NCBI GenBank assembly: GCA_944388965.1
Contig: CALXKL010000002.1
Span: 186,001 to 250,000 of the forward strand
Reading direction: 5' to 3'
DNA length: 64,000 nt
Source: an uncultured Spirochaetales bacterium
Lineage (GTDB): Bacteria; Spirochaetota; Spirochaetia; Sphaerochaetales; Sphaerochaetaceae
The notes below the pieces were generated by a model. The model saw only the letters and a list, made by a program, of their open reading frames with translations. It ran no database searches and was not told the origin of the DNA. The translations under genes were made by a program, and so were the position numbers. Positions 1 to 64,000 of the stretch are shown here, in pieces. The stretch's first letter is position 1. The number at the start of each line of letters is the position of its first letter.

Positions 1-373
1 CGTTGACGTCGGCAGGAGGCACGATCTGGCCGAAGTGGATGTTGAAGCCATGGGCGAATGCGAGATACTTGCCCGGCTTCAGCCCCGGCTCGATCGACTC
101 CCTGTACAGCTTCGCCTGCTTCTCGTCGTTGACCAGGATCATGATGATGTCGCACTTCTCCGCGGCCTCGCGTGCGGTCATGACCTTGAGACCCGCCTCC
201 TCGGCCCTTGCCCAGCTCTTCGACCCCTCGTAGAGGCCGACCGTCACGTCGACTCCGCTCTCGTGCAGGTTGAGGGCATGTGCGTGTCCCTGGCTGCCAT
301 AGCCGATGATCGCGACCTTCTTGCCATCGAGCAGGGAGAGGTCTCCATCCTTTTCGTAATACATCTTGCTCAT
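1..373 (-). CDS. ilvC: Ketol-acid reductoisomerase, N-terminal part (cut by window edge)
   Basis: The first 124 residues are present; the C-terminus lies outside the window. The product would be the NADPH-dependent reductoisomerase of valine, leucine and isoleucine synthesis. The N-terminal Rossmann motif [17 protein letters not shown] near residues 24-40 is diagnostic of IlvC. A GGAGGA Shine-Dalgarno sequence precedes the ATG at 371-373. The gene starts 21 bases after ilvN and should share its attenuated transcript. The family call is secure; nothing can be said about the metal-binding C-terminal domain. Confidence 0.95.
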
Positions 374-394
374 TCCGCTATTCCTCCGTTGCGT

Positions 395-922
395 TCAGTT
401 CTCGAATTCTATTTCACTCAGGGCCCTTCCACCCCGCTCCAGCGCGGTGATGCCCGTACGTGCAAGTTCCACGATGCCGTAGTCCTCTATGAGGGACATG
501 AATGCATCCAGCTTGTCCAGGTCGCCGGTGAGCTGCAGCGTCATCGTGACCCTTGTGACGTCTATGATCTTCGCCTTGAATATCTCGGCCAGCTCCACCA
601 GATGGGTACGCGTCATATCGTCCGCCCTGATCTTGACCAGCACCAGCTCCTTCTGCAGCGAACCCGAGGCCGTCATCTCGTAGACCCTGATGACGTCCAC
701 CAGCTTCTCAACCTGGCGCTTGATCTGCTCGATCACGGCCTTGTCCTCGACGCATACGACGATGGTGATGCGGCTGATGTCGCTCCTCTCTGTCTCACCC
801 ACGGACAGGGAGCTTATGTTGTAGCCGCGCCGCGAGAAGAGCCCCACGACCCTCATCAGCACACCGGACTTGTTGTTGACCAGTATCGCCAGCGTGCTCT
901 TCTCCATCCCGTTTTTCTCCAC
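395..922 (-). CDS. ilvN: Acetolactate synthase small (regulatory) subunit
   Basis: This is the ACT-domain regulatory subunit of acetohydroxyacid synthase, which makes the catalytic subunit sensitive to valine. The protein of about 175 residues has the usual family size. The ACT domain opens with STLAILVNNKSGVLMRVVGL and continues through RRGYNISSLSVG; the second half carries the conserved KLVDVIRV and LTGDLDKLDAF segments. The start is uncertain. A GTG at 920-922 has the ribosome site GGAGGT 4-5 bases upstream and is preferred; ATG at 905-907 matches the family N-terminus better but lies about 20 bases from that site. No ilvB is adjacent: the gene follows directly on the attenuator, so the catalytic subunit must be encoded elsewhere. 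Confidence 0.93.
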   Translation of the reverse strand: MEKNGMEKSTLAILVNNKSGVLMRVVGLFSRRGYNISSLSVGETERSDISRITIVVCVEDKAVIEQIKRQVEKLVDVIRVYEMTASGSLQKELVLVKIRADDMTRTHLVELAEIFKAKIIDVTRVTMTLQLTGDLDKLDAFMSLIEDYGIVELARTGITALERGGRALSEIEFEN

Positions 923-935
923 TGCCACCTCCGAT

Positions 936-976
936 AAAAAAATCCGCCCGCGGTCCTCTTCTTCATGACCACGGGC
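936..976 (-). terminator. Attenuator terminator of the ilv operon
   Basis: On the transcript GCCCGTGGTC (976-967) pairs with GACCGCGGGC (955-946) in a 10-bp stem with one G-U pair. It is followed by GGA and a run of seven U (942-936). It lies between the leader-peptide stop codon and ilvN, so read-through is needed to express ilvNC. Its 5' arm is also part of the competing antiterminator. Confidence 0.88.
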
Positions 977-1003
977 TACAGCAAAACGAACTAAACCGTG
1001 GTC
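967..1003 (-). promoter_or_regulatory. Antiterminator hairpin of the ilv attenuator
   Basis: On the transcript GACCACGG (1003-996), directly overlapping the leader-peptide stop codon, is the exact complement of CCGTGGTC (974-967). Bases 967-974 are also the 5' arm of the terminator, so the two hairpins exclude each other. A ribosome at the stop codon would cover the first arm and favour termination. A ribosome stalled at the upstream Ile/Val/Leu codons leaves it free and favours read-through. Confidence 0.82.
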
Positions 1004-1080
1004 TAGTCTCCAATAAGTAGCGCAATGAGGACGATCGCCCCGGAAGGCTCTGACGATGTTGTGGAAATGTACCTCTTCAT
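1003..1080 (-). CDS. ilvL: ilv leader peptide (25 residues)
   Basis: A 25-codon reading frame with a strong GGAGGAGG ribosome site about 9 bases before its ATG (1078-1080). The peptide starts MKRYISTT and ends GAIVLIALLIGD: seven of the eight codons between positions 16 and 23 are for Ile, Val or Leu, including CTA, CTT and ATT, which look uncommon in this GC-rich DNA. It lies downstream of a good promoter and directly upstream of the alternative hairpins and ilvNC. This is the textbook layout of a leader peptide that senses charged branched-chain tRNAs. It is too short for standard gene calling; the symbol is by analogy with enterobacterial ilvL. Confidence 0.85.
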   Translation of the reverse strand: MKRYISTTSSEPSGAIVLIALLIGD

Positions 1081-1118
1081 CCCGACTACCTCCTCCCAGG
1101 CGAAGACCCGATGTGCTT

Positions 1119-1148
1119 TTCTTACTTCTTTTGGACGTCCTTTGTCAA
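1119..1148 (-). promoter_or_regulatory. Promoter of the ilv operon
   Basis: A sigma-70-like promoter reading leftward: -35 TTGACA (1148-1143), 18-base spacer, -10 TAAGAA (1124-1119). Initiation near 1112 would give a leader of about 30 bases before the leader-peptide ATG, containing its ribosome site. Confidence 0.7.
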
Positions 1149-1155
1149 TCGCGAT

Positions 1156-1181
1156 ATGCAAAATTCTGCATCTTTTTGCAC
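1156..1181. promoter_or_regulatory. TGCA-rich inverted repeats upstream of the ilv -35 box
   Basis: Bases 1156-1171 form ATGCAAAATTCTGCAT, a 16-base palindrome broken by one pair. It overlaps a second inverted repeat, TGCA-N6-TGCA, at 1168-1181. The block lies 8 bases upstream of the -35 box. It could bind a regulator such as an Lrp-type activator, but nothing in the sequence identifies the protein. Confidence 0.35.
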
Positions 1182-1247
1182 TCTTCATTTGACAATGTGC
1201 ATCATGCAGGATAGCAAGTCGCTGCAATGCAAGAAGTTGCTGATGCT

Positions 1248-2009
1248 TCAGGATTCCACCGACATATGGTCCCGGAAGCTCGACGGGGTCTGTCCGCTGA
1301 AGCGGCGGAAGATCTTGGCGAAGTAGCCGGGCGACGGGAAGCCGCACTCGGCGGCGATCTGGGATATGTTCTTCCTGGGGTCCTTCATCAGCTGTGCAGC
1401 CTTGTTCACCCGCCAGGCGTTGAGGTACTGCAGGAAGTTCAGCCCCGTCTCCTCCTTGAACAGCCGGCTCAGGTGGCTTTCGGACAGCTCCAGGTACTGG
1501 GCCGCCTCCTGCAGTCCGACAGGACGGCTGTAGTTGGCCGCGATGAAGGAGATGACCGAGTTTATGACATGGTTCTCGACACTCCTTGGCAGGGCGATGA
1601 GCTCGGGGTCGCTGGTCTTGAGCCTCTCGATCTCCTGGTCCTCCTGCCTCATCTTCTCCACAAGACATGAGAGCGTCTCGTGGAACTGTCTGGAGTCGAT
1701 CGGCTTCTGCAGGTAGTCGAACACTCCGAGCCTTATGGCGCTCCTCGTGTACGAGAAGTCGGTGTAGCCAGACAAAATGACGGCATGGGAGACGGCGCAC
1801 TTCTCCAGCATGGACAGTCCGTCCTGGCCGGGCAGGCGTATGTCGGTTATCACGACATCGGGCTGAAGCTCGAGTATGGTCCTCTCACCCTCTATTCCGT
1901 CGGCACAGGTGGCCACGAGCTCGAGGCCGAGATCGGCCCATGGAGTCGTGATGGCGATCTCCTGGCAGACAAGCTGCTCATCCTCGACAAGAACGACCGT
2001 ATAACTCAC
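1248..2009 (-). CDS. Response regulator, YesN type (receiver + AraC HTH)
   Basis: A 253-residue cytoplasmic transcription regulator. Residues 1-120 are a receiver domain with acidic pocket E9-D10, phosphoacceptor D56 in DVVITDIRLPGQDG, the conserved Ser/Thr region (ILSGYTDF) and Lys in LQKPI. Residues about 150-250 are an AraC-type double helix-turn-helix (LSESHLSRLFKEETG, ending ISQIAAECGFPSPGYFAKIFRR). The start is GTG (2007-2009) with GGGGAG upstream and lies 2 bases after the stop of the histidine kinase gene, so the two are one signalling unit. Such pairs usually control sugar-transport or surface genes; no target is visible next to it. An in-frame upstream extension exists but overlaps the kinase gene and is not real. 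Confidence 0.93.
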   Translation of the reverse strand: MSYTVVLVEDEQLVCQEIAITTPWADLGLELVATCADGIEGERTILELQPDVVITDIRLPGQDGLSMLEKCAVSHAVILSGYTDFSYTRSAIRLGVFDYLQKPIDSRQFHETLSCLVEKMRQEDQEIERLKTSDPELIALPRSVENHVINSVISFIAANYSRPVGLQEAAQYLELSESHLSRLFKEETGLNFLQYLNAWRVNKAAQLMKDPRKNISQIAAECGFPSPGYFAKIFRRFSGQTPSSFRDHMSVES

Positions 2010-2011
2010 TG

Positions 2012-3685
2012 TCAAACTCCCCTGCCGGAAGGAAGACGCAGCGTGATGCACGTCCCCTCCCCTGGTCTGGATTCTACTACGAAAGCGGCACGCTCGCCAT
2101 AATGCAGCTGCAGCCTCTTGTACACATTGTACATCCCCGTATGGGCGCTTTGTGCAAGACTGTCCATATTCTGGTAAAGGCTGTCGTCGAAGCCCACTCC
2201 GTTGTCGCGTACCGTGATGGTCACGAAGCCGTCTTCGTCCAGCACCGCCTCCACCTCGAGTCTCCACTGTCCGACCTTGGGCTCGAGACCGTGGACTATG
2301 GCGTTCTCGACCAGAGGCTGGATTATCAGCTTGGGCGTGACGACATCGGCCGCATCCTCGTCGAGATGCGTCGTCACGTGGAGCTTCTGTCCGAAGCGCA
2401 CCTGCTGGATGCCTATGTAGCTGTCGACCAGCAGGAAGCTTCCGGCAAGGCTCTCCGTGCCCTGTCTGCCGTCCACGGCGTAGCGCAGCAGCCGGCCCAG
2501 CTTTATGGTGATGTCCTCTATCTCCTGCTGTCCGTTTATCCTGGCAAGCGACCGGATCACATTGAGCGTGTTGAACAGGAAGTGGGGGTTCATCTGAGCC
2601 TCCAGCGCCTTGCGCTCGGCGTCGCGGACCTTGTCCCTCTCCTCCTCGTTGTGCCTCATCAGGAGTCTTATGCGCTCCAGCATCTCGTCGAACTTGTCGT
2701 TCAGCTCCGCCATCTCCCGGATCCGGCTGGGCGCGACGTGCGCATCGAGATTGCCGTTCTCGACCTCGTCCATCGTTCCGACGAGGTCCCTTATCGGACG
2801 CACGAGAGAACCCGCCATGAAGAACGACAGCACGATGGAGATGATGAAGGCAACGGCGAGCACAAGCGCCAGAAGCGCATAGAAGCTGTACAGGGAATCC
2901 ATGTACGGGGATATGTCCAGATAGCCGACCAGGATGAAGCCGTACTCGTCCAGCATCCGGCTGGCGACCAGCACGTCGCCGCTCTCGCGCCTGAACGTGT
3001 CCGAAAAAGGCCAACCGTCGTCCAGCGGCCGGTAGTCGTCCAGATGGATCAGGGACGACACCATGCCCGTCGCCACGTCGACCAGGCACACCTCGTTCAC
3101 GAGCGCAGGGTCGGCGTACCGGATGAACTGTGTACCTATGACATCGAGAAGGACGTAGGCGACGAGGAATCCGTCAGCGTCATACACCGCGCCGGTCATG
3201 TTCACAACGACCTCGTCGCTGTTGTAAGTGGAATAGCGGAAGTCCGTCGTATAGAGTATGCCGTCAAGTCTCACGTCAGGCACCCGGCTGGAGAAGTCCA
3301 GCGCCGGCGGCATGTGCTCCATGGTCGAGAAGACCACGCCTCCGGAGGTGTCGATGACCGTCAGGTCCATCTGACGCCGCATGCCGCCGAAGGCGAGCAG
3401 CACCTCCTCCATCAGCTCCTGCCTATCAGGCTTCCCGCCGGACACGTTCCTGGACACCACTTCGCTGCCGGCGAACGCCTCCAGGGCGGATGCATAGTCG
3501 CCTATCGTGTCGCAGAACCTGATCATTATGTCGTTCATCGACACGTCCAGCTGGTTGAAGAGGTTCGACCGGGTGATCCTGTCCCCGTAGCTGAAGATGA
3601 ACAGAGTCGTGGGGATAAGCGCGACCATGACCGTGAAGATGATGGCGAGTATGATCCTGGAGCGAAAGCTCTGGGTGCTCTTCAT
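2012..3685 (-). CDS. Sensor histidine kinase, YesM family
   Basis: A 557-residue membrane sensor. It has an N-terminal transmembrane helix (about residues 12-32), a large extracytoplasmic sensor region to about 270, a second helix (about 272-297), then a HAMP linker with RPIRDL. The His_kinase domain carries the phosphorylatable His in NPHFLFNTL (about residue 365), and the C-terminal ATPase domain has the N box QPLVENAIVHGL and G box DNGVGF. This is the YesM/LytS-like architecture that pairs with AraC-type receivers such as the next gene. The ATG overlaps the stop of the HAD gene by 4 bases. The extracellular ligand cannot be told from sequence. Confidence 0.93.
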   Translation of the reverse strand: MKSTQSFRSRIILAIIFTVMVALIPTTLFIFSYGDRITRSNLFNQLDVSMNDIMIRFCDTIGDYASALEAFAGSEVVSRNVSGGKPDRQELMEEVLLAFGGMRRQMDLTVIDTSGGVVFSTMEHMPPALDFSSRVPDVRLDGILYTTDFRYSTYNSDEVVVNMTGAVYDADGFLVAYVLLDVIGTQFIRYADPALVNEVCLVDVATGMVSSLIHLDDYRPLDDGWPFSDTFRRESGDVLVASRMLDEYGFILVGYLDISPYMDSLYSFYALLALVLAVAFIISIVLSFFMAGSLVRPIRDLVGTMDEVENGNLDAHVAPSRIREMAELNDKFDEMLERIRLLMRHNEEERDKVRDAERKALEAQMNPHFLFNTLNVIRSLARINGQQEIEDITIKLGRLLRYAVDGRQGTESLAGSFLLVDSYIGIQQVRFGQKLHVTTHLDEDAADVVTPKLIIQPLVENAIVHGLEPKVGQWRLEVEAVLDEDGFVTITVRDNGVGFDDSLYQNMDSLAQSAHTGMYNVYKRLQLHYGERAAFVVESRPGEGTCITLRLPSGRGV

Positions 3686-4269
3686 CCAGGAAGGCCTCTG
3701 AAGTGCGCATAAAGCGCATCGTCGTCATCGTCGTAGCGCCAGGCGTCTATGCCGAGAAGGGAGGCGGCGTCCACGTTGACCTTGCTGTCATCGATGAAGT
3801 GCGTCCTCCGGGCATCGGCCTCCTCGATGGCGAGAATCGTCCGGAAGAACCCCGGCTCCGGCTTGACCGCATGGATGATGTGGCTTGCATGGCAGGCGTC
3901 GAAGTGTCTCCTGATGTCCAGCTCGTCGATGACCCACCAGTGGCTCTGGAACGTGTTGGAGCCTATGACGCAGCGCATGCCGCGGCTGCGGAGGTCGTCC
4001 GCAAGGGCGGTCATGGCAGGGTTGAGGACAGGACGGAAGTGGATGCGGAAGATGTCGCACGGAATGTCCACATGGAACCTGTCCTCCATGTGCCGGTAGT
4101 AGTCGCCGATGGAGAACAGGCCTGCCATCATGGCCTTCTCGTACAATGCGTAGTCGGCCCTGAGCGCACTCTCGTCGATCGACAGCTCGCGCGAGATGGA
4201 CGAGAGCATGTCTATGTTCCTGACGAGCACGCCGCCCAGGTCGAAGATCACCAGATCGCTATTCGACAT
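3682..4269 (-). CDS. HAD-superfamily hydrolase
   Basis: A 195-residue haloacid-dehalogenase-fold protein. It carries motif I DLGGVLV (nucleophile Asp in VIFDLGG), motif II IGSNT, motif III Lys in VKPEPGFF and motif IV FIDDSKVNV. The all-alpha cap lies between motifs I and II, as in the YihX/epoxide-hydrolase-N type. Motif I has G instead of D at the +2 acid/base position (DLG rather than DxD), as in many YihX-like sugar phosphatases. The start is ATG 4267-4269; a longer in-frame reading upstream lies inside the DtxR gene. It overlaps that gene by 11 bases and the kinase by 4. Substrate unknown. Confidence 0.85.
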   Translation of the reverse strand: MSNSDLVIFDLGGVLVRNIDMLSSISRELSIDESALRADYALYEKAMMAGLFSIGDYYRHMEDRFHVDIPCDIFRIHFRPVLNPAMTALADDLRSRGMRCVIGSNTFQSHWWVIDELDIRRHFDACHASHIIHAVKPEPGFFRTILAIEEADARRTHFIDDSKVNVDAASLLGIDAWRYDDDDDALYAHFRGLPG

Positions 4270-4639
4270 GCTGGTATGTCCGTATGAACTCGGTGAGCTT
4301 CTGCATGCTCTGCGAGGATATGTCATGTTCGATGAGACAGGCGTCGTGCTCGGCGATCTCCCTGTCCACGCCCAGTATGTCCCGCAGGAACCGGGTCAGC
4401 ATCCTGTGGCGGTCGTAGACCTCCTCGGCAACGGCACGCCCCTTCGCGGTGAGGCTGACGTCCCCATATGTCTCCATCTCCACATATCCCTCCGCCTTGA
4501 GGATGGACATGGCGCGCGACACGCTCGGCCGGCTCACCCCCAGGTGTCTGGCGATGTCGGTGCTGCGGACCTTGTCCGAGTCGTGCCTTATCTCCTGTAC
4601 GAGGATGGCTTCCAAATAGTCTTCACCGGATTTCTGCAT
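4259..4639 (-). CDS. DtxR/MntR-family metal-dependent repressor
   Basis: A 126-residue regulator made of an N-terminal winged helix-turn-helix (SGEDYLEAI, then STDIARHLGVSRPSVSRAMSIL) and a short dimerisation/metal domain. Likely metal ligands are D7 and E10 in EDYLEA, His in YDRHRML, and CLIEHDIS near residue 103. The CxxEH pattern resembles iron-responsive DtxR/IdeR, while the short length without an SH3 domain resembles MntR/TroR; Fe versus Mn cannot be decided. It lies inside the minus operon, between the deacylase (8-base gap) and the HAD gene. No metal transporter is adjacent, which is unusual. Confidence 0.88.
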   Translation of the reverse strand: MQKSGEDYLEAILVQEIRHDSDKVRSTDIARHLGVSRPSVSRAMSILKAEGYVEMETYGDVSLTAKGRAVAEEVYDRHRMLTRFLRDILGVDREIAEHDACLIEHDISSQSMQKLTEFIRTYQHVE

Positions 4640-4647
4640 GTTTCAAT

Positions 4648-6213
4648 TCAACCACGTTTGGCACCGTTTTTCAACAGAACGCTCCCGGGCCTGAGCCCTG
4701 TGCATCTCCCGTTCTCATGGACTATCGCACCATTGACGCATACCATCCGGATGCCCGGATTGCATCCGTCATGCCATTGGCAGGAGAGGGCGTCGAGGTC
4801 CATCAGCACCAGGTCGGCGACGGCGCCTTCCCGGATCACGCCCCTGTCCTCCAGTCCCAGACGCAGCGCGTTCTTCCGGCTCATGCGATGTATGCATTCC
4901 TCCAGCGGGAAGAGCCTCCTGTCGAGGCAGTAGCGCCTTATTAGCTCGACTGCGGCGCTGTGTGAACGCGGATGGGGGCTCGCCGAGGAGTACAGGGCGT
5001 CGGTCGAGAAGCCCATCAGATCGTCCTGCATGATCCGCTCCAGCGTCGAGCGGGTCTCGGTCACGTCGCACATGAGCGCCGCTCCGCCTTCGTCGGCCAG
5101 CACGTCGAAGAGTGCATCCAGCGGATCCGGACCGAGGTCGGCAAGGCATGTGCCGTCCAGGTCGCTACGGCTGTCCATGTGCAGGATCCTTATGTTCTCC
5201 GGGCCCACGAGCGACCAGATGCTCTCCCAGCCGTCGGGATTCAGCATGTCATGTCTCATCCGGCTCCTCTCCCCGTCGAGCTGTAGCGCAAAGCGCAGCT
5301 CCGTGCGGCTCAATGCGTTGGCCCAGGGTGGAAGCAGGGAGAAGAGACTTGTCGAACCGTAGTCGTACGGATACTGGTCGAAGGCCACATCCAGTCCTCT
5401 GTCATGATGGGAATGGATGAGGTCGAGCACTCTCGACAGCTTGTCCTGGTTGCGTCCTCCTATGATCTTCAGATGGCTTATCTGCAACCGGACAGAGGTT
5501 TTCATCGCAAGCGACAGCACCTCCTGCAGCGCCTCGACGATTCCGTCGCCCTCGCTTCTCATGTGGACGCAGAAGAGCCCGTCATGCCTGGCGACGACCC
5601 TGAGCAGGGCCTCCAGCTCCCTGTCGTCGGCGTTGAAGCACGGCTGATAGTACAGCCCCGTGGACAGGCCGAAGCAGCCCTCCTCCAGACTCTGCTCGAG
5701 AAGAGAGCACATGACGGCGATCTCGTCGGGAGAGGCCGCACGTGACGAATCCTCCCCCATCGCCGCGGTGCGCAACGGGGAATGAGGCTGGAGAAAGCCC
5801 ATGTTGATTCCGGTTCCACATGCCGACAGCCTGTCGATGAAGCCGTCGAAACCGTCCCAGTCCCATTCATCGCATCTGCCCAGCACATCGTTGCACAGAG
5901 GTTCCAGCAGACGTCTTCTTCCTGCCTGCGGGTAGACACCGATTCCGCAGTTGCCGCTGATATCGCTCGTGATGCCCTGCGCGCTCTTCATGGGCATGGA
6001 CGGATCGCGCAGCGCATACAGTTCGCTGTGCGCATGCATGTCTATGAACCCCGGACACAGGACCATGCGCGAGGCGTCCACGCAGGTGCGGGCCCTGACG
6101 TGCTCGCGGCCTATGAGTGCTATCGTGGAGCCCAGCGTCGCCACGTTGGCCTGGTATGGCTGTCCTCCCTGTCCGTCGACTATCCTGGCGCCTTCGAAGA
6201 GAATGTCGTACAT
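4648..6213 (-). CDS. N-acyl-D-amino-acid deacylase-like amidohydrolase
   Basis: A 521-residue amidohydrolase-superfamily metalloenzyme of the D-aminoacylase group. The N-terminal beta domain (ILFEGARIVDGQG) is followed by the metal site GFIDMHAHSE, then GNCG, the region TGLYYQP, the metal-ligand histidines HMRSEG and QISHLKI, and late STDALYSSASPHPRSH and the C-terminal GVIREGAVADLVLMD. These are the hallmarks of N-acyl-D-amino-acid or N-acyl-D-Glu deacylases, which free D-amino acids from N-acyl forms. Dihydroorotase or hydantoinase are less likely. It starts 1 base after the stop of the Fic-like gene. The exact acyl-amino acid is unknown. Confidence 0.87.
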   Translation of the reverse strand: MYDILFEGARIVDGQGGQPYQANVATLGSTIALIGREHVRARTCVDASRMVLCPGFIDMHAHSELYALRDPSMPMKSAQGITSDISGNCGIGVYPQAGRRRLLEPLCNDVLGRCDEWDWDGFDGFIDRLSACGTGINMGFLQPHSPLRTAAMGEDSSRAASPDEIAVMCSLLEQSLEEGCFGLSTGLYYQPCFNADDRELEALLRVVARHDGLFCVHMRSEGDGIVEALQEVLSLAMKTSVRLQISHLKIIGGRNQDKLSRVLDLIHSHHDRGLDVAFDQYPYDYGSTSLFSLLPPWANALSRTELRFALQLDGERSRMRHDMLNPDGWESIWSLVGPENIRILHMDSRSDLDGTCLADLGPDPLDALFDVLADEGGAALMCDVTETRSTLERIMQDDLMGFSTDALYSSASPHPRSHSAAVELIRRYCLDRRLFPLEECIHRMSRKNALRLGLEDRGVIREGAVADLVLMDLDALSCQWHDGCNPGIRMVCVNGAIVHENGRCTGLRPGSVLLKNGAKRG

Positions 6214-6214
6214 G

Positions 6215-7114
6215 TCAACGCCTCTGGCCGAACGATTCGTATGAGGCGATGATGCAGCGCTCCATCATGCGGGCGAGATCCTCGTAGACGCCCTTGCCGG
6301 ATGCAAGGGCCAGAGTGGCCTTGAGCTCGTTCAGGTCGTCCTCGTCCATCGTCGGTGGCAGGAGCCCCTCGGACATGAGCAGCGCGGAGGATGCCAGGAC
6401 GGCGAAGGCACAGTTGTCCTCGTCGAAGGGTCGGCTTTGCACGAGTCCTGAAAGCAGCAGTGCCGAGCGGAACACCGGATGCAGACCCTTCCATTCCCTG
6501 TCGAACTGCATCAGGAAGGTCTCCATCTGCAGGTCGACCCTCAGACCGTCATCCCCTTTCGGATCCACGACGAATCCACGGCGCCACTGCATGCCGCCGA
6601 TGTCGTCTCGTCCCTGGGTGAACGCGGCATGCAAGTCAAGCACGCCGCGCACCGACGCCTCGTGTTGGATGAAGGGGCTTCTGAGAAGCACCGACCGGAA
6701 CGAAGAGGCCTTGAGACAGTCCTGGTAGGACATGCCACGCACAGGGCCGTGGGTCCACAGCTGGAGGATGTCGCCACGGTCCATCGGCACGCCGTCCATG
6801 GCGGCGCCGAGACAGAGCAGGCCGGATGCGATGGCATCGAGGGCCCTGTCCTCCTGGACGAGCGCCCTGACACGCTGCGTGTCGCGAAGCGAATTCAGGC
6901 CGTCTATGTCGATGGAGCCCAGACGCACACAGCTGTTCTTGTATGTCCTCATGTGGCGTCCATCATATGGCTTGGGCACGTCCGCGGGGATGGACCACGA
7001 CCAGCCGAGCTTCACGGCGCCCTCGATGCGTCCTTCCTGGCACATGAGACGGATCCTTCTCTCCGTCACCCCCCACTTCTCCGCCAGCTGTCTGGCTCCG
7101 ATGTACTTCTTCAT
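6215..7114 (-). CDS. Helix-turn-helix protein with a degenerate Fic-like domain
   Basis: A 299-residue protein. Residues 1-55 are a MerR/excisionase-like DNA-binding module (IGARQLAEKWGVTERRIRLM, then IPADVPKPYDGR), as in the HTH-Fic proteins of Firmicutes. The remainder is helical and contains a Fic-like core. The usual HPFxxGNGR motif reads RPFDEDNCA near residues 225-233: catalytic His is Arg and the GNGR loop is DNCA, so AMP transfer is unlikely. Start ATG 7112-7114 fits the family N-terminus; a TTG at 7172-7174 would add 20 residues. It heads the six-gene minus operon. It may act as a DNA-binding regulator rather than an AMPylase; this is inference. Confidence 0.65.
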   Translation of the reverse strand: MKKYIGARQLAEKWGVTERRIRLMCQEGRIEGAVKLGWSWSIPADVPKPYDGRHMRTYKNSCVRLGSIDIDGLNSLRDTQRVRALVQEDRALDAIASGLLCLGAAMDGVPMDRGDILQLWTHGPVRGMSYQDCLKASSFRSVLLRSPFIQHEASVRGVLDLHAAFTQGRDDIGGMQWRRGFVVDPKGDDGLRVDLQMETFLMQFDREWKGLHPVFRSALLLSGLVQSRPFDEDNCAFAVLASSALLMSEGLLPPTMDEDDLNELKATLALASGKGVYEDLARMMERCIIASYESFGQRR

Positions 7115-7152
7115 GAAATGAAGGGTACCCCGAAACGCGTTTTCTTGGAAGG

Positions 7153-7181
7153 TTGCACAACTCTTTTTTTCCAACTAACAT
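7153..7181 (+). promoter_or_regulatory. Promoter of the FAD protein-MATE-CCA operon
   Basis: TTGCAC (7153-7158), 17-base spacer, TAACAT (7176-7181). Initiation near 7188 gives a short leader holding the GGAGAAG ribosome site before the ATG at 7204. Confidence 0.6.
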
Positions 7182-7203
7182 CCTCACCTGGAGAAGACAA
7201 GCC

Positions 7204-8487
7204 ATGGAGACATTCGACTGCATCATCGTCGGCACGGGCCCGGCAGGCATGGGAGCGGCCTTCTCGCTCATCGAGAGACATCCGGAGTCCAGGATCCTCA
7301 TGCTGGACAAGACCCCCTATTCCACAGGAGGCATGCGCAACGACTGCAAGATGAACTTCACCTTCCCGATCGGCTTCCCGCTGGAATATTGGGACGAGGA
7401 TGTGGCCGATGCGTATCTGGACGAGGTGATGAAGTTCCTCAGACCGGACATTCTTCCAAAGTCGAACATCGAGACATACCAGGCCAGGGCGACAAGACTG
7501 GGCTGCTCCCTGCTCGAGATCAGGCAGACCCACCTCGGCACGGACGGAGGGCTTGCCCTGATCAAGGATCTCCAGGAAAGGCTCCGACAGGCCGGAGTCG
7601 TCCTCGCCCTCGGCGAGACCATGACCGACATCGACAACCGGGCGAAGACGATAACGACAGACAAGAGGATACTTGGCTACAGGAGCCTTCTCGTGGCGCC
7701 CGGACGGCAGGGCTTCCACTTCCTGCAGGAGGTCATGCAGAAGCTGGATGTCCCCTATGTCGACAACATCGTCGACGTCGGCATACGTCTGGAGACGAGG
7801 ATAGAGCACTACCCGATCGTCAAGGACTACTACGATCCCAAGTTCTACTTCAAGGAGAAGGTGCGCACCTTCTGCACCAACAGCGGCAACGCCCACGTGG
7901 TCAGGGAGAAGTACGCCACGGCCCGTGGCGACATCTGGTACTCGGTCAACGGACACGCCTTCGCGGCTGACGAGAAGCGCAACAACGGACTGGTCAACTT
8001 CGCCCTGCTGAAGACGGTGCGTCTGACCGAGCCGCTTGCAAGCGGCCAGGAGTTCGCGGAGCACCTGGGCATGATCGCCGCGCTCATGGGAGGCGGCAGG
8101 CCCCTGATGCAGCGCGTGGGCGACTTCCGGCTCGGCAGGAGGAGCAAGGAGGCGACCTTCAACGGCGACCTGTACGACTTCAGGCCTTCGCTCCAGGGCG
8201 CCAGCCCCTCCGACATATCGCTGGCGATGCCATCCAAGATCCTCCGCTACATCTGGTCGGCGATGAAGAACCTGGACACGATCGTTCCGGGAATCCTCCA
8301 TCCGAGCACGATAATGTACTACCCGGAGATCAAGCTGTACGCCAACAAGCCCCAGTACAGGGACGAGCACTTCCAGGTCGCGGAAGGCGTCTTCTTCGCC
8401 GGTGACGGAGCCGGGACCAGCCGCGGCATCACGGGGGCCTGGGCCAGCGGCATAAGGGCCTCGCGCGGCATGGAGGAGTACATCTGA
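7204..8487 (+). CDS. FAD-dependent oxidoreductase (COG2509-like)
   Basis: A 427-residue flavoprotein. The N-terminal dinucleotide-binding motif is IIVGTGPAGMGAAFSL (residues about 7-22). A C-terminal GDGAGTSRGITGAWASGIRA motif binds the FAD pyrophosphate, and the middle carries LLVAPGRQG. The whole resembles the uncharacterised FAD-dependent dehydrogenases of COG2509; the substrate is not known for this group. Start ATG 7204 has GGAGAAG 10 bases upstream. The next gene starts 9 bases downstream, then the CCA-adding enzyme, so the three are probably one transcript without an obvious common pathway. Confidence 0.82.
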   Translation: METFDCIIVGTGPAGMGAAFSLIERHPESRILMLDKTPYSTGGMRNDCKMNFTFPIGFPLEYWDEDVADAYLDEVMKFLRPDILPKSNIETYQARATRLGCSLLEIRQTHLGTDGGLALIKDLQERLRQAGVVLALGETMTDIDNRAKTITTDKRILGYRSLLVAPGRQGFHFLQEVMQKLDVPYVDNIVDVGIRLETRIEHYPIVKDYYDPKFYFKEKVRTFCTNSGNAHVVREKYATARGDIWYSVNGHAFAADEKRNNGLVNFALLKTVRLTEPLASGQEFAEHLGMIAALMGGGRPLMQRVGDFRLGRRSKEATFNGDLYDFRPSLQGASPSDISLAMPSKILRYIWSAMKNLDTIVPGILHPSTIMYYPEIKLYANKPQYRDEHFQVAEGVFFAGDGAGTSRGITGAWASGIRASRGMEEYI

Positions 8488-8496
8488 CCCGGTCAT

Positions 8497-9867
8497 ATGA
8501 GATGCCATGACTTCGACAGCGGGAACGTCTGGCGGCTTGTGCTCGCCCTGAGCATCCCCACCTGCCTTTCGCAGGCGGTCAACGTGCTGTACGCGATAGT
8601 CGACAGGATGTTCATTGGAAACATGGATGCGGTCGGGGACATCGCCCTTGCCGGTGTCGGGGTCGCGGTTCCGATAACCTCGCTCCTGTCCTCGTTCGCC
8701 GTCCTGATCGGCATGGGAGGCTCGCCGCTGATGGCCATGAGGGAAGGACACGGGGAGCACGAAGAGGCCGTCAGGATACTCTCGACCGGCTTCTCGTGTC
8801 TGCTTGTCCTTTCAGCCGTCCTCACTCCGCTCTTCCTCATCGTGAAGACTCCGCTCCTGCTGCTGTTCGGTTCCTCCCCCACTACGCTGCCATACGCCGA
8901 CGAATACCTGACGTGGTACCTTCTGGGCACACCGTTCGCCCTTGTAGGGTCGGGCATGAACAGCTTCGTCATAAACCAGGGCATGAGCAGGCGCGCGATG
9001 GTGTCGGTGATGACGGGTGCACTTGTGAACGTCATGCTGGATCCGCTCTTCATATACGTGCTGGACATGGGGGTCAGGGGAGCTGCCGTTGCGACGGTCG
9101 CCAGTCAGGCCGCCAGCTGCGCGATAACGCTCACGGCCCTGCTTTCAGACAAGGCGACCATCCGGCTCGTCCCCGCTGCACCAAGGGCCTACATAGTCCG
9201 CAGGATGGTAAGACTGGGTCTGTCTCCGTTCATCATCATCGCCACCGACAGCATCATAATGATCGCCCTCAACGCCATCCTGCAGCACTATGGCGGGCAG
9301 ACGATGGGCGACACGCTGGTCGGAGCCTCGACGATCATCCAGTCGTTCCACCTTCTGGTGATGAATCCGCTTGGGGGGATCACGGCAGGCAGCCAGGGGC
9401 TTCTCAGCTATTCATATGGCGCAGGGAACGTCGCGCGGGTGAGACGGACCTGGGCATGCGTCCAGGTGCTCGCCACGATATACACCGCACTGATGATGGC
9501 TCTGGCATGGAACTTCAGCGCCCCGTTCATCTCCCTATTCACACAGGACGGACAGGTGGCCCGGGTGAGCATGCACTACCTCAGGGTCTTCACCGCCGCG
9601 ATCATCCCGCTCTCGTTCCAGTACAACACGGTCGACACGTTCACAGCCCTCGGCTGGAGCCAGGTCTCGCTTCCTCTGTCGCTGCTGCGCAAGGCGGTCT
9701 TCACTCTGGCGCTCTTCATCATACCGGCGCTCACTGGAAGCGGAGGGTCGGCGTTCTTCGCAGAGCCTGTGGCTGACCTGACGGCGGCCGTCATCAGCAC
9801 GACCACGCTTGCCATCATGCTGCCCCGCGTCCTCAGGATGAGGGCCGAGGGGAGACTGTCCATCTGA
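8497..9867 (+). CDS. MATE-family multidrug/cation antiporter
   Basis: A 456-residue inner-membrane transporter with about twelve hydrophobic segments in two related halves. The first half starts WRLVLALSIPTCLSQAVNVLYAIVDRMFIG, close to the MepA/NorM subfamily (A..N..Y..VD..F.G). The conserved Gly/Pro region of helices 2-3 and the second-half repeat LGLSPFIIIATDSI support MATE. It would export organic cations or flavin-type compounds in exchange for Na+ or H+. It starts 9 bases after the FAD protein and ends 9 bases before the CCA gene. Substrate unknown. Confidence 0.9.
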   Translation: MRCHDFDSGNVWRLVLALSIPTCLSQAVNVLYAIVDRMFIGNMDAVGDIALAGVGVAVPITSLLSSFAVLIGMGGSPLMAMREGHGEHEEAVRILSTGFSCLLVLSAVLTPLFLIVKTPLLLLFGSSPTTLPYADEYLTWYLLGTPFALVGSGMNSFVINQGMSRRAMVSVMTGALVNVMLDPLFIYVLDMGVRGAAVATVASQAASCAITLTALLSDKATIRLVPAAPRAYIVRRMVRLGLSPFIIIATDSIIMIALNAILQHYGGQTMGDTLVGASTIIQSFHLLVMNPLGGITAGSQGLLSYSYGAGNVARVRRTWACVQVLATIYTALMMALAWNFSAPFISLFTQDGQVARVSMHYLRVFTAAIIPLSFQYNTVDTFTALGWSQVSLPLSLLRKAVFTLALFIIPALTGSGGSAFFAEPVADLTAAVISTTTLAIMLPRVLRMRAEGRLSI

Positions 9868-9876
9868 GGCCGCTTC

Positions 9877-11241
9877 ATGCTATCTTCGGCAGTTGTGAAG
9901 ACGAAATGCACACTGGATGGGAACACGAAGGCGCTCGGCCGGATATTCGCCGACCACGGCTACAGGCTCTACCTGGTAGGCGGGGCGGTGCGCGACTACC
10001 TGATGGGCATACCGAACGACGATTATGACTTCGCCACGGATGCAAGACCGCACGAGGTCATGGCCATGTTCCCCCACCATGTCATACCCACCGGGCTCCA
10101 GCACGGAACGGTGACCGTCCGTTTCAGAAGACAGAGCTATGAGGTGACCACCTTCAGAAGCGAAGGTGGCTATTCCGACTCGCGCCATCCCGACAGCGTC
10201 ACGTTCGTCAGGTCGCTGGAGAGCGATCTCGAGAGGCGGGACTTCACAATCAACGCACTCGCCGCGGACACTCTCGACGGCACCATCATCGACCACCACG
10301 ACGGCAGAGGCGACCTGCACAGGCGCCTGATCCGTGCCATAGGCGACCCCGATGAGCGATTCGCGGAGGACGCCCTGCGCATGCTGCGCGCATGCCGCTT
10401 CGCAGCCCGTCTCGACTTCGACATCGACAGGCGCACCTTCGAGGCGATGAAGAGGCTGTCCTCGACGCTTACACGCGTATCGGCAGAGAGGATCAGGGAC
10501 GAACTGTACAAGACGCTGATGAGCGACCATCCGTCAAGAGGAATCGAGCTGATGCGCACATCCGGTCTTCTGGACCATATCCTGCCGGAGCTCGTCCGCT
10601 GCGTCGCAATCGCCCAGGGCGGCATGCATTCGATGGACGTCTACCACCATAGCCTTGCCGCACTGGATGAATCGGCACGTCACGCCTACCCGCTCGCCGT
10701 CAGGCTCGCCGCCCTGCTGCACGACATCGGCAAGCCCTCTTGCAGGGTCGAAGGCGAAGACAGATGCACGTTCCATGGACACGAGATCACCGGAGGAGAG
10801 ATGGTGGATGGAATCATGCGGCGTCTGAAGTCATCCAACGAGGAAAGACAGCTCGTGTCCCTGCTCGTGAGACAGCACATGTTCAACTACACGCCGTCCT
10901 GGAGCGACGGGGCCGTCCGCCGCTTCATCAACAGGGTCGGCAAGGACAACCTGGAGGCGCTGTTCCAGCTGAGGATAGCGGACGCCTGTGCAATATCCGG
11001 TACACCGTCGATGGACGGGCTGTGGGAGCTGGAGGAGCGCATCGGGACGATTCTGGATTCCTCGCCGGCGCTGACGGTCAAGGACCTGGCCGTCGACGGA
11101 CACGACCTTATGGCCGCAGGAATCAAACCGGGGCCCGTGCTGGGGCGCACCCTGTCGGCGCTGCTCGAGGCGGTCCTGGACGATCCGTCGCTCAACGACA
11201 AGGATACGCTGACCGCTCTGGCGCTGGGTCTTCAGAGCTGA
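9877..11241 (+). CDS. cca: CCA tRNA nucleotidyltransferase (with HD domain)
   Basis: A 454-residue class II nucleotidyltransferase that adds or repairs the 3' CCA of tRNAs. The catalytic domain has LVGGAVRDYLMG and the metal-binding acidic pair DYDFAT (residues about 28-55), then the RRDFTINAL motif, the NTP-selecting EDALRMLRACRFAARL helix and RVSAERIRDEL. The C-terminal part carries an HD phosphohydrolase motif (LAALLHDIGKP) with a following HxxxG block (FHGHEITGG), as in many bacterial CCA enzymes. The ATG at 9877 follows TGAGG. Its last 10 bases overlap the 3' end of recJ, which is convergent. Confidence 0.95.
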   Translation: MLSSAVVKTKCTLDGNTKALGRIFADHGYRLYLVGGAVRDYLMGIPNDDYDFATDARPHEVMAMFPHHVIPTGLQHGTVTVRFRRQSYEVTTFRSEGGYSDSRHPDSVTFVRSLESDLERRDFTINALAADTLDGTIIDHHDGRGDLHRRLIRAIGDPDERFAEDALRMLRACRFAARLDFDIDRRTFEAMKRLSSTLTRVSAERIRDELYKTLMSDHPSRGIELMRTSGLLDHILPELVRCVAIAQGGMHSMDVYHHSLAALDESARHAYPLAVRLAALLHDIGKPSCRVEGEDRCTFHGHEITGGEMVDGIMRRLKSSNEERQLVSLLVRQHMFNYTPSWSDGAVRRFINRVGKDNLEALFQLRIADACAISGTPSMDGLWELEERIGTILDSSPALTVKDLAVDGHDLMAAGIKPGPVLGRTLSALLEAVLDDPSLNDKDTLTALALGLQS

Positions 11242-13367
11242 GAGTGCTCGACCGACAGCAGAGTCAGCTGGACGTTGTCGGCGCCCCTGTAGTAGTTGTG
11301 GTTCAGTCTGAAGACGATGCGTACCAGGTCGCCTTTAGAATAGTCGAACGAAGAATCCCTTCTGGCACCCCACCACAGCGCAGGCCATATGCATCTTCCG
11401 ATCTGGAGCATGAGCTTCACATTCCCCTTGCCGGGATCGCCCAGGTTGATGATGTCCGCAATCTTCGCCCCGTCATGCAGGAACACGAGAGGGGCGCATG
11501 CCTCGCCGTACGGCTCGAAACGCTCCACGACCTTGACCAGATTCCCGTTCATGTCCTCCTGCGACACGAGGGCGTCCACGACCAGGGCATCGCTCTCCTG
11601 TACGATGTCCATCTTCATGACCTCTTCGTCCAGCGCCTTTAGAAAACCATCCTTCAGGTCGCAATCCATGGAGAAGCCGCCTGCCGCCTTGTGACCGCCG
11701 TAGTCCATGAAGAACGAGCCGAAGCGCGAGAGGAATTCGCGGCAGTTGATGCCTTCGCGACTCCTCATGGAGGCGGAGATGCGCCCCTCGTCGGGCTGCG
11801 AGAGCACGATGACCGCAGGTGTTGCGGGGAACTCCTTGAGCGCCCGTGTCGCCAGGGAGCCGGTCAGGCCGCGGGGGATCGAGCCAGTGTCCAGGAGAAT
11901 GAACTTCGACCCGTATGACTCCAGTGAGTCCTTCGCGCTCCACTTCGCCTTCTCCCAGGCATCCTCCCCCATCTTCTGACGCTGACGGTTGAGTTCGATC
12001 AGACGGTTGGTCAGCTCGTACATGGTCCTTGCGTCATCGCTGAGCAGGAGGTCCAGCGCCACCGACGGGCAACCCAGTCTGCCCGAGGCGTTGATCACAG
12101 GAGAAAGATACCAGCCGACATCATGCACGCTCAGCGGATGGCCTACGAGGTTCTGGGCGCTCATGAGCTGGACGAGCGAGCTGCGCGAGCCCTTCTCGAG
12201 CTCCTTGAGGCCGAGGCGGACGAGGATCCTGTTCTCGTCGACCAGCGGCATCATGTCGGCGATCGTCCCGATTGCCACGAGGTCCATCAGCTTCAGATAG
12301 TCCCGGCTCAGAGACGGATGGCGGTAGATGCAGCAGGAGATGAAAAGGCTGAGCAGCGTCTCTATCTCCTCGTGTCCGTCCGCATACATGGCCATCCTGC
12401 TCTCCGTGGTCAGCGTGAAGATGTTCCTGCCTTTGACACGGGGGATGACGGACTCCAGCTCACCGCGGATGTCGACCAGCGAGATGTCGACGCTTCTGCC
12501 GAAGGCGGCCCTCAGCTGCCTCAGCTCGCTCTCGCCGTCGAGCACGAGTATGGGGATGTTCTTCATCAGGGTGCGCACCAGACGGCTGCCCTCGAAATCG
12601 ACGGAGCGGTTCGGAAGCTCCTCGACTATCCTGGAGACCTCGACGAGGTTGTACAGCTCGACCGCCTGGACGATGGTCGTGGTGTCCTCCCCGGGCCCCG
12701 GCTCAGCATGCAGGAGTATGACATGGCTCTTGTACAGCGGGGTCATGGCGAAGCGTAGCGCCCAGATGAACTTGGCCGTGACGGCGCATCCTGCCAGGTG
12801 CTCGAACGGGTAGCCCGACGAGGCCACCTTCGGATCGATCGTCGCAAGCGCATCCGGCAGCTTCTGTCCGGCAAGATGATGGTCGAGCACGATCGTGTCG
12901 ATTCCACGCCGGTTCAGCTCGTCTATCTCGTCGATGCATGTTATTCCGTTGTCGACGGTGATCACCAGCCGTGCACCTTCATCCGCAATCGTCTCGACGG
13001 CCTTCATGGACAGTCCATAGGGTTCGTCGCCCTCCGGAAGATGGGTCCTCACGTCGATCCCCATGCCCCTCAGCTCCTGGGCAAGCAGGGCCGTGCTGGT
13101 GATGCCGTCTGCATCCCTGTCGCCGTAGATCGCGACGACCTGCCCCTCCTCCTGGGCCAGCAGGACGCGCTCGACAGCCTCCTCCATGTCATGGAAGAGG
13201 AACGGGGAATGCAGGAGGTTCAGCCCTCCTTCGAGATAGTACTTGATCTCGCCGGCCTCGCATATTCCACGCCTGGCGAAGATGTTGGCGGACAGGAAGT
13301 CCACCCGGTATTTCTCACATATCCTCCTGACGACATCAGGAGCCGTACGCTGCAGTATGTATTCCAT
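11232..13367 (-). CDS. recJ: Single-stranded-DNA-specific exonuclease RecJ
   Basis: A 711-residue 5'-3' single-strand exonuclease of the DHH superfamily that processes ends for RecFOR repair. Motif I is YGDRDADGITSTALL (canonical YGDYDVDG), motif II DNGITC, motif III LDHHL, and motif IV near VAIGTIADMMPL. The DHHA1 domain is recognised by YGGHKAAGGFSM. A long insert between motif III and the VAIGT block (about residues 190-330) and an OB-like C-terminus are present. Start ATG 13365-13367 fits MEYILQRTAPD; an upstream in-frame extension would run into recO and is rejected. It lies 13 bases downstream of recO, a sensible functional pair. Confidence 0.92.
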   Translation of the reverse strand: MEYILQRTAPDVVRRICEKYRVDFLSANIFARRGICEAGEIKYYLEGGLNLLHSPFLFHDMEEAVERVLLAQEEGQVVAIYGDRDADGITSTALLAQELRGMGIDVRTHLPEGDEPYGLSMKAVETIADEGARLVITVDNGITCIDEIDELNRRGIDTIVLDHHLAGQKLPDALATIDPKVASSGYPFEHLAGCAVTAKFIWALRFAMTPLYKSHVILLHAEPGPGEDTTTIVQAVELYNLVEVSRIVEELPNRSVDFEGSRLVRTLMKNIPILVLDGESELRQLRAAFGRSVDISLVDIRGELESVIPRVKGRNIFTLTTESRMAMYADGHEEIETLLSLFISCCIYRHPSLSRDYLKLMDLVAIGTIADMMPLVDENRILVRLGLKELEKGSRSSLVQLMSAQNLVGHPLSVHDVGWYLSPVINASGRLGCPSVALDLLLSDDARTMYELTNRLIELNRQRQKMGEDAWEKAKWSAKDSLESYGSKFILLDTGSIPRGLTGSLATRALKEFPATPAVIVLSQPDEGRISASMRSREGINCREFLSRFGSFFMDYGGHKAAGGFSMDCDLKDGFLKALDEEVMKMDIVQESDALVVDALVSQEDMNGNLVKVVERFEPYGEACAPLVFLHDGAKIADIINLGDPGKGNVKLMLQIGRCIWPALWWGARRDSSFDYSKGDLVRIVFRLNHNYYRGADNVQLTLLSVEHSQL

Positions 13368-13380
13368 GCTTCTTCTGTTC

Positions 13381-14127
13381 CTAAGCGAGACCATCCAGCT
13401 CCATGAGCGCCACGGCGCTCCTGAGGGAGGACGGACAGCTGAGCCTGTACAGTCTGATCGCATAGCGCATCAGACGCGTGGCCATCAGGTCGCTGACCGA
13501 ATACTCCATGGCCCGCTCGAGGGCCACTCCCAGGGAGTCCCTGACATATCGTCTGGCGTTGGGTGGCAGGATGAGGTCGACGGACATGCTAGCACATGTA
13601 TGGCAGCAAGGGCTAGCGAGGCGGTCGTTGAAGCCGAGCACCTCGTCCGGGGCATAGGGCCTTCCGCATACGGGGCAGACCTCGTAGTCCGATGACAGTC
13701 CGGCTATGTCGAGGGCGCGTATGATGAACTGCGTGACCACGCGCTTGTGGTTGTCGTCCTCCAGAATGTCCAGGCATCCGGTGAGCAGTTCGTAGAAGGC
13801 CGGAGCCTCGGTGCCCTTCTGGTCGATGACGATCTCGCACATCAGCGTGGCGGCGAACGACGAGGCTATGCCGGACAGGGCGTTCTCGTGGATGGTTATG
13901 ACATCGACGTCCACCAGACTGGCCTGGTGACGCTCCCTGTTGTCGTATATGTGGAAGACCCCTTCGGTATACAGCGACGCCCTGACGGCCCTGCAGCTCT
14001 TCTGTGCGCCGTAGACCGTGATGCAGCGTATGCCCCATACGGGGCTGAGCAGGGTCAGGACCCTGTCCCTCTCCCCTCGCCTCTCGCTCCTGATGACAAT
14101 GGCCGGTGCGCTCTCGTTCCTGTCCAT
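13381..14127 (-). CDS. recO: DNA repair protein RecO
   Basis: A 248-residue recombination mediator that helps load RecA on SSB-coated DNA. The N-terminal OB-fold region reads APAIVIRSERRGERDRVLTL and SPVWGIRCITVYGAQK. A zinc-finger-like cluster CPVC and CCHTC lies at about residues 160-190, typical of RecO; the rest is helical. The ATG (14125-14127) has a strong GGAGGG site 3-5 bases upstream, so an in-frame extension of 34 codons is not needed. An extended -10 (TGC-TATCTT, about 14158-14166) may serve as promoter. It is co-transcribed with recJ. Confidence 0.88.
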   Translation of the reverse strand: MDRNESAPAIVIRSERRGERDRVLTLLSPVWGIRCITVYGAQKSCRAVRASLYTEGVFHIYDNRERHQASLVDVDVITIHENALSGIASSFAATLMCEIVIDQKGTEAPAFYELLTGCLDILEDDNHKRVVTQFIIRALDIAGLSSDYEVCPVCGRPYAPDEVLGFNDRLASPCCHTCASMSVDLILPPNARRYVRDSLGVALERAMEYSVSDLMATRLMRYAIRLYRLSCPSSLRSAVALMELDGLA

Positions 14128-14252
14128 CCGCCCTCCGATCCGGACCCTTCTGGAAAGATAGCACAATCGGGACGAGGATGTCCTCCCGTCCAGATTTTCC
14201 TTGACGAGCCGCCGCTTGTCGTTGTTCACTCACAGATGAGGAGTTTTTTTCC

Positions 14253-14543
14253 ATGAGAGGATACGAGGACTACGACAGACAGGACGAGGACTTCCTGCGC
14301 AACGACAGGGACGAGGAGGACGACTTCGAGGACAGCCTCTATGACGACGAGGCCCCATCGTACGACGAATTCGGCTACATGGACGACGACGGCGAGTGGA
14401 CGGACGCCGGCGAAGACGATGACGAGGACGACTACGAGGACCACGGCTACTCCATCGAAGGGGATGAGGACGACTACCTCGATGATGAAGACGAGCCGCA
14501 GTACGAGGACGAGGACGACGAACAGATGGACTTCGATTTCTAG
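14253..14543 (+). CDS. Very small, extremely acidic hypothetical protein
   Basis: A 96-residue protein of which about half is Asp or Glu, with 13 Tyr/Phe spaced through it and only a few basic residues near the start. There is no signal peptide, Cys or membrane segment, and no known domain is recognised. The GAGGAG ribosome site 8 bases before the ATG (14253-14255) and the consistent reading frame favour a real gene. It stands alone between recO (divergent) and an ABC importer with its own promoter. It is probably disordered; a charge-mimic, chaperone or metal-buffer role is conceivable but unsupported. The opposite strand also has a long hydrophobic reading frame, a by-product of GAC/GAG-rich codons. 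Confidence 0.6.
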   Translation: MRGYEDYDRQDEDFLRNDRDEEDDFEDSLYDDEAPSYDEFGYMDDDGEWTDAGEDDDEDDYEDHGYSIEGDEDDYLDDEDEPQYEDEDDEQMDFDF

Positions 14544-14599
14544 TCCACCTTCATATTCATAATTCATGTATTAATATTCGCTTTTCTGCATAGGCGATA

Positions 14600-14628
14600 T
14601 TGTCAGCGGACCTCCTTCATGCTATAGT
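14600..14628 (+). promoter_or_regulatory. Promoter of the TrpXYZ-type ABC importer
   Basis: TTGTCA (14600-14605), 17-base spacer, TATAGT (14623-14628): a near-consensus sigma-70 promoter. The leader of about 33 bases contains a weak AAGGGGG ribosome site before the ATG at 14668. I see no operator or attenuator in it. Confidence 0.72.
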
Positions 14629-14667
14629 CGTTAGGCATAATAAGCATTTGGCAAAGGGGGTCTTTCC

Positions 14668-15669
14668 ATGAAAAGGTGCATCATCACGCTCATCGCCGTC
14701 CTGGCGATGGTCTTTCCGCTCTTCGCCGGCGGCACGGGAGAGAGTGTCGACGACGGAGTGACGATGATAGGAATTTCCAAGCTGATGAGCCATACGGCTC
14801 TCGACGCGGCCGAGCAGGGCTGCATCGACTACCTCGAATCCACAGGTCTTCCGGTCGAGTTCCAGCTCCAGAACGCCAACGGCGACGTGTCGACCGCGGC
14901 GTCCATCGCACAGCAGTTCAGGACATCCGGATGCGACATCGTGCTGGGAATCGCCACGGGCACGGCACAGGCGCTTGCCAACGTCTTCGACGACATCCCC
15001 GTCGTCTTCGCCGCGGTCACCGATCCGGTGGATGCGGGTCTCGTGCCATCCATGGAAGGCTCCAGCGACGTCAACGTCTGCGGTGTCAGCGACATGAACC
15101 CGGTCGAGGAGCAGATCAGGCTTCTGGTCGAGGTCACGGGTGCCGAGGTCGTCGGAAACATCTACGCCTCGGGCGAGGCCAACGGCGTCACCCTCATGGA
15201 GCAGGCGAAGGCCGCCTGCCAGAAGCTGGGCGTCGGATTCGTGGAGGTCGCCATCTCCAACTCCTCCGAGGTCCGCCAGGCCGCACAGTCCATCGTCGAC
15301 AGGGTCGATGCGATGTACATCGCGACAGACAACGCGGTCATCTCCGCCCTGCCCTCCATCGACGAGGTGTGCTCCGATGCAGGCATCCCGCTCTTCTCCT
15401 CCGACCCCAGCGGTATCGAGGGCCTGGACTGCATGATCAGCTGGGGCTTCGACTACTACAGCCTCGGCACCGCCACCGGAAAGCTGATCGAGAGGATCAT
15501 CAACGGCGAGGAGCCGGGCCCGCTGGGCACTGTCATCCTCGAGGATCCGGCGGACTTCGAGCTGTGGTTCAACCTCGATACGGCCGACAAGCTCGGCATC
15601 GAGATTCCGCAGGAGTATCTGGACATGGCCAGCGTCATCATCGAGGATGGCGTACAGACGAGGGTCTGA
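14668..15669 (+). CDS. ABC importer substrate-binding protein (ABC_sub_bind family)
   Basis: A 333-residue secreted binding protein of the PF04392-like family (TrpX/YtrX group). It has an N-terminal signal (MKRCIITLIAVLAMVFPLFAGGTGES) whose hydrophobic core ends in the FAGG motif common in spirochaetal binding proteins. The mature protein has the two-lobed pattern VTMIGISKLMSHTALD, CDIVLGIATGTAQA, IPVVFAAVTDPV and GVSDMNPV that is diagnostic for this family. Relatives have been linked to tryptophan, tyrosine or other aromatic substrates, but the ligand here is not shown. The permease follows 10 bases later and then the ATPase, making a complete importer. Confidence 0.88.
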   Translation: MKRCIITLIAVLAMVFPLFAGGTGESVDDGVTMIGISKLMSHTALDAAEQGCIDYLESTGLPVEFQLQNANGDVSTAASIAQQFRTSGCDIVLGIATGTAQALANVFDDIPVVFAAVTDPVDAGLVPSMEGSSDVNVCGVSDMNPVEEQIRLLVEVTGAEVVGNIYASGEANGVTLMEQAKAACQKLGVGFVEVAISNSSEVRQAAQSIVDRVDAMYIATDNAVISALPSIDEVCSDAGIPLFSSDPSGIEGLDCMISWGFDYYSLGTATGKLIERIINGEEPGPLGTVILEDPADFELWFNLDTADKLGIEIPQEYLDMASVIIEDGVQTRV

Positions 15670-15679
15670 GCATAGCGCC

Positions 15680-16612
15680 ATGTTGGAAGGTATTTTCGTC
15701 GAAGGACTGATATTCTCCGTGATGGCCCTGGGCATCCTGGTCAGCTACAGGATCCTGGACCTCGCGGACCTCACATGCGACGGCTCAATCGCCACAGGCG
15801 CCGCCGTCGCCGCGATCTGCATAACGAACGGCTGGAGCATCCCGATGGCGATGCTCCTGTCGTTCCTGGCAGGAATTCTCTGCGGGCTGTGCACCGCAGC
15901 GATCCACAACCACCTGCACATCCCGGGACTGCTTGCGGGAATCCTGACGATGACGATGCTCTATTCGATCAATCTCAGGATACTTGGCAACAAGGCCAAC
16001 GTCCCCCTGGTGCGCGTCGACACACTGTACGACTGGTTCCCGCAGACGCTGGGCTTCCTGTCCTCCTCCGTGGCGTCGCTGGTGGGCACGCTGCTTCTTG
16101 TCCTGGTGGTGAAGCTGGTCTTCGACCTCTTCTTCCGCTGCGACATGGGCGTCGCCATCGGAGCCCTCGGAGGCAACGAGCAGGTCGTGCTCAGCCTGGG
16201 CATGAACCCCAGCACGCTCAAGTACATCGCGCTCGGGCTGTCCAACGGTCTCATCGCCCTCTCCGGAGCGATGCTGGCACAGTACCAGGGCTTCGCGGAC
16301 GCCAACCTCGGTCAGGGCATGGTCGTCCAGGGACTCGCCGCGATAATGCTCGGCGAGTTCCTGTTCAACTCCAACAGGATATCCCTGATCACGCTGCGCG
16401 TCGTGCTTGGATCCATCATCTACAAGGGACTGATGTTCCTGGGACGCCGCTATGGGTATCTGGTCGGAATCACGCCGAACGACTTCAAGCTGCTGACCGG
16501 ACTGCTGGTCATCATCTCGCTGATCGTCGCATCCACCAGAATCAGGGCTGCGGAGGAGAGTGCACGGCGAAAGGCCGTCGAAAGGGTCATGGGAGGTGAC
16601 AGGAATGCTTGA
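15680..16612 (+). CDS. ABC importer permease (TrpY-like, branched-chain superfamily)
   Basis: A 310-residue inner-membrane permease with about eight to nine hydrophobic segments. The start LEGIFVEGLIFSVMALGILVSYRILD, the motif DLTCDGSIATGAAVAA and the coupling-loop region GALGGNEQVVLSLGM belong to the permease family that accompanies ABC_sub_bind proteins. The start is taken as the ATG at 15680, because the reading frame upstream overlaps the binding-protein gene. It ends 8 bases inside the ATPase gene. It would form the membrane channel of the same importer. Confidence 0.88.
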   Translation: MLEGIFVEGLIFSVMALGILVSYRILDLADLTCDGSIATGAAVAAICITNGWSIPMAMLLSFLAGILCGLCTAAIHNHLHIPGLLAGILTMTMLYSINLRILGNKANVPLVRVDTLYDWFPQTLGFLSSSVASLVGTLLLVLVVKLVFDLFFRCDMGVAIGALGGNEQVVLSLGMNPSTLKYIALGLSNGLIALSGAMLAQYQGFADANLGQGMVVQGLAAIMLGEFLFNSNRISLITLRVVLGSIIYKGLMFLGRRYGYLVGITPNDFKLLTGLLVIISLIVASTRIRAAEESARRKAVERVMGGDRNA

Positions 16613-17399
16613 TATAAGCCACGTTACGAAGGTCTTCTTCCCTGGCACGGTCAACGAGAAGGTCGCGCTCGAGGACATCAACCTGCATATAGACGAGGGT
16701 GACGTCGTATCCGTCATAGGGTCAAACGGTTCCGGCAAGTCGACGCTCTTCAACATGATAGCAGGCACCTTCCCCGTCACCAGCGGCACGATAACCCTTG
16801 ACGGGAAGGACATGACCAGATGGCCCGAGTACAGGAGGGCGTTCGACATCGGACGCATCTTCCAGGATCCCACGAAGGGCACCAGCGCGAACATGTCGAT
16901 ACAGGACAACATGCTGCTGTCGCTGAAGAAGGGCATGAGAGGAGTCGGCTACTCCCTCACGCAGGAGAACAGGCAGCTGTTCCGCAAGCTCATAGAGCCG
17001 GTCGGTCTGCAGGACAGGCTGGAGGACAACGTCGGTCTGCTCTCCGGTGGACAGAGACAGGCGCTTACGCTGATCATGGCCTGCATGTCGCACCCGAAGC
17101 TCCTTCTCCTCGACGAGCATACGGCGGCTCTGGATCCGGGCAACGCCCGCATCGTGATGGACCTCACCGAGGAGTACATCCGCAAGGAGAGGTTCACCGC
17201 GATGATGATCACGCACAACATGCAGTTCGCCATTGAGTTCGGCAACAGGCTGATAATGATGGACGAAGGACGCATCATCCTTGAAGTCTGCGGCGAGGAG
17301 AAGAGCCGGCTCACCGTCCCGGAGCTGATAAGACGCTTCAGGCAGATAAGGAACAAGGACTTCGCCTCCGACGAGGAGCTGCTCACCGAAGGCGACTGA
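16605..17399 (+). CDS. ABC importer ATP-binding protein (TrpZ-like)
   Basis: A 264-residue ABC ATPase. Walker A is GSNGSGKST (about residue 40), Q-loop IFQDPTKG, signature LSGGQRQ, Walker B LLLLDEHTA and H-loop MITHNMQ. The H instead of P after LLLDE is typical of this subfamily (DEHTAALDP). The ATG at 16605 has GGAGGTGACAGGA upstream. It overlaps the permease by 8 bases, ensuring coupled translation. A hairpin terminator follows the stop. Confidence 0.93.
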   Translation: MLDISHVTKVFFPGTVNEKVALEDINLHIDEGDVVSVIGSNGSGKSTLFNMIAGTFPVTSGTITLDGKDMTRWPEYRRAFDIGRIFQDPTKGTSANMSIQDNMLLSLKKGMRGVGYSLTQENRQLFRKLIEPVGLQDRLEDNVGLLSGGQRQALTLIMACMSHPKLLLLDEHTAALDPGNARIVMDLTEEYIRKERFTAMMITHNMQFAIEFGNRLIMMDEGRIILEVCGEEKSRLTVPELIRRFRQIRNKDFASDEELLTEGD

Positions 17400-17407
17400 A
17401 TGCGAGG

Positions 17408-17437
17408 GGGACGTCACAAGGCGTCCCTTCTCTTTCG
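17408..17437 (+). terminator. Terminator after the ABC importer
   Basis: GGGACG (17408-17413) pairs with CGTCCC (17422-17427) around an 8-base loop, followed by the pyrimidine-rich TTCTCTTTC. It separates the importer from the next gene, which has its own promoter. Confidence 0.55.
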
Positions 17438-17462
17438 TCCACAAGCGCGTCTGTATTTCACA

Positions 17463-17492
17463 TTGTGTTCACATTCGCGATTCGGAGATAAT
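17463..17492 (+). promoter_or_regulatory. Promoter of MATE gene, close to start codon
   Basis: TTGTGT (17463-17468), 18-base spacer, GATAAT (17487-17492). The start codon ATG is at 17502, so initiation 7-8 bases after the -10 leaves a leader of about 2 bases. A ribosome site is absent at normal distance; GGAG at about 17484 lies upstream of the predicted RNA start. Confidence 0.5.
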
Positions 17493-17501
17493 ATTGCATC
17501 T

Positions 17502-18851
17502 ATGAAGTCAATAGCGCCCACGGAGAGGATGTTCACCCCGTCGTATCTCAGATCGCTGATCGTCCCGCTGTTCTTCGAGCAGCTTCTCACCATAACCATC
17601 GGCATGGCCGATACGATCATGGTCGCGGCGGTCGGAGAGGCCTCCGTCAGCGGGATATCGCTGGTCGACAGCATATCCAACCTGTTCATCCAGCTGTTCT
17701 CGGCATTCGCCACAGGCGGTGCGGTCGTCGCCTCGCAGTACATGGGCCGGCGGGACAGGATATCCGCATGCAAGGCGGCAAAGCAGCTGGTGTACATCAC
17801 CATCATCTTCTCGGGCGTCATCAGCGCGGCATGTCTTGCAGGAAACAGGCATCTGCTACGCCTCATATTCGGAACCATCGAGCTGGATGTGATGAACGCG
17901 GCGGAGAACTACTTCATATTCATCGTCATCTCCTACCCGTTCCTGGCGCTTTGCAATAGCTGCAACGCACTGTGCAGGAGCATGGGACGAAGCCGCATCA
18001 CCATGACCGTGGCGCTGGTCATGAACGTCATCAACATCGGAGGAAACGCCATCCTGATCTACATTTTCGGGCTTGGCACCGCCGGTGCGGGAATCGCGTC
18101 TCTTCTTAGCCGTGTCGTCGGGGCGACGATCATGCTTGTCGTGGTGTGCAACAGGAAGCTCGAGATACACGTCGACAGGCTCTTCAGATTCGAGTGGAAC
18201 GGCATGATGGTGCGCAAGATACTGCGTATCGGTCTGCCTTCGGGAATCGAGAACAGCACGTTCCACATCGGCAAGATACTGGTGCAGTCCCTGGTGTCCA
18301 CATTCGGCACCCCCTCCATCGCGGCTAATGCAGTGATAAACAACATCACATCCTTTGCGAACATACCCGGCTCCGTCATCGGCATGGCCTCGATAACGGT
18401 GATCGGACAGTGCTGTGGCGCAAGGAGGATCGACCAGGCGAAGTACTACGCAAGACTTCTGATGGTGCTGACCTACGCGATGATGGCGATCACCTGTCTG
18501 GTGTTCTTCATCTTCACCCCCCAGCTGAGCATGCTCTACAACCTGTCGGACGAAGCCCTTGCCCTGTCCGTGAAATGCACCAGGATGCTGCTTGTCCAGA
18601 CCGCAATCTTCTGGCCTCTGTCGTTCACACTGCCCAACTACCTCAGGGCGGCAGGAGACGCCAGGTACACCATGACCGTGGCAATGCTGAGCATGTGGGT
18701 ATGTCGTGTGGCGCTTGCCTACCTCTTCGGCTCTCTGGGATTCGGCCTCTACGGAACGAGCTGGGCCATGGTCATCGACTGGTATGCCAGAATCGTCTTC
18801 TTCGCAAGGCGCTGGCTCAAGGGCGGCTGGCAGGACAAGGCCGTCATCTGA
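17502..18851 (+). CDS. MATE-family efflux transporter
   Basis: A 449-residue inner-membrane antiporter of about twelve helices. The N-terminus (YLRSLIVPLFFEQLLTITIG, then MADTIMVAAVGEASVSGIS) matches the DinF/NorM-like MATE group, with the conserved A..Q..GR region ATGGAVVASQYMGRRD and a second-half repeat ILRIGLPSGIENS. It differs clearly from the MATE protein at 8497-9867, so this is not a recent duplicate. The in-frame region upstream of the ATG carries the promoter and terminator and is not coding. Convergent pyrC overlaps its end by 8 bases. Confidence 0.9.
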   Translation: MKSIAPTERMFTPSYLRSLIVPLFFEQLLTITIGMADTIMVAAVGEASVSGISLVDSISNLFIQLFSAFATGGAVVASQYMGRRDRISACKAAKQLVYITIIFSGVISAACLAGNRHLLRLIFGTIELDVMNAAENYFIFIVISYPFLALCNSCNALCRSMGRSRITMTVALVMNVINIGGNAILIYIFGLGTAGAGIASLLSRVVGATIMLVVVCNRKLEIHVDRLFRFEWNGMMVRKILRIGLPSGIENSTFHIGKILVQSLVSTFGTPSIAANAVINNITSFANIPGSVIGMASITVIGQCCGARRIDQAKYYARLLMVLTYAMMAITCLVFFIFTPQLSMLYNLSDEALALSVKCTRMLLVQTAIFWPLSFTLPNYLRAAGDARYTMTVAMLSMWVCRVALAYLFGSLGFGLYGTSWAMVIDWYARIVFFARRWLKGGWQDKAVI

Positions 18852-19872
18852 ACGGGTCGAACTGGTACTGGCCCTTCACCATCCGTATCCTCTGTTCCAC
18901 GTCATCGGGCAGGAAATCGTCCGCTTCGACGTGGAAGATCTCACATGCTCTGGTACAGAACAGCTCCATCAGCCTGTCCTGTCCGACACCGGCATTTCGC
19001 AAAGCCGCCAGCAGATGGAGCGTGCCCTCGAATCCCGGTATTCCCCCTGCTCCTGCAATCTTGTCCTCAAGGGTGTGAGGGGCATGGTCGCTTTCGACAT
19101 AGTCGATGTCGCCCGAGGCCAGCGCGGCGAAGACCGCGTCGCGGTCAGCCGGGCTTCTGAGGGGAGGATTCATCCTCAGACATCTCGATCCGTCCCTGGC
19201 GTCATCACATGTCAGCAGAGCATGGTGCGCAGTGGCGGCGCAGGAGATCCACATGCCCTCCCCTCTGGCCTTCTTCACGATGGCTATCCCCTGGGCCGTG
19301 GATATGTGGCATATGTGGATGTGGCCTGGAAAGCCGTTGGCGCGGGCAAGTGAAATCATGTCCCTTATCGACTCGATCTCGGCCTGGGCAGGTCTGGCGA
19401 CTGACTGGGTCTCGAAGCGTCCGGGAACGAGCAGCTCGGGATGCATCAGACTCTCCTTCTCGCAGTGAATGGAAAGCACACCATCGTATGAAAGACGCGA
19501 CAGGGTCTGGAACACGCGGCTCTGGTCTTCCAGCGTGACGATGCCCATGTCACCGGTCGAATGCCCTGCGAACATCTTGAGTCCGATGACGAGGGGGAAA
19601 AGCTCCCTGTACGTTTCGACTGCATGTGCAAGCTGGGCCTCGTCGGCCGTCAGTCCCATGTGGATGCAGTAGCGCACGCCGTATTTCCGCGAAGGCCCGC
19701 TGGCGAGTGCCAGTCTCCTTAGCACGACATCCCGGCTGGTGAGTGCGGGAGACGTGTTGGGCATGTCGGCGACCATGCGTATGCCGCACATCGATGCGAC
19801 ATGAAGGCCGTGTTCCACTGTCTCCTTGGAGCTCTGGGCCCAGTCCCTCAGATGGACATGCAGGTCGACCAT
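18844..19872 (-). CDS. pyrC: Dihydroorotase
   Basis: A 342-residue amidohydrolase that cyclises carbamoyl-aspartate to dihydroorotate. The N-terminus MVDLHVHLRDW contains the HxH metal motif, followed by MVADMPNTSPALTS, a Lys in GLKMFAG at the bridging position, HCE, HICHIST and the late Asp ligand in VESDHAPHT with GGIPGFEGTL. It lacks the N-terminal beta-sandwich of longer class I enzymes and starts directly at the metal motif. It is the last gene of the pyr operon, 3 bases after pyrDK, so the order is pyrBI-pyrE-pyrF-pyrDK-pyrC. Confidence 0.93.
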   Translation of the reverse strand: MVDLHVHLRDWAQSSKETVEHGLHVASMCGIRMVADMPNTSPALTSRDVVLRRLALASGPSRKYGVRYCIHMGLTADEAQLAHAVETYRELFPLVIGLKMFAGHSTGDMGIVTLEDQSRVFQTLSRLSYDGVLSIHCEKESLMHPELLVPGRFETQSVARPAQAEIESIRDMISLARANGFPGHIHICHISTAQGIAIVKKARGEGMWISCAATAHHALLTCDDARDGSRCLRMNPPLRSPADRDAVFAALASGDIDYVESDHAPHTLEDKIAGAGGIPGFEGTLHLLAALRNAGVGQDRLMELFCTRACEIFHVEADDFLPDDVEQRIRMVKGQYQFDPFR

Positions 19873-19875
19873 CGC

Positions 19876-21603
19876 CTACTCCAGAAGCTCGCTGGCGTTG
19901 TCCATGATGTAGGCATAGCTCTGGAACGTGCCCCACTGGCATGTCAGACGATCGCCGCACACACATTCACCGCACAATCCGATTCCGCACAGCGTGCTGC
20001 GCTCGAGCGAGAGAAGGATGTCCTCACGCTCCAGTCCAAGGTCGACGAGCCGGGATGCGGCTATGGCCATGAACTTCTCCGGACCGACTAGATAAGCCTT
20101 CAGATCCTCCCTGCCCTGCACGTGCTCGGCAAGGTGGTCGAGCACGCGTCCAACCTTACCATCATCGGCTATGACCTCATACGAATCTGCATGTCCACGA
20201 AACCAGTCCTCGAAAAGAGCCTTGCCGTCACATCCCTTCACGGATGATGCACTGGTACCGACAAGCACGTCGATGTGGGCGTGCGAAGGCTCGATCATGC
20301 GACATAATGAAGGCAGCACGGCAACGCCGCTGCCCCCTGCGACAAGAAGCGCATTCCTGCTGGATGGCGTCTCAAGCGGCCTGCCATATAGACCTCTGGT
20401 GTACACCGTATCGCCGACCTTGAGGTCGAACATGGCGTTTGTGAATGCACCACGTCTGCGGATCAGGAAAGTCAACGGATCGTTGTGCGCAACGGAGAAA
20501 GGCTTCTCCCCGATACCGGGCACGAAGAGGAACGCGAACTGACCGCTGTGGCACTCGAGAGTCCCGTCCAGCTCCATTACAAGCATCTCGGGGGTATGCT
20601 CCATCAGTTTCACGATCCTGTGTGGAACATACTCCATCCTGTTTACGCCGCTGATGAACGAACGGGCCCTGTCGTCTATGCGGCCGCCTTTGCAGAGAAT
20701 GGCCACCTCATCCTTCAGGGTGGACAGATACCGGGGCCAGTCCTGCTGCGCAATGGTGCCGAACACGGATCCGATACCAACGACATCCGCTCCGGCCTCG
20801 ACCATGGCAATGGCATCATGTGCATCCTGCACACCTCCCATTCCGATGATCACCGGCCCGTCTCCCACCGCCGTCCTGATGGACCTGACGGCATCGAGCG
20901 CGACATCCTTGATCCAGGCACCGGAGGCTCCGCCCTTTCCACCAAGGGCGTTGTTCAGAATAGGCTGTCCGCTGTGCTTCTCGGTGTACAGCCGCGGTCC
21001 GACGGTGTTGATTGCGACGATTCCGTCCGCACCGGCCTCGATGCAGCCGATGGCGATCGAGGCTATGTCGTCGACGTTGGGTGTGAGCTTGACCAGGAGC
21101 GCCGACTTCTGCTGCGGGAAGGCCTCCCTGATTCCCCTGACATACGAAGATGCGATTGAGCAGTCGCTGCCGATGGAGGCTCCGAAGCCTGCCTTCGCAT
21201 GAGGACAGGAGAAGTTGAGCTCGATCGAGTCGGCGACGTGGTCGAACGCCCTGACGAGCGTCACGAAGTCCTCGATGCTGGATGCGCTGACCGAGACGTT
21301 CAGGAGGCTGCCCAGGCCATTGGCCCTCAGCTTCTCCAGCTCGGCAAGCGCCACGTCCATGCCGGGGTTCCTGAGTCCTACGGAATTCCCGAAGTCGCCA
21401 GGTGCGACCTCACAGACCACGGGCTCCCTGTTTCCGGGGTTCGCCGTCACCTGGAAGCTCTTGGTGGTGATCACGTCGATGCAGGTGTCCTTGTCGAACC
21501 AGCGGATCATCTCCTTCTTCGTGGAGGCGACGCCGCTGACCGTAGACAGCAGGAGGCGATCGGAAAGGTGCGCCCCGACTATTGAAGATATCCTGTCAGT
21601 CAT
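19876..21603 (-). CDS. pyrD: Dihydroorotate dehydrogenase fused to its electron-transfer subunit (PyrD-PyrK)
   Basis: A 575-residue fusion. Residues 1 to about 325 are a class 1B PyrD with FMN barrel motifs: NVSVSASS, ELNFSCPHAKAG with the active-site Cys, KLTPNV, INTVGPRL, GGKGGASGAWIKDVAL and VIIGMGGVQ. Residues about 335-575 are PyrK-like: a FAD/NAD reductase fold with LLVAGGSGVAVLPSL and a C-terminal [2Fe-2S] cluster of Cys residues in CGIGLCGECVCGDRLTC. Electrons would pass from orotate-forming FMN to NAD+. PyrD and PyrK are normally separate proteins. The ATG (21601-21603) overlaps pyrF by 4 bases; an upstream extension is rejected. The fusion order is D then K, with no frameshift visible. 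Confidence 0.9.
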   Translation of the reverse strand: MTDRISSIVGAHLSDRLLLSTVSGVASTKKEMIRWFDKDTCIDVITTKSFQVTANPGNREPVVCEVAPGDFGNSVGLRNPGMDVALAELEKLRANGLGSLLNVSVSASSIEDFVTLVRAFDHVADSIELNFSCPHAKAGFGASIGSDCSIASSYVRGIREAFPQQKSALLVKLTPNVDDIASIAIGCIEAGADGIVAINTVGPRLYTEKHSGQPILNNALGGKGGASGAWIKDVALDAVRSIRTAVGDGPVIIGMGGVQDAHDAIAMVEAGADVVGIGSVFGTIAQQDWPRYLSTLKDEVAILCKGGRIDDRARSFISGVNRMEYVPHRIVKLMEHTPEMLVMELDGTLECHSGQFAFLFVPGIGEKPFSVAHNDPLTFLIRRRGAFTNAMFDLKVGDTVYTRGLYGRPLETPSSRNALLVAGGSGVAVLPSLCRMIEPSHAHIDVLVGTSASSVKGCDGKALFEDWFRGHADSYEVIADDGKVGRVLDHLAEHVQGREDLKAYLVGPEKFMAIAASRLVDLGLEREDILLSLERSTLCGIGLCGECVCGDRLTCQWGTFQSYAYIMDNASELLE

Positions 21604-22484
21604 GCCTTGACCTGGGTGTCTGCCACGAGGCTCCTGAGAGATGCCATGCACATCTCGAGCCAGTCCTCGGGTACGGGTGCCTTCTTCCAGGGATGCGTGA
21701 GACCGCTGGAGGAGTTTATCCTGGATAGCCTGACATCATAGGACGCCTCACGAAGGGCTCCCATGACATCCTGTGCGCTGCCGCCCTGGCTTCCCACGCC
21801 CGGAATGAGCGTCGGGATGTCCTTGCCCGCGTAGTAGCGGACGATGGCCTTCAGCTCCTCCATGCTCGTCGCACCGACGACGGCGCCGATGCCGGCATGC
21901 TCACCCGCCCAGGCGGCGATGTGATGGGCGACGGCGATGTACAGAGGATACACGTCCCTCTCCTCGACCTTGTCTATGGTCAGGATGTTCTGCAGCTCCC
22001 TTCCGCCGGGGTTGCTGGTGCGGTTGAGCACGTATATCCCCTTATCGGCGAATGCGAACGGAAGCACGGAGTCGCTTCCCATGTAAGGCGAGACGGTGAC
22101 GGCATCGGCTCCCCAGCCCTCGAAGGCCTCCTTGGCGTAGTTCAGGCTGCTCTTGGCGATGTCGCCCCTCTTGCTGTCCAGGATGACAGGAATCGAAGGG
22201 AAGAACGACGAAAGCATGTCCAGCACGTCGGCAAGGGCCTGGCTGCCTTCGAAGTTCTCGTCACGCGGTCTGTCGTTGATGACATAGTAGCCGATGTTCG
22301 GCTTGAACGCCGCAGGGGAAACCCCCTCCAGCTTCATGCGTCTGAAAAGCTTCTCGAAGAAGCCGTTGACGCGGTCCCTGAAGCCTCCCTCTCCTGGAAG
22401 GACGTCCATGACGGGGTCCAGACCCATGCAGGCCACGTTTCCGGTATAGTCAGCGCTCTGTCTCAGCAGTTCGACGTAATCCAT
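21600..22484 (-). CDS. pyrF: Orotidine 5'-phosphate decarboxylase (type 2)
   Basis: A 294-residue decarboxylase making UMP. It has the catalytic Asp-Lys-Asp set in LDSKRGDIAKS, the N-terminal CMGLDPVMDV, FKPNIGYY, VTVSPYMG and the C-terminal phosphate loop PGVGSQGGS. The length and sequence match the type 2 PyrF subfamily found in actinobacteria and some other phyla. It starts 3 bases after pyrE's stop and overlaps pyrDK by 4 bases. Confidence 0.95.
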   Translation of the reverse strand: MDYVELLRQSADYTGNVACMGLDPVMDVLPGEGGFRDRVNGFFEKLFRRMKLEGVSPAAFKPNIGYYVINDRPRDENFEGSQALADVLDMLSSFFPSIPVILDSKRGDIAKSSLNYAKEAFEGWGADAVTVSPYMGSDSVLPFAFADKGIYVLNRTSNPGGRELQNILTIDKVEERDVYPLYIAVAHHIAAWAGEHAGIGAVVGATSMEELKAIVRYYAGKDIPTLIPGVGSQGGSAQDVMGALREASYDVRLSRINSSSGLTHPWKKAPVPEDWLEMCMASLRSLVADTQVKA

Positions 22485-22487
22485 GCT

Positions 22488-23186
22488 TCACCTCTCGAGT
22501 TTGGGAAATCCGTTCTTCTCACCCCAGCCGAACGGATCCTCCCGCCAGCTGTGGAGCATCTTGGCCTCGTCATCGGTTATGTAGCCCACCTCCTGGGCGG
22601 TCTTCACCATCACGGGGTAGCTGAGTATGGTATAGGCCTCGCAGGAAGGATCCAGGGCAGCAAATGCCTGGCTGGCGGCATCCAGGCCGTATGTGAAGAT
22701 GGCAAGGCAGTACGGGACGAGTCCGTCCGCATCGACGATTGCCTTGACCGCGGCGATCGAACTTTTACCCGTGCTGATCAGGTCCTCTATGAGACAGACC
22801 GTGTCGCCATGATAGCTACCATCCTTTCCAAGCCCCTCGATCTGATGTCCCAGACCATGGTCCTTGGAAGAGCTCCTGACATAGGTCAGAGGCTTCTGGA
22901 GACGGTCTGCGAGCGTGGTCGCATGAGGGATGCCTGCAGTGGCCGTTCCGGCGATGCTGTGCGGATCCATTCCAAGCGCCTCGAGCATGTCCGTGAAGGC
23001 GTCGCAGATCAGGGCACGGTAGCCGGCCTTGGCCAGGAACTGCCTGTTGTCGTTGTAGATCGGCATCCTGTAGCCGCTTGCCCAGGTGAAGGGCTCCTTC
23101 GGAGAGAGTCTGATCGCTCCGAGCTCGAATGCAGCCTTGGCAAGCTGCGGTCCATAGTATCTGGTTATCTCCTCAATGGTCTTCAT
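22488..23186 (-). CDS. pyrE: Orotate phosphoribosyltransferase
   Basis: A 232-residue enzyme joining orotate to PRPP. The PRPP-binding loop is VCLIEDLISTGKS, with the earlier conserved YNDNR, ATAGIPHA and VRSSSKDHGLG (catalytic loop Lys). It begins at ATG 23184-23186, with GGAGGT about 10 bases upstream; a longer in-frame reading extends back into the pyrBI gene and is not used. A 64-base gap after pyrBI holds only its ribosome site. It supplies the substrate of PyrF, encoded next. Confidence 0.95.
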   Translation of the reverse strand: MKTIEEITRYYGPQLAKAAFELGAIRLSPKEPFTWASGYRMPIYNDNRQFLAKAGYRALICDAFTDMLEALGMDPHSIAGTATAGIPHATTLADRLQKPLTYVRSSSKDHGLGHQIEGLGKDGSYHGDTVCLIEDLISTGKSSIAAVKAIVDADGLVPYCLAIFTYGLDAASQAFAALDPSCEAYTILSYPVMVKTAQEVGYITDDEAKMLHSWREDPFGWGEKNGFPKLER

Positions 23187-23250
23187 TTCTCTCTGACCTC
23201 CGTATTTCCTTTCGTCCTTATTGGATTCTACCCGAGCAGGGAGGGCCTTG

Positions 23251-24855
23251 CTAGTCCCTGTGCTTCCATATCTCCTTGTATGTGTGGAATCTTCCGCAGT
23301 ATGCACAGGCATAATGTCCGTCCTGGGTGCGTATGAACATGGAGCCGACGTTCTCGCCCTGGGCAGGATTCGACACACAGGCCTCGTTCGTGCAGCACAG
23401 GTCGTCGAAGTTGTAGATGCGCGGCGGCATGTGCGTGCGGAACTTCGCCTCGACCTTTCCGGCGCGGATGATGTTCAGAGTGCAGTGGGGGGCGAGGGCC
23501 GCAAGCCTCTTGAGGTCCTTGCGCGAGAACTCGTAGCTGCCCGGCCTGAAGATTATTCCCTTGTACTGTCCATCGGCTCCGCGGCTGATCCACTCGCCTC
23601 CTCTGCCCTCGTCTATTCCGAGAACCGACGAGATCAGCCTCATGTGGGACCTTATCTGCGAAGGGCTGTCACCCTTGCAAATATGGTCTATCACGATGCC
23701 CTCGTCGATGGGGTGGACGCCTTCGCTGTAGTTCTTGACCTTGCCGCCGGCAGGTCTGCCGGACAGATCCACGTTGACTATGTACTCCTCATCCGTGATC
23801 GTCCTGTCTTCCTGCGGCCGGGCGCCGTCGTAGTCGTCACCGATGCGTCCGGCGATCAGGGCCAGCAGCACGATGCGGCAGTACATTCCATTGATCGCCT
23901 GGCGCTCCCATGCATTGAGCTCGGTGTTGTCGAGGAAGGTCGGAATCGTCGGGTGCTCCTTGTGACGGGGAAGCGGATGATAGAACTTCGTCCCCTCCTT
24001 GATGCGGTCCAGGAACTCGCGGCGGAACGTTATGCTCGCCCTCAGCTCGTCCTGCTTCTGCAGTATCCTCTCGCCCATCCTCTCCAGCTGAGGTCTGGTG
24101 AAGTACCACTTCATGGCCACGTCGCCGCACTCCAGGTACTCCTCGATCGAGGAGAAGCTCCTGACGGAGAAGCCGTTCTCCCTCATCTTCTCCACATAGC
24201 TTTCAGGCATGGCAAGCTCGCTCGGGGCGATCAGGTCGACCTTCACGTTGTCGAATACCTTGAGCCCGTCCGCCTTGGAATGGACCGTACGTCCATGATA
24301 CAGGTCTCCGACCAGCGCGACATGCAGGTTCGAGAAGTCCATGCCGTTGTCCTCGAGGAACGTGTACTCGTCCAGGAGCTCCTGTGTAGGATGCTCGTGC
24401 TTGCCGTCTCCGGCATTGATGAATGCAGGCTTGACCGGAAGGCCGTTGCGCCTCGTGTAGTCGCGGCTCTCCTCGTCCAGATAGCGGCACAGCCCCTCAA
24501 CCTTGCTACGCACGATGAAGATGCGGTTGCTGTAGCCGGAGAGCATGTTGAACGTGTCGGCATAGCTCTCACCCTTGTTGATGGACGATGACGAGCACAT
24601 CAGCTCGGACACCTTCGCATGATGGAACTTCGCCGCGTTCCGGAAGCTCTCCTTTGTCCTCGTGCTGTCCTCGAGGAAGACCTCGTAGATGCCGAAGTCG
24701 GGGTCGTCTATGCGGAACGAGTCCATGGTCCTCACGTCGTTCCTCATGATTGCATCCTTCAGCTCATGAACCTTCCTGAAGAAGTAGCGTCTCTCCTCGA
24801 TGGACAGGTCCTCTATGACCGTCAGAGACCTTCCGTAAAACACGTTCTCGCTCAT
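23251..24855 (-). CDS. pyrB: Aspartate carbamoyltransferase, catalytic-regulatory fusion (PyrBI)
   Basis: A 534-residue fusion. Residues 1 to about 340 are the catalytic PyrB domain with STRTKESF, HPTQ, DLYHGRTVHS and PLPR. Residues about 375-534 are a PyrI-like regulatory part: an allosteric domain containing GVHPIDEGIVIDHI, then a zinc domain with Cys pairs in CCTNEAC and CAYC. PyrBI fusions are known in Thermotoga and treponemes; nucleotide feedback is therefore likely. This is the first structural gene behind the pyr attenuator, and its start codon lies 20 bases past the U run, with GGAGAGG as ribosome site. CarAB genes are not in the window. Confidence 0.95.
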   Translation of the reverse strand: MSENVFYGRSLTVIEDLSIEERRYFFRKVHELKDAIMRNDVRTMDSFRIDDPDFGIYEVFLEDSTRTKESFRNAAKFHHAKVSELMCSSSSINKGESYADTFNMLSGYSNRIFIVRSKVEGLCRYLDEESRDYTRRNGLPVKPAFINAGDGKHEHPTQELLDEYTFLEDNGMDFSNLHVALVGDLYHGRTVHSKADGLKVFDNVKVDLIAPSELAMPESYVEKMRENGFSVRSFSSIEEYLECGDVAMKWYFTRPQLERMGERILQKQDELRASITFRREFLDRIKEGTKFYHPLPRHKEHPTIPTFLDNTELNAWERQAINGMYCRIVLLALIAGRIGDDYDGARPQEDRTITDEEYIVNVDLSGRPAGGKVKNYSEGVHPIDEGIVIDHICKGDSPSQIRSHMRLISSVLGIDEGRGGEWISRGADGQYKGIIFRPGSYEFSRKDLKRLAALAPHCTLNIIRAGKVEAKFRTHMPPRIYNFDDLCCTNEACVSNPAQGENVGSMFIRTQDGHYACAYCGRFHTYKEIWKHRD

Positions 24856-24875
24856 CGTCCTCTCCTTGCATGGCC

Positions 24876-24902
24876 AAAAAAAAATCCCTTCGAAAAGGGA
24901 TT
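24876..24902 (-). terminator. Attenuator terminator of the pyr operon
   Basis: On the transcript AATCCCTT (24902-24895) pairs perfectly with AAGGGATT (24890-24883) around a UUCG tetraloop, and a run of U continues to 24876. It is a textbook intrinsic terminator, 20 bases before the pyrBI start codon and one base after the leader-peptide stop codon. Confidence 0.93.
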
Positions 24903-24903
24903 C

Positions 24904-24981
24904 TCATCTGGTTTCAAATGAAAACAGAAGTCCTATGCAGCGCTCCACATGATCATCCGGTCCTAGATAGCAGCAGTGCAT
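24904..24981 (-). CDS. pyrL: pyr leader peptide (25 residues)
   Basis: A 25-codon reading frame starting at ATG 24979-24981 with an AGGAGA ribosome site 6-9 bases upstream. The peptide begins MHCCYLG and ends GLLFSFETR. Its last codons span a U-rich stretch (CUUCUGUUUUCAUUU) and its stop codon is 1 base before the terminator stem. In the enterobacterial pyrBI system, RNA polymerase pauses in U-rich leader RNA when UTP is low, so the coupled ribosome reaches the hairpin and blocks it. The geometry here fits the same mechanism. The peptide sequence is not homologous to PyrL; the symbol is by analogy. Confidence 0.78.
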   Translation of the reverse strand: MHCCYLGPDDHVERCIGLLFSFETR

Positions 24982-25002
24982 GAACTTCTCCTGTCGGGCT
25001 TG

Positions 25003-25032
25003 AGGATATCAGGTTTGTGCGAATCGTGTAAA
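25003..25032 (-). promoter_or_regulatory. Promoter of the pyr operon
   Basis: TTTACA (25032-25027), 18-base spacer, TATCCT (25008-25003) preceded by TG-A, an extended -10. Initiation near 24996 puts the leader-peptide ribosome site at the very 5' end of the transcript. Confidence 0.62.
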
Positions 25033-25039
25033 GAGCAGG

Positions 25040-25071
25040 AAGAGGAAGAATGGCGACCGTCTCCGGTCGCC
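25040..25071 (-). terminator. Terminator after the Wzc-like gene
   Basis: GGCGACCG (25071-25064 on the transcript) pairs perfectly with CGGTCGCC (25059-25052) around GAGA; the tail AUUCUUCCUCUUCC is pyrimidine-rich but not a clean U run. It sits 10 bases after the stop of the polysaccharide gene and upstream of the pyr promoter. Confidence 0.6.
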
Positions 25072-25081
25072 ACCATCCGCT

Positions 25082-27442
25082 TCATACATCCATGTCGTCC
25101 ATGTCCGGCCGGAACGGATGCGTAGGGCGCACCCTCCTTCCCGGATCGCGGCGCTGGCGGAACTTCTCATCCCTCCTGTAGCGCCTCCTGTAGTACATCT
25201 TCCTGCTGCTGAAGAACGGGATGCTCTTTATGACGGAGGCCATGGCCTCCGGATCCTTGCTCGTGTACGAGTATGAATAGGAACCGTATCCCCTGGACTT
25301 GTTGCCATGGGAGACGATGACGGCGTTCAGACACGCGCCGATCACCTGGGCTCCGGCGTTCCTGAAGTCCTCTATCATCTCGACAAGAACGTTCCTGTTC
25401 GTTATCCCCGCCCTCGTCACGATGAGGACCTCCGGAGCATGCTTGGTCAAGGACAGAAGCTCGGATGCGAAAGCAAGAGGAGGAGCATCGAAGAGGATTA
25501 TGTCGTAGCGCTTTCTGAGAATGCCGACAAGAGATGCGAACCGGTCAGAGGAGTACACCATCGAAGGGATGGCGGGCTTCGTGCCGCATGGCAGCAGGTT
25601 CAGGCTCTCGACTTCGGCAAGAGGCTGTACGATGCACTCGTCCAACGGGATCGAGTCCATGACCACGTCCACCAGACCCCTCTCCTGATGCTCGAGGTTG
25701 AAGTACTGCTCGCAACTGGGCATCCTGAGATCGCCGTCTACGAGAAGGACGTTGTATCCGTTCTGCGTCAGTGCAAGGGCGATGTTGGCCATGACGGACG
25801 TCTTGCCTTCGTTCTTGTCGGTCGAGCAGACCGTGATGACGCGGTCATGGGCGCTTCTGCCGAAGATCATGTTGCTTGCGATCAGCTTGTACTTCTCGCT
25901 CTCGAAGCTGTTGGGTCTGGAGTACACGACGCTCTTCACGTAGCGGTCCCTCTTCTGTACCTTGAGCATGGGGATCCAGCCGAGGAACGGGACATCGGGA
26001 GGAAGCGTCCTGCGCAGATCGTCGCTGGTGAACACGCTCTGGTCGTTCAGTTCAAGTACAAGAGCAAGGCCCACACCGATGAATGCACCCAGGACGAACG
26101 CGACGGCAAGGACCATCAGCTTGTTGGGACTGACCGGATCGGTCGCGACAAGCGCCTGGTCGATCAGCACGACGTTGTCGCTGATCGCGGCATCGCGCAG
26201 CTGTGCCTCCTGCTCCATCTGCATGAGGGACACGACCATCGCCTGGTACACCTGCACATCGCTCTGCAGTGCGGCAAGCTGCATCTCTAGCTCTGGAATC
26301 GACTCGAGCGACTCGCCCGCCTTGGCTGCAAGCTCGTCGACCAGGGCGATCTCGCTCCTGCTGACAGCCTTCTGCACCACGGCCGAAGCGTACATCATGG
26401 CATCCTGTGCGCTCAGGGAGGACAGCTGCGAGACGACGGCCTGCTCCATGCTGCGTTCTATGCTCTGGAGTCTGTTGACCAGAGTGTAGTACCTGTCGCT
26501 CTGGGCGCTGGTGAGCGCATTCGAGGTCCCACCGGATGAAGAGAGCATTCCTGTGGAAATGGCCAGCATGTCGTAGCTGAGGATCTCCTCCTGGGCTGCG
26601 TATAGGTCGGACGACAGACGCTGCATCTCGTCACAGGCCATGATGCTTTCATAGGAAGGCAGACCGGAAGCCGCCGCGAGGATCGCATCGGCCTCGCGCT
26701 CCTCCAGCTCCAGTGGTGCCTTTCTCGAGACGAGGTAGTTGTAGTTTGCCAGAGACACCTGGCTGGCCTGTGTCGTCTGCAGGACTTCGTTCTCCCTCTG
26801 GAAGTCTGCAAGCGCACGGCTGGCACGCGACAGCTCGTCCTGGACTATCGGGATCTGGGACTCGACGAAGTCGATGGATGCGGAGGATCCGGTCTTTGCG
26901 AAGCCCGTCAGCACCTCGTTGAAAGCGTCCGCGACCGCATTGGCCAGGTCGCATGCGAACTGTGCGCTGGTATCCCTCGCGGTGATCTCGACGATGTTGG
27001 TGTCAGTGACGGTCGACACGCTGATCACGTCGCCAACGATCAGGCCCTGCGCCGTCATCGGCACCTCCCTGTCGCTGTAGGCCACCCCTTCGCCGTCATG
27101 GTATGTCGACAGGTCGAGCGAGTCGAGCGACCTCTGCACCGTGCGTCTGCTCGTGAGGAGGGCGACCTCGGTCGCTATCTCGGTCTGGCCGCTTCCGGAA
27201 AAGCCTGCGATGAGGCTGGTGAGCGACTCGCCATCCCCTCCTGACAGAGATGAGACCATGACTGTCGCCTTCGACTCGTAGACGGGGTCGGCGACGAACA
27301 GATAGCCTACCGCGAGCGCCAGGGCGACGATTATGAAGAAGGCTATCATGAACTTCTTTCTGAAGATGGCTACGCAGATGTCGTAAAGGGATATCTCAAG
27401 CTCGTCATCATGCGTCGCGCCGTTATGTGTCTGGTTTTCCAT
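25082..27442 (-). CDS. Polysaccharide co-polymerase / tyrosine autokinase (Wzc-like)
   Basis: A 786-residue inner-membrane protein. A Wzz-type chain-length domain is flanked by helices at about residues 33-52 and 455-475, with long coiled-coil periplasmic segments between. The cytoplasmic C-terminus (about 540-730) is a BY-kinase with Walker A STDKNEGKTS, Walker A' LLVDGDLR and Walker B IILFDAPP. A tyrosine cluster (GYGSYSYSY and MYYRRRYRR) for autophosphorylation is followed by a very basic tail of about 35 residues. It controls export and length of an exopolysaccharide or capsule together with the next gene, which is 12 bases upstream in the transcript. No glycosyltransferase is in the window. 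Confidence 0.9.
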   Translation of the reverse strand: MENQTHNGATHDDELEISLYDICVAIFRKKFMIAFFIIVALALAVGYLFVADPVYESKATVMVSSLSGGDGESLTSLIAGFSGSGQTEIATEVALLTSRRTVQRSLDSLDLSTYHDGEGVAYSDREVPMTAQGLIVGDVISVSTVTDTNIVEITARDTSAQFACDLANAVADAFNEVLTGFAKTGSSASIDFVESQIPIVQDELSRASRALADFQRENEVLQTTQASQVSLANYNYLVSRKAPLELEEREADAILAAASGLPSYESIMACDEMQRLSSDLYAAQEEILSYDMLAISTGMLSSSGGTSNALTSAQSDRYYTLVNRLQSIERSMEQAVVSQLSSLSAQDAMMYASAVVQKAVSRSEIALVDELAAKAGESLESIPELEMQLAALQSDVQVYQAMVVSLMQMEQEAQLRDAAISDNVVLIDQALVATDPVSPNKLMVLAVAFVLGAFIGVGLALVLELNDQSVFTSDDLRRTLPPDVPFLGWIPMLKVQKRDRYVKSVVYSRPNSFESEKYKLIASNMIFGRSAHDRVITVCSTDKNEGKTSVMANIALALTQNGYNVLLVDGDLRMPSCEQYFNLEHQERGLVDVVMDSIPLDECIVQPLAEVESLNLLPCGTKPAIPSMVYSSDRFASLVGILRKRYDIILFDAPPLAFASELLSLTKHAPEVLIVTRAGITNRNVLVEMIEDFRNAGAQVIGACLNAVIVSHGNKSRGYGSYSYSYTSKDPEAMASVIKSIPFFSSRKMYYRRRYRRDEKFRQRRDPGRRVRPTHPFRPDMDDMDV

Positions 27443-27454
27443 TTCGATTCATCC

Positions 27455-29008
27455 TCAGCTGGTCAGGTTGACGATGGAGGTGACTATTGTGAGGACCGTG
27501 GCGACAAGCCCCACGACCGACACCGTAATGCCCAGGTCGCGTTCGAACGTGGATACCTCCATCTCGATCGTCGTCTCGGCGAGAATCGGGCTGTCATCGT
27601 CCAGCCGCTCGCCATAGTTGTTGTAGAGCCTGTACTTCTCTATGCCCTTCGCGGCGCTGGACAGGCCTCCTGCCAGATTGACGTAGTACGCGATGTCCTT
27701 GCCCGGAACGTATGCGTAGGTGCCGGGGTTGTTCACCGCCCCGTTCACCATCACGACCTGGTTCGAGAATGGGATCGTGAAGCGGTCGCCGTTCTGCAGG
27801 ACGATGTCGCCATCCGGATCGTTGCCGTACAGCACGTTCCTGAACGATATCGGGTAGCTCTTGCCATCACGGGTCAGATAGCAGCCGTCCAGGTCGCTGG
27901 ATGCGGTGAAGTACGGGCTCATCTCGACCAGCATGTCCTCTATGGTCTCGCCGACCATGAAGCGGTAGAAGTACTGGCCTCTCACCTGCCCATGGATCGA
28001 ACCGGAGGAGGTCCTGGAATCCTCGGATACGAGCGCGCCGTCGAGCGTGACCGACCCCACGGGCAGATCGAGCGCAGGAACGCTGATGCTGTCCCCGTCC
28101 TGCAGGATGAAGTCGTCGCCGTATGCCACCTCGTATTCCCTGAATGTCCCGTTCTCGTAACGCGATACGGATATCCTGGACGTGTCTGCACTGCTTGTGA
28201 AGCCCTGGGCATACTCGTCCAGGAAGCCCGTGATGGTCGTCGGGCCGGACAGCTGGTATGTCCCGCTCCTCCTGACTCCACCGGAGACCAGTATCCTGGC
28301 CTGTTCGGGGTTGAACACGATCCTGTCGAGAGGACAGAGCAGCGGATCCTGGCTGGAATCGCCGCACATACGTGCCGCATAAAGGTCGTAGTGCCTTTCG
28401 CTGCCGTCGGACGAGATCACAGTGACGTCCCTTGTCGATGCGTTGTCCATGGCGTACCACGCCATGTCGGACAGTCTTGTAAGACCCCACGCCTCCACAT
28501 GGGCGCTGGTCTTCACCATCCCCGAGACATGGACGCTGAAGGCTCCGACCGCTGTGATGGTGAGCGTCGGACTGGAATATGGATAGCGGCTTGTGACGGC
28601 GGCCTCCACTTCGGCCTTGAACTGGGCGAACGTCCTTGAGGTTGTGTCGAACGAACCGATGCCGGCGACATTGACGGTCGGTGAATGGCCGATCTCGATG
28701 GCGATGGTCACCACCTGATTGTTGTAGATGTATGACAATGTGTATATGTCGCCTACGGTCACGGGGTAGCCGGCATCGCCCCTGGCCGCCATCAGCCTCA
28801 TCTGGGCGATGTCCGAGGCGTCGGCCTGCGTTGTCCGGGCCTCCATTCCGAGCTGCTGGGCATAACCGGCCCATGTGGTCTGCGTCAACATCTCTTCGGC
28901 CAGCGCGCCCTCTACGCGGGAACTGGTTATGACCTGGTTGTCGGCCCAGAGGAACCCGGTGGAGATCACGGCGAAAAGCAGCGCCACAGTCAGAATCTTC
29001 TTTGACAC
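27455..29008 (-). CDS. Polysaccharide export protein (Wza/SLBB family)
   Basis: A 517-residue exported protein. A signal peptide (SKKILTVALLFAVISTGFLWA) is followed by a Poly_export-like segment (YPVTVGDIYTLSYI) and at least two SLBB domains (ARILVSGGVRRSGTYQLSG and VVMVNGAVNNPGTYAYVPG). A hydrophobic helix (VSVVGLVATVLTIVTSIVNL) closes the chain. It would form the outer-membrane export channel partner of the Wzc-like protein. GTG 29006-29008 is preferred as start. The ATG at 29042-29044 lies inside the -10 box of the likely promoter, so cannot be used from that transcript, and AGGTAGGG precedes the GTG. Confidence 0.85.
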   Translation of the reverse strand: MSKKILTVALLFAVISTGFLWADNQVITSSRVEGALAEEMLTQTTWAGYAQQLGMEARTTQADASDIAQMRLMAARGDAGYPVTVGDIYTLSYIYNNQVVTIAIEIGHSPTVNVAGIGSFDTTSRTFAQFKAEVEAAVTSRYPYSSPTLTITAVGAFSVHVSGMVKTSAHVEAWGLTRLSDMAWYAMDNASTRDVTVISSDGSERHYDLYAARMCGDSSQDPLLCPLDRIVFNPEQARILVSGGVRRSGTYQLSGPTTITGFLDEYAQGFTSSADTSRISVSRYENGTFREYEVAYGDDFILQDGDSISVPALDLPVGSVTLDGALVSEDSRTSSGSIHGQVRGQYFYRFMVGETIEDMLVEMSPYFTASSDLDGCYLTRDGKSYPISFRNVLYGNDPDGDIVLQNGDRFTIPFSNQVVMVNGAVNNPGTYAYVPGKDIAYYVNLAGGLSSAAKGIEKYRLYNNYGERLDDDSPILAETTIEMEVSTFERDLGITVSVVGLVATVLTIVTSIVNLTS

Positions 29009-29042
29009 TTCGAAGTCCCTACCTATAAGAAAATGCTTTTCC

Positions 29043-29071
29043 ATCGTATCAGAGAAGCCATGCATAGGCAA
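29043..29071 (-). promoter_or_regulatory. Promoter of the Wza-Wzc pair
   Basis: TTGCCT (29071-29066), 17-base spacer, TACGAT (29048-29043). Initiation near 29036 gives a leader of about 27 bases containing the ribosome site of the GTG start. Confidence 0.6.
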
Positions 29072-29128
29072 TGTGTGGAAGGCCACGGCTCTTCCATTTC
29101 CCGACATTTGCGAATAAGATTCACCAGC

Positions 29129-29602
29129 GTGAAAGAGCACAAGACCAACGCAATGAGGATCCTCGAGCAACGGCACATTGAATACGAGGTCGTCGAATAC
29201 GAGGTGGACGAGGAGCATCTGGATGCCATGTCGGCCAGCAGAAAGGCGGGCCTCGACCCTGAACTCGTCTACAAGACCATAGTCATGACCGGATCATCAG
29301 GCCAGCTGTACGTGTTCGTCACCCCCGCCCTGTTCTCCATCTCGATGAAGAAGGCGCGCGAGCTGACGGGGGAGAAGTCGATCGAGCTGCTCAGGACGGA
29401 CCAGCTCCAGAAGTACACAGGCTACGTGCGTGGAGGATGCTCTCCGCTGGGCATGACGAGGAAATACCCCACATACATAGAGGAGCTGGCCCAGCTTGAG
29501 GACCACATCTACGTCTCCGCCGGACTCAGGGGGCTCCAGCTCCGGCTGAAGCCCGACGACCTGTGCGCGGCATGCGAGTGCGGATACGCTTCGTTCACCT
29601 GA
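29129..29602 (+). CDS. ybaK: YbaK/EbsC-family Cys-tRNA(Pro) deacylase
   Basis: A 157-residue trans-editing enzyme that clears mischarged Cys-tRNA(Pro). It begins VKEHKTNAMRIL, the usual start of the family, then has YKTIVMTG, VFVTPAL, KARELTGEKSIELL and GGCSPLGMTRKYPTYIEE, with the conserved Lys in the active pocket. The preferred start is the GTG at 29129. There is no ribosome site, and a TAAGAT box ends 8 bases before it. The reading frame upstream is not conserved. Convergent ridA overlaps its end by 8 bases. Confidence 0.9.
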   Translation: MKEHKTNAMRILEQRHIEYEVVEYEVDEEHLDAMSASRKAGLDPELVYKTIVMTGSSGQLYVFVTPALFSISMKKARELTGEKSIELLRTDQLQKYTGYVRGGCSPLGMTRKYPTYIEELAQLEDHIYVSAGLRGLQLRLKPDDLCAACECGYASFT

Positions 29603-29984
29603 CGGCGATCACCTCGATCTCGACCTTGACGTCCTTGGGAAGACGTGCGACCTGGACCGCCGAGCGGGCGGGAAGCACAGGGGAGTCCCTGAACGCCTCG
29701 GCATACACCTCGTTCACTGATGCGAAGTCGTTCATGTCGGCAAGGAAGACCGTCGCCTTGACAACCCTCGTCAGGTCGAGCCCTGCCTCGCCAAGCACCT
29801 GGCGGATGTTGGAAAAGCACCTTGCCGCCTGCTGTGCCGCACTCGTCCCGTCGATGGCGCCGGTGGCCGGATCCACCGGAATCTGTCCGGATGCGAATAC
29901 GAAGTCGCCGACCGATACGGCCTGGCTGTAGGGTCCGATGGCCGCAGGGGCCTTGTCCGTCTGTATTCCGACAATCTTGTTCAT
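29595..29984 (-). CDS. ridA: RidA-family enamine/imine deaminase
   Basis: A 129-residue Rid protein which hydrolyses reactive enamines made by PLP enzymes. It has IGPYSQAV, VFASGQIPVDP, the conserved Arg in LPARSAVQVARLPKD and the C-terminal VEIEVIAV. It is the last gene of the prs-aminotransferase run; a PLP aminotransferase is encoded four genes upstream, which is a reasonable functional link. GAGGAGAGG serves as ribosome site 5-8 bases before the ATG. Confidence 0.93.
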   Translation of the reverse strand: MNKIVGIQTDKAPAAIGPYSQAVSVGDFVFASGQIPVDPATGAIDGTSAAQQAARCFSNIRQVLGEAGLDLTRVVKATVFLADMNDFASVNEVYAEAFRDSPVLPARSAVQVARLPKDVKVEIEVIAVR

Positions 29985-29998
29985 GACGTCCTCTCCTC

Positions 29999-30643
29999 TC
30001 ATTTCTCCACAAGCGGGACCAGGTCCCGGCATCTGTCTATCAGTGTACCATATTCCAGCTGTGCACCCTTCTCGAATCCGAAGCCCCAGCTGACTCCGAC
30101 GAAGGGCACGCCGACGCTTCTGGCTCCGTCGAGGTCGTTCACCGTGTCGCCGACCATGAGGGTGCCGGACACGGATGACCCCAGATCGTCCATGGCAAGA
30201 CGAATGCAGTCGGCCTTCGTCAGCCTGCCTCCCTCGTCCGTCCCACGCACCGTGTCGAACAGTCCCGTCATGCCCTTCTCGACGAAGATCATTTTGGCGA
30301 GCTTTTCGTACTTGAGCGTGCACACCCCGGTCTTCACCCCGCTGGAGCGCAGGTGGAGTATCACATCCTCGAGTCCGGCATACATGTGGCACAGATGCAT
30401 TCCGACCTTCTCGTACTCCTTGCGGTAGACCTCGACGCACCTGTCGAGGAGAGCCTCGTCCTGGTAGCCGTAGACGATCCTGAAGCAGTCCTTCAGCGGA
30501 GGGCCGACGAAACGACGCATCCAGATCTCGTCGTGACACGGTTCGAGACCGAGTGCGGCGACCGTGTAGTTCGCCGTATGGAATATGCCCTCGCTGGTGT
30601 CCATCAGCGTACCGTCGAGGTCGAACAGCACTGCTTCCATCAT
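29999..30643 (-). CDS. HAD phosphatase, phosphoglycolate-phosphatase-like
   Basis: A 214-residue HAD hydrolase with complete catalytic motifs: FDLDGTLMD (nucleophile and acid/base Asp), GVCTLKYEK, a Lys in LTKAD and VGDTVNDLDGA. The cap is the C1 helical type (FVGPPLKDCFRIVYG). The closest groups are phosphoglycolate phosphatase and PpaX-like enzymes; the real substrate is not predictable. ATG overlaps the IMPase-like stop by 4 bases, so translation is coupled. Confidence 0.87.
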   Translation of the reverse strand: MMEAVLFDLDGTLMDTSEGIFHTANYTVAALGLEPCHDEIWMRRFVGPPLKDCFRIVYGYQDEALLDRCVEVYRKEYEKVGMHLCHMYAGLEDVILHLRSSGVKTGVCTLKYEKLAKMIFVEKGMTGLFDTVRGTDEGGRLTKADCIRLAMDDLGSSVSGTLMVGDTVNDLDGARSVGVPFVGVSWGFGFEKGAQLEYGTLIDRCRDLVPLVEK

Positions 30644-31401
30644 AGTTCAAGGACCTCCTCAATGCGCTCGCCTGCGTAGGCGCCGGAGACGACGAGGATG
30701 TTCGTCAGGTCCCCTTCCGTCCGGGTGATGCAGCTGCAGCCGGCCTCCTGTGCTATCAGCATGGCGGCGGCGTAGTCGTAGTAGTGGAGATACCACTCGT
30801 AATACATCGAGGCGCGTCCGCATGCAACATAGCAGGTGCTCATTGCGGCGGAACCAATCGAACGGGTGTCGCTCACCATGGCGTATATCCTGCGCTCATT
30901 GGCCCAGAAACGCTCAAGGCTCTCATGTCTGCGATGTGGAGGAACGACCAGTGCGACGCTCTTCTCGAAGGGGACGGAGGTTCCTGAAAGCCTCGTCCGG
31001 CCAAGATACGCTCCGCATCCGGCCCTTGCGTGGAAAAGCTCGTCGTAGACCGGGTTGTATACGGCTCCTGCCACCAGCTTTCCGTCCTTCTCCAGCGCGA
31101 CTGATATGCAGTAGAGCGGAAATGAGTTCATGAAGTCGACGGTGCCGTCTATCGGATCGATCACCCACACATAGCCGTCAAGGGAATCCATCGTGCCGTA
31201 CTCCTCGCCCAGCACGCCGTCGTCGGGATACAGTTCACCTATCGTGGAGCGGATGAAGGTCTCGACCCTGCGGTCCGCCTGGGTCACATAGTCGTTGACA
31301 CCCTTGGCCTCGACGCCGACCGGCGAATGCGACAGATCCAGGGCCAGAGAGCCGGCCTTCCTGATCATCTCCAGCATCGTCTCGTATCGACATGCGCTCA
31401 T
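30640..31401 (-). CDS. Inositol-monophosphatase-family phosphatase
   Basis: A 253-residue Mg2+-dependent phosphatase. The metal motifs GEEYGTMDSL, WVIDPIDGTVDFM and the late YYDYAAAMLIAQEAG (in place of the usual WDxAAG) define the family. CysQ, SuhB or a histidinol-phosphatase of this fold are alternatives. The last motif reads HYYDYAAA rather than W-D, but the Asp is present. It overlaps both neighbours by 4 bases, so it is tightly coupled to the large acidic protein and the HAD gene. Confidence 0.88.
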   Translation of the reverse strand: MSACRYETMLEMIRKAGSLALDLSHSPVGVEAKGVNDYVTQADRRVETFIRSTIGELYPDDGVLGEEYGTMDSLDGYVWVIDPIDGTVDFMNSFPLYCISVALEKDGKLVAGAVYNPVYDELFHARAGCGAYLGRTRLSGTSVPFEKSVALVVPPHRRHESLERFWANERRIYAMVSDTRSIGSAAMSTCYVACGRASMYYEWYLHYYDYAAAMLIAQEAGCSCITRTEGDLTNILVVSGAYAGERIEEVLEL

Positions 31402-34370
31402 CTGTGCATGTCCTTCTTCAGCTCCTCTCCGAGCACCTTCACGATCTTCAGGTCCGACGACGAGAACGACTCCATGGCGATCTCGTCGCACCATGCGAAC
31501 ACAAGATCCTCCCTGCTGTCATAGCTGAGAAGCGCGAACGACCAGCTGTCGGCGCCTCTGGCATACATCTGGGCTCCTGCGTTGTTGCGGATCTCCATGC
31601 GTCTCAGATCGTCGAAGCGCTCTGAGCCCGTGACCACCAGGGACAGACCGGCTGACGGGACGACGAGCATCTTGTCCCTTCCCTCGCTTCTCGAGGCCGT
31701 GACGGCCTTCCTTATCGCATCGTCCATGGCTGCAAGAGTATCATTGTCCGCCCTCTCCACGAGCGAGAGGAACGAACCGAGGGGCCGGTCCCCCATGGCC
31801 CTCAATATCGCGGCTATGGACACCGGCAGATGCGACATGTCGTACCCTTCCTGCCCGGCCGCGGCCGTTTCATCATCCTGAACGAATTCCGCCGTGCCGC
31901 CGTAGGAGGCGTCATCCTCCACGACGATGTCGTCATCTGTGCCGGAGAGGACCTCGTCGAGTCCGCCGGCGAGCATGTCCTCCTCCTGCTCTGCCTCCTG
32001 GCTCTCCTCGCTCTCCTGGCTCGACAGCGTCGCCTCCTCTCTTTCGGCCGTCTCGGGGTCGACATCCTCATCCGGATCGTCGTCGACGATGGCAGGCGGC
32101 TCATCATCGGCCTCGTCGGCCTCCTCTTCCTCGCTCGCCTCAACCACATCGGCCCCGCGACATGCGACATCGCAATCGGGTCCGTCATCTGCAGACGGAG
32201 TCTCGTCTTCATCATCCAGCGCACCGGCCTCGCGTGGAAGGCCTTGTACAGATACGGATACCGGACCTTCGGAATGCAAGTCGCATTCATCAGGATCGAC
32301 ACCGTCCTCCGCGACCAGGTCGCAGGTGTCCTCCTCTATCATGTCATTGCCGACCAGGTCGTCCTCGTCAGGACATCCATCACATGCGACTGCGGGGTTG
32401 CCGTCATCGTCGAAGAGCCTGAGCTGGTCAGGGTCGTCGTAGGGGACGTAGCATACATCGTCGTCCTCCACGTCATCCTCCATGTACTCCTCGTCCTCGC
32501 CGAGCACGGCGGGTTCTTCCTCTTCGGCCAGATCCTCGACGTCGTCTTCCACATCGTCATCTCCGACCTCGTCCCCGTCATCGTCGAGCAGCATGAAGGA
32601 ATCCTCCTCGACATCGCCACCATCGTCGTCATCGCCCAGGGGACCGTCTTCCGGAAGGAAGTCGTCGCTCTCGAGTTCGTCGAGCTCCTCGGTCACAGGC
32701 TCTTCGGCCATGCCCTCGGGAAGTTCGTACAGGGAGATGTCCTCCACCTTCGCCGTCGGGGGCATGTCCTCGTCGGGAACATCGGCTGCATCCTCGGCCT
32801 CGAAGCGCGCCTCCAGCATGCGCGCCTTCTCGTCATCGTCGGCCCTGTCGTATTCGCTGTCGTCGTCGCTGAGGACCTGCGCCGGAACATCGTCCAGAGG
32901 AACGTCCCACGAGGACTGGGAATCGTCGACCTCCTCTGAGAAGACGTCGTCGAACTCCTCTTCATCCGGGTAGTCTTCCCTGTCGTCCAGACGGAAGACG
33001 GTCCGGTAGAACGCATCACAGCTCTCGTCACAGGAGCATAGGGCGGCCAATGCCGCCAGGGAGATCCTCCATACGTCATCCCTGACCTTCTCAAGGGGTG
33101 CGCACGTATCGGGATCGACGAACAGCTGGACATGACCAAGTGCAGGACGGATGGCCTCCTCGGACCGCCTCCTGTCCATCCTGGTGGCGAAGACCTCCGG
33201 ATACATGTATGCATTGACGAAGCGCAGACTGGAGAGTCTGATCACGTCTATCTTGTAGCCCTTGTAGGTGTACACGTCCTCCACATCGCTCTGTCTGAAA
33301 AGATAGAGCACGAAGTGGTTGAACAGCCTGTCCATCTTCGATGAGCTGGCAGGCTTGACACCCGCGTCCTGCATGACGCGCCTGATGGAATGGAGGATGA
33401 ACGAAAAGAGCGAAGGACCGAGGAAACAGTAGTAGCGGTCCGCGAAGCGTACGAAAGGATGGAGGGCCGCGCTGAGGAATCCGTCCTCGATGACGTCATC
33501 CCGGCTGGAGGCAGAGGAGCTGAACATTCGGCAGGTGTCGCTGGACATGAGACTGGCCATCTCCACGGAGAAGATCTCATAGCCGTTGGCCTTGGCCCCA
33601 AGGGCCTCGAGCCGTGGCCTGTAGCCGCCCTTTGCGACGACCTCGTCGACGGCCAGCTGTCTGGTCAGCATGCTCTTCTCCGCCTGGAGGGAGGCGACCT
33701 TATCCCTGATCTCGTCGTTCAGGCGCCTGGTCTCTTCGACCAGATCCCCTATCCCGTCCATCATCGTCGAGCATATGACGGAAAGGTCCTTCACAAGAGA
33801 ATCGCTGTCCGTATGGAACACGTCGGCGACCATCTGCTCGTCACCTACGAAGACGGACTCGAACAGGAAGCGGAAGGCCTCCATGTCCTGTCGTGAGACG
33901 TCGTAGCCGAAAAGCTGCAGGAACAGTCTCTCCCTGTAGGCGATGAAGTCGGAGGATGGGACCTGCCCCTGTCTGACCGCAAGCACGGCCCTGCATTCGA
34001 CAAGTCTCACAAGACGGCGCACGGCATCGTCGGCCAGGCTCCTCAGCCTCTGCCAGTCCTTGGTGCGGATCTCCTGCTGCGACGAGAAGCCGCCTTCGCC
34101 GTCATAGTATCTGCTGGTGAATATCGACTGGAGAAGCACGGGAAGGATCCTCGCACCGGCCAGTGCCATGGCGTCGGCCTTGCCGCCGCTCTCGACCTCG
34201 TAGCGATGCCAGGCGGCCCTGGACAGGATCGCCAGCGGGTAGTACCGCTTCATGATGGATGCCATCGAATGGAAGTCGTTGACCAGGAAGTTCATGGCCT
34301 CCTGACTGTTCCTTCTTGCCTTCTCCTCACGGATCGACAGCGCACTGTCGTCGTTCGCGAATACGCTCAC
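31398..34370 (-). CDS. Large three-part protein with a long acidic middle, function unknown
   Basis: A 990-residue protein with GTG start (34368-34370) and AAGGG upstream. Residues 1 to about 455 are a globular, mostly helical region (IREEKARRNSQEAMNFLVNDF, a coiled-coil-like stretch near 205-235, and FFLYLFRQ-like helices). Residues about 460-840 are a low-complexity tract dominated by Asp and Glu, with scattered Val, Pro and single Cys. Residues about 840-990 form a second compact domain (MSHLPVSIAAILRAMGDRPLG onwards). No signal peptide, no clear membrane helix, no recognised catalytic motif. It is tightly coupled to IMPase-like and HAD genes. The sequence does not show a function; a cytoplasmic scaffold is conceivable. 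Confidence 0.75.
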   Translation of the reverse strand: MSVFANDDSALSIREEKARRNSQEAMNFLVNDFHSMASIMKRYYPLAILSRAAWHRYEVESGGKADAMALAGARILPVLLQSIFTSRYYDGEGGFSSQQEIRTKDWQRLRSLADDAVRRLVRLVECRAVLAVRQGQVPSSDFIAYRERLFLQLFGYDVSRQDMEAFRFLFESVFVGDEQMVADVFHTDSDSLVKDLSVICSTMMDGIGDLVEETRRLNDEIRDKVASLQAEKSMLTRQLAVDEVVAKGGYRPRLEALGAKANGYEIFSVEMASLMSSDTCRMFSSSASSRDDVIEDGFLSAALHPFVRFADRYYCFLGPSLFSFILHSIRRVMQDAGVKPASSSKMDRLFNHFVLYLFRQSDVEDVYTYKGYKIDVIRLSSLRFVNAYMYPEVFATRMDRRRSEEAIRPALGHVQLFVDPDTCAPLEKVRDDVWRISLAALAALCSCDESCDAFYRTVFRLDDREDYPDEEEFDDVFSEEVDDSQSSWDVPLDDVPAQVLSDDDSEYDRADDDEKARMLEARFEAEDAADVPDEDMPPTAKVEDISLYELPEGMAEEPVTEELDELESDDFLPEDGPLGDDDDGGDVEEDSFMLLDDDGDEVGDDDVEDDVEDLAEEEEPAVLGEDEEYMEDDVEDDDVCYVPYDDPDQLRLFDDDGNPAVACDGCPDEDDLVGNDMIEEDTCDLVAEDGVDPDECDLHSEGPVSVSVQGLPREAGALDDEDETPSADDGPDCDVACRGADVVEASEEEEADEADDEPPAIVDDDPDEDVDPETAEREEATLSSQESEESQEAEQEEDMLAGGLDEVLSGTDDDIVVEDDASYGGTAEFVQDDETAAAGQEGYDMSHLPVSIAAILRAMGDRPLGSFLSLVERADNDTLAAMDDAIRKAVTASRSEGRDKMLVVPSAGLSLVVTGSERFDDLRRMEIRNNAGAQMYARGADSWSFALLSYDSREDLVFAWCDEIAMESFSSSDLKIVKVLGEELKKDMHR

Positions 34371-34414
34371 CTGATATTCCCTTCCCTATGCATGTGGATT
34401 ATCTTCCGAAAAGG

Positions 34415-35626
34415 TCACTGGATGCAACACTTGCGCCTGTATGCCTTGAGCCCCTCCTCCAGACACCTGACCGCCATCTTCAGCTCCTCCTCGTTGAGCA
34501 CGTAGGCGATCCTGGCCTGGGTACGGCCGAGGTTCTTGGTCACGTAGAAGTCCTCCGCGGGGGCGAACATGACGGTGCAGCCCTCCCACTGGAAGTCGCG
34601 CAGCATGAAGATGGAGAACTTCTCGGCATCGTCGACCGGGAAGTCGACGACGAAGTAGAAGGCCCCCTTCGGCCTGCTCACCTTGACTCCGGGTATCTCC
34701 TGTATGCCGCTCACCAGAAGGTTGCGCCTCCTCTCGTACTCCTCCCTGACGGCCTCGATGTACTCCTCGCTCGCGTTCAGGGCCGCGGTCGCGGCGACCT
34801 GCTCGATGGCGGGAGGACACAGCCTCGCCTGCGCGAGCTTCATCGCCGATGACAGCACGTCCTTGTTGTGGGTCACGATGGCACCGACCCTGGCTCCACA
34901 CATGGAGAAGCGCTTGGAGAAGCTGTCGACGCAGATGATCCTGTCACCGTACTCGGGGAATGTGAGCACGCTGGTGAACTGCTCTCCATCGTAGCAGAAC
35001 TCCCTGTAGACCTCGTCCACGACCAGGAAGATGTCGTGGCGGCGGCACAGCTCGAGCAGGTCCTTCAGCTCCTGTCTGGTGTACACATGGCCTGTGGGGT
35101 TGTTGGGAGAGCACAGCAGGATCGCCATGGTCTTCTTCGTGATGCGGGCCTCGAAGTCGCTGATGGAGGGCAGCACGAACGCATCGTCTATGCGGCTGGT
35201 GACAGGCACAAGAGACACCATCGCCGTCGCAGCGAAAGTGGATACGTTGGTGTAGAACGGCTCGGGGATTATGACCTCGTCATACGGGTCGCACAGCGTC
35301 ATGAAGACGAACTGCAGGGCCTCCGAGCCGCCGGTGGTGATCATGATCTCGTCCGGCGAGACTTTGGCGCCGTACTTGGCGTAGTACGAACACAGCCCCT
35401 CCCGCAGCGGGACCTCCCCCTCCGACAGGCCGTATGCGATATACGGTTCGTCATACGCATGGACGGCATCCAGCGCCTCCCGGGGCGTCCTGATGTCAGG
35501 CTGCCCTATGTTGAGATGAATCACGTGCACGCCTCTTCTCTCGGCGTCTCTCGAATACGGCACGAGACGTCTGATGGGCGACGCCTGGAAGCCGGATATC
35601 CTCTTCGACATCTGCATATCGTTCAC
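34415..35626 (-). CDS. Class I/II PLP aminotransferase (aspartate aminotransferase-like)
   Basis: A 403-residue fold-type I transaminase. Conserved features are NIGQPD, ITTGGSEALQFVF, PEPFYTNV, SPNNPTGHVY, VVDEVYREF and the PLP-binding Lys in DSFSKRFSMCGARVG, with the substrate-carboxylate Arg in QARIAYV. It is of the AspC/PatA-like subgroup and uses pyridoxal phosphate in the cytoplasm; the amino donor is not certain. AGGAGAG is the ribosome site. It is preceded by a strong hairpin after prs and followed by a 44-base gap and the large acidic protein. Confidence 0.9.
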   Translation of the reverse strand: MNDMQMSKRISGFQASPIRRLVPYSRDAERRGVHVIHLNIGQPDIRTPREALDAVHAYDEPYIAYGLSEGEVPLREGLCSYYAKYGAKVSPDEIMITTGGSEALQFVFMTLCDPYDEVIIPEPFYTNVSTFAATAMVSLVPVTSRIDDAFVLPSISDFEARITKKTMAILLCSPNNPTGHVYTRQELKDLLELCRRHDIFLVVDEVYREFCYDGEQFTSVLTFPEYGDRIICVDSFSKRFSMCGARVGAIVTHNKDVLSSAMKLAQARLCPPAIEQVAATAALNASEEYIEAVREEYERRRNLLVSGIQEIPGVKVSRPKGAFYFVVDFPVDDAEKFSIFMLRDFQWEGCTVMFAPAEDFYVTKNLGRTQARIAYVLNEEELKMAVRCLEEGLKAYRRKCCIQ

Positions 35627-35634
35627 TCTCCTGA

Positions 35635-35675
35635 AAGACCGCGGACAGGGGCCGACACCCCTGTCCCGAGGTCTT
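35635..35675 (-). terminator. Strong hairpin between prs and the aminotransferase gene
   Basis: GGACAGGGG (35666-35658 complement) pairs perfectly with CCCCTGTCC (35651-35643) around a 6-base loop; outer AAGACC/GGTCTT extends the stem. Only UUU follows, so it may be a weak terminator or an RNA stability/processing element. The aminotransferase ribosome site begins right after it. Confidence 0.55.
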
Positions 35676-35695
35676 GATGAATCAATGGACCCCTG

Positions 35696-36982
35696 TCAGT
35701 CCTGTATGTTCTCGTTCGGGTCGACGTCCCCCACGATCTTCCTGGCCTGAGTGTCGTCGATGAGCTTCTGGATGAACTTGCGGTTGTCCAGCAGCGGCGA
35801 GATGGAACGGCCATGGTGCAGACGGGATATGACACGGGCGAAAAGCTCGGTGACGTCGGCCTGGATGAACCACTCCTTCTCCAGCAGATGACGTCCCTGG
35901 TAGACGGCGTTGGTTCCAATGATCCTGTAGAAGACGCCCTCGCGATAGGCGGCGTCGAAGTTCTCGACGGCGTTTCCGTTGAAGAACGGAAGTGAGACCA
36001 TGCAGATTATCTTCTTCGCGCCGAGGTTCATCAACTCCCTCATGGCGATGATCATCGTGCCTCCGGTGGCTATCATGTCGTCGGCCATCAGGACGGTCTT
36101 GCCGCGGACGTCGCCAAGCAGGTTGATGCTCTTGATGTTGCTGTTCTTGGCATCCTTGCTGACGATGGAGTAGTCCCTCTCCTTGTAGAGCATGGCCAGA
36201 GGCCTGTGCAGTCCCTGGGCGTAGAACTTGTTGCGGCTGACGGCGCCGGTGTCCGGGGACACGACGACCAGATCCGGGTCGGACAGGTCGATGACCTTCC
36301 TGAGCGCGATCAGGGTCTGGTAGGAGCCGTGGAGGTTCTCCAGATGGCATGTGGAGAACGCGTTCTCGATCTCGCGCGAGTGTATGTCGAGCGTGATGAT
36401 CCTCTCGACGCCCAGTCCCTCGCAGAAGCGGGCGAACATGCTGGCGGTCAGCGCCTCGCGTCCGGCCTTCTTGTGCTGTCTTGCATACGGATACGTGGGA
36501 AGGACCAGCGTTATGGAGGCGGCGCCGGCGAGCTTGACGGCGTCGATCGTGGTGAACAGGAACATCAGGTGGTCGTTGATGGATATCGGCTGCGGATCAT
36601 CGAGACCTGCAACCTTGATCGGAGCGCTGTTGGACACGTCGTGGATGATGTAGACGTTGAGTCCGCGCACCGGGTCGATGAGCTCGGCCTTCTCCTCGCC
36701 GTTGGCGAAGCGGGTGTACTTCACGTTGATCGTGAAGTCCGGGCAGTAGAAGGCGCTGGGCAGCTTGCCAGTGGGGATCTTCTTGCTGTCCAGATCATCG
36801 ATGAGCGTGACCTGCTTCAGCAGCTCGGCCTCTGTCATCTCGTGTCTCTTGGAGAGTGCCTTGGAGACTTTCTCATAGCGGTCTATGTAAAGTCTTCTCA
36901 AGTGCTTGACGACCTTGCCTGTGAAATACTCGCTGCCAGGGCCGGCAATAACCCCCAGCTTGTGCGGTTTGATGATGCTCAT
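35696..36982 (-). CDS. prs: Ribose-phosphate pyrophosphokinase (PRPP synthetase), long form
   Basis: A 428-residue PRPP synthetase, longer than the usual 310-320. It makes PRPP from ribose 5-phosphate and ATP for nucleotide, His and Trp synthesis. Seen are the flexible-loop region ARQHKKAGREALTA, the metal-binding TLDIHSREIENAF and the PRPP loop VLMADDMIATGGT. Extra residues lie near the N-terminus (about 20-100) and at the C-terminus. Start ATG 36980-36982 gives MSIIKPHK; an upstream TTG in frame lies in the promoter. There is no good ribosome site, and a promoter ends 7 bases before the ATG, so the mRNA is probably leaderless. PRPP feeds PyrE from the neighbouring region. Confidence 0.92.
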   Translation of the reverse strand: MSIIKPHKLGVIAGPGSEYFTGKVVKHLRRLYIDRYEKVSKALSKRHEMTEAELLKQVTLIDDLDSKKIPTGKLPSAFYCPDFTINVKYTRFANGEEKAELIDPVRGLNVYIIHDVSNSAPIKVAGLDDPQPISINDHLMFLFTTIDAVKLAGAASITLVLPTYPYARQHKKAGREALTASMFARFCEGLGVERIITLDIHSREIENAFSTCHLENLHGSYQTLIALRKVIDLSDPDLVVVSPDTGAVSRNKFYAQGLHRPLAMLYKERDYSIVSKDAKNSNIKSINLLGDVRGKTVLMADDMIATGGTMIIAMRELMNLGAKKIICMVSLPFFNGNAVENFDAAYREGVFYRIIGTNAVYQGRHLLEKEWFIQADVTELFARVISRLHHGRSISPLLDNRKFIQKLIDDTQARKIVGDVDPNENIQD

Positions 36983-36989
36983 GTGAAGA

Positions 36990-37018
36990 ATGTTATTCGC
37001 CTTCGGTGATTTGTTCAA
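36990..37018 (-). promoter_or_regulatory. Promoter of prs, abutting the start codon
   Basis: TTGAAC (37018-37013), 17-base spacer, TAACAT (36995-36990). The ATG starts at 36982, so the RNA start should be at or one base before it. Confidence 0.65.
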
Positions 37019-37117
37019 TGCGCAAAGGCATGCCGAGACGGCTCCACATGCACGTTTCGACGCATCCAGCGGGTCCCGGAAGGCCGTTCATCATGCATCA
37101 GGCAAGATGGATGCATG

Positions 37118-38005
37118 TCATGTGAAGACCTCCGACGCCGCGGGAATCGACTGCATGGCCCCCTCTCTGGACACGGCTATCGACGAGGCGCGACAGGCAT
37201 ATGCAAGAGCATCGTCCACATCGAATCCACGCTCGATGGAGGCGATGTAGTAGCCGATGAACGTGTCGCCGGCCGCGGTGGTGTCCTTCACCGGCAGGTC
37301 TACGATCTCTCCCCTGCCTCTTCTGTCCTGGTAGCCGTAATAGGCTCCATGGCTTCCTGCTGTCAGGAGTATCTGCGAGTGCGGATGGGCCTCCACCAGA
37401 GTCCCGAGTATCGTCTCGTAGTCCGTCTTCACAGGAAGTCCGGCAAGCGCCGCGCCCTCGATCTCGTTGACGCAGATGATGTCCACCAGATCCAGATGGA
37501 AGCTCCTGACCTCGTCCTCATAAGGCGCGGGGTTCAAGCATATCCTCATGCCGCGCCTGCTGGCGCACGTGATCAGATAGTCGACAAGGTTGATCTCGTT
37601 CTGGAGCACCAGCCAGTCGCCCTGCGAGAAATCGGAAAGCACCGCGTCGACCATCTCCTTAGTGATCTCCCTGTTGCCCCCTGGATAGATCATTATGCAG
37701 TTGCGCCCCTCGTCGTCGACCTGGATGATGGCGTTTCCAGTCGCGCTGGAGGTGGTGTCGATGTAACGGGTGTCGACGCCATAGCCGTCCAGCAGATCGA
37801 CCAGGAACATGCCGTCAGGCCCTATTCTGCCGGCATGATACACCTCCAGGCCTGCACGGGCCATGGCGGCGCTCTGGTTCGCACCCTTGCCTCCTGCGCT
37901 TGTCCTGAGTGAAGTGCATGAAAGCGTCTCGCCTTCCATGACCATGTGCGGAACACGGTAGATGTGGTCGATGTTGAGAGATCCGAAACAGAGCACCTTC
38001 GACAT
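37118..38005 (-). CDS. rbsK: Ribokinase (PfkB family)
   Basis: A 295-residue PfkB carbohydrate kinase. It has the N-terminal SLNIDHIYRVPHMVMEGET, the ribokinase-typical GGKGANQSAAMARAG, the conserved PGGN, NP(A)PYED and the catalytic Asp loop KDTTAAGDTFIGYY with the anion hole. It would turn ribose into ribose 5-phosphate using ATP in the cytoplasm; sequence alone cannot exclude another pentose or a nucleoside. It ends the ABC/ARH operon, 12 bases after the second ARH gene, which suggests ribose release upstream. A gap of about 135 bases separates it from prs. Confidence 0.88.
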   Translation of the reverse strand: MSKVLCFGSLNIDHIYRVPHMVMEGETLSCTSLRTSAGGKGANQSAAMARAGLEVYHAGRIGPDGMFLVDLLDGYGVDTRYIDTTSSATGNAIIQVDDEGRNCIMIYPGGNREITKEMVDAVLSDFSQGDWLVLQNEINLVDYLITCASRRGMRICLNPAPYEDEVRSFHLDLVDIICVNEIEGAALAGLPVKTDYETILGTLVEAHPHSQILLTAGSHGAYYGYQDRRGRGEIVDLPVKDTTAAGDTFIGYYIASIERGFDVDDALAYACRASSIAVSREGAMQSIPAASEVFT

Positions 38006-38017
38006 GCCAAGCCTCCC

Positions 38018-38998
38018 TTATACGAGCTGCGCCAGCTGCTTTCCAATGTCGACTATGTCGATTCCCCTGGTGAACTTCAGACATGTTCCGGAGGGATACC
38101 TGACCTTCTGCATCCATCGCTCGGGAATCGCATCGATTCCGTACTTTGCACCAAGGATGGCACCTGCTACGGCTCCAATTGTATCGGCATCACGGCCGAA
38201 GTTTCCAGCCAGCACGACGCCGGAGCGGAAGTCGTCATGACACTGTGCAAGAGCGCAGAATGCCGAAGGCACAGCCTCTGCGGTGGTGGCCCACTGGCTT
38301 GAACGCAGCAGATCGTGCACAGGCATCCACCACTCGAGCAGATCGCCATGTGCCTCTTCGACCAGCCGAAGCGACTGTGTCATGTTGTAATACAGCCAGC
38401 TGTCCTCCGGAATCGGTGCAAGAGCAGCATCAAGTATCTCCTGCCAGCTTCCATCAACCATGGCGACCGAGACTGCCGCCGCAACCGCCTGGGCACCCCA
38501 GACGCCCTCGCCGTAATGACTGATCGAGGCCTCCGTCCCGGCCATTCTGACAGCCTCCTCAGGGCGCCCTGCACACACGATTCCCACAGGCGGTATTCTC
38601 ATCGCGGTACCATCGCTCATGTTGAATGTGCTGAACTTGCCGGTAAGAGGTGGAAGGAGACCTCTCCTGAGGTTGTCTGCTGCCGCCTTCTCGCTTGCCC
38701 CGCCCCTCTTGTACTCGTCCTGGACCACGACATCCTCCATCCAGGATGCCACGACCTCCTCGCTGGTCAGTCTGCCCTTGCATCTGATCAGGGTCTTCGC
38801 CGTCAGAAGTGCGAATTCGGTATCGTCAGTACTCCACGAGGCCCCACTATTGAAATCCGTCGTGATCTGATAATTTGACCTGTTGTCCGGCATCCTGGCA
38901 GCATCACCGAAGGAATCGCCTATCGCAAGGCCGACCATGCAGCCTACTGCCCTCTTCTCGATCTCGCTCCTGTCCATCTGTGCAATGTTCTTCATCAT
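38018..38998 (-). CDS. ADP-ribosylglycohydrolase-fold enzyme 1 (short form)
   Basis: A 326-residue DraG/ARH-fold protein. The two Mg-binding sets are present: early GLAIGDSFG and WSTDDTEFAL, and late GRDADTIGAVAGAILGA. Family members cleave ADP-ribosyl bonds or other glycosides; recent relatives in sugar operons may act on free glycosides rather than protein. It sits between the other ARH gene and ribokinase (12-base gaps) behind a sugar importer, so a ribosidase acting on an imported substrate is the simplest reading. No secretion signal; the enzyme acts in the cytoplasm. Confidence is high for fold, low for substrate. Confidence 0.88.
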   Translation of the reverse strand: MMKNIAQMDRSEIEKRAVGCMVGLAIGDSFGDAARMPDNRSNYQITTDFNSGASWSTDDTEFALLTAKTLIRCKGRLTSEEVVASWMEDVVVQDEYKRGGASEKAAADNLRRGLLPPLTGKFSTFNMSDGTAMRIPPVGIVCAGRPEEAVRMAGTEASISHYGEGVWGAQAVAAAVSVAMVDGSWQEILDAALAPIPEDSWLYYNMTQSLRLVEEAHGDLLEWWMPVHDLLRSSQWATTAEAVPSAFCALAQCHDDFRSGVVLAGNFGRDADTIGAVAGAILGAKYGIDAIPERWMQKVRYPSGTCLKFTRGIDIVDIGKQLAQLV

Positions 38999-39010
38999 AT
39001 CCTCCCCGTA

Positions 39011-41122
39011 TCAAAGCTCCTCGACGAACAGGTCGCCGAATGCACATCGTCCTCCATCGTACATGGCGTAGCCCACCATGCCGTATCCATATTCCGCATC
39101 GACAGCCTCGATCAGATGTCCGTCGACACTTGCGCTCAGCCTGTCCCCTGCGGCCCTGAACATGATGTCGTACTCCCTCTCCTCCTGCCAGTCGAACGGC
39201 AGATGGGCAAGTGTGACAAGTCCCCTGTCTCCGCAGTTCTTCATGATCGCGATTCCATCTGCGACCAGCCCGGCGTAGTAACCGCGTCTGGCACCCTGCA
39301 CACGAGCGGACATGAACGCTCCACCGCCATTGTGCACCATGATGCTGCCTCGGACCTCGACGTCGCCCATGAAGTAGTTGCCGGTCATGGCCTCGCAGTG
39401 GTCCAGACACATGGCCTGGATTCTTCCATCACGTATCTCCCAGGAGCCGTGGTTATGGCTGAACGGGATTATCGATGAGAACTCCTTCTTCTGCCGAGAG
39501 ACATCGATGGAGTATCGGCCCTTTCCCGTAATGCGGAGATAATCGATATAGAAGCAGCCGAGGTCCTTCGTCTTCGCCGGCGAGTTGGCCTCGAACTGGA
39601 GCCCGACCTCATCGATCATGGCACCGGAGAGTCTCTCGTCATCCGATGGAATGTCGAAATCGATCTCATGCCAGGCATCGTCGCGATAAACCGCTCCGCC
39701 AAGGAAGACGAGCTCACCTGTCAGCGTATTCCTCACGTACGGAGAGAGGATCACGCTCTCTCCGTTCAACCGGTCGAAGCGCACCTTCATGCTGACATGC
39801 TGACCAGGGTAGACCTTTGGCGAGAACACAGGCTGATAGCGTTCATCATCGAAATCCGCTCTGCGATAGAACGGCTTGTAGTAGATGCGGGACACATCAC
39901 CCCTCGTACCACGGTCGAAGAGAACCTCCAGGGCGCCCTTGCCATCCGATCCCTGCCCGTCGACATGCCTGATACGGCACAGGAACTCGTTGGAGACGCG
40001 CATGCAATGTGTGGATCCGGGAAGAGAGAAGTCGAAGTCGACGACCTTCTCGTCAACGGACAGATCGTCCGGGACCGTCTCCCCCATCAGCCTGACAGCG
40101 GTCGCCGTCAGCTTTCTGGCGTATGTCGGAATGTCCAGGATGTTCAGATAGCCGGAGATGCCGGAGAGCACAATCGCATCGTTCACAGGCTTCCTGTAGT
40201 GGTCCGGAATACCTTCCAGGCCATTGGCGACGCCCATGATCGTGCCGACGTTTCCTGCATTGCAGTCGGTATCCCAGCCAGCCATCGTGGCGATCTCCAC
40301 CGTCCTGGCGAATGTGCGTCCATAGAGCATGGCCATGATGCACACGCCTGCGTTCGGGATAATATGACAGACGCCCGGCCACTTGTCATAACCCCACTCG
40401 GCCTGCAGGAACTTCAGGCAGTCCCTCCAGGAATCGGGATTTGCGCAATGGAAGTCGATCACGGCGTTGACGACTTTGGCGTAGTCGCATTCCGGGTCGA
40501 TCAGGGAGAGCCCCTTCGCGATGATGCTGTCCACATCATCTGTGCAGAAGGCCTCGGCGATGCAGGCGGCGATGAAGGCCGCACCCTCCAGGGCGTTTCC
40601 ATCGTGGGATACGCTTGCCGCAGTCCTGGCATAGCGCGCAGCTCTGGCAGGGTCTCCTGGACAGACGAGCCCCCAGGTGTCAATGAATATCTGACCGCCG
40701 ATCTGCTCTGCCATGATCCTGCCATTGACCTTGACGGATCCGGATGCAGGAGCCTTGATGCCGTTCTTCAGATTCAGGTATGCGGTATGCTCTGTGCTTA
40801 CGCCATAGCCACCCCACCAGAACATGCCGATGCCCTCCCTGGCATAGTTCAGCCAGGCCTCGGCTACGTCTCCCGGCTCCAAAGGCCTGTCCATCGCACC
40901 GTCGTCGAGGGCACGCAGAAAAAACACCGGGCCATTGGCATCGTCATCCGCGGCGAAGTTCCTGAACGGCTTCACATAGTCCCTGATGTCGCCATAGAAG
41001 CGCTCGATACGATCGCTTGTCCAGATCGTCGGCTCCACAGGGGCGCCAAGCCTGATGCCTATGTTCATACCGAGAAAACCTGAATAGATCCTCTCCAAAT
41101 ACTCCTTGTGTCTGGGTTCCAT
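39011..41122 (-). CDS. ADP-ribosylglycohydrolase-fold enzyme 2 with C-terminal beta-sandwich
   Basis: A 703-residue, two-part protein. Residues 1 to about 360 form an ARH domain: SGFLGMNIGIRLGAP at the start, acidic set AADDDANGP and late GWDTDCNAGNVGTIMGVANGLEG. Residues about 365-703 look like all-beta concanavalin/LamG-type modules, with repeated patterns such as YPGQHVSMKVRF and AAGDRLSASVDG. ARH proteins of this length are seen in sugar-use loci. Start ATG 41120-41122 has AAGGAGA. The gene is cytoplasmic and follows the binding protein; strong hairpins separate the two. Confidence 0.85.
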   Translation of the reverse strand: MEPRHKEYLERIYSGFLGMNIGIRLGAPVEPTIWTSDRIERFYGDIRDYVKPFRNFAADDDANGPVFFLRALDDGAMDRPLEPGDVAEAWLNYAREGIGMFWWGGYGVSTEHTAYLNLKNGIKAPASGSVKVNGRIMAEQIGGQIFIDTWGLVCPGDPARAARYARTAASVSHDGNALEGAAFIAACIAEAFCTDDVDSIIAKGLSLIDPECDYAKVVNAVIDFHCANPDSWRDCLKFLQAEWGYDKWPGVCHIIPNAGVCIMAMLYGRTFARTVEIATMAGWDTDCNAGNVGTIMGVANGLEGIPDHYRKPVNDAIVLSGISGYLNILDIPTYARKLTATAVRLMGETVPDDLSVDEKVVDFDFSLPGSTHCMRVSNEFLCRIRHVDGQGSDGKGALEVLFDRGTRGDVSRIYYKPFYRRADFDDERYQPVFSPKVYPGQHVSMKVRFDRLNGESVILSPYVRNTLTGELVFLGGAVYRDDAWHEIDFDIPSDDERLSGAMIDEVGLQFEANSPAKTKDLGCFYIDYLRITGKGRYSIDVSRQKKEFSSIIPFSHNHGSWEIRDGRIQAMCLDHCEAMTGNYFMGDVEVRGSIMVHNGGGAFMSARVQGARRGYYAGLVADGIAIMKNCGDRGLVTLAHLPFDWQEEREYDIMFRAAGDRLSASVDGHLIEAVDAEYGYGMVGYAMYDGGRCAFGDLFVEEL

Positions 41123-41137
41123 AGATTGAGAAATCTC

Positions 41138-41207
41138 CTTTCGACGAGGGGCACGAGGACATCCCATGCCCTTCGTCGAAAGCCCTTCCGGATTCGGAAG
41201 AGCTTTC
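41138..41207 (-). repeat. Two overlapping hairpins after the binding-protein gene
   Basis: CTTTCGACGA (41138-41147) pairs exactly with TCGTCGAAAG (41173-41182), extended by GGGCA/TGCCC. A second stem, 41178-41190 with 41195-41207, shares bases 41178-41182, so only one can form at a time. No U run follows. Such elements between a binding-protein gene and downstream genes usually stabilise the upstream mRNA or cause partial termination. Confidence 0.6.
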
Positions 41208-41213
41208 ATTTCA

Positions 41214-42731
41214 TCAACCGAACACCGAGTTCAGATATTCGGTGATCTTCGTTCCTCCGGCCTGGTTCCACTGCTCGACGAACTTCTCGAAATCGTCGAC
41301 AGGACGCACGCCGCGGATGATGTCGGTCGCGTACTCCCTGTAAAGAGAATCCATGGCATCCTTGAGCGGGACGAGATCCTCGGGAAGAATGACGTTGATA
41401 TCATCGGCGAAATACTCCTGTACCATGTCAAGGGATTCGAGAGCGGCATCGGAGAGGACCTGTCCATCGACATTGGACATGTCAAGGTTGTCGATCGTGG
41501 TCCAGCAGCGTGCCCACCAGGACGAATACTGGTCGGTGAGGACGTACTTTCCGTTCTCGATGTTGTAGTGGATGCCCTCAAGACCGAGCTTGTCTATGAC
41601 TCTGCCCTCCGGGCTGGCCATGAACTCGAGGACCTTCCATGCCGCGACCTTGACCTCGCTGTATGCGTTGATCGCAATACCCCTCGTCGCCTTGGTGACA
41701 TCGACGCTCTTGTATGCCCAGCTCTCTCCTTTGGCAGGAGGAAGCACGACAAGATCCTGGCCCTGCGTCTCCTTCATCTTCGTGCTGTAGACGTTGAGCG
41801 TGTCGCCAGCGGTCGCCATGACCATGGCACTCTCCCCTTCGTAGAACGACTGCTCCTTGGTCTCCCAGGTCTTGGTGACATAGCCGTTGTCGAGAAGTCC
41901 CTCGCTATACAGCTGGGCGTAGAAGGCAAGCTTGGCCTTTTCGTTCTCCGTCGTCACGGAATACACCCAGTCTCCGTTCTCGTCCTGAGTGATCGTGGAT
42001 GTGATGCCGAATGCATGGTTGAACATGTTGTCCAGCTCGAGAATCGAGCCATCGCTCTGCGTGGCGCCATCCAGCGTGATGGGCCAGGTGCACAGACCTG
42101 ATGCCTTGAGCTCTCTGAAGAACGCCAGATAGTTCTCGAGTGTCGGGTCGGCCATGAGGGCCTGGGAAGTGCTCATCGCCTCGAACCAGTCCTGTCGAAG
42201 AACAGGCACCTTGATGCGCGGCGGCTCAAGCCAGAGCAGGTATGGATAGTTGGCGATCTGCTCCTTGGCATGAGGCTCCATGTCGAGAATCTGCTTGACA
42301 TATGTCGAACTCTCGATATACGGCGTCAGGTCCTCGAGCAGCCCCTCGTCGGCAACGGCCTGGTCTCCACCCTGGAAATAGATTATGTCAGGATTGATCT
42401 GGCCTGTTCGGAAGGCGATAGGCACGACTGTGGCATACGAGCCGGTGGGAGCGCTGAGGAAGACCAGGTCGATATAGTCGCCCTGAGCGGCCAATCCCTC
42501 CTCGATCTCCTTCTCGAGCACCGCACAGATGTCGGCGTCCACAATCGGATCGATGTCCTTGTACAGGTATGTGACCTGGACAGGTGCCTCAGGTGTTCCG
42601 ACATGCTGTGAGAGCATCTCGGCGGTGACCGTCTGTCCGGCCTCGGCAGATGTGCTCTCGCCGCTTCCGCCGGCGAATGCACATGAGAGCGCGACCAGAA
42701 GCGCCAGAAGAACGCAAAGTGTCCTTTTCAT
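41214..42731 (-). CDS. ABC importer solute-binding lipoprotein (LplA-type)
   Basis: A 505-residue family-1 extracytoplasmic binding protein. The signal MKRTLCVLLALLVALSCAFAGG is followed by GESTSAEAGQ, a spirochaetal pattern. Internal motifs DIIYFQGGDQAVADEGLLEDLTPYI, NPYL-like hydrophobic LLWLEPPRIKVPVLRQDW and FYEGESAMVMATAGD match the LplA/YtcQ group of oligosaccharide-binding proteins. The Cys at the signal end is in LSCAFA, a loose lipobox. It is the third transporter gene after the two permeases. The ligand is unknown; the neighbouring ARH and ribokinase genes suggest a riboside. Confidence 0.9.
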   Translation of the reverse strand: MKRTLCVLLALLVALSCAFAGGSGESTSAEAGQTVTAEMLSQHVGTPEAPVQVTYLYKDIDPIVDADICAVLEKEIEEGLAAQGDYIDLVFLSAPTGSYATVVPIAFRTGQINPDIIYFQGGDQAVADEGLLEDLTPYIESSTYVKQILDMEPHAKEQIANYPYLLWLEPPRIKVPVLRQDWFEAMSTSQALMADPTLENYLAFFRELKASGLCTWPITLDGATQSDGSILELDNMFNHAFGITSTITQDENGDWVYSVTTENEKAKLAFYAQLYSEGLLDNGYVTKTWETKEQSFYEGESAMVMATAGDTLNVYSTKMKETQGQDLVVLPPAKGESWAYKSVDVTKATRGIAINAYSEVKVAAWKVLEFMASPEGRVIDKLGLEGIHYNIENGKYVLTDQYSSWWARCWTTIDNLDMSNVDGQVLSDAALESLDMVQEYFADDINVILPEDLVPLKDAMDSLYREYATDIIRGVRPVDDFEKFVEQWNQAGGTKITEYLNSVFG

Positions 42732-42767
42732 CTCTTTACCTCCGTTTTTCCTTTTTTCTTGTTTCCT

Positions 42768-43661
42768 CTATTCCTTTATTCCTCCACCCATGACATCCTT
42801 CGTGTAGAACTTCAGGACAAATGGATAGAGGATCAGTATCGGGACGATTGCGACGACTATCGTGGCCCCCTTGAGCGCCGCATAGTCGACACGCGCCAGC
42901 GTGTTGTAGTCGAAGACGTTCTGCTGTCCCAGGATGGATACGACGTCCCCCAGGACGACGAACTGCCGCAGGACGACCTGGAGCACGGTGTCGGTGGACT
43001 TCTCGGTCAGGTAGATGCTGGCCTTGAAATACTCGTTCCATCTGACAACGGCATAGAACATGGTTATCGTCGCGATTCCGCTCTTGGCAAGCGGAATGTA
43101 GACGCTTGTCATGCTCTTCAGGTGCCCCGCTCCGTCGATCTCCGCCGCCTCGACGATGCTCTTCGGCACACTCTCGAAATAGCGCATCATGATGATCAGG
43201 TAGTACACGTTGACAGCGGTCACCAGAATGACCGACCACTTGCTGCCCATCAGACCCAGATTCTGCACGACGAGATATTCGGGGACCGTTCCGGGGTCGA
43301 AGAGCATCATGATGATCAGGAAGACCATGATCGGTCTTTTGAGAGCAAGGCGGGGACGTGTGAGCACATAAGCCGCCGTCACCGTCAGGATCATGTTGAT
43401 CGCGGTTCCCACTACGGTGATTATCACCGAGTTGATCAGAGCCGGGACCAGAATCGGGTGGCTGAACACGATGCGGTAGTTCGTGAAGTCCAGATCATGC
43501 GGTATGATGTCCAGTCCGGACATCTCCATCGACCCAGCCGGGCTGGACAGAGACTTCGCAAGGATGTTGAGCAGAGGGATGAGCATCGTCATCGTCAGCG
43601 CGAACAGCAGGATGACCAACAGAATCTGACCTATCGAAAACTTTCTTCCTCTTACCAGCAT
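42768..43661 (-). CDS. ABC sugar importer permease (LplC/YtcP-type)
   Basis: A 297-residue inner-membrane permease with six helices and the coupling motif EAAEIDGAGHLKSMTSVYIPLA. N-terminal GQILLVILLFALTMTMLIPLLNIL and C-terminal FYTKDVMGGGIKE are typical of the LplC group that works with LplB. The ATG at 43659-43661 has AGGGGG upstream; the GTG at 43677-43679 is an alternative adding six residues. It overlaps none of its neighbours and starts 1 base after the preceding permease stop. No ATPase gene is in this operon, so a shared MsmX-like ATPase must be supplied from elsewhere. Confidence 0.9.
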   Translation of the reverse strand: MLVRGRKFSIGQILLVILLFALTMTMLIPLLNILAKSLSSPAGSMEMSGLDIIPHDLDFTNYRIVFSHPILVPALINSVIITVVGTAINMILTVTAAYVLTRPRLALKRPIMVFLIIMMLFDPGTVPEYLVVQNLGLMGSKWSVILVTAVNVYYLIIMMRYFESVPKSIVEAAEIDGAGHLKSMTSVYIPLAKSGIATITMFYAVVRWNEYFKASIYLTEKSTDTVLQVVLRQFVVLGDVVSILGQQNVFDYNTLARVDYAALKGATIVVAIVPILILYPFVLKFYTKDVMGGGIKE

Positions 43662-43662
43662 A

Positions 43663-44613
43663 TCACCAGACCCCCTCACCTGTCAGACGCTTGGACACCA
43701 GATGTGTCGCAAGGACGAGGATCATGCCGACGACGCCCTTGATGAGGCTGACGGCCGTGGCCAGTGAATACTGTCCCCCCTGGATACCAATCCTGTAGAT
43801 ATACGTGTCGAGAATGTCGATCGTGGACTCCACCGCGGTGTTTGAGAAGTTCAGCACCTGGTCAAAGCCTGCGGAAAGGAAGAAGCCCAGGTTCAGGATA
43901 AACATCGTCACTGCCGGGGTGATGAGAGCCGGAAGCACCACATGCCAGATCTTCTGGAACGTATTGGCACCATCCATGTCCGCGGCCTCGAACAGAGACG
44001 GACTGATCGAGATGATTGCGGTATAGTATATGATCGAGTCCCAGCCAATGCTTCTCCAACCCTCGCAGATCATCAGGATCCAGCGGATCACCGAGCGGTC
44101 GGTCATGAAGTCATGGGCCTCGATACCGAACAAGCCCAGCAGTTCATTCACCCCGCCCTGGATGGAGAGGGCATCGATCCAGATTCCTGCGATGACGACC
44201 CATGAGAGGAAGTGCGGAAGATATGATATGACCTGTACGTACTTCCTGAAGCCCCAGCTCCTGACCTGTGTCAGCATGATGGCGAAGATCAGGAAGAACG
44301 GGAACAGCAGAATATACTTCATGAAGCTGATGATCAGAGTGTTCTTGAGAATGTTGAAGAACGCCGGACTGCTGAAGATCATCTCGAAATAGTGCAACCC
44401 CGAAAATCTCCATGGACCTCTGGCATTGAACGAATAGAAGGCCAGGCGCATATTGATGATCGGAAGCACCTTGAAGAAAATGAAGTAGAGCATGGTCGGC
44501 AGAAGAATCAGATAGAGCACCTTCTCGTTCCACACCCTCTTCCAGAGCGGGGCCCGCCTCATCTGGGATGCGGTTCCGGTCTGGATGTCAGTGGAGTCTC
44601 CTTTCCGTTTCAT
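43663..44613 (-). CDS. ABC sugar importer permease (LplB-type)
   Basis: A 316-residue permease with six helices. It shows YLILLPTMLYFIFFKVLPIINM near the start and the EAA loop EAADMDGANTFQKIWHVVLPAL. It pairs with the next permease in the LplB-LplC manner. The preferred ATG (44611-44613) has GGAGGAAAG 5 bases upstream; the longer reading lacks a ribosome site. Gene order DUF4387, permease, permease, binding protein is continuous with short gaps. Confidence 0.9.
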   Translation of the reverse strand: MKRKGDSTDIQTGTASQMRRAPLWKRVWNEKVLYLILLPTMLYFIFFKVLPIINMRLAFYSFNARGPWRFSGLHYFEMIFSSPAFFNILKNTLIISFMKYILLFPFFLIFAIMLTQVRSWGFRKYVQVISYLPHFLSWVVIAGIWIDALSIQGGVNELLGLFGIEAHDFMTDRSVIRWILMICEGWRSIGWDSIIYYTAIISISPSLFEAADMDGANTFQKIWHVVLPALITPAVTMFILNLGFFLSAGFDQVLNFSNTAVESTIDILDTYIYRIGIQGGQYSLATAVSLIKGVVGMILVLATHLVSKRLTGEGVW

Positions 44614-44639
44614 CTTTCCTCCTTTTTCGCCATGACGGA

Positions 44640-44951
44640 TCATGGAATCTGCAGCTCCATCAACGGGGCATGCTGCTGGGCCCCATACACGTCACGATCG
44701 AAACATGTACCGGATGGTGTACTGCGGTCGTATGTGATCTTCACGCCCATCGCAGCATCGAAGAACACAATGCACTTGAGAGCACTTGGATTCAGGTTAT
44801 AGATCCGACATATGGTGTCCTGGCAGATCACGCCGCTGTCCCGCACCCTCTCGTAATTCCTCCTGTCATCGAACAGGACATCCAAGGTGATCAGGAAAGG
44901 TCCGCTGTTCTTGCTTCTGAGCACCTTTGCAAGCTCCACGAGTCTGGTCAT
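44640..44951 (-). CDS. DUF4387-family protein
   Basis: A 103-residue small protein. The N-terminal LVELAKVLRSKNSGPFLITLDVLFDD and RVRDSGVI, ICRIYNL are the recognisable DUF4387 pattern. DUF4387 genes usually lie next to AtuA/DUF1446 genes, as here; the two coding regions overlap by 4 bases (ATGA). It has no signal or membrane segment. Whether it acts as a subunit of the AtuA-like enzyme is not known; a two-subunit protein is a fair inference. Confidence 0.83.
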   Translation of the reverse strand: MTRLVELAKVLRSKNSGPFLITLDVLFDDRRNYERVRDSGVICQDTICRIYNLNPSALKCIVFFDAAMGVKITYDRSTPSGTCFDRDVYGAQQHAPLMELQIP

Positions 44952-46333
44952 GTCTCACCTCCGAATCCCGTATACGGACTCCATCTCTGAATTGGGAAGA
45001 GAGCCGTCGGGTCGTCCACAGGCATCAGATGGTACACGGAGAACTCGTATACCGGGCCGAAGGGCACATCGCTTGGCGCGAACGGGAATGCCAGATTGCC
45101 AGCCGTGGACTTGCGTCCCTCGTAGCCGTAGTGCATGAACGTCGAACGCACCGATGCGCAAATGGCATTGGACAGTTCCTGTGACGACGAGAGTACCTCG
45201 AACATCACGCAGATCTCATGAGGCGTGTCATGAAGCGGTTCAAGCAGTCCCATGACACCATCTATGCCGTAGTTGTAGAAATCGATCGAGTAGCTGGAGG
45301 GATCGATCTCCGAGTACTGTTCCTGGACCGAGCGCCGAACAAGATCCTCGACCTGGGAGACCTTGCCGATCAGAAGCGGATCCCTCACGCCGGCGATGAC
45401 GAATGTCCTGTATGCCACAAGCCGGGCACCCTCGAGCTTTATCATGTAGGGATCGGTCGCATCGAGACGACTGCCCTTCACCCTGACCCTGTTGTCGCCA
45501 AGCTCCTCGAATGTGCACTGCGACAGATCCATCTCGATTCCAGGTCCATGCAGAATGTATGGATGGTCCTTCTCATAGAACGTATGCGCGGCGACGGACA
45601 GCGACGTGCACTTCCTGTCAGGATCGCAGGGATACACCACGAAGGAGTCCTCATACACCTCACCCATCATGCAGTCCTTCGTGGTTCCTGGATTGCAGCA
45701 CAGCGCACCGCACTCCAGAACTTTGCCCATGTGGTAGCTAAGGGCGGCATCGAAGCCGTGGAAGATGCCGACCGCCGCGAATGGTGCCGGATCGTATGCA
45801 CGCCCGGCGATGATGATCCGTGCTCCGCCTTCAAGCGCCTTGACAATGGGCTCGACACCCATCTGCGCGACGACGCCTGTGGTCTCTTCAAGCCGTGCTG
45901 CATCCAGCTTGGGGACCTTTGCATCCAGTGGAGTCACCTCGCCTCTTTCCATGTGTTTGAGGATGACATCATCCGGAATATCCGCCCAGATGACGCAGGT
46001 GTCGACTTCAGGCAGGGATCCTGCGCGGAATATCTCCTCGATGATGGACAACGTCCACATGACATGCTCTCTCCCTCCGCTGCCGCCCGCCGACGAAACT
46101 ATCAGAGGAATGTCGCTGCCCAGAGCCGCATCTATCAGACGCTCCAGATCCTTCCTGGCCGCCATTCTGCTGACTATGGCGGTCTTCGCGCCGAGTTTGT
46201 GGGGTCCGGCATCGGTGGATCCCGCGTCGACCACTATTGCATCCGGCCTCATGGCCATGCCCCTTTCCAGAGACGATGTCGGGAATCCGTAACCGAGGAT
46301 TCCGCATGGTGACAATATCCTGATACAGTCCAA
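44948..46333 (-). CDS. AtuA/DUF1446-family protein
   Basis: A 461-residue protein starting at TTG 46331-46333, with GGAGGT about 10 bases upstream. It reads RILSPCGILGYGFP at the start, then DAIVVDAGSTDAGPHKLG, SSAGGSGGREHVMWTL, ADIPDDVI and AGRAYDPAPFAAVG, all typical of the acyclic-terpene-utilisation family AtuA. The biochemical role is unproven; in this operon it is the first gene behind the LacI-type operators. It may handle the aglycone or an organic acid part of the imported compound. Start choice matters: no ATG lies near the conserved N-terminus. Confidence 0.82.
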   Translation of the reverse strand: MDCIRILSPCGILGYGFPTSSLERGMAMRPDAIVVDAGSTDAGPHKLGAKTAIVSRMAARKDLERLIDAALGSDIPLIVSSAGGSGGREHVMWTLSIIEEIFRAGSLPEVDTCVIWADIPDDVILKHMERGEVTPLDAKVPKLDAARLEETTGVVAQMGVEPIVKALEGGARIIIAGRAYDPAPFAAVGIFHGFDAALSYHMGKVLECGALCCNPGTTKDCMMGEVYEDSFVVYPCDPDRKCTSLSVAAHTFYEKDHPYILHGPGIEMDLSQCTFEELGDNRVRVKGSRLDATDPYMIKLEGARLVAYRTFVIAGVRDPLLIGKVSQVEDLVRRSVQEQYSEIDPSSYSIDFYNYGIDGVMGLLEPLHDTPHEICVMFEVLSSSQELSNAICASVRSTFMHYGYEGRKSTAGNLAFPFAPSDVPFGPVYEFSVYHLMPVDDPTALFPIQRWSPYTGFGGET

Positions 46334-46358
46334 GACCGGTCAACCTCCCTTTGTTTTC

Positions 46359-46388
46359 CTTATATGGGCCAAACCCGGCAGCTGTCAA
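46359..46388 (-). promoter_or_regulatory. Promoter of the AtuA-ABC-ARH-ribokinase operon
   Basis: TTGACA (46388-46383), 18-base spacer, TATAAG (46364-46359): near-consensus sigma-70. The leader of about 20 bases contains the GGAGGT site for the TTG start. Confidence 0.78.
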
Positions 46389-46420
46389 AAATTATGTGTA
46401 ATCATTTTTTCCATTTGCTT

Positions 46421-46434
46421 TCAAAATGTTTTCA
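46421..46434. promoter_or_regulatory. LacI/cre-like operator upstream of the operon promoter
   Basis: TGAAAACATTTTGA on the minus strand matches the LacI/CcpA-type consensus TGWAANCGNTNWCA at all but two of the constrained positions. It lies about 33 bases upstream of the -35 box. Confidence 0.4.
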
Positions 46435-46665
46435 TAATCCATTACATCAACTGCACTTCACGACATGTATCCACCTTCAGTTGGGAAGGCGGCAATCATC
46501 CTGAATCGATAGGTTGTCATGAAATGAAACCTGAATCCGATGTGCCTAATGGCCATGAAACATGACTTTTCACATACCGCCGCAATGCGTCCGGAGGAGT
46601 CACACCGGGGGGATGCCGCTATCATCACAGCCGGCGGCAGTATGAAAGAAAATGGAAATATTCAT

Positions 46666-46695
46666 TTGCCAGAATGGGTGTGATACGTTTACAAT
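46666..46695 (+). promoter_or_regulatory. Promoter and overlapping operator of the LacI-type gene
   Basis: TTGCCA (46666-46671), 18-base spacer, TACAAT (46690-46695). Bases 46680-46693, GTGATACGTTTACA, resemble the palindromic LacI-family operator TGTAAACGTTTACA with central CG and overlap the -10 box, which would allow self-repression. The ATG at 46704 leaves 8 bases after the -10. Confidence 0.55.
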
Positions 46696-46703
46696 TCCAG
46701 GTG

Positions 46704-47690
46704 ATGAGCAGACCTACACTCAAGGAGATTTCGGCCAGAACAGGCCTTTCGATAGCCACGATATCGAGAGCGATGTCCGGCTCCGGTCTTGTGCGCAGGG
46801 AAACGCAGGAGGTCATCGACAAGGCGGTACGAGAGCTTCAGAGCCGTGGCGGACAGTCCAACCTCATAGGTCTGGTGATACCTGACACGCGCAACCCGTT
46901 CTTCCCGATGATGTATGAAGGGATAAACGATGTCGCCGATGCGAACGACATGACCATACTGCAGTGTTCCAGTAATGCAGATGCGAAAAGAGAGGAGAAA
47001 ATCGTGCACAGGCTGGCCGATCACGGCGTCGATGGCCTGATACTGATTTCATGCGGAACCGTCTATCCTTATCTCGAGCGACTCGTCAGGGACCGTCATG
47101 TGCCAATTGTCTTCCTGGACAGGGACCCGGGTCTTGCAGGCGTCGACCTTGTCACGGTGGAGAACAGGGACGGCATGTATCAGGCTGCGAAGTATCTGCT
47201 GACCCTTGGCCATAGACAGATCCTCTTCCTGGCAGGGACAACCGGAGCCTCGACGACAAAGGAGAGATACGACGGCTTCATGCAGGCCATCCATGACAGC
47301 GATGTGGACGCCTCGGGGATCATCATCGAGAATGCGGATTACGGCAACGCCACTGCATACCACGTGGTACGCAGCAGGATCATGGATCGTGGCAGCGTCG
47401 ACTTCACCGCGGTATGCGCATCGAACGACGAGATGGCGCTTGGGGCCATGAGGGCGCTTGCAGAACTCGGCATAGACGTGCCGCATGACGTGTCGGTGAT
47501 CGGCTACGACGACATTCCCTCGGCCGGAAAGGCCAGACTGACCACAGTGCGCCAGCCTCTCAGGGAGATGGGGAAGAACGCCATGTATCTGCTGATGCAG
47601 GAGATGAGGGACAGCGGCATGCCACACCAGAAGATGACGCTATCCGCGAATCTCATACTCCGCGACACGGGCTCTCCTGCAAGACGATGA
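46704..47690 (+). CDS. LacI/GalR-family transcription regulator
   Basis: A 328-residue repressor. An N-terminal HTH (PTLKEISARTGLSIATISRAMSG) is followed by a hinge helix and a type 1 periplasmic-binding-like sensor domain: SNLIGLVIPDTRNPFFPMMY, GVDGLILIS, VFLDRDPG, HRQILFLAGT, AVCASNDEMALGAMRAL and VSVIGYDDIPSA. It is divergent from the AtuA-ABC-ARH operon and probably controls it and itself. Start ATG 46704 is chosen because MSRPTLKEIS is the standard family start; there is no proper Shine-Dalgarno sequence. The inducer is presumably the imported compound or its breakdown product. Confidence 0.92.
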   Translation: MSRPTLKEISARTGLSIATISRAMSGSGLVRRETQEVIDKAVRELQSRGGQSNLIGLVIPDTRNPFFPMMYEGINDVADANDMTILQCSSNADAKREEKIVHRLADHGVDGLILISCGTVYPYLERLVRDRHVPIVFLDRDPGLAGVDLVTVENRDGMYQAAKYLLTLGHRQILFLAGTTGASTTKERYDGFMQAIHDSDVDASGIIIENADYGNATAYHVVRSRIMDRGSVDFTAVCASNDEMALGAMRALAELGIDVPHDVSVIGYDDIPSAGKARLTTVRQPLREMGKNAMYLLMQEMRDSGMPHQKMTLSANLILRDTGSPARR

Positions 47691-47696
47691 CCGTCC

Positions 47697-47733
47697 CCGC
47701 AGGCAATGGGTTCGAAGCGGCTTCAACCTGCGG
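47697..47733 (+). terminator. Inverted repeat after the LacI-type gene
   Basis: CCGCAGG (47697-47703) pairs with CCTGCGG (47727-47733), with an inner GAAGC/GCTTC stem. No U run follows, so a terminator function is only possible. Confidence 0.35.
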
Positions 47734-47746
47734 AATTGTCGCGATA

Positions 47747-47775
47747 TTGCATCTGACATCTTCATGGGCTAGACT
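47747..47775 (+). promoter_or_regulatory. Promoter of the methyltransferase-chelatase pair
   Basis: TTGCAT (47747-47752), 17-base spacer, TAGACT (47770-47775). Initiation near 47783 leaves a leader with the strong GAGGAGG ribosome site before ATG 47802. Confidence 0.55.
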
Positions 47776-47801
47776 CCTCAGACGAATCGAGGAGGCTTTC
47801 A

Positions 47802-48548
47802 ATGGGCTATCAGGATGTGAATGCCGAGACGATATCGACATGGATACGCGAAGAGGACTGGCAGTGGGGCAGACCCATCGACTCCAGAATGTACGCCGAA
47901 GCGAAGGCGGGACGCTGGGACGTCCTGCTTACACCGACGAAGCCGGTACCACACTACTGGTTCGGCGGGAGTCTGGAAGGACGACGGCTGCTGGGGCTTG
48001 CATCCGGTGGCGGTCAGCAGATCCCCATCTTCAGCGCACTTGGCGCAAAGTGCACCGTGCTGGACTACAACGACGACCAGCTGGAGAGCGAGAGGATGGT
48101 CGCCAGGAGGGAGGGATACGACGTCGACATCGTCAAGGCCGACATGACAAGGCCCCTGCCTTTCGCCGACGAGACGTTCGACATCATCTTCAACCCCGCC
48201 TCGCTATGCTATGTGGAGAAGGTGGAGCCCATCATCAGGGAATGCTGGAGGATACTGAAGAACGATGGCGTGCTGATGATCACATTCGAGAACGGCATCA
48301 ACTACATAACAGATCCGGATGACGAAGGCCGCATCTGCCAGGCGCTGCCCTTCAACCCGCTTGAGGATCCCTCGCTGTACAGCAAGGAGGACGGCTACCA
48401 GTTCTCCCACTCGTTCAGCGAGCAGATAGGAGGTCTGATCAGGGCGGGCTTCACGCTCACCGACGTGTACGAGGACACCAACGGCTACGGTCTGCTGCAC
48501 GAGCTGAACATACCCTCCTTCTGGGCCGTCAGGGCGGTGAAGAAGTGA
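47802..48548 (+). CDS. SAM-dependent class I methyltransferase
   Basis: A 248-residue methyltransferase. The SAM motif I is LLGLASGGGQQIPIFSALG, motif II acidic VLDYND, then KADMTRPLPFADETFDIIF and YVEKVEPIIRECWRILKNDGVLMI. The substrate is not predictable; proteins of this type with N-terminal NAETISTWI are common in gut bacteria. It has a GAGGAGG ribosome site and overlaps the chelatase-like gene by 4 bases, so the two products are made together. Confidence 0.88.
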   Translation: MGYQDVNAETISTWIREEDWQWGRPIDSRMYAEAKAGRWDVLLTPTKPVPHYWFGGSLEGRRLLGLASGGGQQIPIFSALGAKCTVLDYNDDQLESERMVARREGYDVDIVKADMTRPLPFADETFDIIFNPASLCYVEKVEPIIRECWRILKNDGVLMITFENGINYITDPDDEGRICQALPFNPLEDPSLYSKEDGYQFSHSFSEQIGGLIRAGFTLTDVYEDTNGYGLLHELNIPSFWAVRAVKK

Positions 48549-49219
48549 TCCACGTGGTCTTCGCCGACTTCTCCTCCTCGATCGAGGAGGAAGAGGAGCG
48601 CATCGCATCACTTGTCAACCGTCTTGGTTCGAACCTCGGGTGCACATTCTCCAGAGTCTCGGTCAGAGGCGGACGCGGCCAGTTGGATGCCCAGCTCGCC
48701 GCACACAGGTCTCATGATGTGCGGATAATGCCCCTTCTCGTCCAGGAAGGCCATTCATACCAGCTTCTGCTCGAGACCGGATGCCGGTGCGGCAGGCCTC
48801 TTCTTTCAGGCAGCCATGACATCATGCGCGTCGCATCGATCCTGTCATCCACGTTCGAGCGCAAGCCTGATACAGGCCATGTCATCGTCGCACACGGAAG
48901 AGAGGATGTTCATGTCGACCAGCTCGATGCACTGTCACATGCGATGAGAGACGACATGAGGCTCGTGACGCTCAAGGGCGCTCCGGGCTTCGATGCCCAC
49001 ACATTCTCCATGAGGAATCTCGTCGTGGTACCCCTCCTGCTCACCTGCGGTCATCACGCCCGCAACGACATCGCCATGAGCATCGTGCCCGCACTGGAAT
49101 GCGCAGGGCATGATGTGACCATGGTGGAATGCGGCCTGCTCGGGCTGTCCAGTGGATTCGAGGCCATGTTCATGGAACATCTGGATGATCTCGTATCAGA
49201 AGAACACGGTGACAGGTGA
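48545..49219 (+). CDS. CbiK-like anaerobic (cobalto)chelatase
   Basis: A 224-residue protein of the CbiK/CbiX chelatase fold. The first metal-binding region is VIVAHGREDVHVDQL and the second LVVVPLLLTCGHHARNDIAMS, the region where CbiK has the metal-binding His before an acidic helix. The N-terminus is unlike enterobacterial CbiK, so Ni, Fe or Co insertion into sirohydrochlorin is all possible. A siroheme-type reductase lies nearby (51807-54371), as does a metal-chelate importer on the other strand. It overlaps that importer's ATPase gene by 24 bases at the 3' ends. Confidence 0.72.
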   Translation: MIHVVFADFSSSIEEEEERIASLVNRLGSNLGCTFSRVSVRGGRGQLDAQLAAHRSHDVRIMPLLVQEGHSYQLLLETGCRCGRPLLSGSHDIMRVASILSSTFERKPDTGHVIVAHGREDVHVDQLDALSHAMRDDMRLVTLKGAPGFDAHTFSMRNLVVVPLLLTCGHHARNDIAMSIVPALECAGHDVTMVECGLLGLSSGFEAMFMEHLDDLVSEEHGDR

Positions 49220-49906
49220 GCCGTCATCGTCCAGGAGCGTGCGTCTTGATAGTGCGAACACCGACTCGCCGATGCCGCTGTCCAGGAAGCCTGGTACGCT
49301 TCCGCTGAAGACCAGTCTTCCCTCTGATAGCACCAGGATCCCGTCCGCGACGGCAAGCGCCCTGTTGATGTCATGGAAGGATGCAAGGACTATGCGTCCG
49401 GCATCCGCAAGACGCCTCATGGACGATTCGACCTTCTGCCGGAAGCGGGCGTCGAGGCTGGCCTCCGGCTCGTCCATCAGGTAAAGCATGGCATCACGGG
49501 CGAGGGCGAAGGCCAGATAGACCATCTGCCTCTCGCCCCCGGAGAGCGTGTCCATCCTGCGAGAAAGAAGATGTCCAAGTCCGAACGACGAGAGCACCTG
49601 TGCCGCGCCGCTGGTCAGGGAGAGCATGTACTCGACGCCCATGTCGAGCGAGACGAGCGTCTGGGGAAGCAGGGAGTGGAGGTGCGCCCTCTCGTTTCTC
49701 GTACAGTCCCTGAGCTGTCTGTCCGAGAAGAGGATGGAACCGCCATAGGCGGGGTGGAAGGAGGACAGGCACCTCATCAGTGTCGTCTTGCCGCTTCCGT
49801 TCTCGCCCAGCAGGGCGTACACGCGCCCCTCCTCCAGCGTGAAGGAGATATCCTCCAGAAGAGTCCTGCCATGTATCTTCAGCGAAAGTCCATCGACCCG
49901 GATCAT
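49196..49906 (-). CDS. Metal-chelate ABC importer ATPase (FepC/BtuD-like)
   Basis: A 236-residue ABC ATPase. Walker A LLGENGSGKTT, Q-loop SLLPQTLVSLD, signature LSGGERQMV, Walker B MLYLMDEPEAS and H-loop ASFHDINRA are present. It belongs to the siderophore/heme/cobalamin group by its neighbours. The ATG (49904-49906) has GGAGGT upstream and overlaps the permease by 4 bases. The gene runs leftward and converges with the chelatase gene. Confidence 0.93.
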   Translation of the reverse strand: MIRVDGLSLKIHGRTLLEDISFTLEEGRVYALLGENGSGKTTLMRCLSSFHPAYGGSILFSDRQLRDCTRNERAHLHSLLPQTLVSLDMGVEYMLSLTSGAAQVLSSFGLGHLLSRRMDTLSGGERQMVYLAFALARDAMLYLMDEPEASLDARFRQKVESSMRRLADAGRIVLASFHDINRALAVADGILVLSEGRLVFSGSVPGFLDSGIGESVFALSRRTLLDDDGSPVTVFF

Positions 49907-50880
49907 GACCTCGACCTCCTCGTGAGCAGGAAGATGAAGAACGGCACTCCCACAAGAGCCATGAACACGCCTGCTGGCAGCTCGGACGGTCTCATGACCA
50001 TGCGGCCCAGGAAGTCCGCGACCAGTACCAGCAAAGGCCCGGCCAGCAGCGAGAGCGTCAGCGTCCTCCGGCTGCCACCAGGGCATAGGAAGGAGGCGAC
50101 ATGGGGCACCACCAGACCGACGAAGCCCAGAAGCCCTGCAAACGACACGGCCGAGGCTGCCATGAGGCAGGCAAGCGCCATGAGGAGGATGCGGATACGC
50201 TGTGGACGATAGCCGAGCGACGAGGCGATCTCGTCGGAGAGTCTGGCGATGTCCATGATGCGTGACAGCGGAAAGACCGCCGCGATGGAGAGGACTATGA
50301 GGATGGCTGCAGGTGCGAGCTGGTCCATGCCCACCGACGCGAAACCTCCCACGGAAAACGCGCTGTACGTGCCCATCACATCGGGCTCGAGGCTTGCAAG
50401 TGTGCTGATCAATGCATTGAAGAGAGCGTTGACGGCGATGCCGGAGAGGATCAGCGAGGACGTAGACGGGATGCGGCGTGTCGTCGAGGATATCAGGAAG
50501 ACCAGCGACACGGCCACGAGGGCTCCCAGGAACGCGGCAAGCGGCAGGAGGTGGTACAGCTGCGGGAAGAACGCCAGAAACACCAGGACGGCGAAACCGG
50601 CACCAGAGTTCACTCCTATGATGTTCGGGCTTGCCAGCGCGTTCGACGATGCGGTCTGTATCAGCAGGCCCGCGACGGAGAAGGCTGCACCCGCCACTAT
50701 CGCGGCAAGGGTCCTCGGCAGCCTGATGTCGAATACTATGACGGCATCCACACTACCCTCTAGAAACACCCTGGAGGGATCCACACGGGTGCTTCCGAGG
50801 GAGAGAGAGACGACTGTCATCGTCACAAGTGCGGCGGAGAGGATGACGAGAGCGATGATGAAACGTGACCTGTCACTCAT
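49903..50880 (-). CDS. Metal-chelate ABC importer permease (FecCD family)
   Basis: A 325-residue permease with about nine to ten helices. It has the FecCD hallmarks RLPRTLAAIVAGAAFSVAG, ASPNIIGVNSGAGFAVL, LSDEIASSLGY and FVGLVVPHVASFL. Together with the ATPase and binding protein it would import a siderophore, heme or corrinoid through the inner membrane. No TonB-dependent receptor is in the window. It overlaps the binding-protein gene by 8 bases. Confidence 0.92.
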   Translation of the reverse strand: MSDRSRFIIALVILSAALVTMTVVSLSLGSTRVDPSRVFLEGSVDAVIVFDIRLPRTLAAIVAGAAFSVAGLLIQTASSNALASPNIIGVNSGAGFAVLVFLAFFPQLYHLLPLAAFLGALVAVSLVFLISSTTRRIPSTSSLILSGIAVNALFNALISTLASLEPDVMGTYSAFSVGGFASVGMDQLAPAAILIVLSIAAVFPLSRIMDIARLSDEIASSLGYRPQRIRILLMALACLMAASAVSFAGLLGFVGLVVPHVASFLCPGGSRRTLTLSLLAGPLLVLVADFLGRMVMRPSELPAGVFMALVGVPFFIFLLTRRSRS

Positions 50881-51724
50881 ACAGCGCCTCCGCCATCACC
50901 TGGTAGGCCTCGCCCCAGCGTCCGTTGGGCTTGTAGTTGAAAAGCTCCTTCGAAAGGAATCGCACCTGACCATCCCTGACCGCCTTGACGCTGCTCCAGC
51001 CAGGACGCGAGAAGAGGGAGGAGATGTACCGGCGGCTGGCCTCCTCGTCGCCCTGCGCGACGATGATGATCCTGTCGGGCTGCATTGCAAGCACGGCCTC
51101 CAGGGAAATCGATTCGGTCAGTGCCTCGGCCTCGGCGGCGACGTTCACCCCGCCCAGATCCTCGATGATGGCTGCAGCGAAGTGGTCCTCCGCCCTCTTT
51201 GCCCTCACGGCCGAGAAGGCGCTTCCTGCGCGGATGAAGAGCACGCGCGGTCTTTCCCGGTTGGCCTGGCAGGCCCGGATAGTCTCGTCCACGACCTCTT
51301 TCTGAGCCGGCCCGTGTTCCAGCCACAGGTCCTCGCGACCGGTGATCCTCGTCAGGATGCGGAAGACCGATAGGAAGTCGTCGAACGAGTCCTGGCGGAT
51401 GAGCAGCGTCGGGATGCCCAGGTCGTCCATCAGGGCCTTCACCCTGACATGGCTTGGGGTATCGGCGCTTGCCAGGACGAGCTGCGGCTGGGAGGCGACA
51501 AGGATCTCGAGGTTTATGCTGCGACCGGACGCGCCGTCCACGAGTATGGCGTCCTCATCGCAGAAGCCTCTGTCGATGGAGTCCTGGACGGTGATTGACA
51601 CGTCTCCTCCGGCAAGCGTCCAGAGGTCGGCGATGGACGAATTGAGACAGGCCACGCCATCCGCGAATGCGCATGACAGGGACAGCAGCGTAGCCGATAG
51701 ATAAAGAAAGAGCCTTCTGGACAT
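50873..51724 (-). CDS. Metal-chelate ABC importer binding protein (FepB/BtuF-like)
   Basis: A 283-residue exported protein. The signal LFLYLSATLLSLSCAFADG includes a loose lipobox Cys (SLSC). The mature part has the cluster-A helical-backbone fold signs: INLEILVASQPQLVLAS, DLGIPTLLIRQDSFDDFL, VLFIRAG, DLGGVNVAAEAEAL and MQPDRIIIVAQGD. Start ATG 51722-51724 follows GGGGGAGGA very closely. It is the first gene of the importer, 82 bases after the fusion reductase gene, from which it might also be expressed. Confidence 0.85.
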   Translation of the reverse strand: MSRRLFLYLSATLLSLSCAFADGVACLNSSIADLWTLAGGDVSITVQDSIDRGFCDEDAILVDGASGRSINLEILVASQPQLVLASADTPSHVRVKALMDDLGIPTLLIRQDSFDDFLSVFRILTRITGREDLWLEHGPAQKEVVDETIRACQANRERPRVLFIRAGSAFSAVRAKRAEDHFAAAIIEDLGGVNVAAEAEALTESISLEAVLAMQPDRIIIVAQGDEEASRRYISSLFSRPGWSSVKAVRDGQVRFLSKELFNYKPNGRWGEAYQVMAEALYE

Positions 51725-51806
51725 TCCTCCCCCAGTACGAAGACCGGGATCCGAGGATTGTTTCAAGGCCCTTTCCTATTGCAAGTATGGCAAATCCGTG
51801 ATGCGG

Positions 51807-54371
51807 TCAGCAGGTCGCCCCGCCGACTACATTCTTCTTGAGCACGGCCTCCTTGTCAATCCTGGAGTTGAAGAGCCTGTCCTCGACATGTTCCAGCCCG
51901 AGCCTGTTGACCGTGTCGGCGAAGCGCTCGCCGCTGATGCCTTCGTCACGGAACAGGAGTATGGCGTTCTCCACCACCTGCACCACTTCGTCCTCGCTGT
52001 GGAGGATGCGGCTCAGCCGCTTGCCCATCTCTACCTTCTTGCCCCATCTTCCTCCGACGTATACCGCATAGCCTCCGACATACGACGAGGTGACGCCGAA
52101 GGGGCACTTGTCCAGACAGCGCCCGCAGTGGTTGCACTGCGCTTCGTCCACCACCAGCCTGCCGTCCTCGACGTGGGCGATGCGGATCGGACATGACTTC
52201 TCCACCTGGCAGACCCTGCAGCCGCGGCACCTGTCCATGTCGAACGAGACCAGACGCTGACCCACGATGCCGATGTCGTTGAGACTGGGCTTGACGCAGT
52301 TGTTGGGGCATCCGCCGACCGCGATCTTGAACTTGTGCGGAAGCGACACGTCGTGCCAGCCGACGTAGAAGGTCTCATGAAGCCTCTCGGAGAGGGCGAA
52401 GGTGTCTATCAGACCGTACTGGCAGGTCGTACCCTTGCACGAGACGACCGGACGAACCCTGCTTCCGGTCCCTCCGGTCTCGAGTCCATGCTCCTTGAGG
52501 AACGCGATCAGAGGCTCGATGTCGGAGTACTGCACGCCCTGTATCTCGAGCGTGAGGCGGGTGGTCATGGTCACCTCCCCGCTACCCCACCGCTGTGCCG
52601 CCTCGGCGATGGCCTTCTGCTCATCGGCCGTGATCTTGCCGTTCCGGGTTATGACACGCACGTTGAAATGGTCTGGCTGTCTCTTGTCCTGCAGACAGCC
52701 AAGGCCCTTGACGCGCTTCACCTCCTCCGGAGGAACCACTCCTGCAAAGTCCACCCGTACGTCGTTGAACGTCATGCCGCCCTCGAGCACTCTGGTGGCC
52801 GTATAGCCGAAGGCCTTCAGCCTGTTCTGGAGGAAGTAGCCACGCTTGCCGCGGGCACATACCAGCAGCAGCCTGTCGTCCTTGCCAAGCCCCTCCACGG
52901 GTCCGTCGACCTTGCCCAGGTCCACCCATGTCGCTCCGGGTATGGTCCTCTCGGGCATGACGTCGACCACCTTGTATCCGGCGGCCCTGGTCGCGGCGTA
53001 TTCGGCGGGCGTCATCGTCTCGAGCTGTCCCAGGATCTTGTTCTCAAGCACACAGCAGATCTGGACGAACGGGCTTATGGCGGTGGAGAACGGAGGGGCG
53101 TAGGAGAAGTCCATCGAGTCGAAGTCCTCCACCTTCATGCCCTTCGACACAGCCACCACGGCTATGTCGTTCATCTTGTCCACCGCCCCCGCTCCTAGCA
53201 CCTGGAAGCCGAGGATGCGATGTGTCTTGCGCTCGGCTATCATCTTCATGATGAAGAACGACGAGCCCGCGTAATAGTGCGCCTTGTCGTCGGTGACGGC
53301 CACGGCGCTGACCACATCGTAGCCTTCCTTGACCGCCGCCTCCTCGGTCAGCCCCGTACGGGCGGCGTTGAGAGTGTCCAGAAGTCTGACGACCCCTGTT
53401 CCGAGGGCTCCGGGATAGACATCGTCACGGCCTGCGACCGACTTGGCAAGGACCCTCGCACCGAGGTTCGCCGTGGAGCCCATCGCCGAATACATCCTCC
53501 TGCCGGTGATCCGGCTGGTCACAAGCGCACAGTCGCCTGCGGCGTATACGTCGTCGATGTTCGTCCTCATGTGTCCGTCGACGACGATGGCTCCCTTCTC
53601 CATCTCGATTCCGCTGCCTTCCAGGAAGGCGGTGGCGGGTCTGACCCCGAGCGCGAGGATGAGCATGTCGGCAGGAAGGACGGCCTTGTCCGTTCGCACC
53701 GCACCGACTCTGCCATCTCCTTCCACTCCTTCGAGCCTGGTACCAGTCATCACCCTGATGCCTGCCTCCTCGATGCGACGGCGGGCCCAGGTGGCCATCT
53801 CGTCGTCGAAGGCGCTTGGCATGATGTTGCCGGCCATGTCGATGACGGTCACGGACAGTCCTGCGGCCTTGAGGTTCTCGGCCACCTCCAGACCTATGAA
53901 TCCGGCTCCGGCGACCACGGCACGGCGCACGCCCTCGGCATGGGCCCGGTCGCGTATCGCCTGTGCATCATCCGGAGTCCTCACACTGAAGACTCCATCG
54001 AGATCCACGCCTGGAACCGGAGGGACGATGCTCGATGCACCTGTGGCTATGACGAGACGGTCATACGACTCGTCCCTCTTCTGTCCGCCATGCACATAGG
54101 TGACGGTCTTCGATGGGAAGTCCACGCCTGTGACCTCCGCCCCTGTGACGACCTCGACGCCGGTGAGTGCGCTGAACTTCTCCGGCGTATTGACTATCAG
54201 GTCCTCCCTGTCCTCTATGACCGAGGATATGTAATAAGGCAGACCGCATCCTGCGTAGGAGATGTCCTGGCCCTTCGTCAGGAGCCTTACATGGGCGCTC
54301 CTGTCCTCCCTCTTCAACTTGGCCGCCGCCTTTGTACCGGCAGCAACTCCTCCGATCACTATCACCTTCAT
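51807..54371 (-). CDS. CoA-disulfide reductase / rhodanese / siroheme-reductase-like fusion
   Basis: An 854-residue protein with three joined modules. Residues 1 to about 445 are a CoA-disulfide-reductase-type flavoprotein: GGVAAGTKAAAKL, active Cys42 in SYAGCGLPYY, NAD motif VAGAGFIGLEVAENL, and YAAGDCA. Residues about 455-535 are a rhodanese with active Cys in LLLVCARGKRG (about 504). From about 555 follow a sulfite/nitrite-reductase ferredoxin-like half domain, the siroheme/4Fe-4S cysteines CKGTTC and GGCPNNCVKP (about 643 and 685), then two [4Fe-4S] ferredoxin sets CRGCRVCQVEKSC and CNHCGRCLDKCPFG. Persulfide and sulfite/sulfur reduction in one chain is the natural inference. A GAGG site precedes the ATG. 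CoADR-rhodanese fusions are known; the added AsrC-like part is unusual. Confidence 0.88.
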   Translation of the reverse strand: MKVIVIGGVAAGTKAAAKLKREDRSAHVRLLTKGQDISYAGCGLPYYISSVIEDREDLIVNTPEKFSALTGVEVVTGAEVTGVDFPSKTVTYVHGGQKRDESYDRLVIATGASSIVPPVPGVDLDGVFSVRTPDDAQAIRDRAHAEGVRRAVVAGAGFIGLEVAENLKAAGLSVTVIDMAGNIMPSAFDDEMATWARRRIEEAGIRVMTGTRLEGVEGDGRVGAVRTDKAVLPADMLILALGVRPATAFLEGSGIEMEKGAIVVDGHMRTNIDDVYAAGDCALVTSRITGRRMYSAMGSTANLGARVLAKSVAGRDDVYPGALGTGVVRLLDTLNAARTGLTEEAAVKEGYDVVSAVAVTDDKAHYYAGSSFFIMKMIAERKTHRILGFQVLGAGAVDKMNDIAVVAVSKGMKVEDFDSMDFSYAPPFSTAISPFVQICCVLENKILGQLETMTPAEYAATRAAGYKVVDVMPERTIPGATWVDLGKVDGPVEGLGKDDRLLLVCARGKRGYFLQNRLKAFGYTATRVLEGGMTFNDVRVDFAGVVPPEEVKRVKGLGCLQDKRQPDHFNVRVITRNGKITADEQKAIAEAAQRWGSGEVTMTTRLTLEIQGVQYSDIEPLIAFLKEHGLETGGTGSRVRPVVSCKGTTCQYGLIDTFALSERLHETFYVGWHDVSLPHKFKIAVGGCPNNCVKPSLNDIGIVGQRLVSFDMDRCRGCRVCQVEKSCPIRIAHVEDGRLVVDEAQCNHCGRCLDKCPFGVTSSYVGGYAVYVGGRWGKKVEMGKRLSRILHSEDEVVQVVENAILLFRDEGISGERFADTVNRLGLEHVEDRLFNSRIDKEAVLKKNVVGGATC

Positions 54372-54427
54372 TGAAAACCTCGCCGATGGTGGGATTGTAC
54401 CACCTGTGGTGTTTTGAGGACAGGGTG

Positions 54428-55462
54428 TCAGACAACGACCCTGATGTCCTCCTCGAAGTCGATGTCGTAGAGTCCGAGCGTCTGTCCGGACTCCAGGCGC
54501 CTGAGTGCCTCCTTGCAGGAATAGGAACTTATCCTCCTGTTGCCGTACGGGGAGAAGTAGTACGTGCGGCTCTCTGCACACATGACGCTGGTGCACAGCG
54601 TCTTCTCGCACTCCGGCGAACCCTCCTTTGCGACCAGCATCCCCTCCGGCACATGGACGATGCTGAACGTATCGAACATGCGCGACACTCCCTCCTTCTC
54701 ACTGGAGCCCGGGGTTGCATAGTTCTTGGCGAATGCCAGACGCACGAAACGGTCGGGGGAGGAGAATCCTCCGGGAAGGCCGAAGCTGCCTCCGGTTCCG
54801 GATCCGAACGTGGAGATGCTGCGTCCCAGCAGGTCGCGTGGCGGAGTGTGGACGTTCGAGACCGCGACATAGTTCTTGAGATTCGTGTACTGCCACTCGT
54901 AGCCGGGGGCGTTGGTCATGACTCCGATCGTGTCGCGGTGCACTCTGATGCCGCCCTCGTCCGGTTCGATTATGATCGCCTCGCCGCTTTCGTCGCTGAA
55001 GAGATAGTGCACGCTCATGTGGGCCGAGAAGATGGGCTCTCCCGTCAGATTGATGCCACCTGCGGCACGGGCGACCTCCTCCACGCTTTTGCAGGTGCCC
55101 AGCATGTATGGCACAAGGAAGGCCGGATGCAGGTCAAGCCTGCCATTCCCCTTCTGCGTATCGTAGTGTCCATAGCCGGGATAGTTCTGGAGCGTACCCA
55201 TCAGGCCATGCTCGCTGACGCCGTCTGTGAAGATGGGAGAGGTCGAACCTTGTATGGCGTTGCCGATGAAGCCGTGATCCAGCCTGATCCGTCGCGTTCC
55301 ATCACCCGGGCCGACGGCCAGTTCATAGCCAGGGGCGACCAGTGTGATCCTGTTGGCCTTCAGGTCACCGAACATGTCGTAGGTGCGGCCCAGAAGGTGC
55401 CTTCCATCCGCAGTGTGCCAGCTGAAGCCGGAACATCCTATCGATAAAGGTCGTTCATTCAT
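54428..55462 (-). CDS. Choloylglycine-hydrolase-family amidase (Ntn hydrolase)
   Basis: A 344-residue linear-amide C-N hydrolase of the bile salt hydrolase / penicillin V acylase family. The catalytic Cys10 starts the mature chain in CSGFSWHTADG, then GRTYDMF (Arg, Asp), TNAPGYEWQYTNLKNY (Asn) and the late Arg in SPDRFVRLAF are visible. A 9-residue propeptide precedes the Cys; no secretion signal is evident. Substrates could be conjugated bile salts, N-acyl amino acids or acyl-homoserine lactones; I cannot choose. It is transcribed leftward before the fusion reductase, with a 56-base gap. Confidence 0.86.
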   Translation of the reverse strand: MNERPLSIGCSGFSWHTADGRHLLGRTYDMFGDLKANRITLVAPGYELAVGPGDGTRRIRLDHGFIGNAIQGSTSPIFTDGVSEHGLMGTLQNYPGYGHYDTQKGNGRLDLHPAFLVPYMLGTCKSVEEVARAAGGINLTGEPIFSAHMSVHYLFSDESGEAIIIEPDEGGIRVHRDTIGVMTNAPGYEWQYTNLKNYVAVSNVHTPPRDLLGRSISTFGSGTGGSFGLPGGFSSPDRFVRLAFAKNYATPGSSEKEGVSRMFDTFSIVHVPEGMLVAKEGSPECEKTLCTSVMCAESRTYYFSPYGNRRISSYSCKEALRRLESGQTLGLYDIDFEEDIRVVV

Positions 55463-55537
55463 CGTGGATATCCTCCTTCCACCAGTCTACACCCGTATGG
55501 GCGGCTGGCGGAAGAAGACCATGCCCCCTGGCCTCTC

Positions 55538-55566
55538 TGGAACAGAATGCCTCATTCTGCTAGATT
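55538..55566 (+). promoter_or_regulatory. lrgAB promoter with an inverted repeat filling its spacer
   Basis: TGGAAC (55538-55543), 17-base spacer, TAGATT (55561-55566). Almost the whole spacer is a perfect inverted repeat: CAGAATG (55543-55549), CCT, CATTCTG (55553-55559). A repressor bound there would cover the promoter. Confidence 0.5.
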
Positions 55567-55594
55567 CCAACTCGTCTTCAAAGGAGAATAAGCA

Positions 55595-55951
55595 ATGAGC
55601 ATCCTTGCCCAGATGGCGATCGTGTTCGCCACATGTCTTGCAGGAGAGGCACTCAGCGCCATCCTGCCATTCCCCTTCCCTTCGTCGATAGCGGCGATGC
55701 TTCTTCTGCTGGCCGCACTGTGGACCGGAATCCTGAAGGTCGAGCACATACGGCAGAAGAGCGACTTCCTGCTGTCGAACATGTCATTCTTCTTCATCCC
55801 CGCAGGCGTCAGGGTCATCGAGCACCTGTCTCTCGTCTCGGCCATCTGGTGGCGCTTCATCGTCGTCGTTGTCGTCTCCACCGTGGCCGTGTTCCTGGCC
55901 AGTGCGCTCGCCGCAGGCCTTGCCATGCGCTTCGGGAGGAGGAGACGATGA
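55595..55951 (+). CDS. lrgA: LrgA/CidA-family holin-like protein
   Basis: A 118-residue membrane protein with four hydrophobic helices. The family signs are the N-terminal LAGEALSAILPFPFPSSIAAMLLLL, a basic loop and LLSNMSFFFIPAGVRVIEH. It is thought to act with LrgB in export of small metabolites such as pyruvate or in control of murein hydrolases. AAAGGAG is the ribosome site. Its stop overlaps lrgB by 4 bases. Confidence 0.9.
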   Translation: MSILAQMAIVFATCLAGEALSAILPFPFPSSIAAMLLLLAALWTGILKVEHIRQKSDFLLSNMSFFFIPAGVRVIEHLSLVSAIWWRFIVVVVVSTVAVFLASALAAGLAMRFGRRRR

Positions 55952-56631
55952 GGGAGGCCGTATTCTCTTCGCCGTTCTTCGGCATCACGTTGTCGCTTGC
56001 TGCATACTGCATAGGCGTCATGATCTGCAGGAGGACGTCCCTTGCCATATGCAATCCCCTGCTGATCAGCTACCTGATCATCATCCCGACTCTGCTTCTG
56101 GCAGGCATTCCGCTGGAATGGTATGAAAACGGAGGGGACCTCATCGACATGTTCCTCTCCCCAGCCACGGCGGTGCTGGCCCTCACCGTCTATCGCCAGA
56201 GGAAGCTCGTAAGGCGGCATATCATCGCGATAGCGGCAGGCACGGTCGCCGGATGCGTCACCTCCATCACGACGGTCTACGCGATGTGCCGTCTGCTCTC
56301 TCTGGACGGAATCGTCACCGCATCGCTCCTGCCCAAGAGCATCACGACGCCCATGGCCATCGCCGTATCGCAGTCCCTCGGTGGAATCGGACCGCTGACG
56401 GTCCTCGCCGTGATCTTCACAGGAATACTCGGAAGCATCCTCGCCCCGTTGCTGACCAGGGTCTTCAGGATACGTGACGAGGTCGTCCAGGGCATCGCGA
56501 TCGGAGCCTCCAGCCATGCCGTCGGTACGGGAAAGGCGATCGAAATGGGCGAGATACAGGGGGCCATGTCGTCCATCTCGCTTGTCATATCAGGCATCCT
56601 GACGGTTCTCGTGAGCATACCGTTTTCCTGA
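55948..56631 (+). CDS. lrgB: LrgB-family protein
   Basis: A 227-residue protein with about six hydrophobic segments. The family core SLLPKSITTPMAIAVSQSLGG and the C-terminal IAIGASSHAVGTGKAIEMG are diagnostic of LrgB. The ATG at 55948 overlaps the lrgA stop (ATGA), with GGAGGAGG before it. It is the partner of LrgA in the inner membrane. Confidence 0.94.
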   Translation: MREAVFSSPFFGITLSLAAYCIGVMICRRTSLAICNPLLISYLIIIPTLLLAGIPLEWYENGGDLIDMFLSPATAVLALTVYRQRKLVRRHIIAIAAGTVAGCVTSITTVYAMCRLLSLDGIVTASLLPKSITTPMAIAVSQSLGGIGPLTVLAVIFTGILGSILAPLLTRVFRIRDEVVQGIAIGASSHAVGTGKAIEMGEIQGAMSSISLVISGILTVLVSIPFS

Positions 56632-56672
56632 GGGGACTCGAAAAAGCGCTGCATGTGCGCTATATTCAGGCC

Positions 56673-57281
56673 ATGGGAAAAAGACTGTCGATCATCGTTC
56701 TGCTGACTTCACTCGTCCTCTCCTTTGCAACGGCGCAGGAAGCACCTGCCGTGCCTCCGATATACAGCTATGCATCCATGAGCTCGGGCTACGGTGCACT
56801 CCTGTCCGACCAGCCGTATGTCCAGGCCATCCCGCTCGGCGTGCAGACGGGCGTGCTGTCCAACAGCGACGACGGACGCCTGGCGCTGGGCTTCGGCACG
56901 AGGATGGACATGGAATTCGGCATCACGGACGGCTCGGACTTCTCGCTCGACATGCTGATGGGCATGGAGTGCATGTACCGCTTCAGCCGGAACGTCGCCC
57001 TCGACTTCATGTTCGGCCTCGCCGTGGGCATCGTCGACACGGCCTCCACTTTGGACGATGTGGTTACGCTGGGACCGGGAGCGGCAGCGCTCGTTCGCTT
57101 CACTCCAAGCCATATGAACCTCGTATCACTGGACATCGGCATGGCGGCATACGCACACATCGGCATCGATGCCGACTACATCGGCGCTTCTCTAGTGCCG
57201 TTCATAGGCATCACGTTCGACTTCACCGGATTCCCGTATCTCGCACTGCCGCATTATGCAGCGCACATCCTGGTCTACTGA
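56673..57281 (+). CDS. Exported beta-barrel-like envelope protein 1
   Basis: A 202-residue protein with a signal peptide (MGKRLSIIVLLTSLVLSFATAQ). The mature chain consists of alternating amphipathic strands (RLALGFGTRMDMEFGITDG, FSLDMLMGMECMYRF, VALDFMFGLAVGIVD) and ends with VY, with an aromatic terminal residue as in outer-membrane barrels. No family is recognised. There is no ribosome site; a TATATT box ends 6 bases before the ATG. The next gene, which is of similar type, starts 11 bases after its stop. Confidence 0.72.
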   Translation: MGKRLSIIVLLTSLVLSFATAQEAPAVPPIYSYASMSSGYGALLSDQPYVQAIPLGVQTGVLSNSDDGRLALGFGTRMDMEFGITDGSDFSLDMLMGMECMYRFSRNVALDFMFGLAVGIVDTASTLDDVVTLGPGAAALVRFTPSHMNLVSLDIGMAAYAHIGIDADYIGASLVPFIGITFDFTGFPYLALPHYAAHILVY

Positions 57282-57292
57282 GGGAGGAGAAG

Positions 57293-57865
57293 ATGAAGAG
57301 AATCATCCTGGCCGCACTGCTGGTCATATGCTCGGCGGCCGCGCTTCCGGCATTCGACAACACCACGTACCTGGGACTCAGCGCAGGCAGCAGCGTCGAC
57401 CGGTACGACGACACGGGCCGCGGTCAGATGGTGTACGGAGCCACCGTGTTCGGAGAGCTGCTGTTCGAAGACGACTGGTACGGCATATCGTTCCAGGCCA
57501 GCGCGCTTTCAAACTTCTCCAGCGACCTGCCAAGCCTGAACGTCTCCGGAGGACTCGGAGTGAGCATAAAGGCCCGCATGGGCAGGTTCTCCCTCACATT
57601 CATGCCGGGCTTCAGCCTCAGGGCCGACTCCAGACCGGCCTTCCGTCAGGCCGACTTCTACACGGGCGTGTACCTGGAGACGGTTGCATCCTTCAAGGTG
57701 TCGCAGAGCTTCGCCCTGTTCGCCGCCTGGGACGCCTCGTACTACTTCCACCAGATCGGAGAGAGGGGGACCAGGTCCTTCGCCCTGACGAACACCGTCA
57801 CGCTCGGCATGGGATACCAGTGGGACCCCTCCAGTCCCGACCAGAGGCGGTACGTGGTGTACTGA
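57293..57865 (+). CDS. Exported beta-barrel-like envelope protein 2
   Basis: A 190-residue protein with signal peptide MKRIILAALLVICSAAALPA and strand-rich mature part (TYLGLSAGSSVDRYDD, GRFSLTFMPGFSLRAD, LTNTVTLGMGYQWD) ending VVY. It resembles small spirochaetal outer-membrane beta-barrel proteins, but I recognise no named family. GAGGGAGGAG is the ribosome site. It may be a pair with the previous gene. Several other in-frame Met positions upstream lie in the preceding gene and are not used. Confidence 0.72.
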   Translation: MKRIILAALLVICSAAALPAFDNTTYLGLSAGSSVDRYDDTGRGQMVYGATVFGELLFEDDWYGISFQASALSNFSSDLPSLNVSGGLGVSIKARMGRFSLTFMPGFSLRADSRPAFRQADFYTGVYLETVASFKVSQSFALFAAWDASYYFHQIGERGTRSFALTNTVTLGMGYQWDPSSPDQRRYVVY

Positions 57866-57871
57866 CCTGTC

Positions 57872-59071
57872 CTATTCCTGGTTCTTCCTCATCAGCTTCT
57901 CTGCAAGCGTTCTGAGAGACGAGAACGTGTAGTCGCACGGGATGAGTGCATAGCTCTTGGTGCGCTTGAGCACCAGCGCCCCCGGCTCCTTCTCCAGCGA
58001 ATAGAATCCAGACGATATCCTGGGGTTGTCGTAGCTGGCGAAGGCCTGTGCGGACACGAGGTCGATCCACTGTCCCGGCTTGAGCACGTATGATGTGGGC
58101 GACTGGAAGGCGCCATGATGGTCCAGTCTCCCATGGCCCAGCGTAAGGCTGAACACCTGCGGGGTCCCTCCTTCATAGAGGGCCCAGGGACTGTCCATCC
58201 GGCCCAGGAGGTTCATCGCGATGTCGATGTCCGGACATTTCATCACGCTGTCGTCGAATCTGCTCGACGGCGTCGGGAAGAGCACCATGTAGACCATCTG
58301 GAGACGGGGGTTTATCACACTGATCCATCCCAGCTCCTCGCCATGGGCGACCTCGCCCGCAAGATAGTCGTACGAACCGGTGGCGCCTGGTATGTACGAC
58401 GCGTCGAGAGGCATTCCGTTGATGGACGGCGCGTGGCGCAGGTCGTTGAAGTGGACACCGCTGCGCAGACGATTGAAAGCGACCTCCCTGAAGTTGGGGC
58501 TGTAGGCGGAGAACGTAGCAGGAACGGTGTTGATGAAACATCCCGACTCCAGGAACGGAGGAGAGAGCATGGTATGGACTCCGGCGTTGTATGTCAGGTC
58601 CTCGTCACCGGTGTTGACCAGTCTGACCAGCGTATACAGGACAGGATGGTCGCTCAGGAGCATGTCGACCTTGGTCGCATGATAGCGGTTGTGCTCCTGC
58701 CGGCTCTTCATCTCGCTCAGCCTCCACAGACCCCCGCTCTCTCCATCCGAGCCGTAGCGGCGGACCATCCAGTATGTATTGCTGGTCAGGATGCTGTCCT
58801 CGTCCTTCGACGGGAACGTGATGTAGATGCCTCCAGCCTGGTAGAAGCTCTGGCGGCTCTTCCACCAGTCGGCGTTCTGGTCGCTGAGGACCCCGATTCC
58901 ACGGCCGCGGAAATACGGCAGGCTGAGCGCGTTGACGTAGCCGCCCTGGACACAGCGTGCAGACAGCTCTATGGCGACCTCGCCCTGGTCCTCGATGAGG
59001 GCCCTGACGAGATTGTTGCTCATGTACGTCGCGTTGCGCGACTCCCACAGGGGTATGCGCCTTATATCCAT
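57872..59071 (-). CDS. Mutarotase-like (aldose 1-epimerase superfamily) protein
   Basis: A 399-residue cytoplasmic all-beta protein. The opening MDIRRIPLWESRNATYMSNNLVRALIEDQG, repeated pairs such as GGIYITFPSK and SLTLGHGRLDHHG, and its size suggest the galactose-mutarotase-like beta-supersandwich, but key His residues of aldose 1-epimerase are not confidently aligned. It is divergent from the GH36-like gene over a 50-base gap, which suggests a shared sugar substrate. Another carbohydrate-binding role is equally possible. Confidence 0.5.
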   Translation of the reverse strand: MDIRRIPLWESRNATYMSNNLVRALIEDQGEVAIELSARCVQGGYVNALSLPYFRGRGIGVLSDQNADWWKSRQSFYQAGGIYITFPSKDEDSILTSNTYWMVRRYGSDGESGGLWRLSEMKSRQEHNRYHATKVDMLLSDHPVLYTLVRLVNTGDEDLTYNAGVHTMLSPPFLESGCFINTVPATFSAYSPNFREVAFNRLRSGVHFNDLRHAPSINGMPLDASYIPGATGSYDYLAGEVAHGEELGWISVINPRLQMVYMVLFPTPSSRFDDSVMKCPDIDIAMNLLGRMDSPWALYEGGTPQVFSLTLGHGRLDHHGAFQSPTSYVLKPGQWIDLVSAQAFASYDNPRISSGFYSLEKEPGALVLKRTKSYALIPCDYTFSSLRTLAEKLMRKNQE

Positions 59072-59100
59072 TTGCCAACCCGCTTGCGTAATTGTATCAT
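59072..59100 (+). promoter_or_regulatory. Promoter of the GH36-like gene
   Basis: TTGCCA (59072-59077), 17-base spacer, TATCAT (59095-59100). The ATG 59122 follows, with AAGGA about 10 bases before it. Confidence 0.6.
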
Positions 59101-59121
59101 ATCCCCAAGGACATCTTTTAC

Positions 59122-61395
59122 ATGATAACAGTCAAGAACAATGTTTTCCACCTGGCCACCAGCCATACCAGCTATGTGTTCATGATCGATGGACGCGGCA
59201 TGGCAGAGCATCTGTACTACGGACCGCTTCTCAGACATCCCGAACACGATGTGGATGCACTCGTCCCCAAGCGCTCCGTGCCACGCCAGGGGGAGGTGTC
59301 CCAGAGCGAGAAGGACTGGTCCACCAATCCATCGGACCTTCCGCAGGAGGCATCGTTCGAGGGCGGAGGGGACTTCCGCACTCCGTTCATCGCGATAGAC
59401 GAGTCGCGCGGGTGCGCCTGCGGCATGGACCTGCGCTACAGGCACAGCGAGACGTTCAGCGGAATCAGGAGGATCTCATCCGGCCTGCCCCAGGCCATCG
59501 GCTCGGAGGACGAGGTCCACGGTCTCAGGCTCGACTTCCAGGACGACCTGAACAACATCACGCTGTCGCTCTACTACACAGTCTTCCCCTCGTCCGACAC
59601 GATAGTCAGGCGCGCCGTGGTCAAGAACGCGTCCAGACGCACCATCACGCTCAGGAAAATCGCAAGCATGCAGCTCGACCTGTACGAGAGCGGCTACGGC
59701 GTCACGTTCTTCACGGGCCCCTGGGGTCGCGAGAACAGGCCATGCACGCATCTGCTGCCCTGCTCCACCCTGGTCAACGAATCCAGGACGGGCTTCACGG
59801 GACAGAGCTCGAACATCTTCATCCTGGAAGGACGAGGATCGTGCATCATCACGGGTCTGCTGTACTGCGGCGACCACAAGGCAACCATCGAGACGGGAGC
59901 GTACTCGACGGTCCACATCGTCAGCGGGATCAACGAGGAGACCATACACCCCGTCCTCGAACCGGGCGAGTCGTTCGAGACCCCCGAGGCGTTCATGACC
60001 CTGGCCGCAGACCGCAGCCGATGCACATACGCCCTTCAGCACTTCGAGGAGAACCACATCATGAGAGGCACCTGGCGCAACAGGTTGAGGCCGGTGTCAT
60101 TCAGCACCCGCCACGTCCTCGGACTCGACGTGCGCGAGGACAGGGTGCGGGATCTGATCCGGCTGGCCGGACAGATGGGCTTCGAGATGTTCGTGCTGGA
60201 CGACGGGTGGTTCGGAGTAAGGAACAGCAAGGACGATTCGGTCGGCGACTGGAGCGCCAACCCGATGAAGCTGCCCGAAGGACTTGCCCAGGTGTCCAGG
60301 GAATGCCACAAGGCCGGCATGCTCTTCGGAGTATGGCTCAGCCCGGAATGTGCGAGTCTCCACAGCAGGCTGGCGATGGAGCATCCGGACTGGCTGGTCA
60401 GGAACCCGAGGCGCAGGTCGTCACCGATCGAGAACGGACAGTACGTGCTGGACATCACCCGGCACGAGGTGTACGAATACGTGCTGGAGACGATATGCGG
60501 ACTGATAGAGCGGACCGGAATCGATGCTGTCAGGTGGTCGATAGGAACCCAGCTGGCGGACCTGTGGTCGCGCTCCGAAAAGCCGGACGGCCAGTGGAGA
60601 CACCGCTACATCTGCGCATTCTACAAGCTGCAGCGCTCGATCGCCCTCAGCTTCCCAAATCTTCTCATAGAGAACACCAGCGACACGGGGCCGCGCCTGG
60701 ATGCAGGCCTGCTCGCATCCTCCGCCATCGTGGGCGGCTGTTCGCTGAGCGACCCGTTCGAGCAGCTGGACTCGTTCTGCGGAGCCGTCCAGATCATGCC
60801 GCCCTCGGCCCTGTCGACCATGCTCGCATCCAGAAGGTTCAACCTCGAAGGGCGCTACACGAGCTTCTCAAGCGCATTCAACATCGGACTTTTCGGATGC
60901 CTGTCCTATTCGATCGACCTCAGGAGGCTGTCGCGCAAGGAGCGTCAGGCAATCGCGGGACAGCTGGAGTTCTACAGGATGTACCGGCATGTGACGCAGT
61001 TCGGCCGCTACAGGATCCGTCACGATGGACAGAGGACACAGATCAGCGCATGCGATGCCGACGCTTCGACCATCCTGGTCCTGCTCGCGGTCAGGAACAT
61101 GGAGGCCAACGGCCCTGACGACATCCTGTACGTCGAGGATGCCAGGGAGGATGCGCTGTACAGCCTCACGCGCAGGGACGAGGACGAGGAGATCGTCCTG
61201 GGGGACGAATACTACAGCGCGCCTCCTCTGGAGAAGGAGTCGTACGTGGTGGGAGGCGACACGCTGCGCCACGCGGGGGCGAGGCTTGCAAGAGGCTACC
61301 AGGGAGGTGCATACAGCGAAGAGATGAGGGTGATGGGAGACCATTCCACCAGACTGTATGTGATAAAAAGGATCGACAGGGAGGATGACAGGTGA
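59122..61395 (+). CDS. GH36 alpha-galactosidase-like protein lacking the catalytic nucleophile
   Basis: A 757-residue protein with the full GH36 layout: N-terminal beta-supersandwich, catalytic TIM barrel (about 330-610) and C-terminal beta domain. The barrel has MGFEMFVLDDGWFG and GDWSANPMKLPEGL, as in true enzymes. But the nucleophile block, usually KWDMNR, reads RWSIGTQ: the Asp is Ser473 (codon TCG, 60538-60540). The CxSGGGRFD block reads TSDTGPRLD and the acid/base SDxTD region reads SLSDPFEQ. So galactosidase activity is doubtful; a pseudoenzyme, transglycosidase-like or binding role is likely. It is translationally coupled to gpsA. The ATG at 59122 is chosen over a TTG at 59092. Confidence 0.82.
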   Translation: MITVKNNVFHLATSHTSYVFMIDGRGMAEHLYYGPLLRHPEHDVDALVPKRSVPRQGEVSQSEKDWSTNPSDLPQEASFEGGGDFRTPFIAIDESRGCACGMDLRYRHSETFSGIRRISSGLPQAIGSEDEVHGLRLDFQDDLNNITLSLYYTVFPSSDTIVRRAVVKNASRRTITLRKIASMQLDLYESGYGVTFFTGPWGRENRPCTHLLPCSTLVNESRTGFTGQSSNIFILEGRGSCIITGLLYCGDHKATIETGAYSTVHIVSGINEETIHPVLEPGESFETPEAFMTLAADRSRCTYALQHFEENHIMRGTWRNRLRPVSFSTRHVLGLDVREDRVRDLIRLAGQMGFEMFVLDDGWFGVRNSKDDSVGDWSANPMKLPEGLAQVSRECHKAGMLFGVWLSPECASLHSRLAMEHPDWLVRNPRRRSSPIENGQYVLDITRHEVYEYVLETICGLIERTGIDAVRWSIGTQLADLWSRSEKPDGQWRHRYICAFYKLQRSIALSFPNLLIENTSDTGPRLDAGLLASSAIVGGCSLSDPFEQLDSFCGAVQIMPPSALSTMLASRRFNLEGRYTSFSSAFNIGLFGCLSYSIDLRRLSRKERQAIAGQLEFYRMYRHVTQFGRYRIRHDGQRTQISACDADASTILVLLAVRNMEANGPDDILYVEDAREDALYSLTRRDEDEEIVLGDEYYSAPPLEKESYVVGGDTLRHAGARLARGYQGGAYSEEMRVMGDHSTRLYVIKRIDREDDR

Positions 61396-62360
61396 TGAGG
61401 AAGAACAACATAGTCGTAGCAGGAGGCGGCGTATTCGGCACATCGATCGCCGAGCGTCTTGCATGGAACAGGGAGAACCGTGTGGTGATCCATTCGGTGG
61501 AGGAGGAGGTGGTCCGTACCATCAACGAACAGCACAGGAACGTGAAGTACTTCCCCACCCGCTTCCTGAACATGAACCTCACCGCAAGCGGAGACTACGA
61601 CGTGTTCCGGGATGCGGATGCGATCTTCCTCGTCATCCCGTCCAAGGCCATAGTCAGCTTCTCCCACGAGATGCGCAAGTACACGGGAGAAAGGGAGCCC
61701 CTGGTCATAAACCTGGCAAAGGGCATGAGCGACGACGGTGCGTTCATAACGGAGAACATCCCGTTCACCCGCACGGCCAGCATGAAGGGCCCCAGCTTCG
61801 CCATCGAGGTCCTCAACGGAATGCCGACGGCATTCACGTTCGGAGGAAGACGGGATGACTATCTGTACGTCAAGAACGAGATCTTCAAGGGCACCAGCCT
61901 CATGCTCGACCATACCGACGACGTGCGCGGCGTGGAGCTCACCTCCATTCTGAAGAACATGTACGCCATCGCCATCGGAGTCGTATCGGGAAGGTACTCC
62001 AGCCCGAATGTCGACTTCCTCGTATACACCAGGGCCGTGAACGAGATGAGGGCCTTCCTGAGAATGTTCAACTGCGACGAGGAGACCATCTTCCGCTACT
62101 GCGCCATCGGCGACCTGGGACTGACCGGACTCAACGATCTGTCGAGGAACAGGACGCTGGGCATGCTGATCGGAAAGGGCTTCGACTACAGCACGGGAAA
62201 CACCGCGACGCTTGTCGAAGGACACAGGACGATAAGGCTTCTGGGGGAGCTCACCCGCGAAAAGGGCGTGGACAAGGACTACCCCATAGTGCAGGCGCTA
62301 TATAGGCTCATGTACGAAGGGGCCAGTCTCAACGACTACATTCTCTCGGTGATCGGCTGA
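61395..62360 (+). CDS. gpsA: Glycerol-3-phosphate dehydrogenase (NAD(P)+)
   Basis: A 321-residue dehydrogenase making sn-glycerol 3-phosphate for phospholipids. It has the Rossmann motif VVAGGGVFGTSIAERLAW, NLAKGMSDDG, the KGPSFAIEV block, the catalytic Lys in ILKNMYAIAIG and GDLGLTGLNDLSRNRTLGMLIGKG. ATG 61395 overlaps the GH36-like stop by one base (TGATG), with GGAGG 9 bases upstream. It in turn overlaps the next ATG, so three unrelated enzymes form one operon. Confidence 0.94.
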   Translation: MRKNNIVVAGGGVFGTSIAERLAWNRENRVVIHSVEEEVVRTINEQHRNVKYFPTRFLNMNLTASGDYDVFRDADAIFLVIPSKAIVSFSHEMRKYTGEREPLVINLAKGMSDDGAFITENIPFTRTASMKGPSFAIEVLNGMPTAFTFGGRRDDYLYVKNEIFKGTSLMLDHTDDVRGVELTSILKNMYAIAIGVVSGRYSSPNVDFLVYTRAVNEMRAFLRMFNCDEETIFRYCAIGDLGLTGLNDLSRNRTLGMLIGKGFDYSTGNTATLVEGHRTIRLLGELTREKGVDKDYPIVQALYRLMYEGASLNDYILSVIG

Positions 62361-63592
62361 TGCTGCAGCTTCTCGACCCGCTGAAGGCCAGGGAACTCCT
62401 GGTCCGCTTCATCGCGTTGCTCGAGGGCGAAGGCGTGCTGTCACGTCGGAAGGACGACGTCATGCTGGGCTGTCTGGTGGCCAGGGCGCCTGGCGGTCAG
62501 ATATGCCAGGCATATGCCTTCTCCGGCGCCCTTCACGGGTCCTACATCCACGAGCGCTTTGTGCCTCCCTGCTTCTCCGTCCATGGATTCGAAGACATAG
62601 TGGACGAATACGACAGCCGGATACACTGCTACAGCGACAGGATCGAACGGGGCGAAAAGGACCTCGAGAGGACACGCAGCGCACTGTCCAACGAATGTCT
62701 GGAGAGGATCAGGTCGCTGTACACGTTCTACACTCCAAACGGCAAGATCGGCTTCAATGACATGGGTATACGGAGCATGCCCACCGGCACGGGCGACTGC
62801 GCCACGGTGAAGCTCATCTCCTACTGCTTCAGACGCGGCTGGGAGCCTTTGAGCCTGTGCGAGATGTACTATGGAGACGGGAGCACGCGCCACCATCACC
62901 TGCAGGAGTGCACTCCATGCGACGAGAAGTGCGCTCTGGTGCTGCCGCACATCCTCCGCATCCCGGTCATATACTCCGACGACTCGATCGTCGTGGTGGA
63001 CAAGCCTGCCGGCATGCTGTCCGTCCCCGGACGGGGAGAGGACAAGCAGGACTGCGCCACGGCACGTGTGAAGGCGGTCTTCCCCTCGATTCCGGACAAC
63101 CCGTCCGTGCACCGTCTGGACATGGACACCTCCGGAGTCCTGGTGATGGCCAAGGACGATGCGGCCAAGAGCTCGATCTCCCGCCAGTTCGAACTGAGGC
63201 AGACAAGGAAGGAGTACATCGCCCTGGTCGAAGGCGTCGTCAGACAGGACGAGGGCACGATCGACCTGCCACTCCGGCTGGATGTCGACGACAGGCCCCG
63301 GCAGATAGTCGATGAAGAGCATGGGAAGAAGGCCGTCACCCGTTTCGAGAGGATTGCAGTTGAGATCGTTGATGGAAGACCGGTGACCCGTATCCGCTTC
63401 GCTCCGCTGACCGGACGCACGCACCAGATAAGGGTCCATGCGGCCTACGGTCTTGGACACCCTGTCGTCGGGGACAGACTGTACGGAGAGAGACTGCCAG
63501 GGCAGAGGCTATGCCTGCATGCAGGCACTCTGGAGTTCACGCATCCGGCCACCGGCACACGCGTCTCATTCTCGTCACCCTGCCCATTCTAG
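62360..63592 (+). CDS. RluA-family pseudouridine synthase with N-terminal extension
   Basis: A 410-residue pseudouridine synthase. The catalytic domain (about 205-400) has VVDKPAGMLSVPG, the catalytic Asp in HRLDMDTSGVLVMAK, RKEYIALVEG, and PLTGRTHQIRVHAA. The first 200 residues are an extension containing TGTGDC and, near 172-190, HHH and CTPCDEKC, a possible zinc site. Long RluA proteins of this kind modify rRNA or tRNA uridines. Start overlaps the gpsA stop by one base. Confidence 0.9.
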   Translation: MLQLLDPLKARELLVRFIALLEGEGVLSRRKDDVMLGCLVARAPGGQICQAYAFSGALHGSYIHERFVPPCFSVHGFEDIVDEYDSRIHCYSDRIERGEKDLERTRSALSNECLERIRSLYTFYTPNGKIGFNDMGIRSMPTGTGDCATVKLISYCFRRGWEPLSLCEMYYGDGSTRHHHLQECTPCDEKCALVLPHILRIPVIYSDDSIVVVDKPAGMLSVPGRGEDKQDCATARVKAVFPSIPDNPSVHRLDMDTSGVLVMAKDDAAKSSISRQFELRQTRKEYIALVEGVVRQDEGTIDLPLRLDVDDRPRQIVDEEHGKKAVTRFERIAVEIVDGRPVTRIRFAPLTGRTHQIRVHAAYGLGHPVVGDRLYGERLPGQRLCLHAGTLEFTHPATGTRVSFSSPCPF

Positions 63593-64000
63593 CGGCCCCG
63601 GCGCGGCGACCGGAGCGACCAGAGAGACGCCGTGTTCCTGGGCGAAGGCCTCTATGAGCGGCCTTCTAGCCACCAGATTGGATACCTTGTGGGCATCAGT
63701 GGAGAGTATGGCCTTGGCTCCCATCTCGGCGACCATGTCCCAGAAGGGACCATAGGGGTAAGGCGCACGTCCGTCCACCTGGGGCTTCTGGAGCCCGTTC
63801 GCATTGATCTCCAGCGGCACGTCATGGTCTTTCGCCGCCTGGATTATGTCGCGAGCTGCGCGCCTGGCGGTCTCGTCCCACTGGAAGTAGCCTGCCATAT
63901 AGAGGTCCGGGTGCGCCACGAAGTCGAAGAGCCCTGTATCCAGTGCACCTACAAGCTGGTCGCAGAAGCGAAGCACGTCATCAGGCTCCAGCCTGTCGGA
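63575..64000 (-). CDS. PHP-family (histidinol-phosphatase-like) hydrolase, C-terminal part
   Basis: The C-terminal 141 residues; the start is outside the window. The PHP metal motifs AHPDLYMAGYF, LEINANGLQKP and ILSTDAHK are present, close to HisK-type histidinol phosphatases and related PHP phosphatases. The first His-rich motif lies beyond the edge, so the activity cannot be confirmed. Its 3' end overlaps the RluA-type gene by 18 bases in the convergent direction. Confidence 0.82.
   Translation of the reverse strand, partial: SDRLEPDDVLRFCDQLVGALDTGLFDFVAHPDLYMAGYFQWDETARRAARDIIQAAKDHDVPLEINANGLQKPQVDGRAPYPYGPFWDMVAEMGAKAILSTDAHKVSNLVARRPLIEAFAQEHGVSLVAPVAAPGPLEWAG

Follow-up and report, generated by a model that had tools for sequence, protein, structure and literature searches.

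The closest described system is the pyrBI attenuator of Escherichia coli and other enteric bacteria (pyrL; Turnbough and co-workers), the textbook case of UTP attenuation coupled to translation. At low UTP, RNA polymerase pauses on the U-rich template of pyrL and a coupled ribosome blocks the terminator (PMC10135430; PMC5021804). The pyr leader analyzed here, from an uncultured Spirochaetales bacterium, resembles it in the genes controlled, in a leader ORF that reaches the terminator, in a U-rich tract and in the distance from the ATG to the hairpin (88 nt in E. coli, a median of 72 nt in spirochaete leaders, with 63-83 nt for the middle 80%), a likeness of anatomy between leaders whose sequences cannot be aligned. 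It differs in the end of the leader, which is usually at or in the hairpin in spirochaetes, whereas the 44-codon leader of E. coli ends past it, and in the operon, since a fused pyrBI followed by pyrE, pyrF and pyrDK stands together in the spirochaete, unlike E. coli pyrBI. E. coli pyrBI has a second control, UTP-dependent slippage at the transcription start, which is not a defining part of the attenuator; it needs a U run, and the start region predicted in the spirochaete, CAAGCCCGAC, has none.

The E. coli pyrE attenuator (rph-pyrE) is also UTP-sensitive and is translated up to its terminator, the translated frame being there a whole gene, rph, and in the spirochaete a short ORF with its own, probably masked, ribosome-binding site. 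The locus is like the trpL, hisL and ilv attenuators in having an intrinsic terminator after a leader peptide, and it differs from them in lacking their control codons and antiterminator. With the PyrR-dependent attenuators of Bacillus and relatives it shares an intrinsic terminator in the leader of a pyrimidine operon, and it differs in being translated and in having neither PyrR nor a PyrR RNA site. As in pyrL, there is a short ORF with a ribosome-binding site, in frame to the terminator, together with a U-rich tract and no PyrR.

The pyr leader and its operon

Positions refer to the window, the whole 64-kb stretch of DNA that was analyzed. A sequence-only reading of it, which stated no strand for the pyr leader, had listed a promoter, a ribosome-binding site, a 25-codon leader ending one base before an 8-bp UUCG terminator, a U run and then pyrBI; all these parts, as well as the rest of the operon, were found, on the minus strand and in the order pyrBI fusion, pyrE, pyrF and pyrD-pyrK-like fusion after the terminator (Table 1).

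Table 1. Features of the pyr locus (window positions; promoter to terminator parts given 5' to 3' on the minus strand)
Feature	Positions	Strand	Basis
Terminator-like hairpin closing the Wzc-like kinase gene (upstream neighbour)	25049..25074	-	sequence
Promoter: -35 TTTACA (25032-25027), 18-nt spacer, TG-extended -10 TATCCT (25008-25003); whole, TTTACA-18-TGATATCCT	25003..25032	-	sigma70-like site scan
Leader Shine-Dalgarno (SD), AGGAG	24988..24992	-	sequence
SD hairpin, 5' arm (SD/start), AGGAGAAGUUCAUGCA	24977..24992	-	fold; pairing kept across 39-40 unlike leaders
Leader ORF, ATG at 24981, 25 codons, MHCCYLGPDDHVERCIGLLFSFETR, TGA at 24906-24904	24904..24981	-	sequence; frame conservation
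SD hairpin, 3' arm (anti-SD), UGCAUAGGACUUCUGUU, running into the U-rich tract	24923..24939	-	fold; pairing test
U-rich tract, GUUUUCAUUUG, where UTP-sensitive pausing is presumed	24915..24925	-	sequence; U enrichment across relatives
Intrinsic terminator, 8-bp stem, UUCG loop and U run: hairpin AAUCCCUU-UUCG-AAGGGAUU (24902-24883), U run to 24876	24876..24902	-	sequence, folding; relatives' terminators
pyrBI fusion, bifunctional aspartate carbamoyltransferase catalytic/regulatory, 534 aa	23251..24855	-	NF009916, 822 bits (cut-off 800)
pyrE, orotate phosphoribosyltransferase	22488..23186	-	NF001729, E 9e-36, below cut-off; TIGR00336
pyrF, orotidine 5'-phosphate decarboxylase	21600..22484	-	TIGR02127, above cut-off
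pyrD-pyrK-like fusion (dihydroorotate dehydrogenase and electron-transfer part)	19876..21651	-	NF005574 and NF000796, both below cut-off

The pyr promoter is the sole sigma70-like match in 11 kb, a match that alone is no evidence because 3.3 are expected by chance in such a scan; by eye, a comparable layout precedes the leaders of most relatives. Transcription is expected to start near 24996, as predicted from the promoter sequence, and the hairpin that closes the Wzc-like kinase gene sets the promoter apart from upstream transcription. On both strands of the window, the pyr leader is the only ORF of 10-45 codons with SD and ATG that ends at an intrinsic terminator. A match to the Rfam family Mu-gpT-DE over the promoter and SD (23.5 bits, gathering threshold 49) was put down to chance.

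Elsewhere in the window (1080-1003, minus strand) lies a 25-codon ORF rich in Ile, Leu and Val, MKRYISTTSSEPSGAIVLIALLIGD, with an SD; an inverted repeat and a U run come after it, and the ORF has the look of a leader peptide of the branched-chain amino-acid (ilv) type. Both leaders have indeed 25 codons, as had been remarked, but no meaning attaches to this equality, which is a coincidence since among relatives the length of the pyr leader ranges from about 13 codons to over 30.

Conservation of the translated frame and the probable signal

The genus of the source genome is represented by 16 genomes, and its family, the Sphaerochaetaceae, includes Bullifex, Ornithospirochaeta and Sphaerochaeta. 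The pyrBI fusion gene is present in 119 of the 139 family genomes, from which 99 distinct upstream regions were gathered, 89 of them with an automatic terminator call. The leader start was chosen from the SD and start codon only, blind to the frame; 75 regions with SD and ATG were kept, and 44 leaders less than 70% identical made up the conservation set.

From this start the frame is open to within 12 nt of the terminator in 41 of the 44 leaders, against 15.9±3.0 in dinucleotide shuffles (maximum 26 in 500), while the other two frames are open in 13 and 14. The first stop falls between -12 and +20 of the hairpin base in 35 (8.8±2.5 in shuffles), its position varying from just before the stem to the loop or after the stem; a ribosome arriving at the stem would block the terminator whatever the position of the stop. 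No peptide sequence is shared across the clades of the family, and it is thus the act of translation, and not the peptide, that is conserved; a functional leader peptide was ruled out, as the sequences vary freely while the frame stays. The leader is very probably a translation-coupled attenuator, judging from the sequences compared. The comparison of upstream regions proposed in the sequence-only reading thus found the leader frame conserved together with the terminator; the U-rich leader end is conserved too.

Leaders without an SD, in an Ornithospirochaeta-like subgroup and in genus g21, retain the frame as well. In eight leaders (L074, L079, L095, L136, L155-L158) the ATG is very near the -10 box and the mRNA is probably leaderless; their ORFs have 13-20 codons, frame and terminator are kept, and an SD hairpin was not found. 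In other spirochaete families, a leader with a terminator was seen in f3, f19 and f14, and perhaps f16; by eye, it was not seen in f2, f4, f6, f7, f9-f12, f18 and f21. Outside the spirochaetes, inspection by eye showed no leader in Parabacteroides.

Across the family leaders, U content climbs toward the terminator, with a T peak of 0.55 at -15 to -10 and a U excess of 213, against 0.3±24 in a codon permutation, and A and G drop where U climbs. An attenuator of the ilv or trp type, responding to tRNA charging, would share the leader peptide and the terminator, and a classic-looking ilv leader lies in the same window; however, the leaders contain no run of a single residue, no amino acid is enriched more than 1.5-fold over expectation across them, and no antiterminator able to pair with the terminator arm was detected (mean z +0.5, 0 of 44 below -2), so that amino-acid control was in the main ruled out and is highly improbable.

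Attenuation by PyrR, another RNA-binding protein or a riboswitch, with the short ORF as an incidental feature, has in its favour that PyrR control is usual in Firmicutes and that five of the 139 family genomes carry a PyrR homologue. In the source genome the best match to NF003549 has 25 bits (cut-off 138 bits), no Rfam PyrR/pyr RNA element was found even at a loose threshold, and PyrR was not found in 134 of the 139 family genomes; in the sequence-only reading PyrR-type binding sites were not evident and the absence of pyrR was proposed as a check, and both searches were negative. The homologue (231-237 bits) occurs in one genus (G030, G031, G032, G057 and G058), on a different contig from the pyr operon, where it perhaps serves only as uracil phosphoribosyltransferase. 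Since the PyrR-carrying genomes examined (L152 and L153) still have a translated pyr leader, PyrR has not replaced it. With PyrR and its RNA element absent here and the frame conserved, control of this kind was ruled out, and we give it hardly any credence.

The U enrichment, the lack of PyrR, control codons and antiterminator, and the behaviour of E. coli pyrL together make UTP the likely signal, which we hold with some confidence, a reading that rests on leader anatomy and the E. coli precedent. That a translation-coupled attenuator reads general translation capacity, or overall NTP or ppGpp levels, and not UTP specifically, seems improbable: the anatomy does pin down ribosome dependence better than it does the signal, but a U-rich tract fronts a pyrimidine operon, and A and G fall just where U rises. 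A wider regulon was considered and rejected, the uracil/xanthine permease genes of the genus having no such leader.

Pairing of the ribosome-binding site with the leader tail

In the window, the leader and terminator together fold with a z of -3.7, the SD core on its own being only half masked (P 0.48). Leaders in general fold better than shuffles (mean z -1.5), and for this reason each SD/start region was tested for pairing with the pre-terminator tail, both that of its own leader and those of all the others. This comparison of cognate and permuted pairs was chosen because the pairing register drifts, which weakens clade-internal covariation counts. Cognate pairing reaches -15.8 kcal/mol against -12.4±0.45 for permuted pairs (40 leaders), and none of 20000 permutations was as good; on a window-by-window grid the signal is found only on the diagonal, as a hairpin must give, between SD/AUG and -30 to -10 of the terminator (z -10.1). 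Such z values are not exact probabilities, the leaders being mostly of one family, although permuted partners drawn from the same clade set a higher bar for the cognate pairs. Control pairings were flat, both for the pyrBI SD with its own gene (z +0.7 and +0.3) and with leader tails (z +1.1).

In 33 of 39 leaders the SD core pairs with the distal part of the leader at P>=0.5 (mean 0.75). G-U pairs account for 35% of the pairs made by G on the SD arm and for 11% in terminators, indicating the use of U at positions where C would give the stronger pair, with the reservation that terminators are themselves selected for G-C. In the Ornithospirochaeta group, by eye, the base after AAGG upstream of the start codon (G, U or A) has its match in the tail, where C, A or U precedes CCUU. 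The signals of U enrichment and SD pairing overlap in part. The SD hairpin is not universal, since it was not found in the SD-less leaders of g21, where the frame is kept, and SD-less leaders as a set gave P=0.16 in a joint hairpin test, with a start-codon hairpin in one subgroup only.

From these pairing data we regard the SD hairpin as very probably real. Its function is less firmly placed. The UTP attenuator could be kept and the hairpin be a polymerase-pause hairpin, as is the rule in hisL and trpL, or limit repeated translation of the leader, instead of timing ribosome entry; its 3' arm ends a median of 12 nt before the terminator, so that it could lie behind polymerase pausing close to the base of the terminator hairpin. 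This is unlikely in our view, as the signal has its centre at SD/AUG and disappears in windows slightly upstream or downstream. In E. coli pyrL, moreover, the pause at the site studied is not helped by NusA and is not restored by compensatory changes (PMC9291695), which argues somewhat against a pause hairpin at that site. The SD hairpin was missed by the sequence-only reading and probably alters how the switch works. The ribosome-binding site of the trpL leader can likewise be masked by downstream RNA. In the literature searched, to which older pyrBI papers (e.g., Roland 1988; Turnbough and Switzer 2008) did not belong, no description was found of SD masking in a pyrBI leader or of pyr leaders in spirochaetes, and the SD-sequestering hairpin is apparently new and previously overlooked.

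A proposed mechanism and its reach

As a whole, the locus is likely to be a ribosome-dependent transcription attenuator, most likely UTP-sensing, with an SD-masking step. Comparison of relatives establishes a translated frame tied to the terminator, an enrichment in U and the SD hairpin, as well as the lack of PyrR and of an antiterminator; to these parts we add by inference pausing, UTP as the signal and the role of timer. Polymerase would transcribe a short leader whose frame runs into the intrinsic terminator and, when UTP is scarce, would pause in the U-rich tract, so that a ribosome could load, trail the polymerase as far as the stop codon, at the base of the hairpin, and prevent the terminator from folding, and pyrBI-E-F-DK would be made; with plentiful UTP, polymerase would outrun the ribosome and transcription would end. 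The leader SD and start codon would pair with a segment just before the terminator that either coincides with the U-rich tract or extends into it. As long as polymerase is in the tract, the anti-SD would still be inside the enzyme and the ribosome-binding site open; once polymerase is past it, the freed anti-SD would mask the site and late ribosomes could not load. The pause tract would therefore be both the UTP sensor and the timer of ribosome entry, although for the timer role of the hairpin we see the chances as even.

A like fold is predicted for the pyr leaders of E. coli, Klebsiella, Proteus, Photobacterium, Aeromonas and Ilyobacter, the gammaproteobacterial comparators being records from a plasmid collection; a scan of viral contigs for comparators found nothing. 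The pairing of these six leaders is matched by 5 of 720 permutations, and that of Proteus is no better than with foreign SD regions. In E. coli K-12 MG1655 pyrL (L163), the ribosome-binding site CGGGAGGA is predicted to form a hairpin with UCUUCCCG in the U-rich pause tract, most SD bases pairing at P near 1, so that the SD is predicted to pair with the U tract in pyrL and in the spirochaete leaders alike. In the fusobacterium Ilyobacter polytropus (pILYOP01, 280-450; L260), an ORF of 57 codons including the stop, annotated as 'hypothetical protein' before pyrB, ends in a terminator, and its ribosome-binding site pairs with a U-rich tract (predicted pairing AGGUAGAAAA/UUUUCUACCU); it is probably a pyr leader peptide. 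Upstream of pyrB in Neisseria (L262), a 24-codon ORF with an SD ends 7 nt before a terminator-like hairpin and is a possible pyr leader, in which SD pairing was not found (P=0.04).

Tentatively, and with slightly more doubt than belief, the pyrBI attenuators of spirochaetes, of gammaproteobacteria including E. coli and of at least one fusobacterium may share an overlooked part, a U-rich pause tract that is, or adjoins, the leader anti-SD, so that the position of polymerase gates ribosome entry. The presence of this attenuator anatomy across one spirochaete family and in some others means that repressor-free control of the pyrimidine operon is either old or arose repeatedly. Pairing between the ribosome-binding site and the U tract offers a simple and testable answer to how the terminator depends on UTP, as the same nucleotides would slow polymerase and guard the ribosome-binding site. 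If this is true, the textbook model in which the ribosome catches up would become one of a ribosome-entry timer, and the reading of the E. coli system would change with it.
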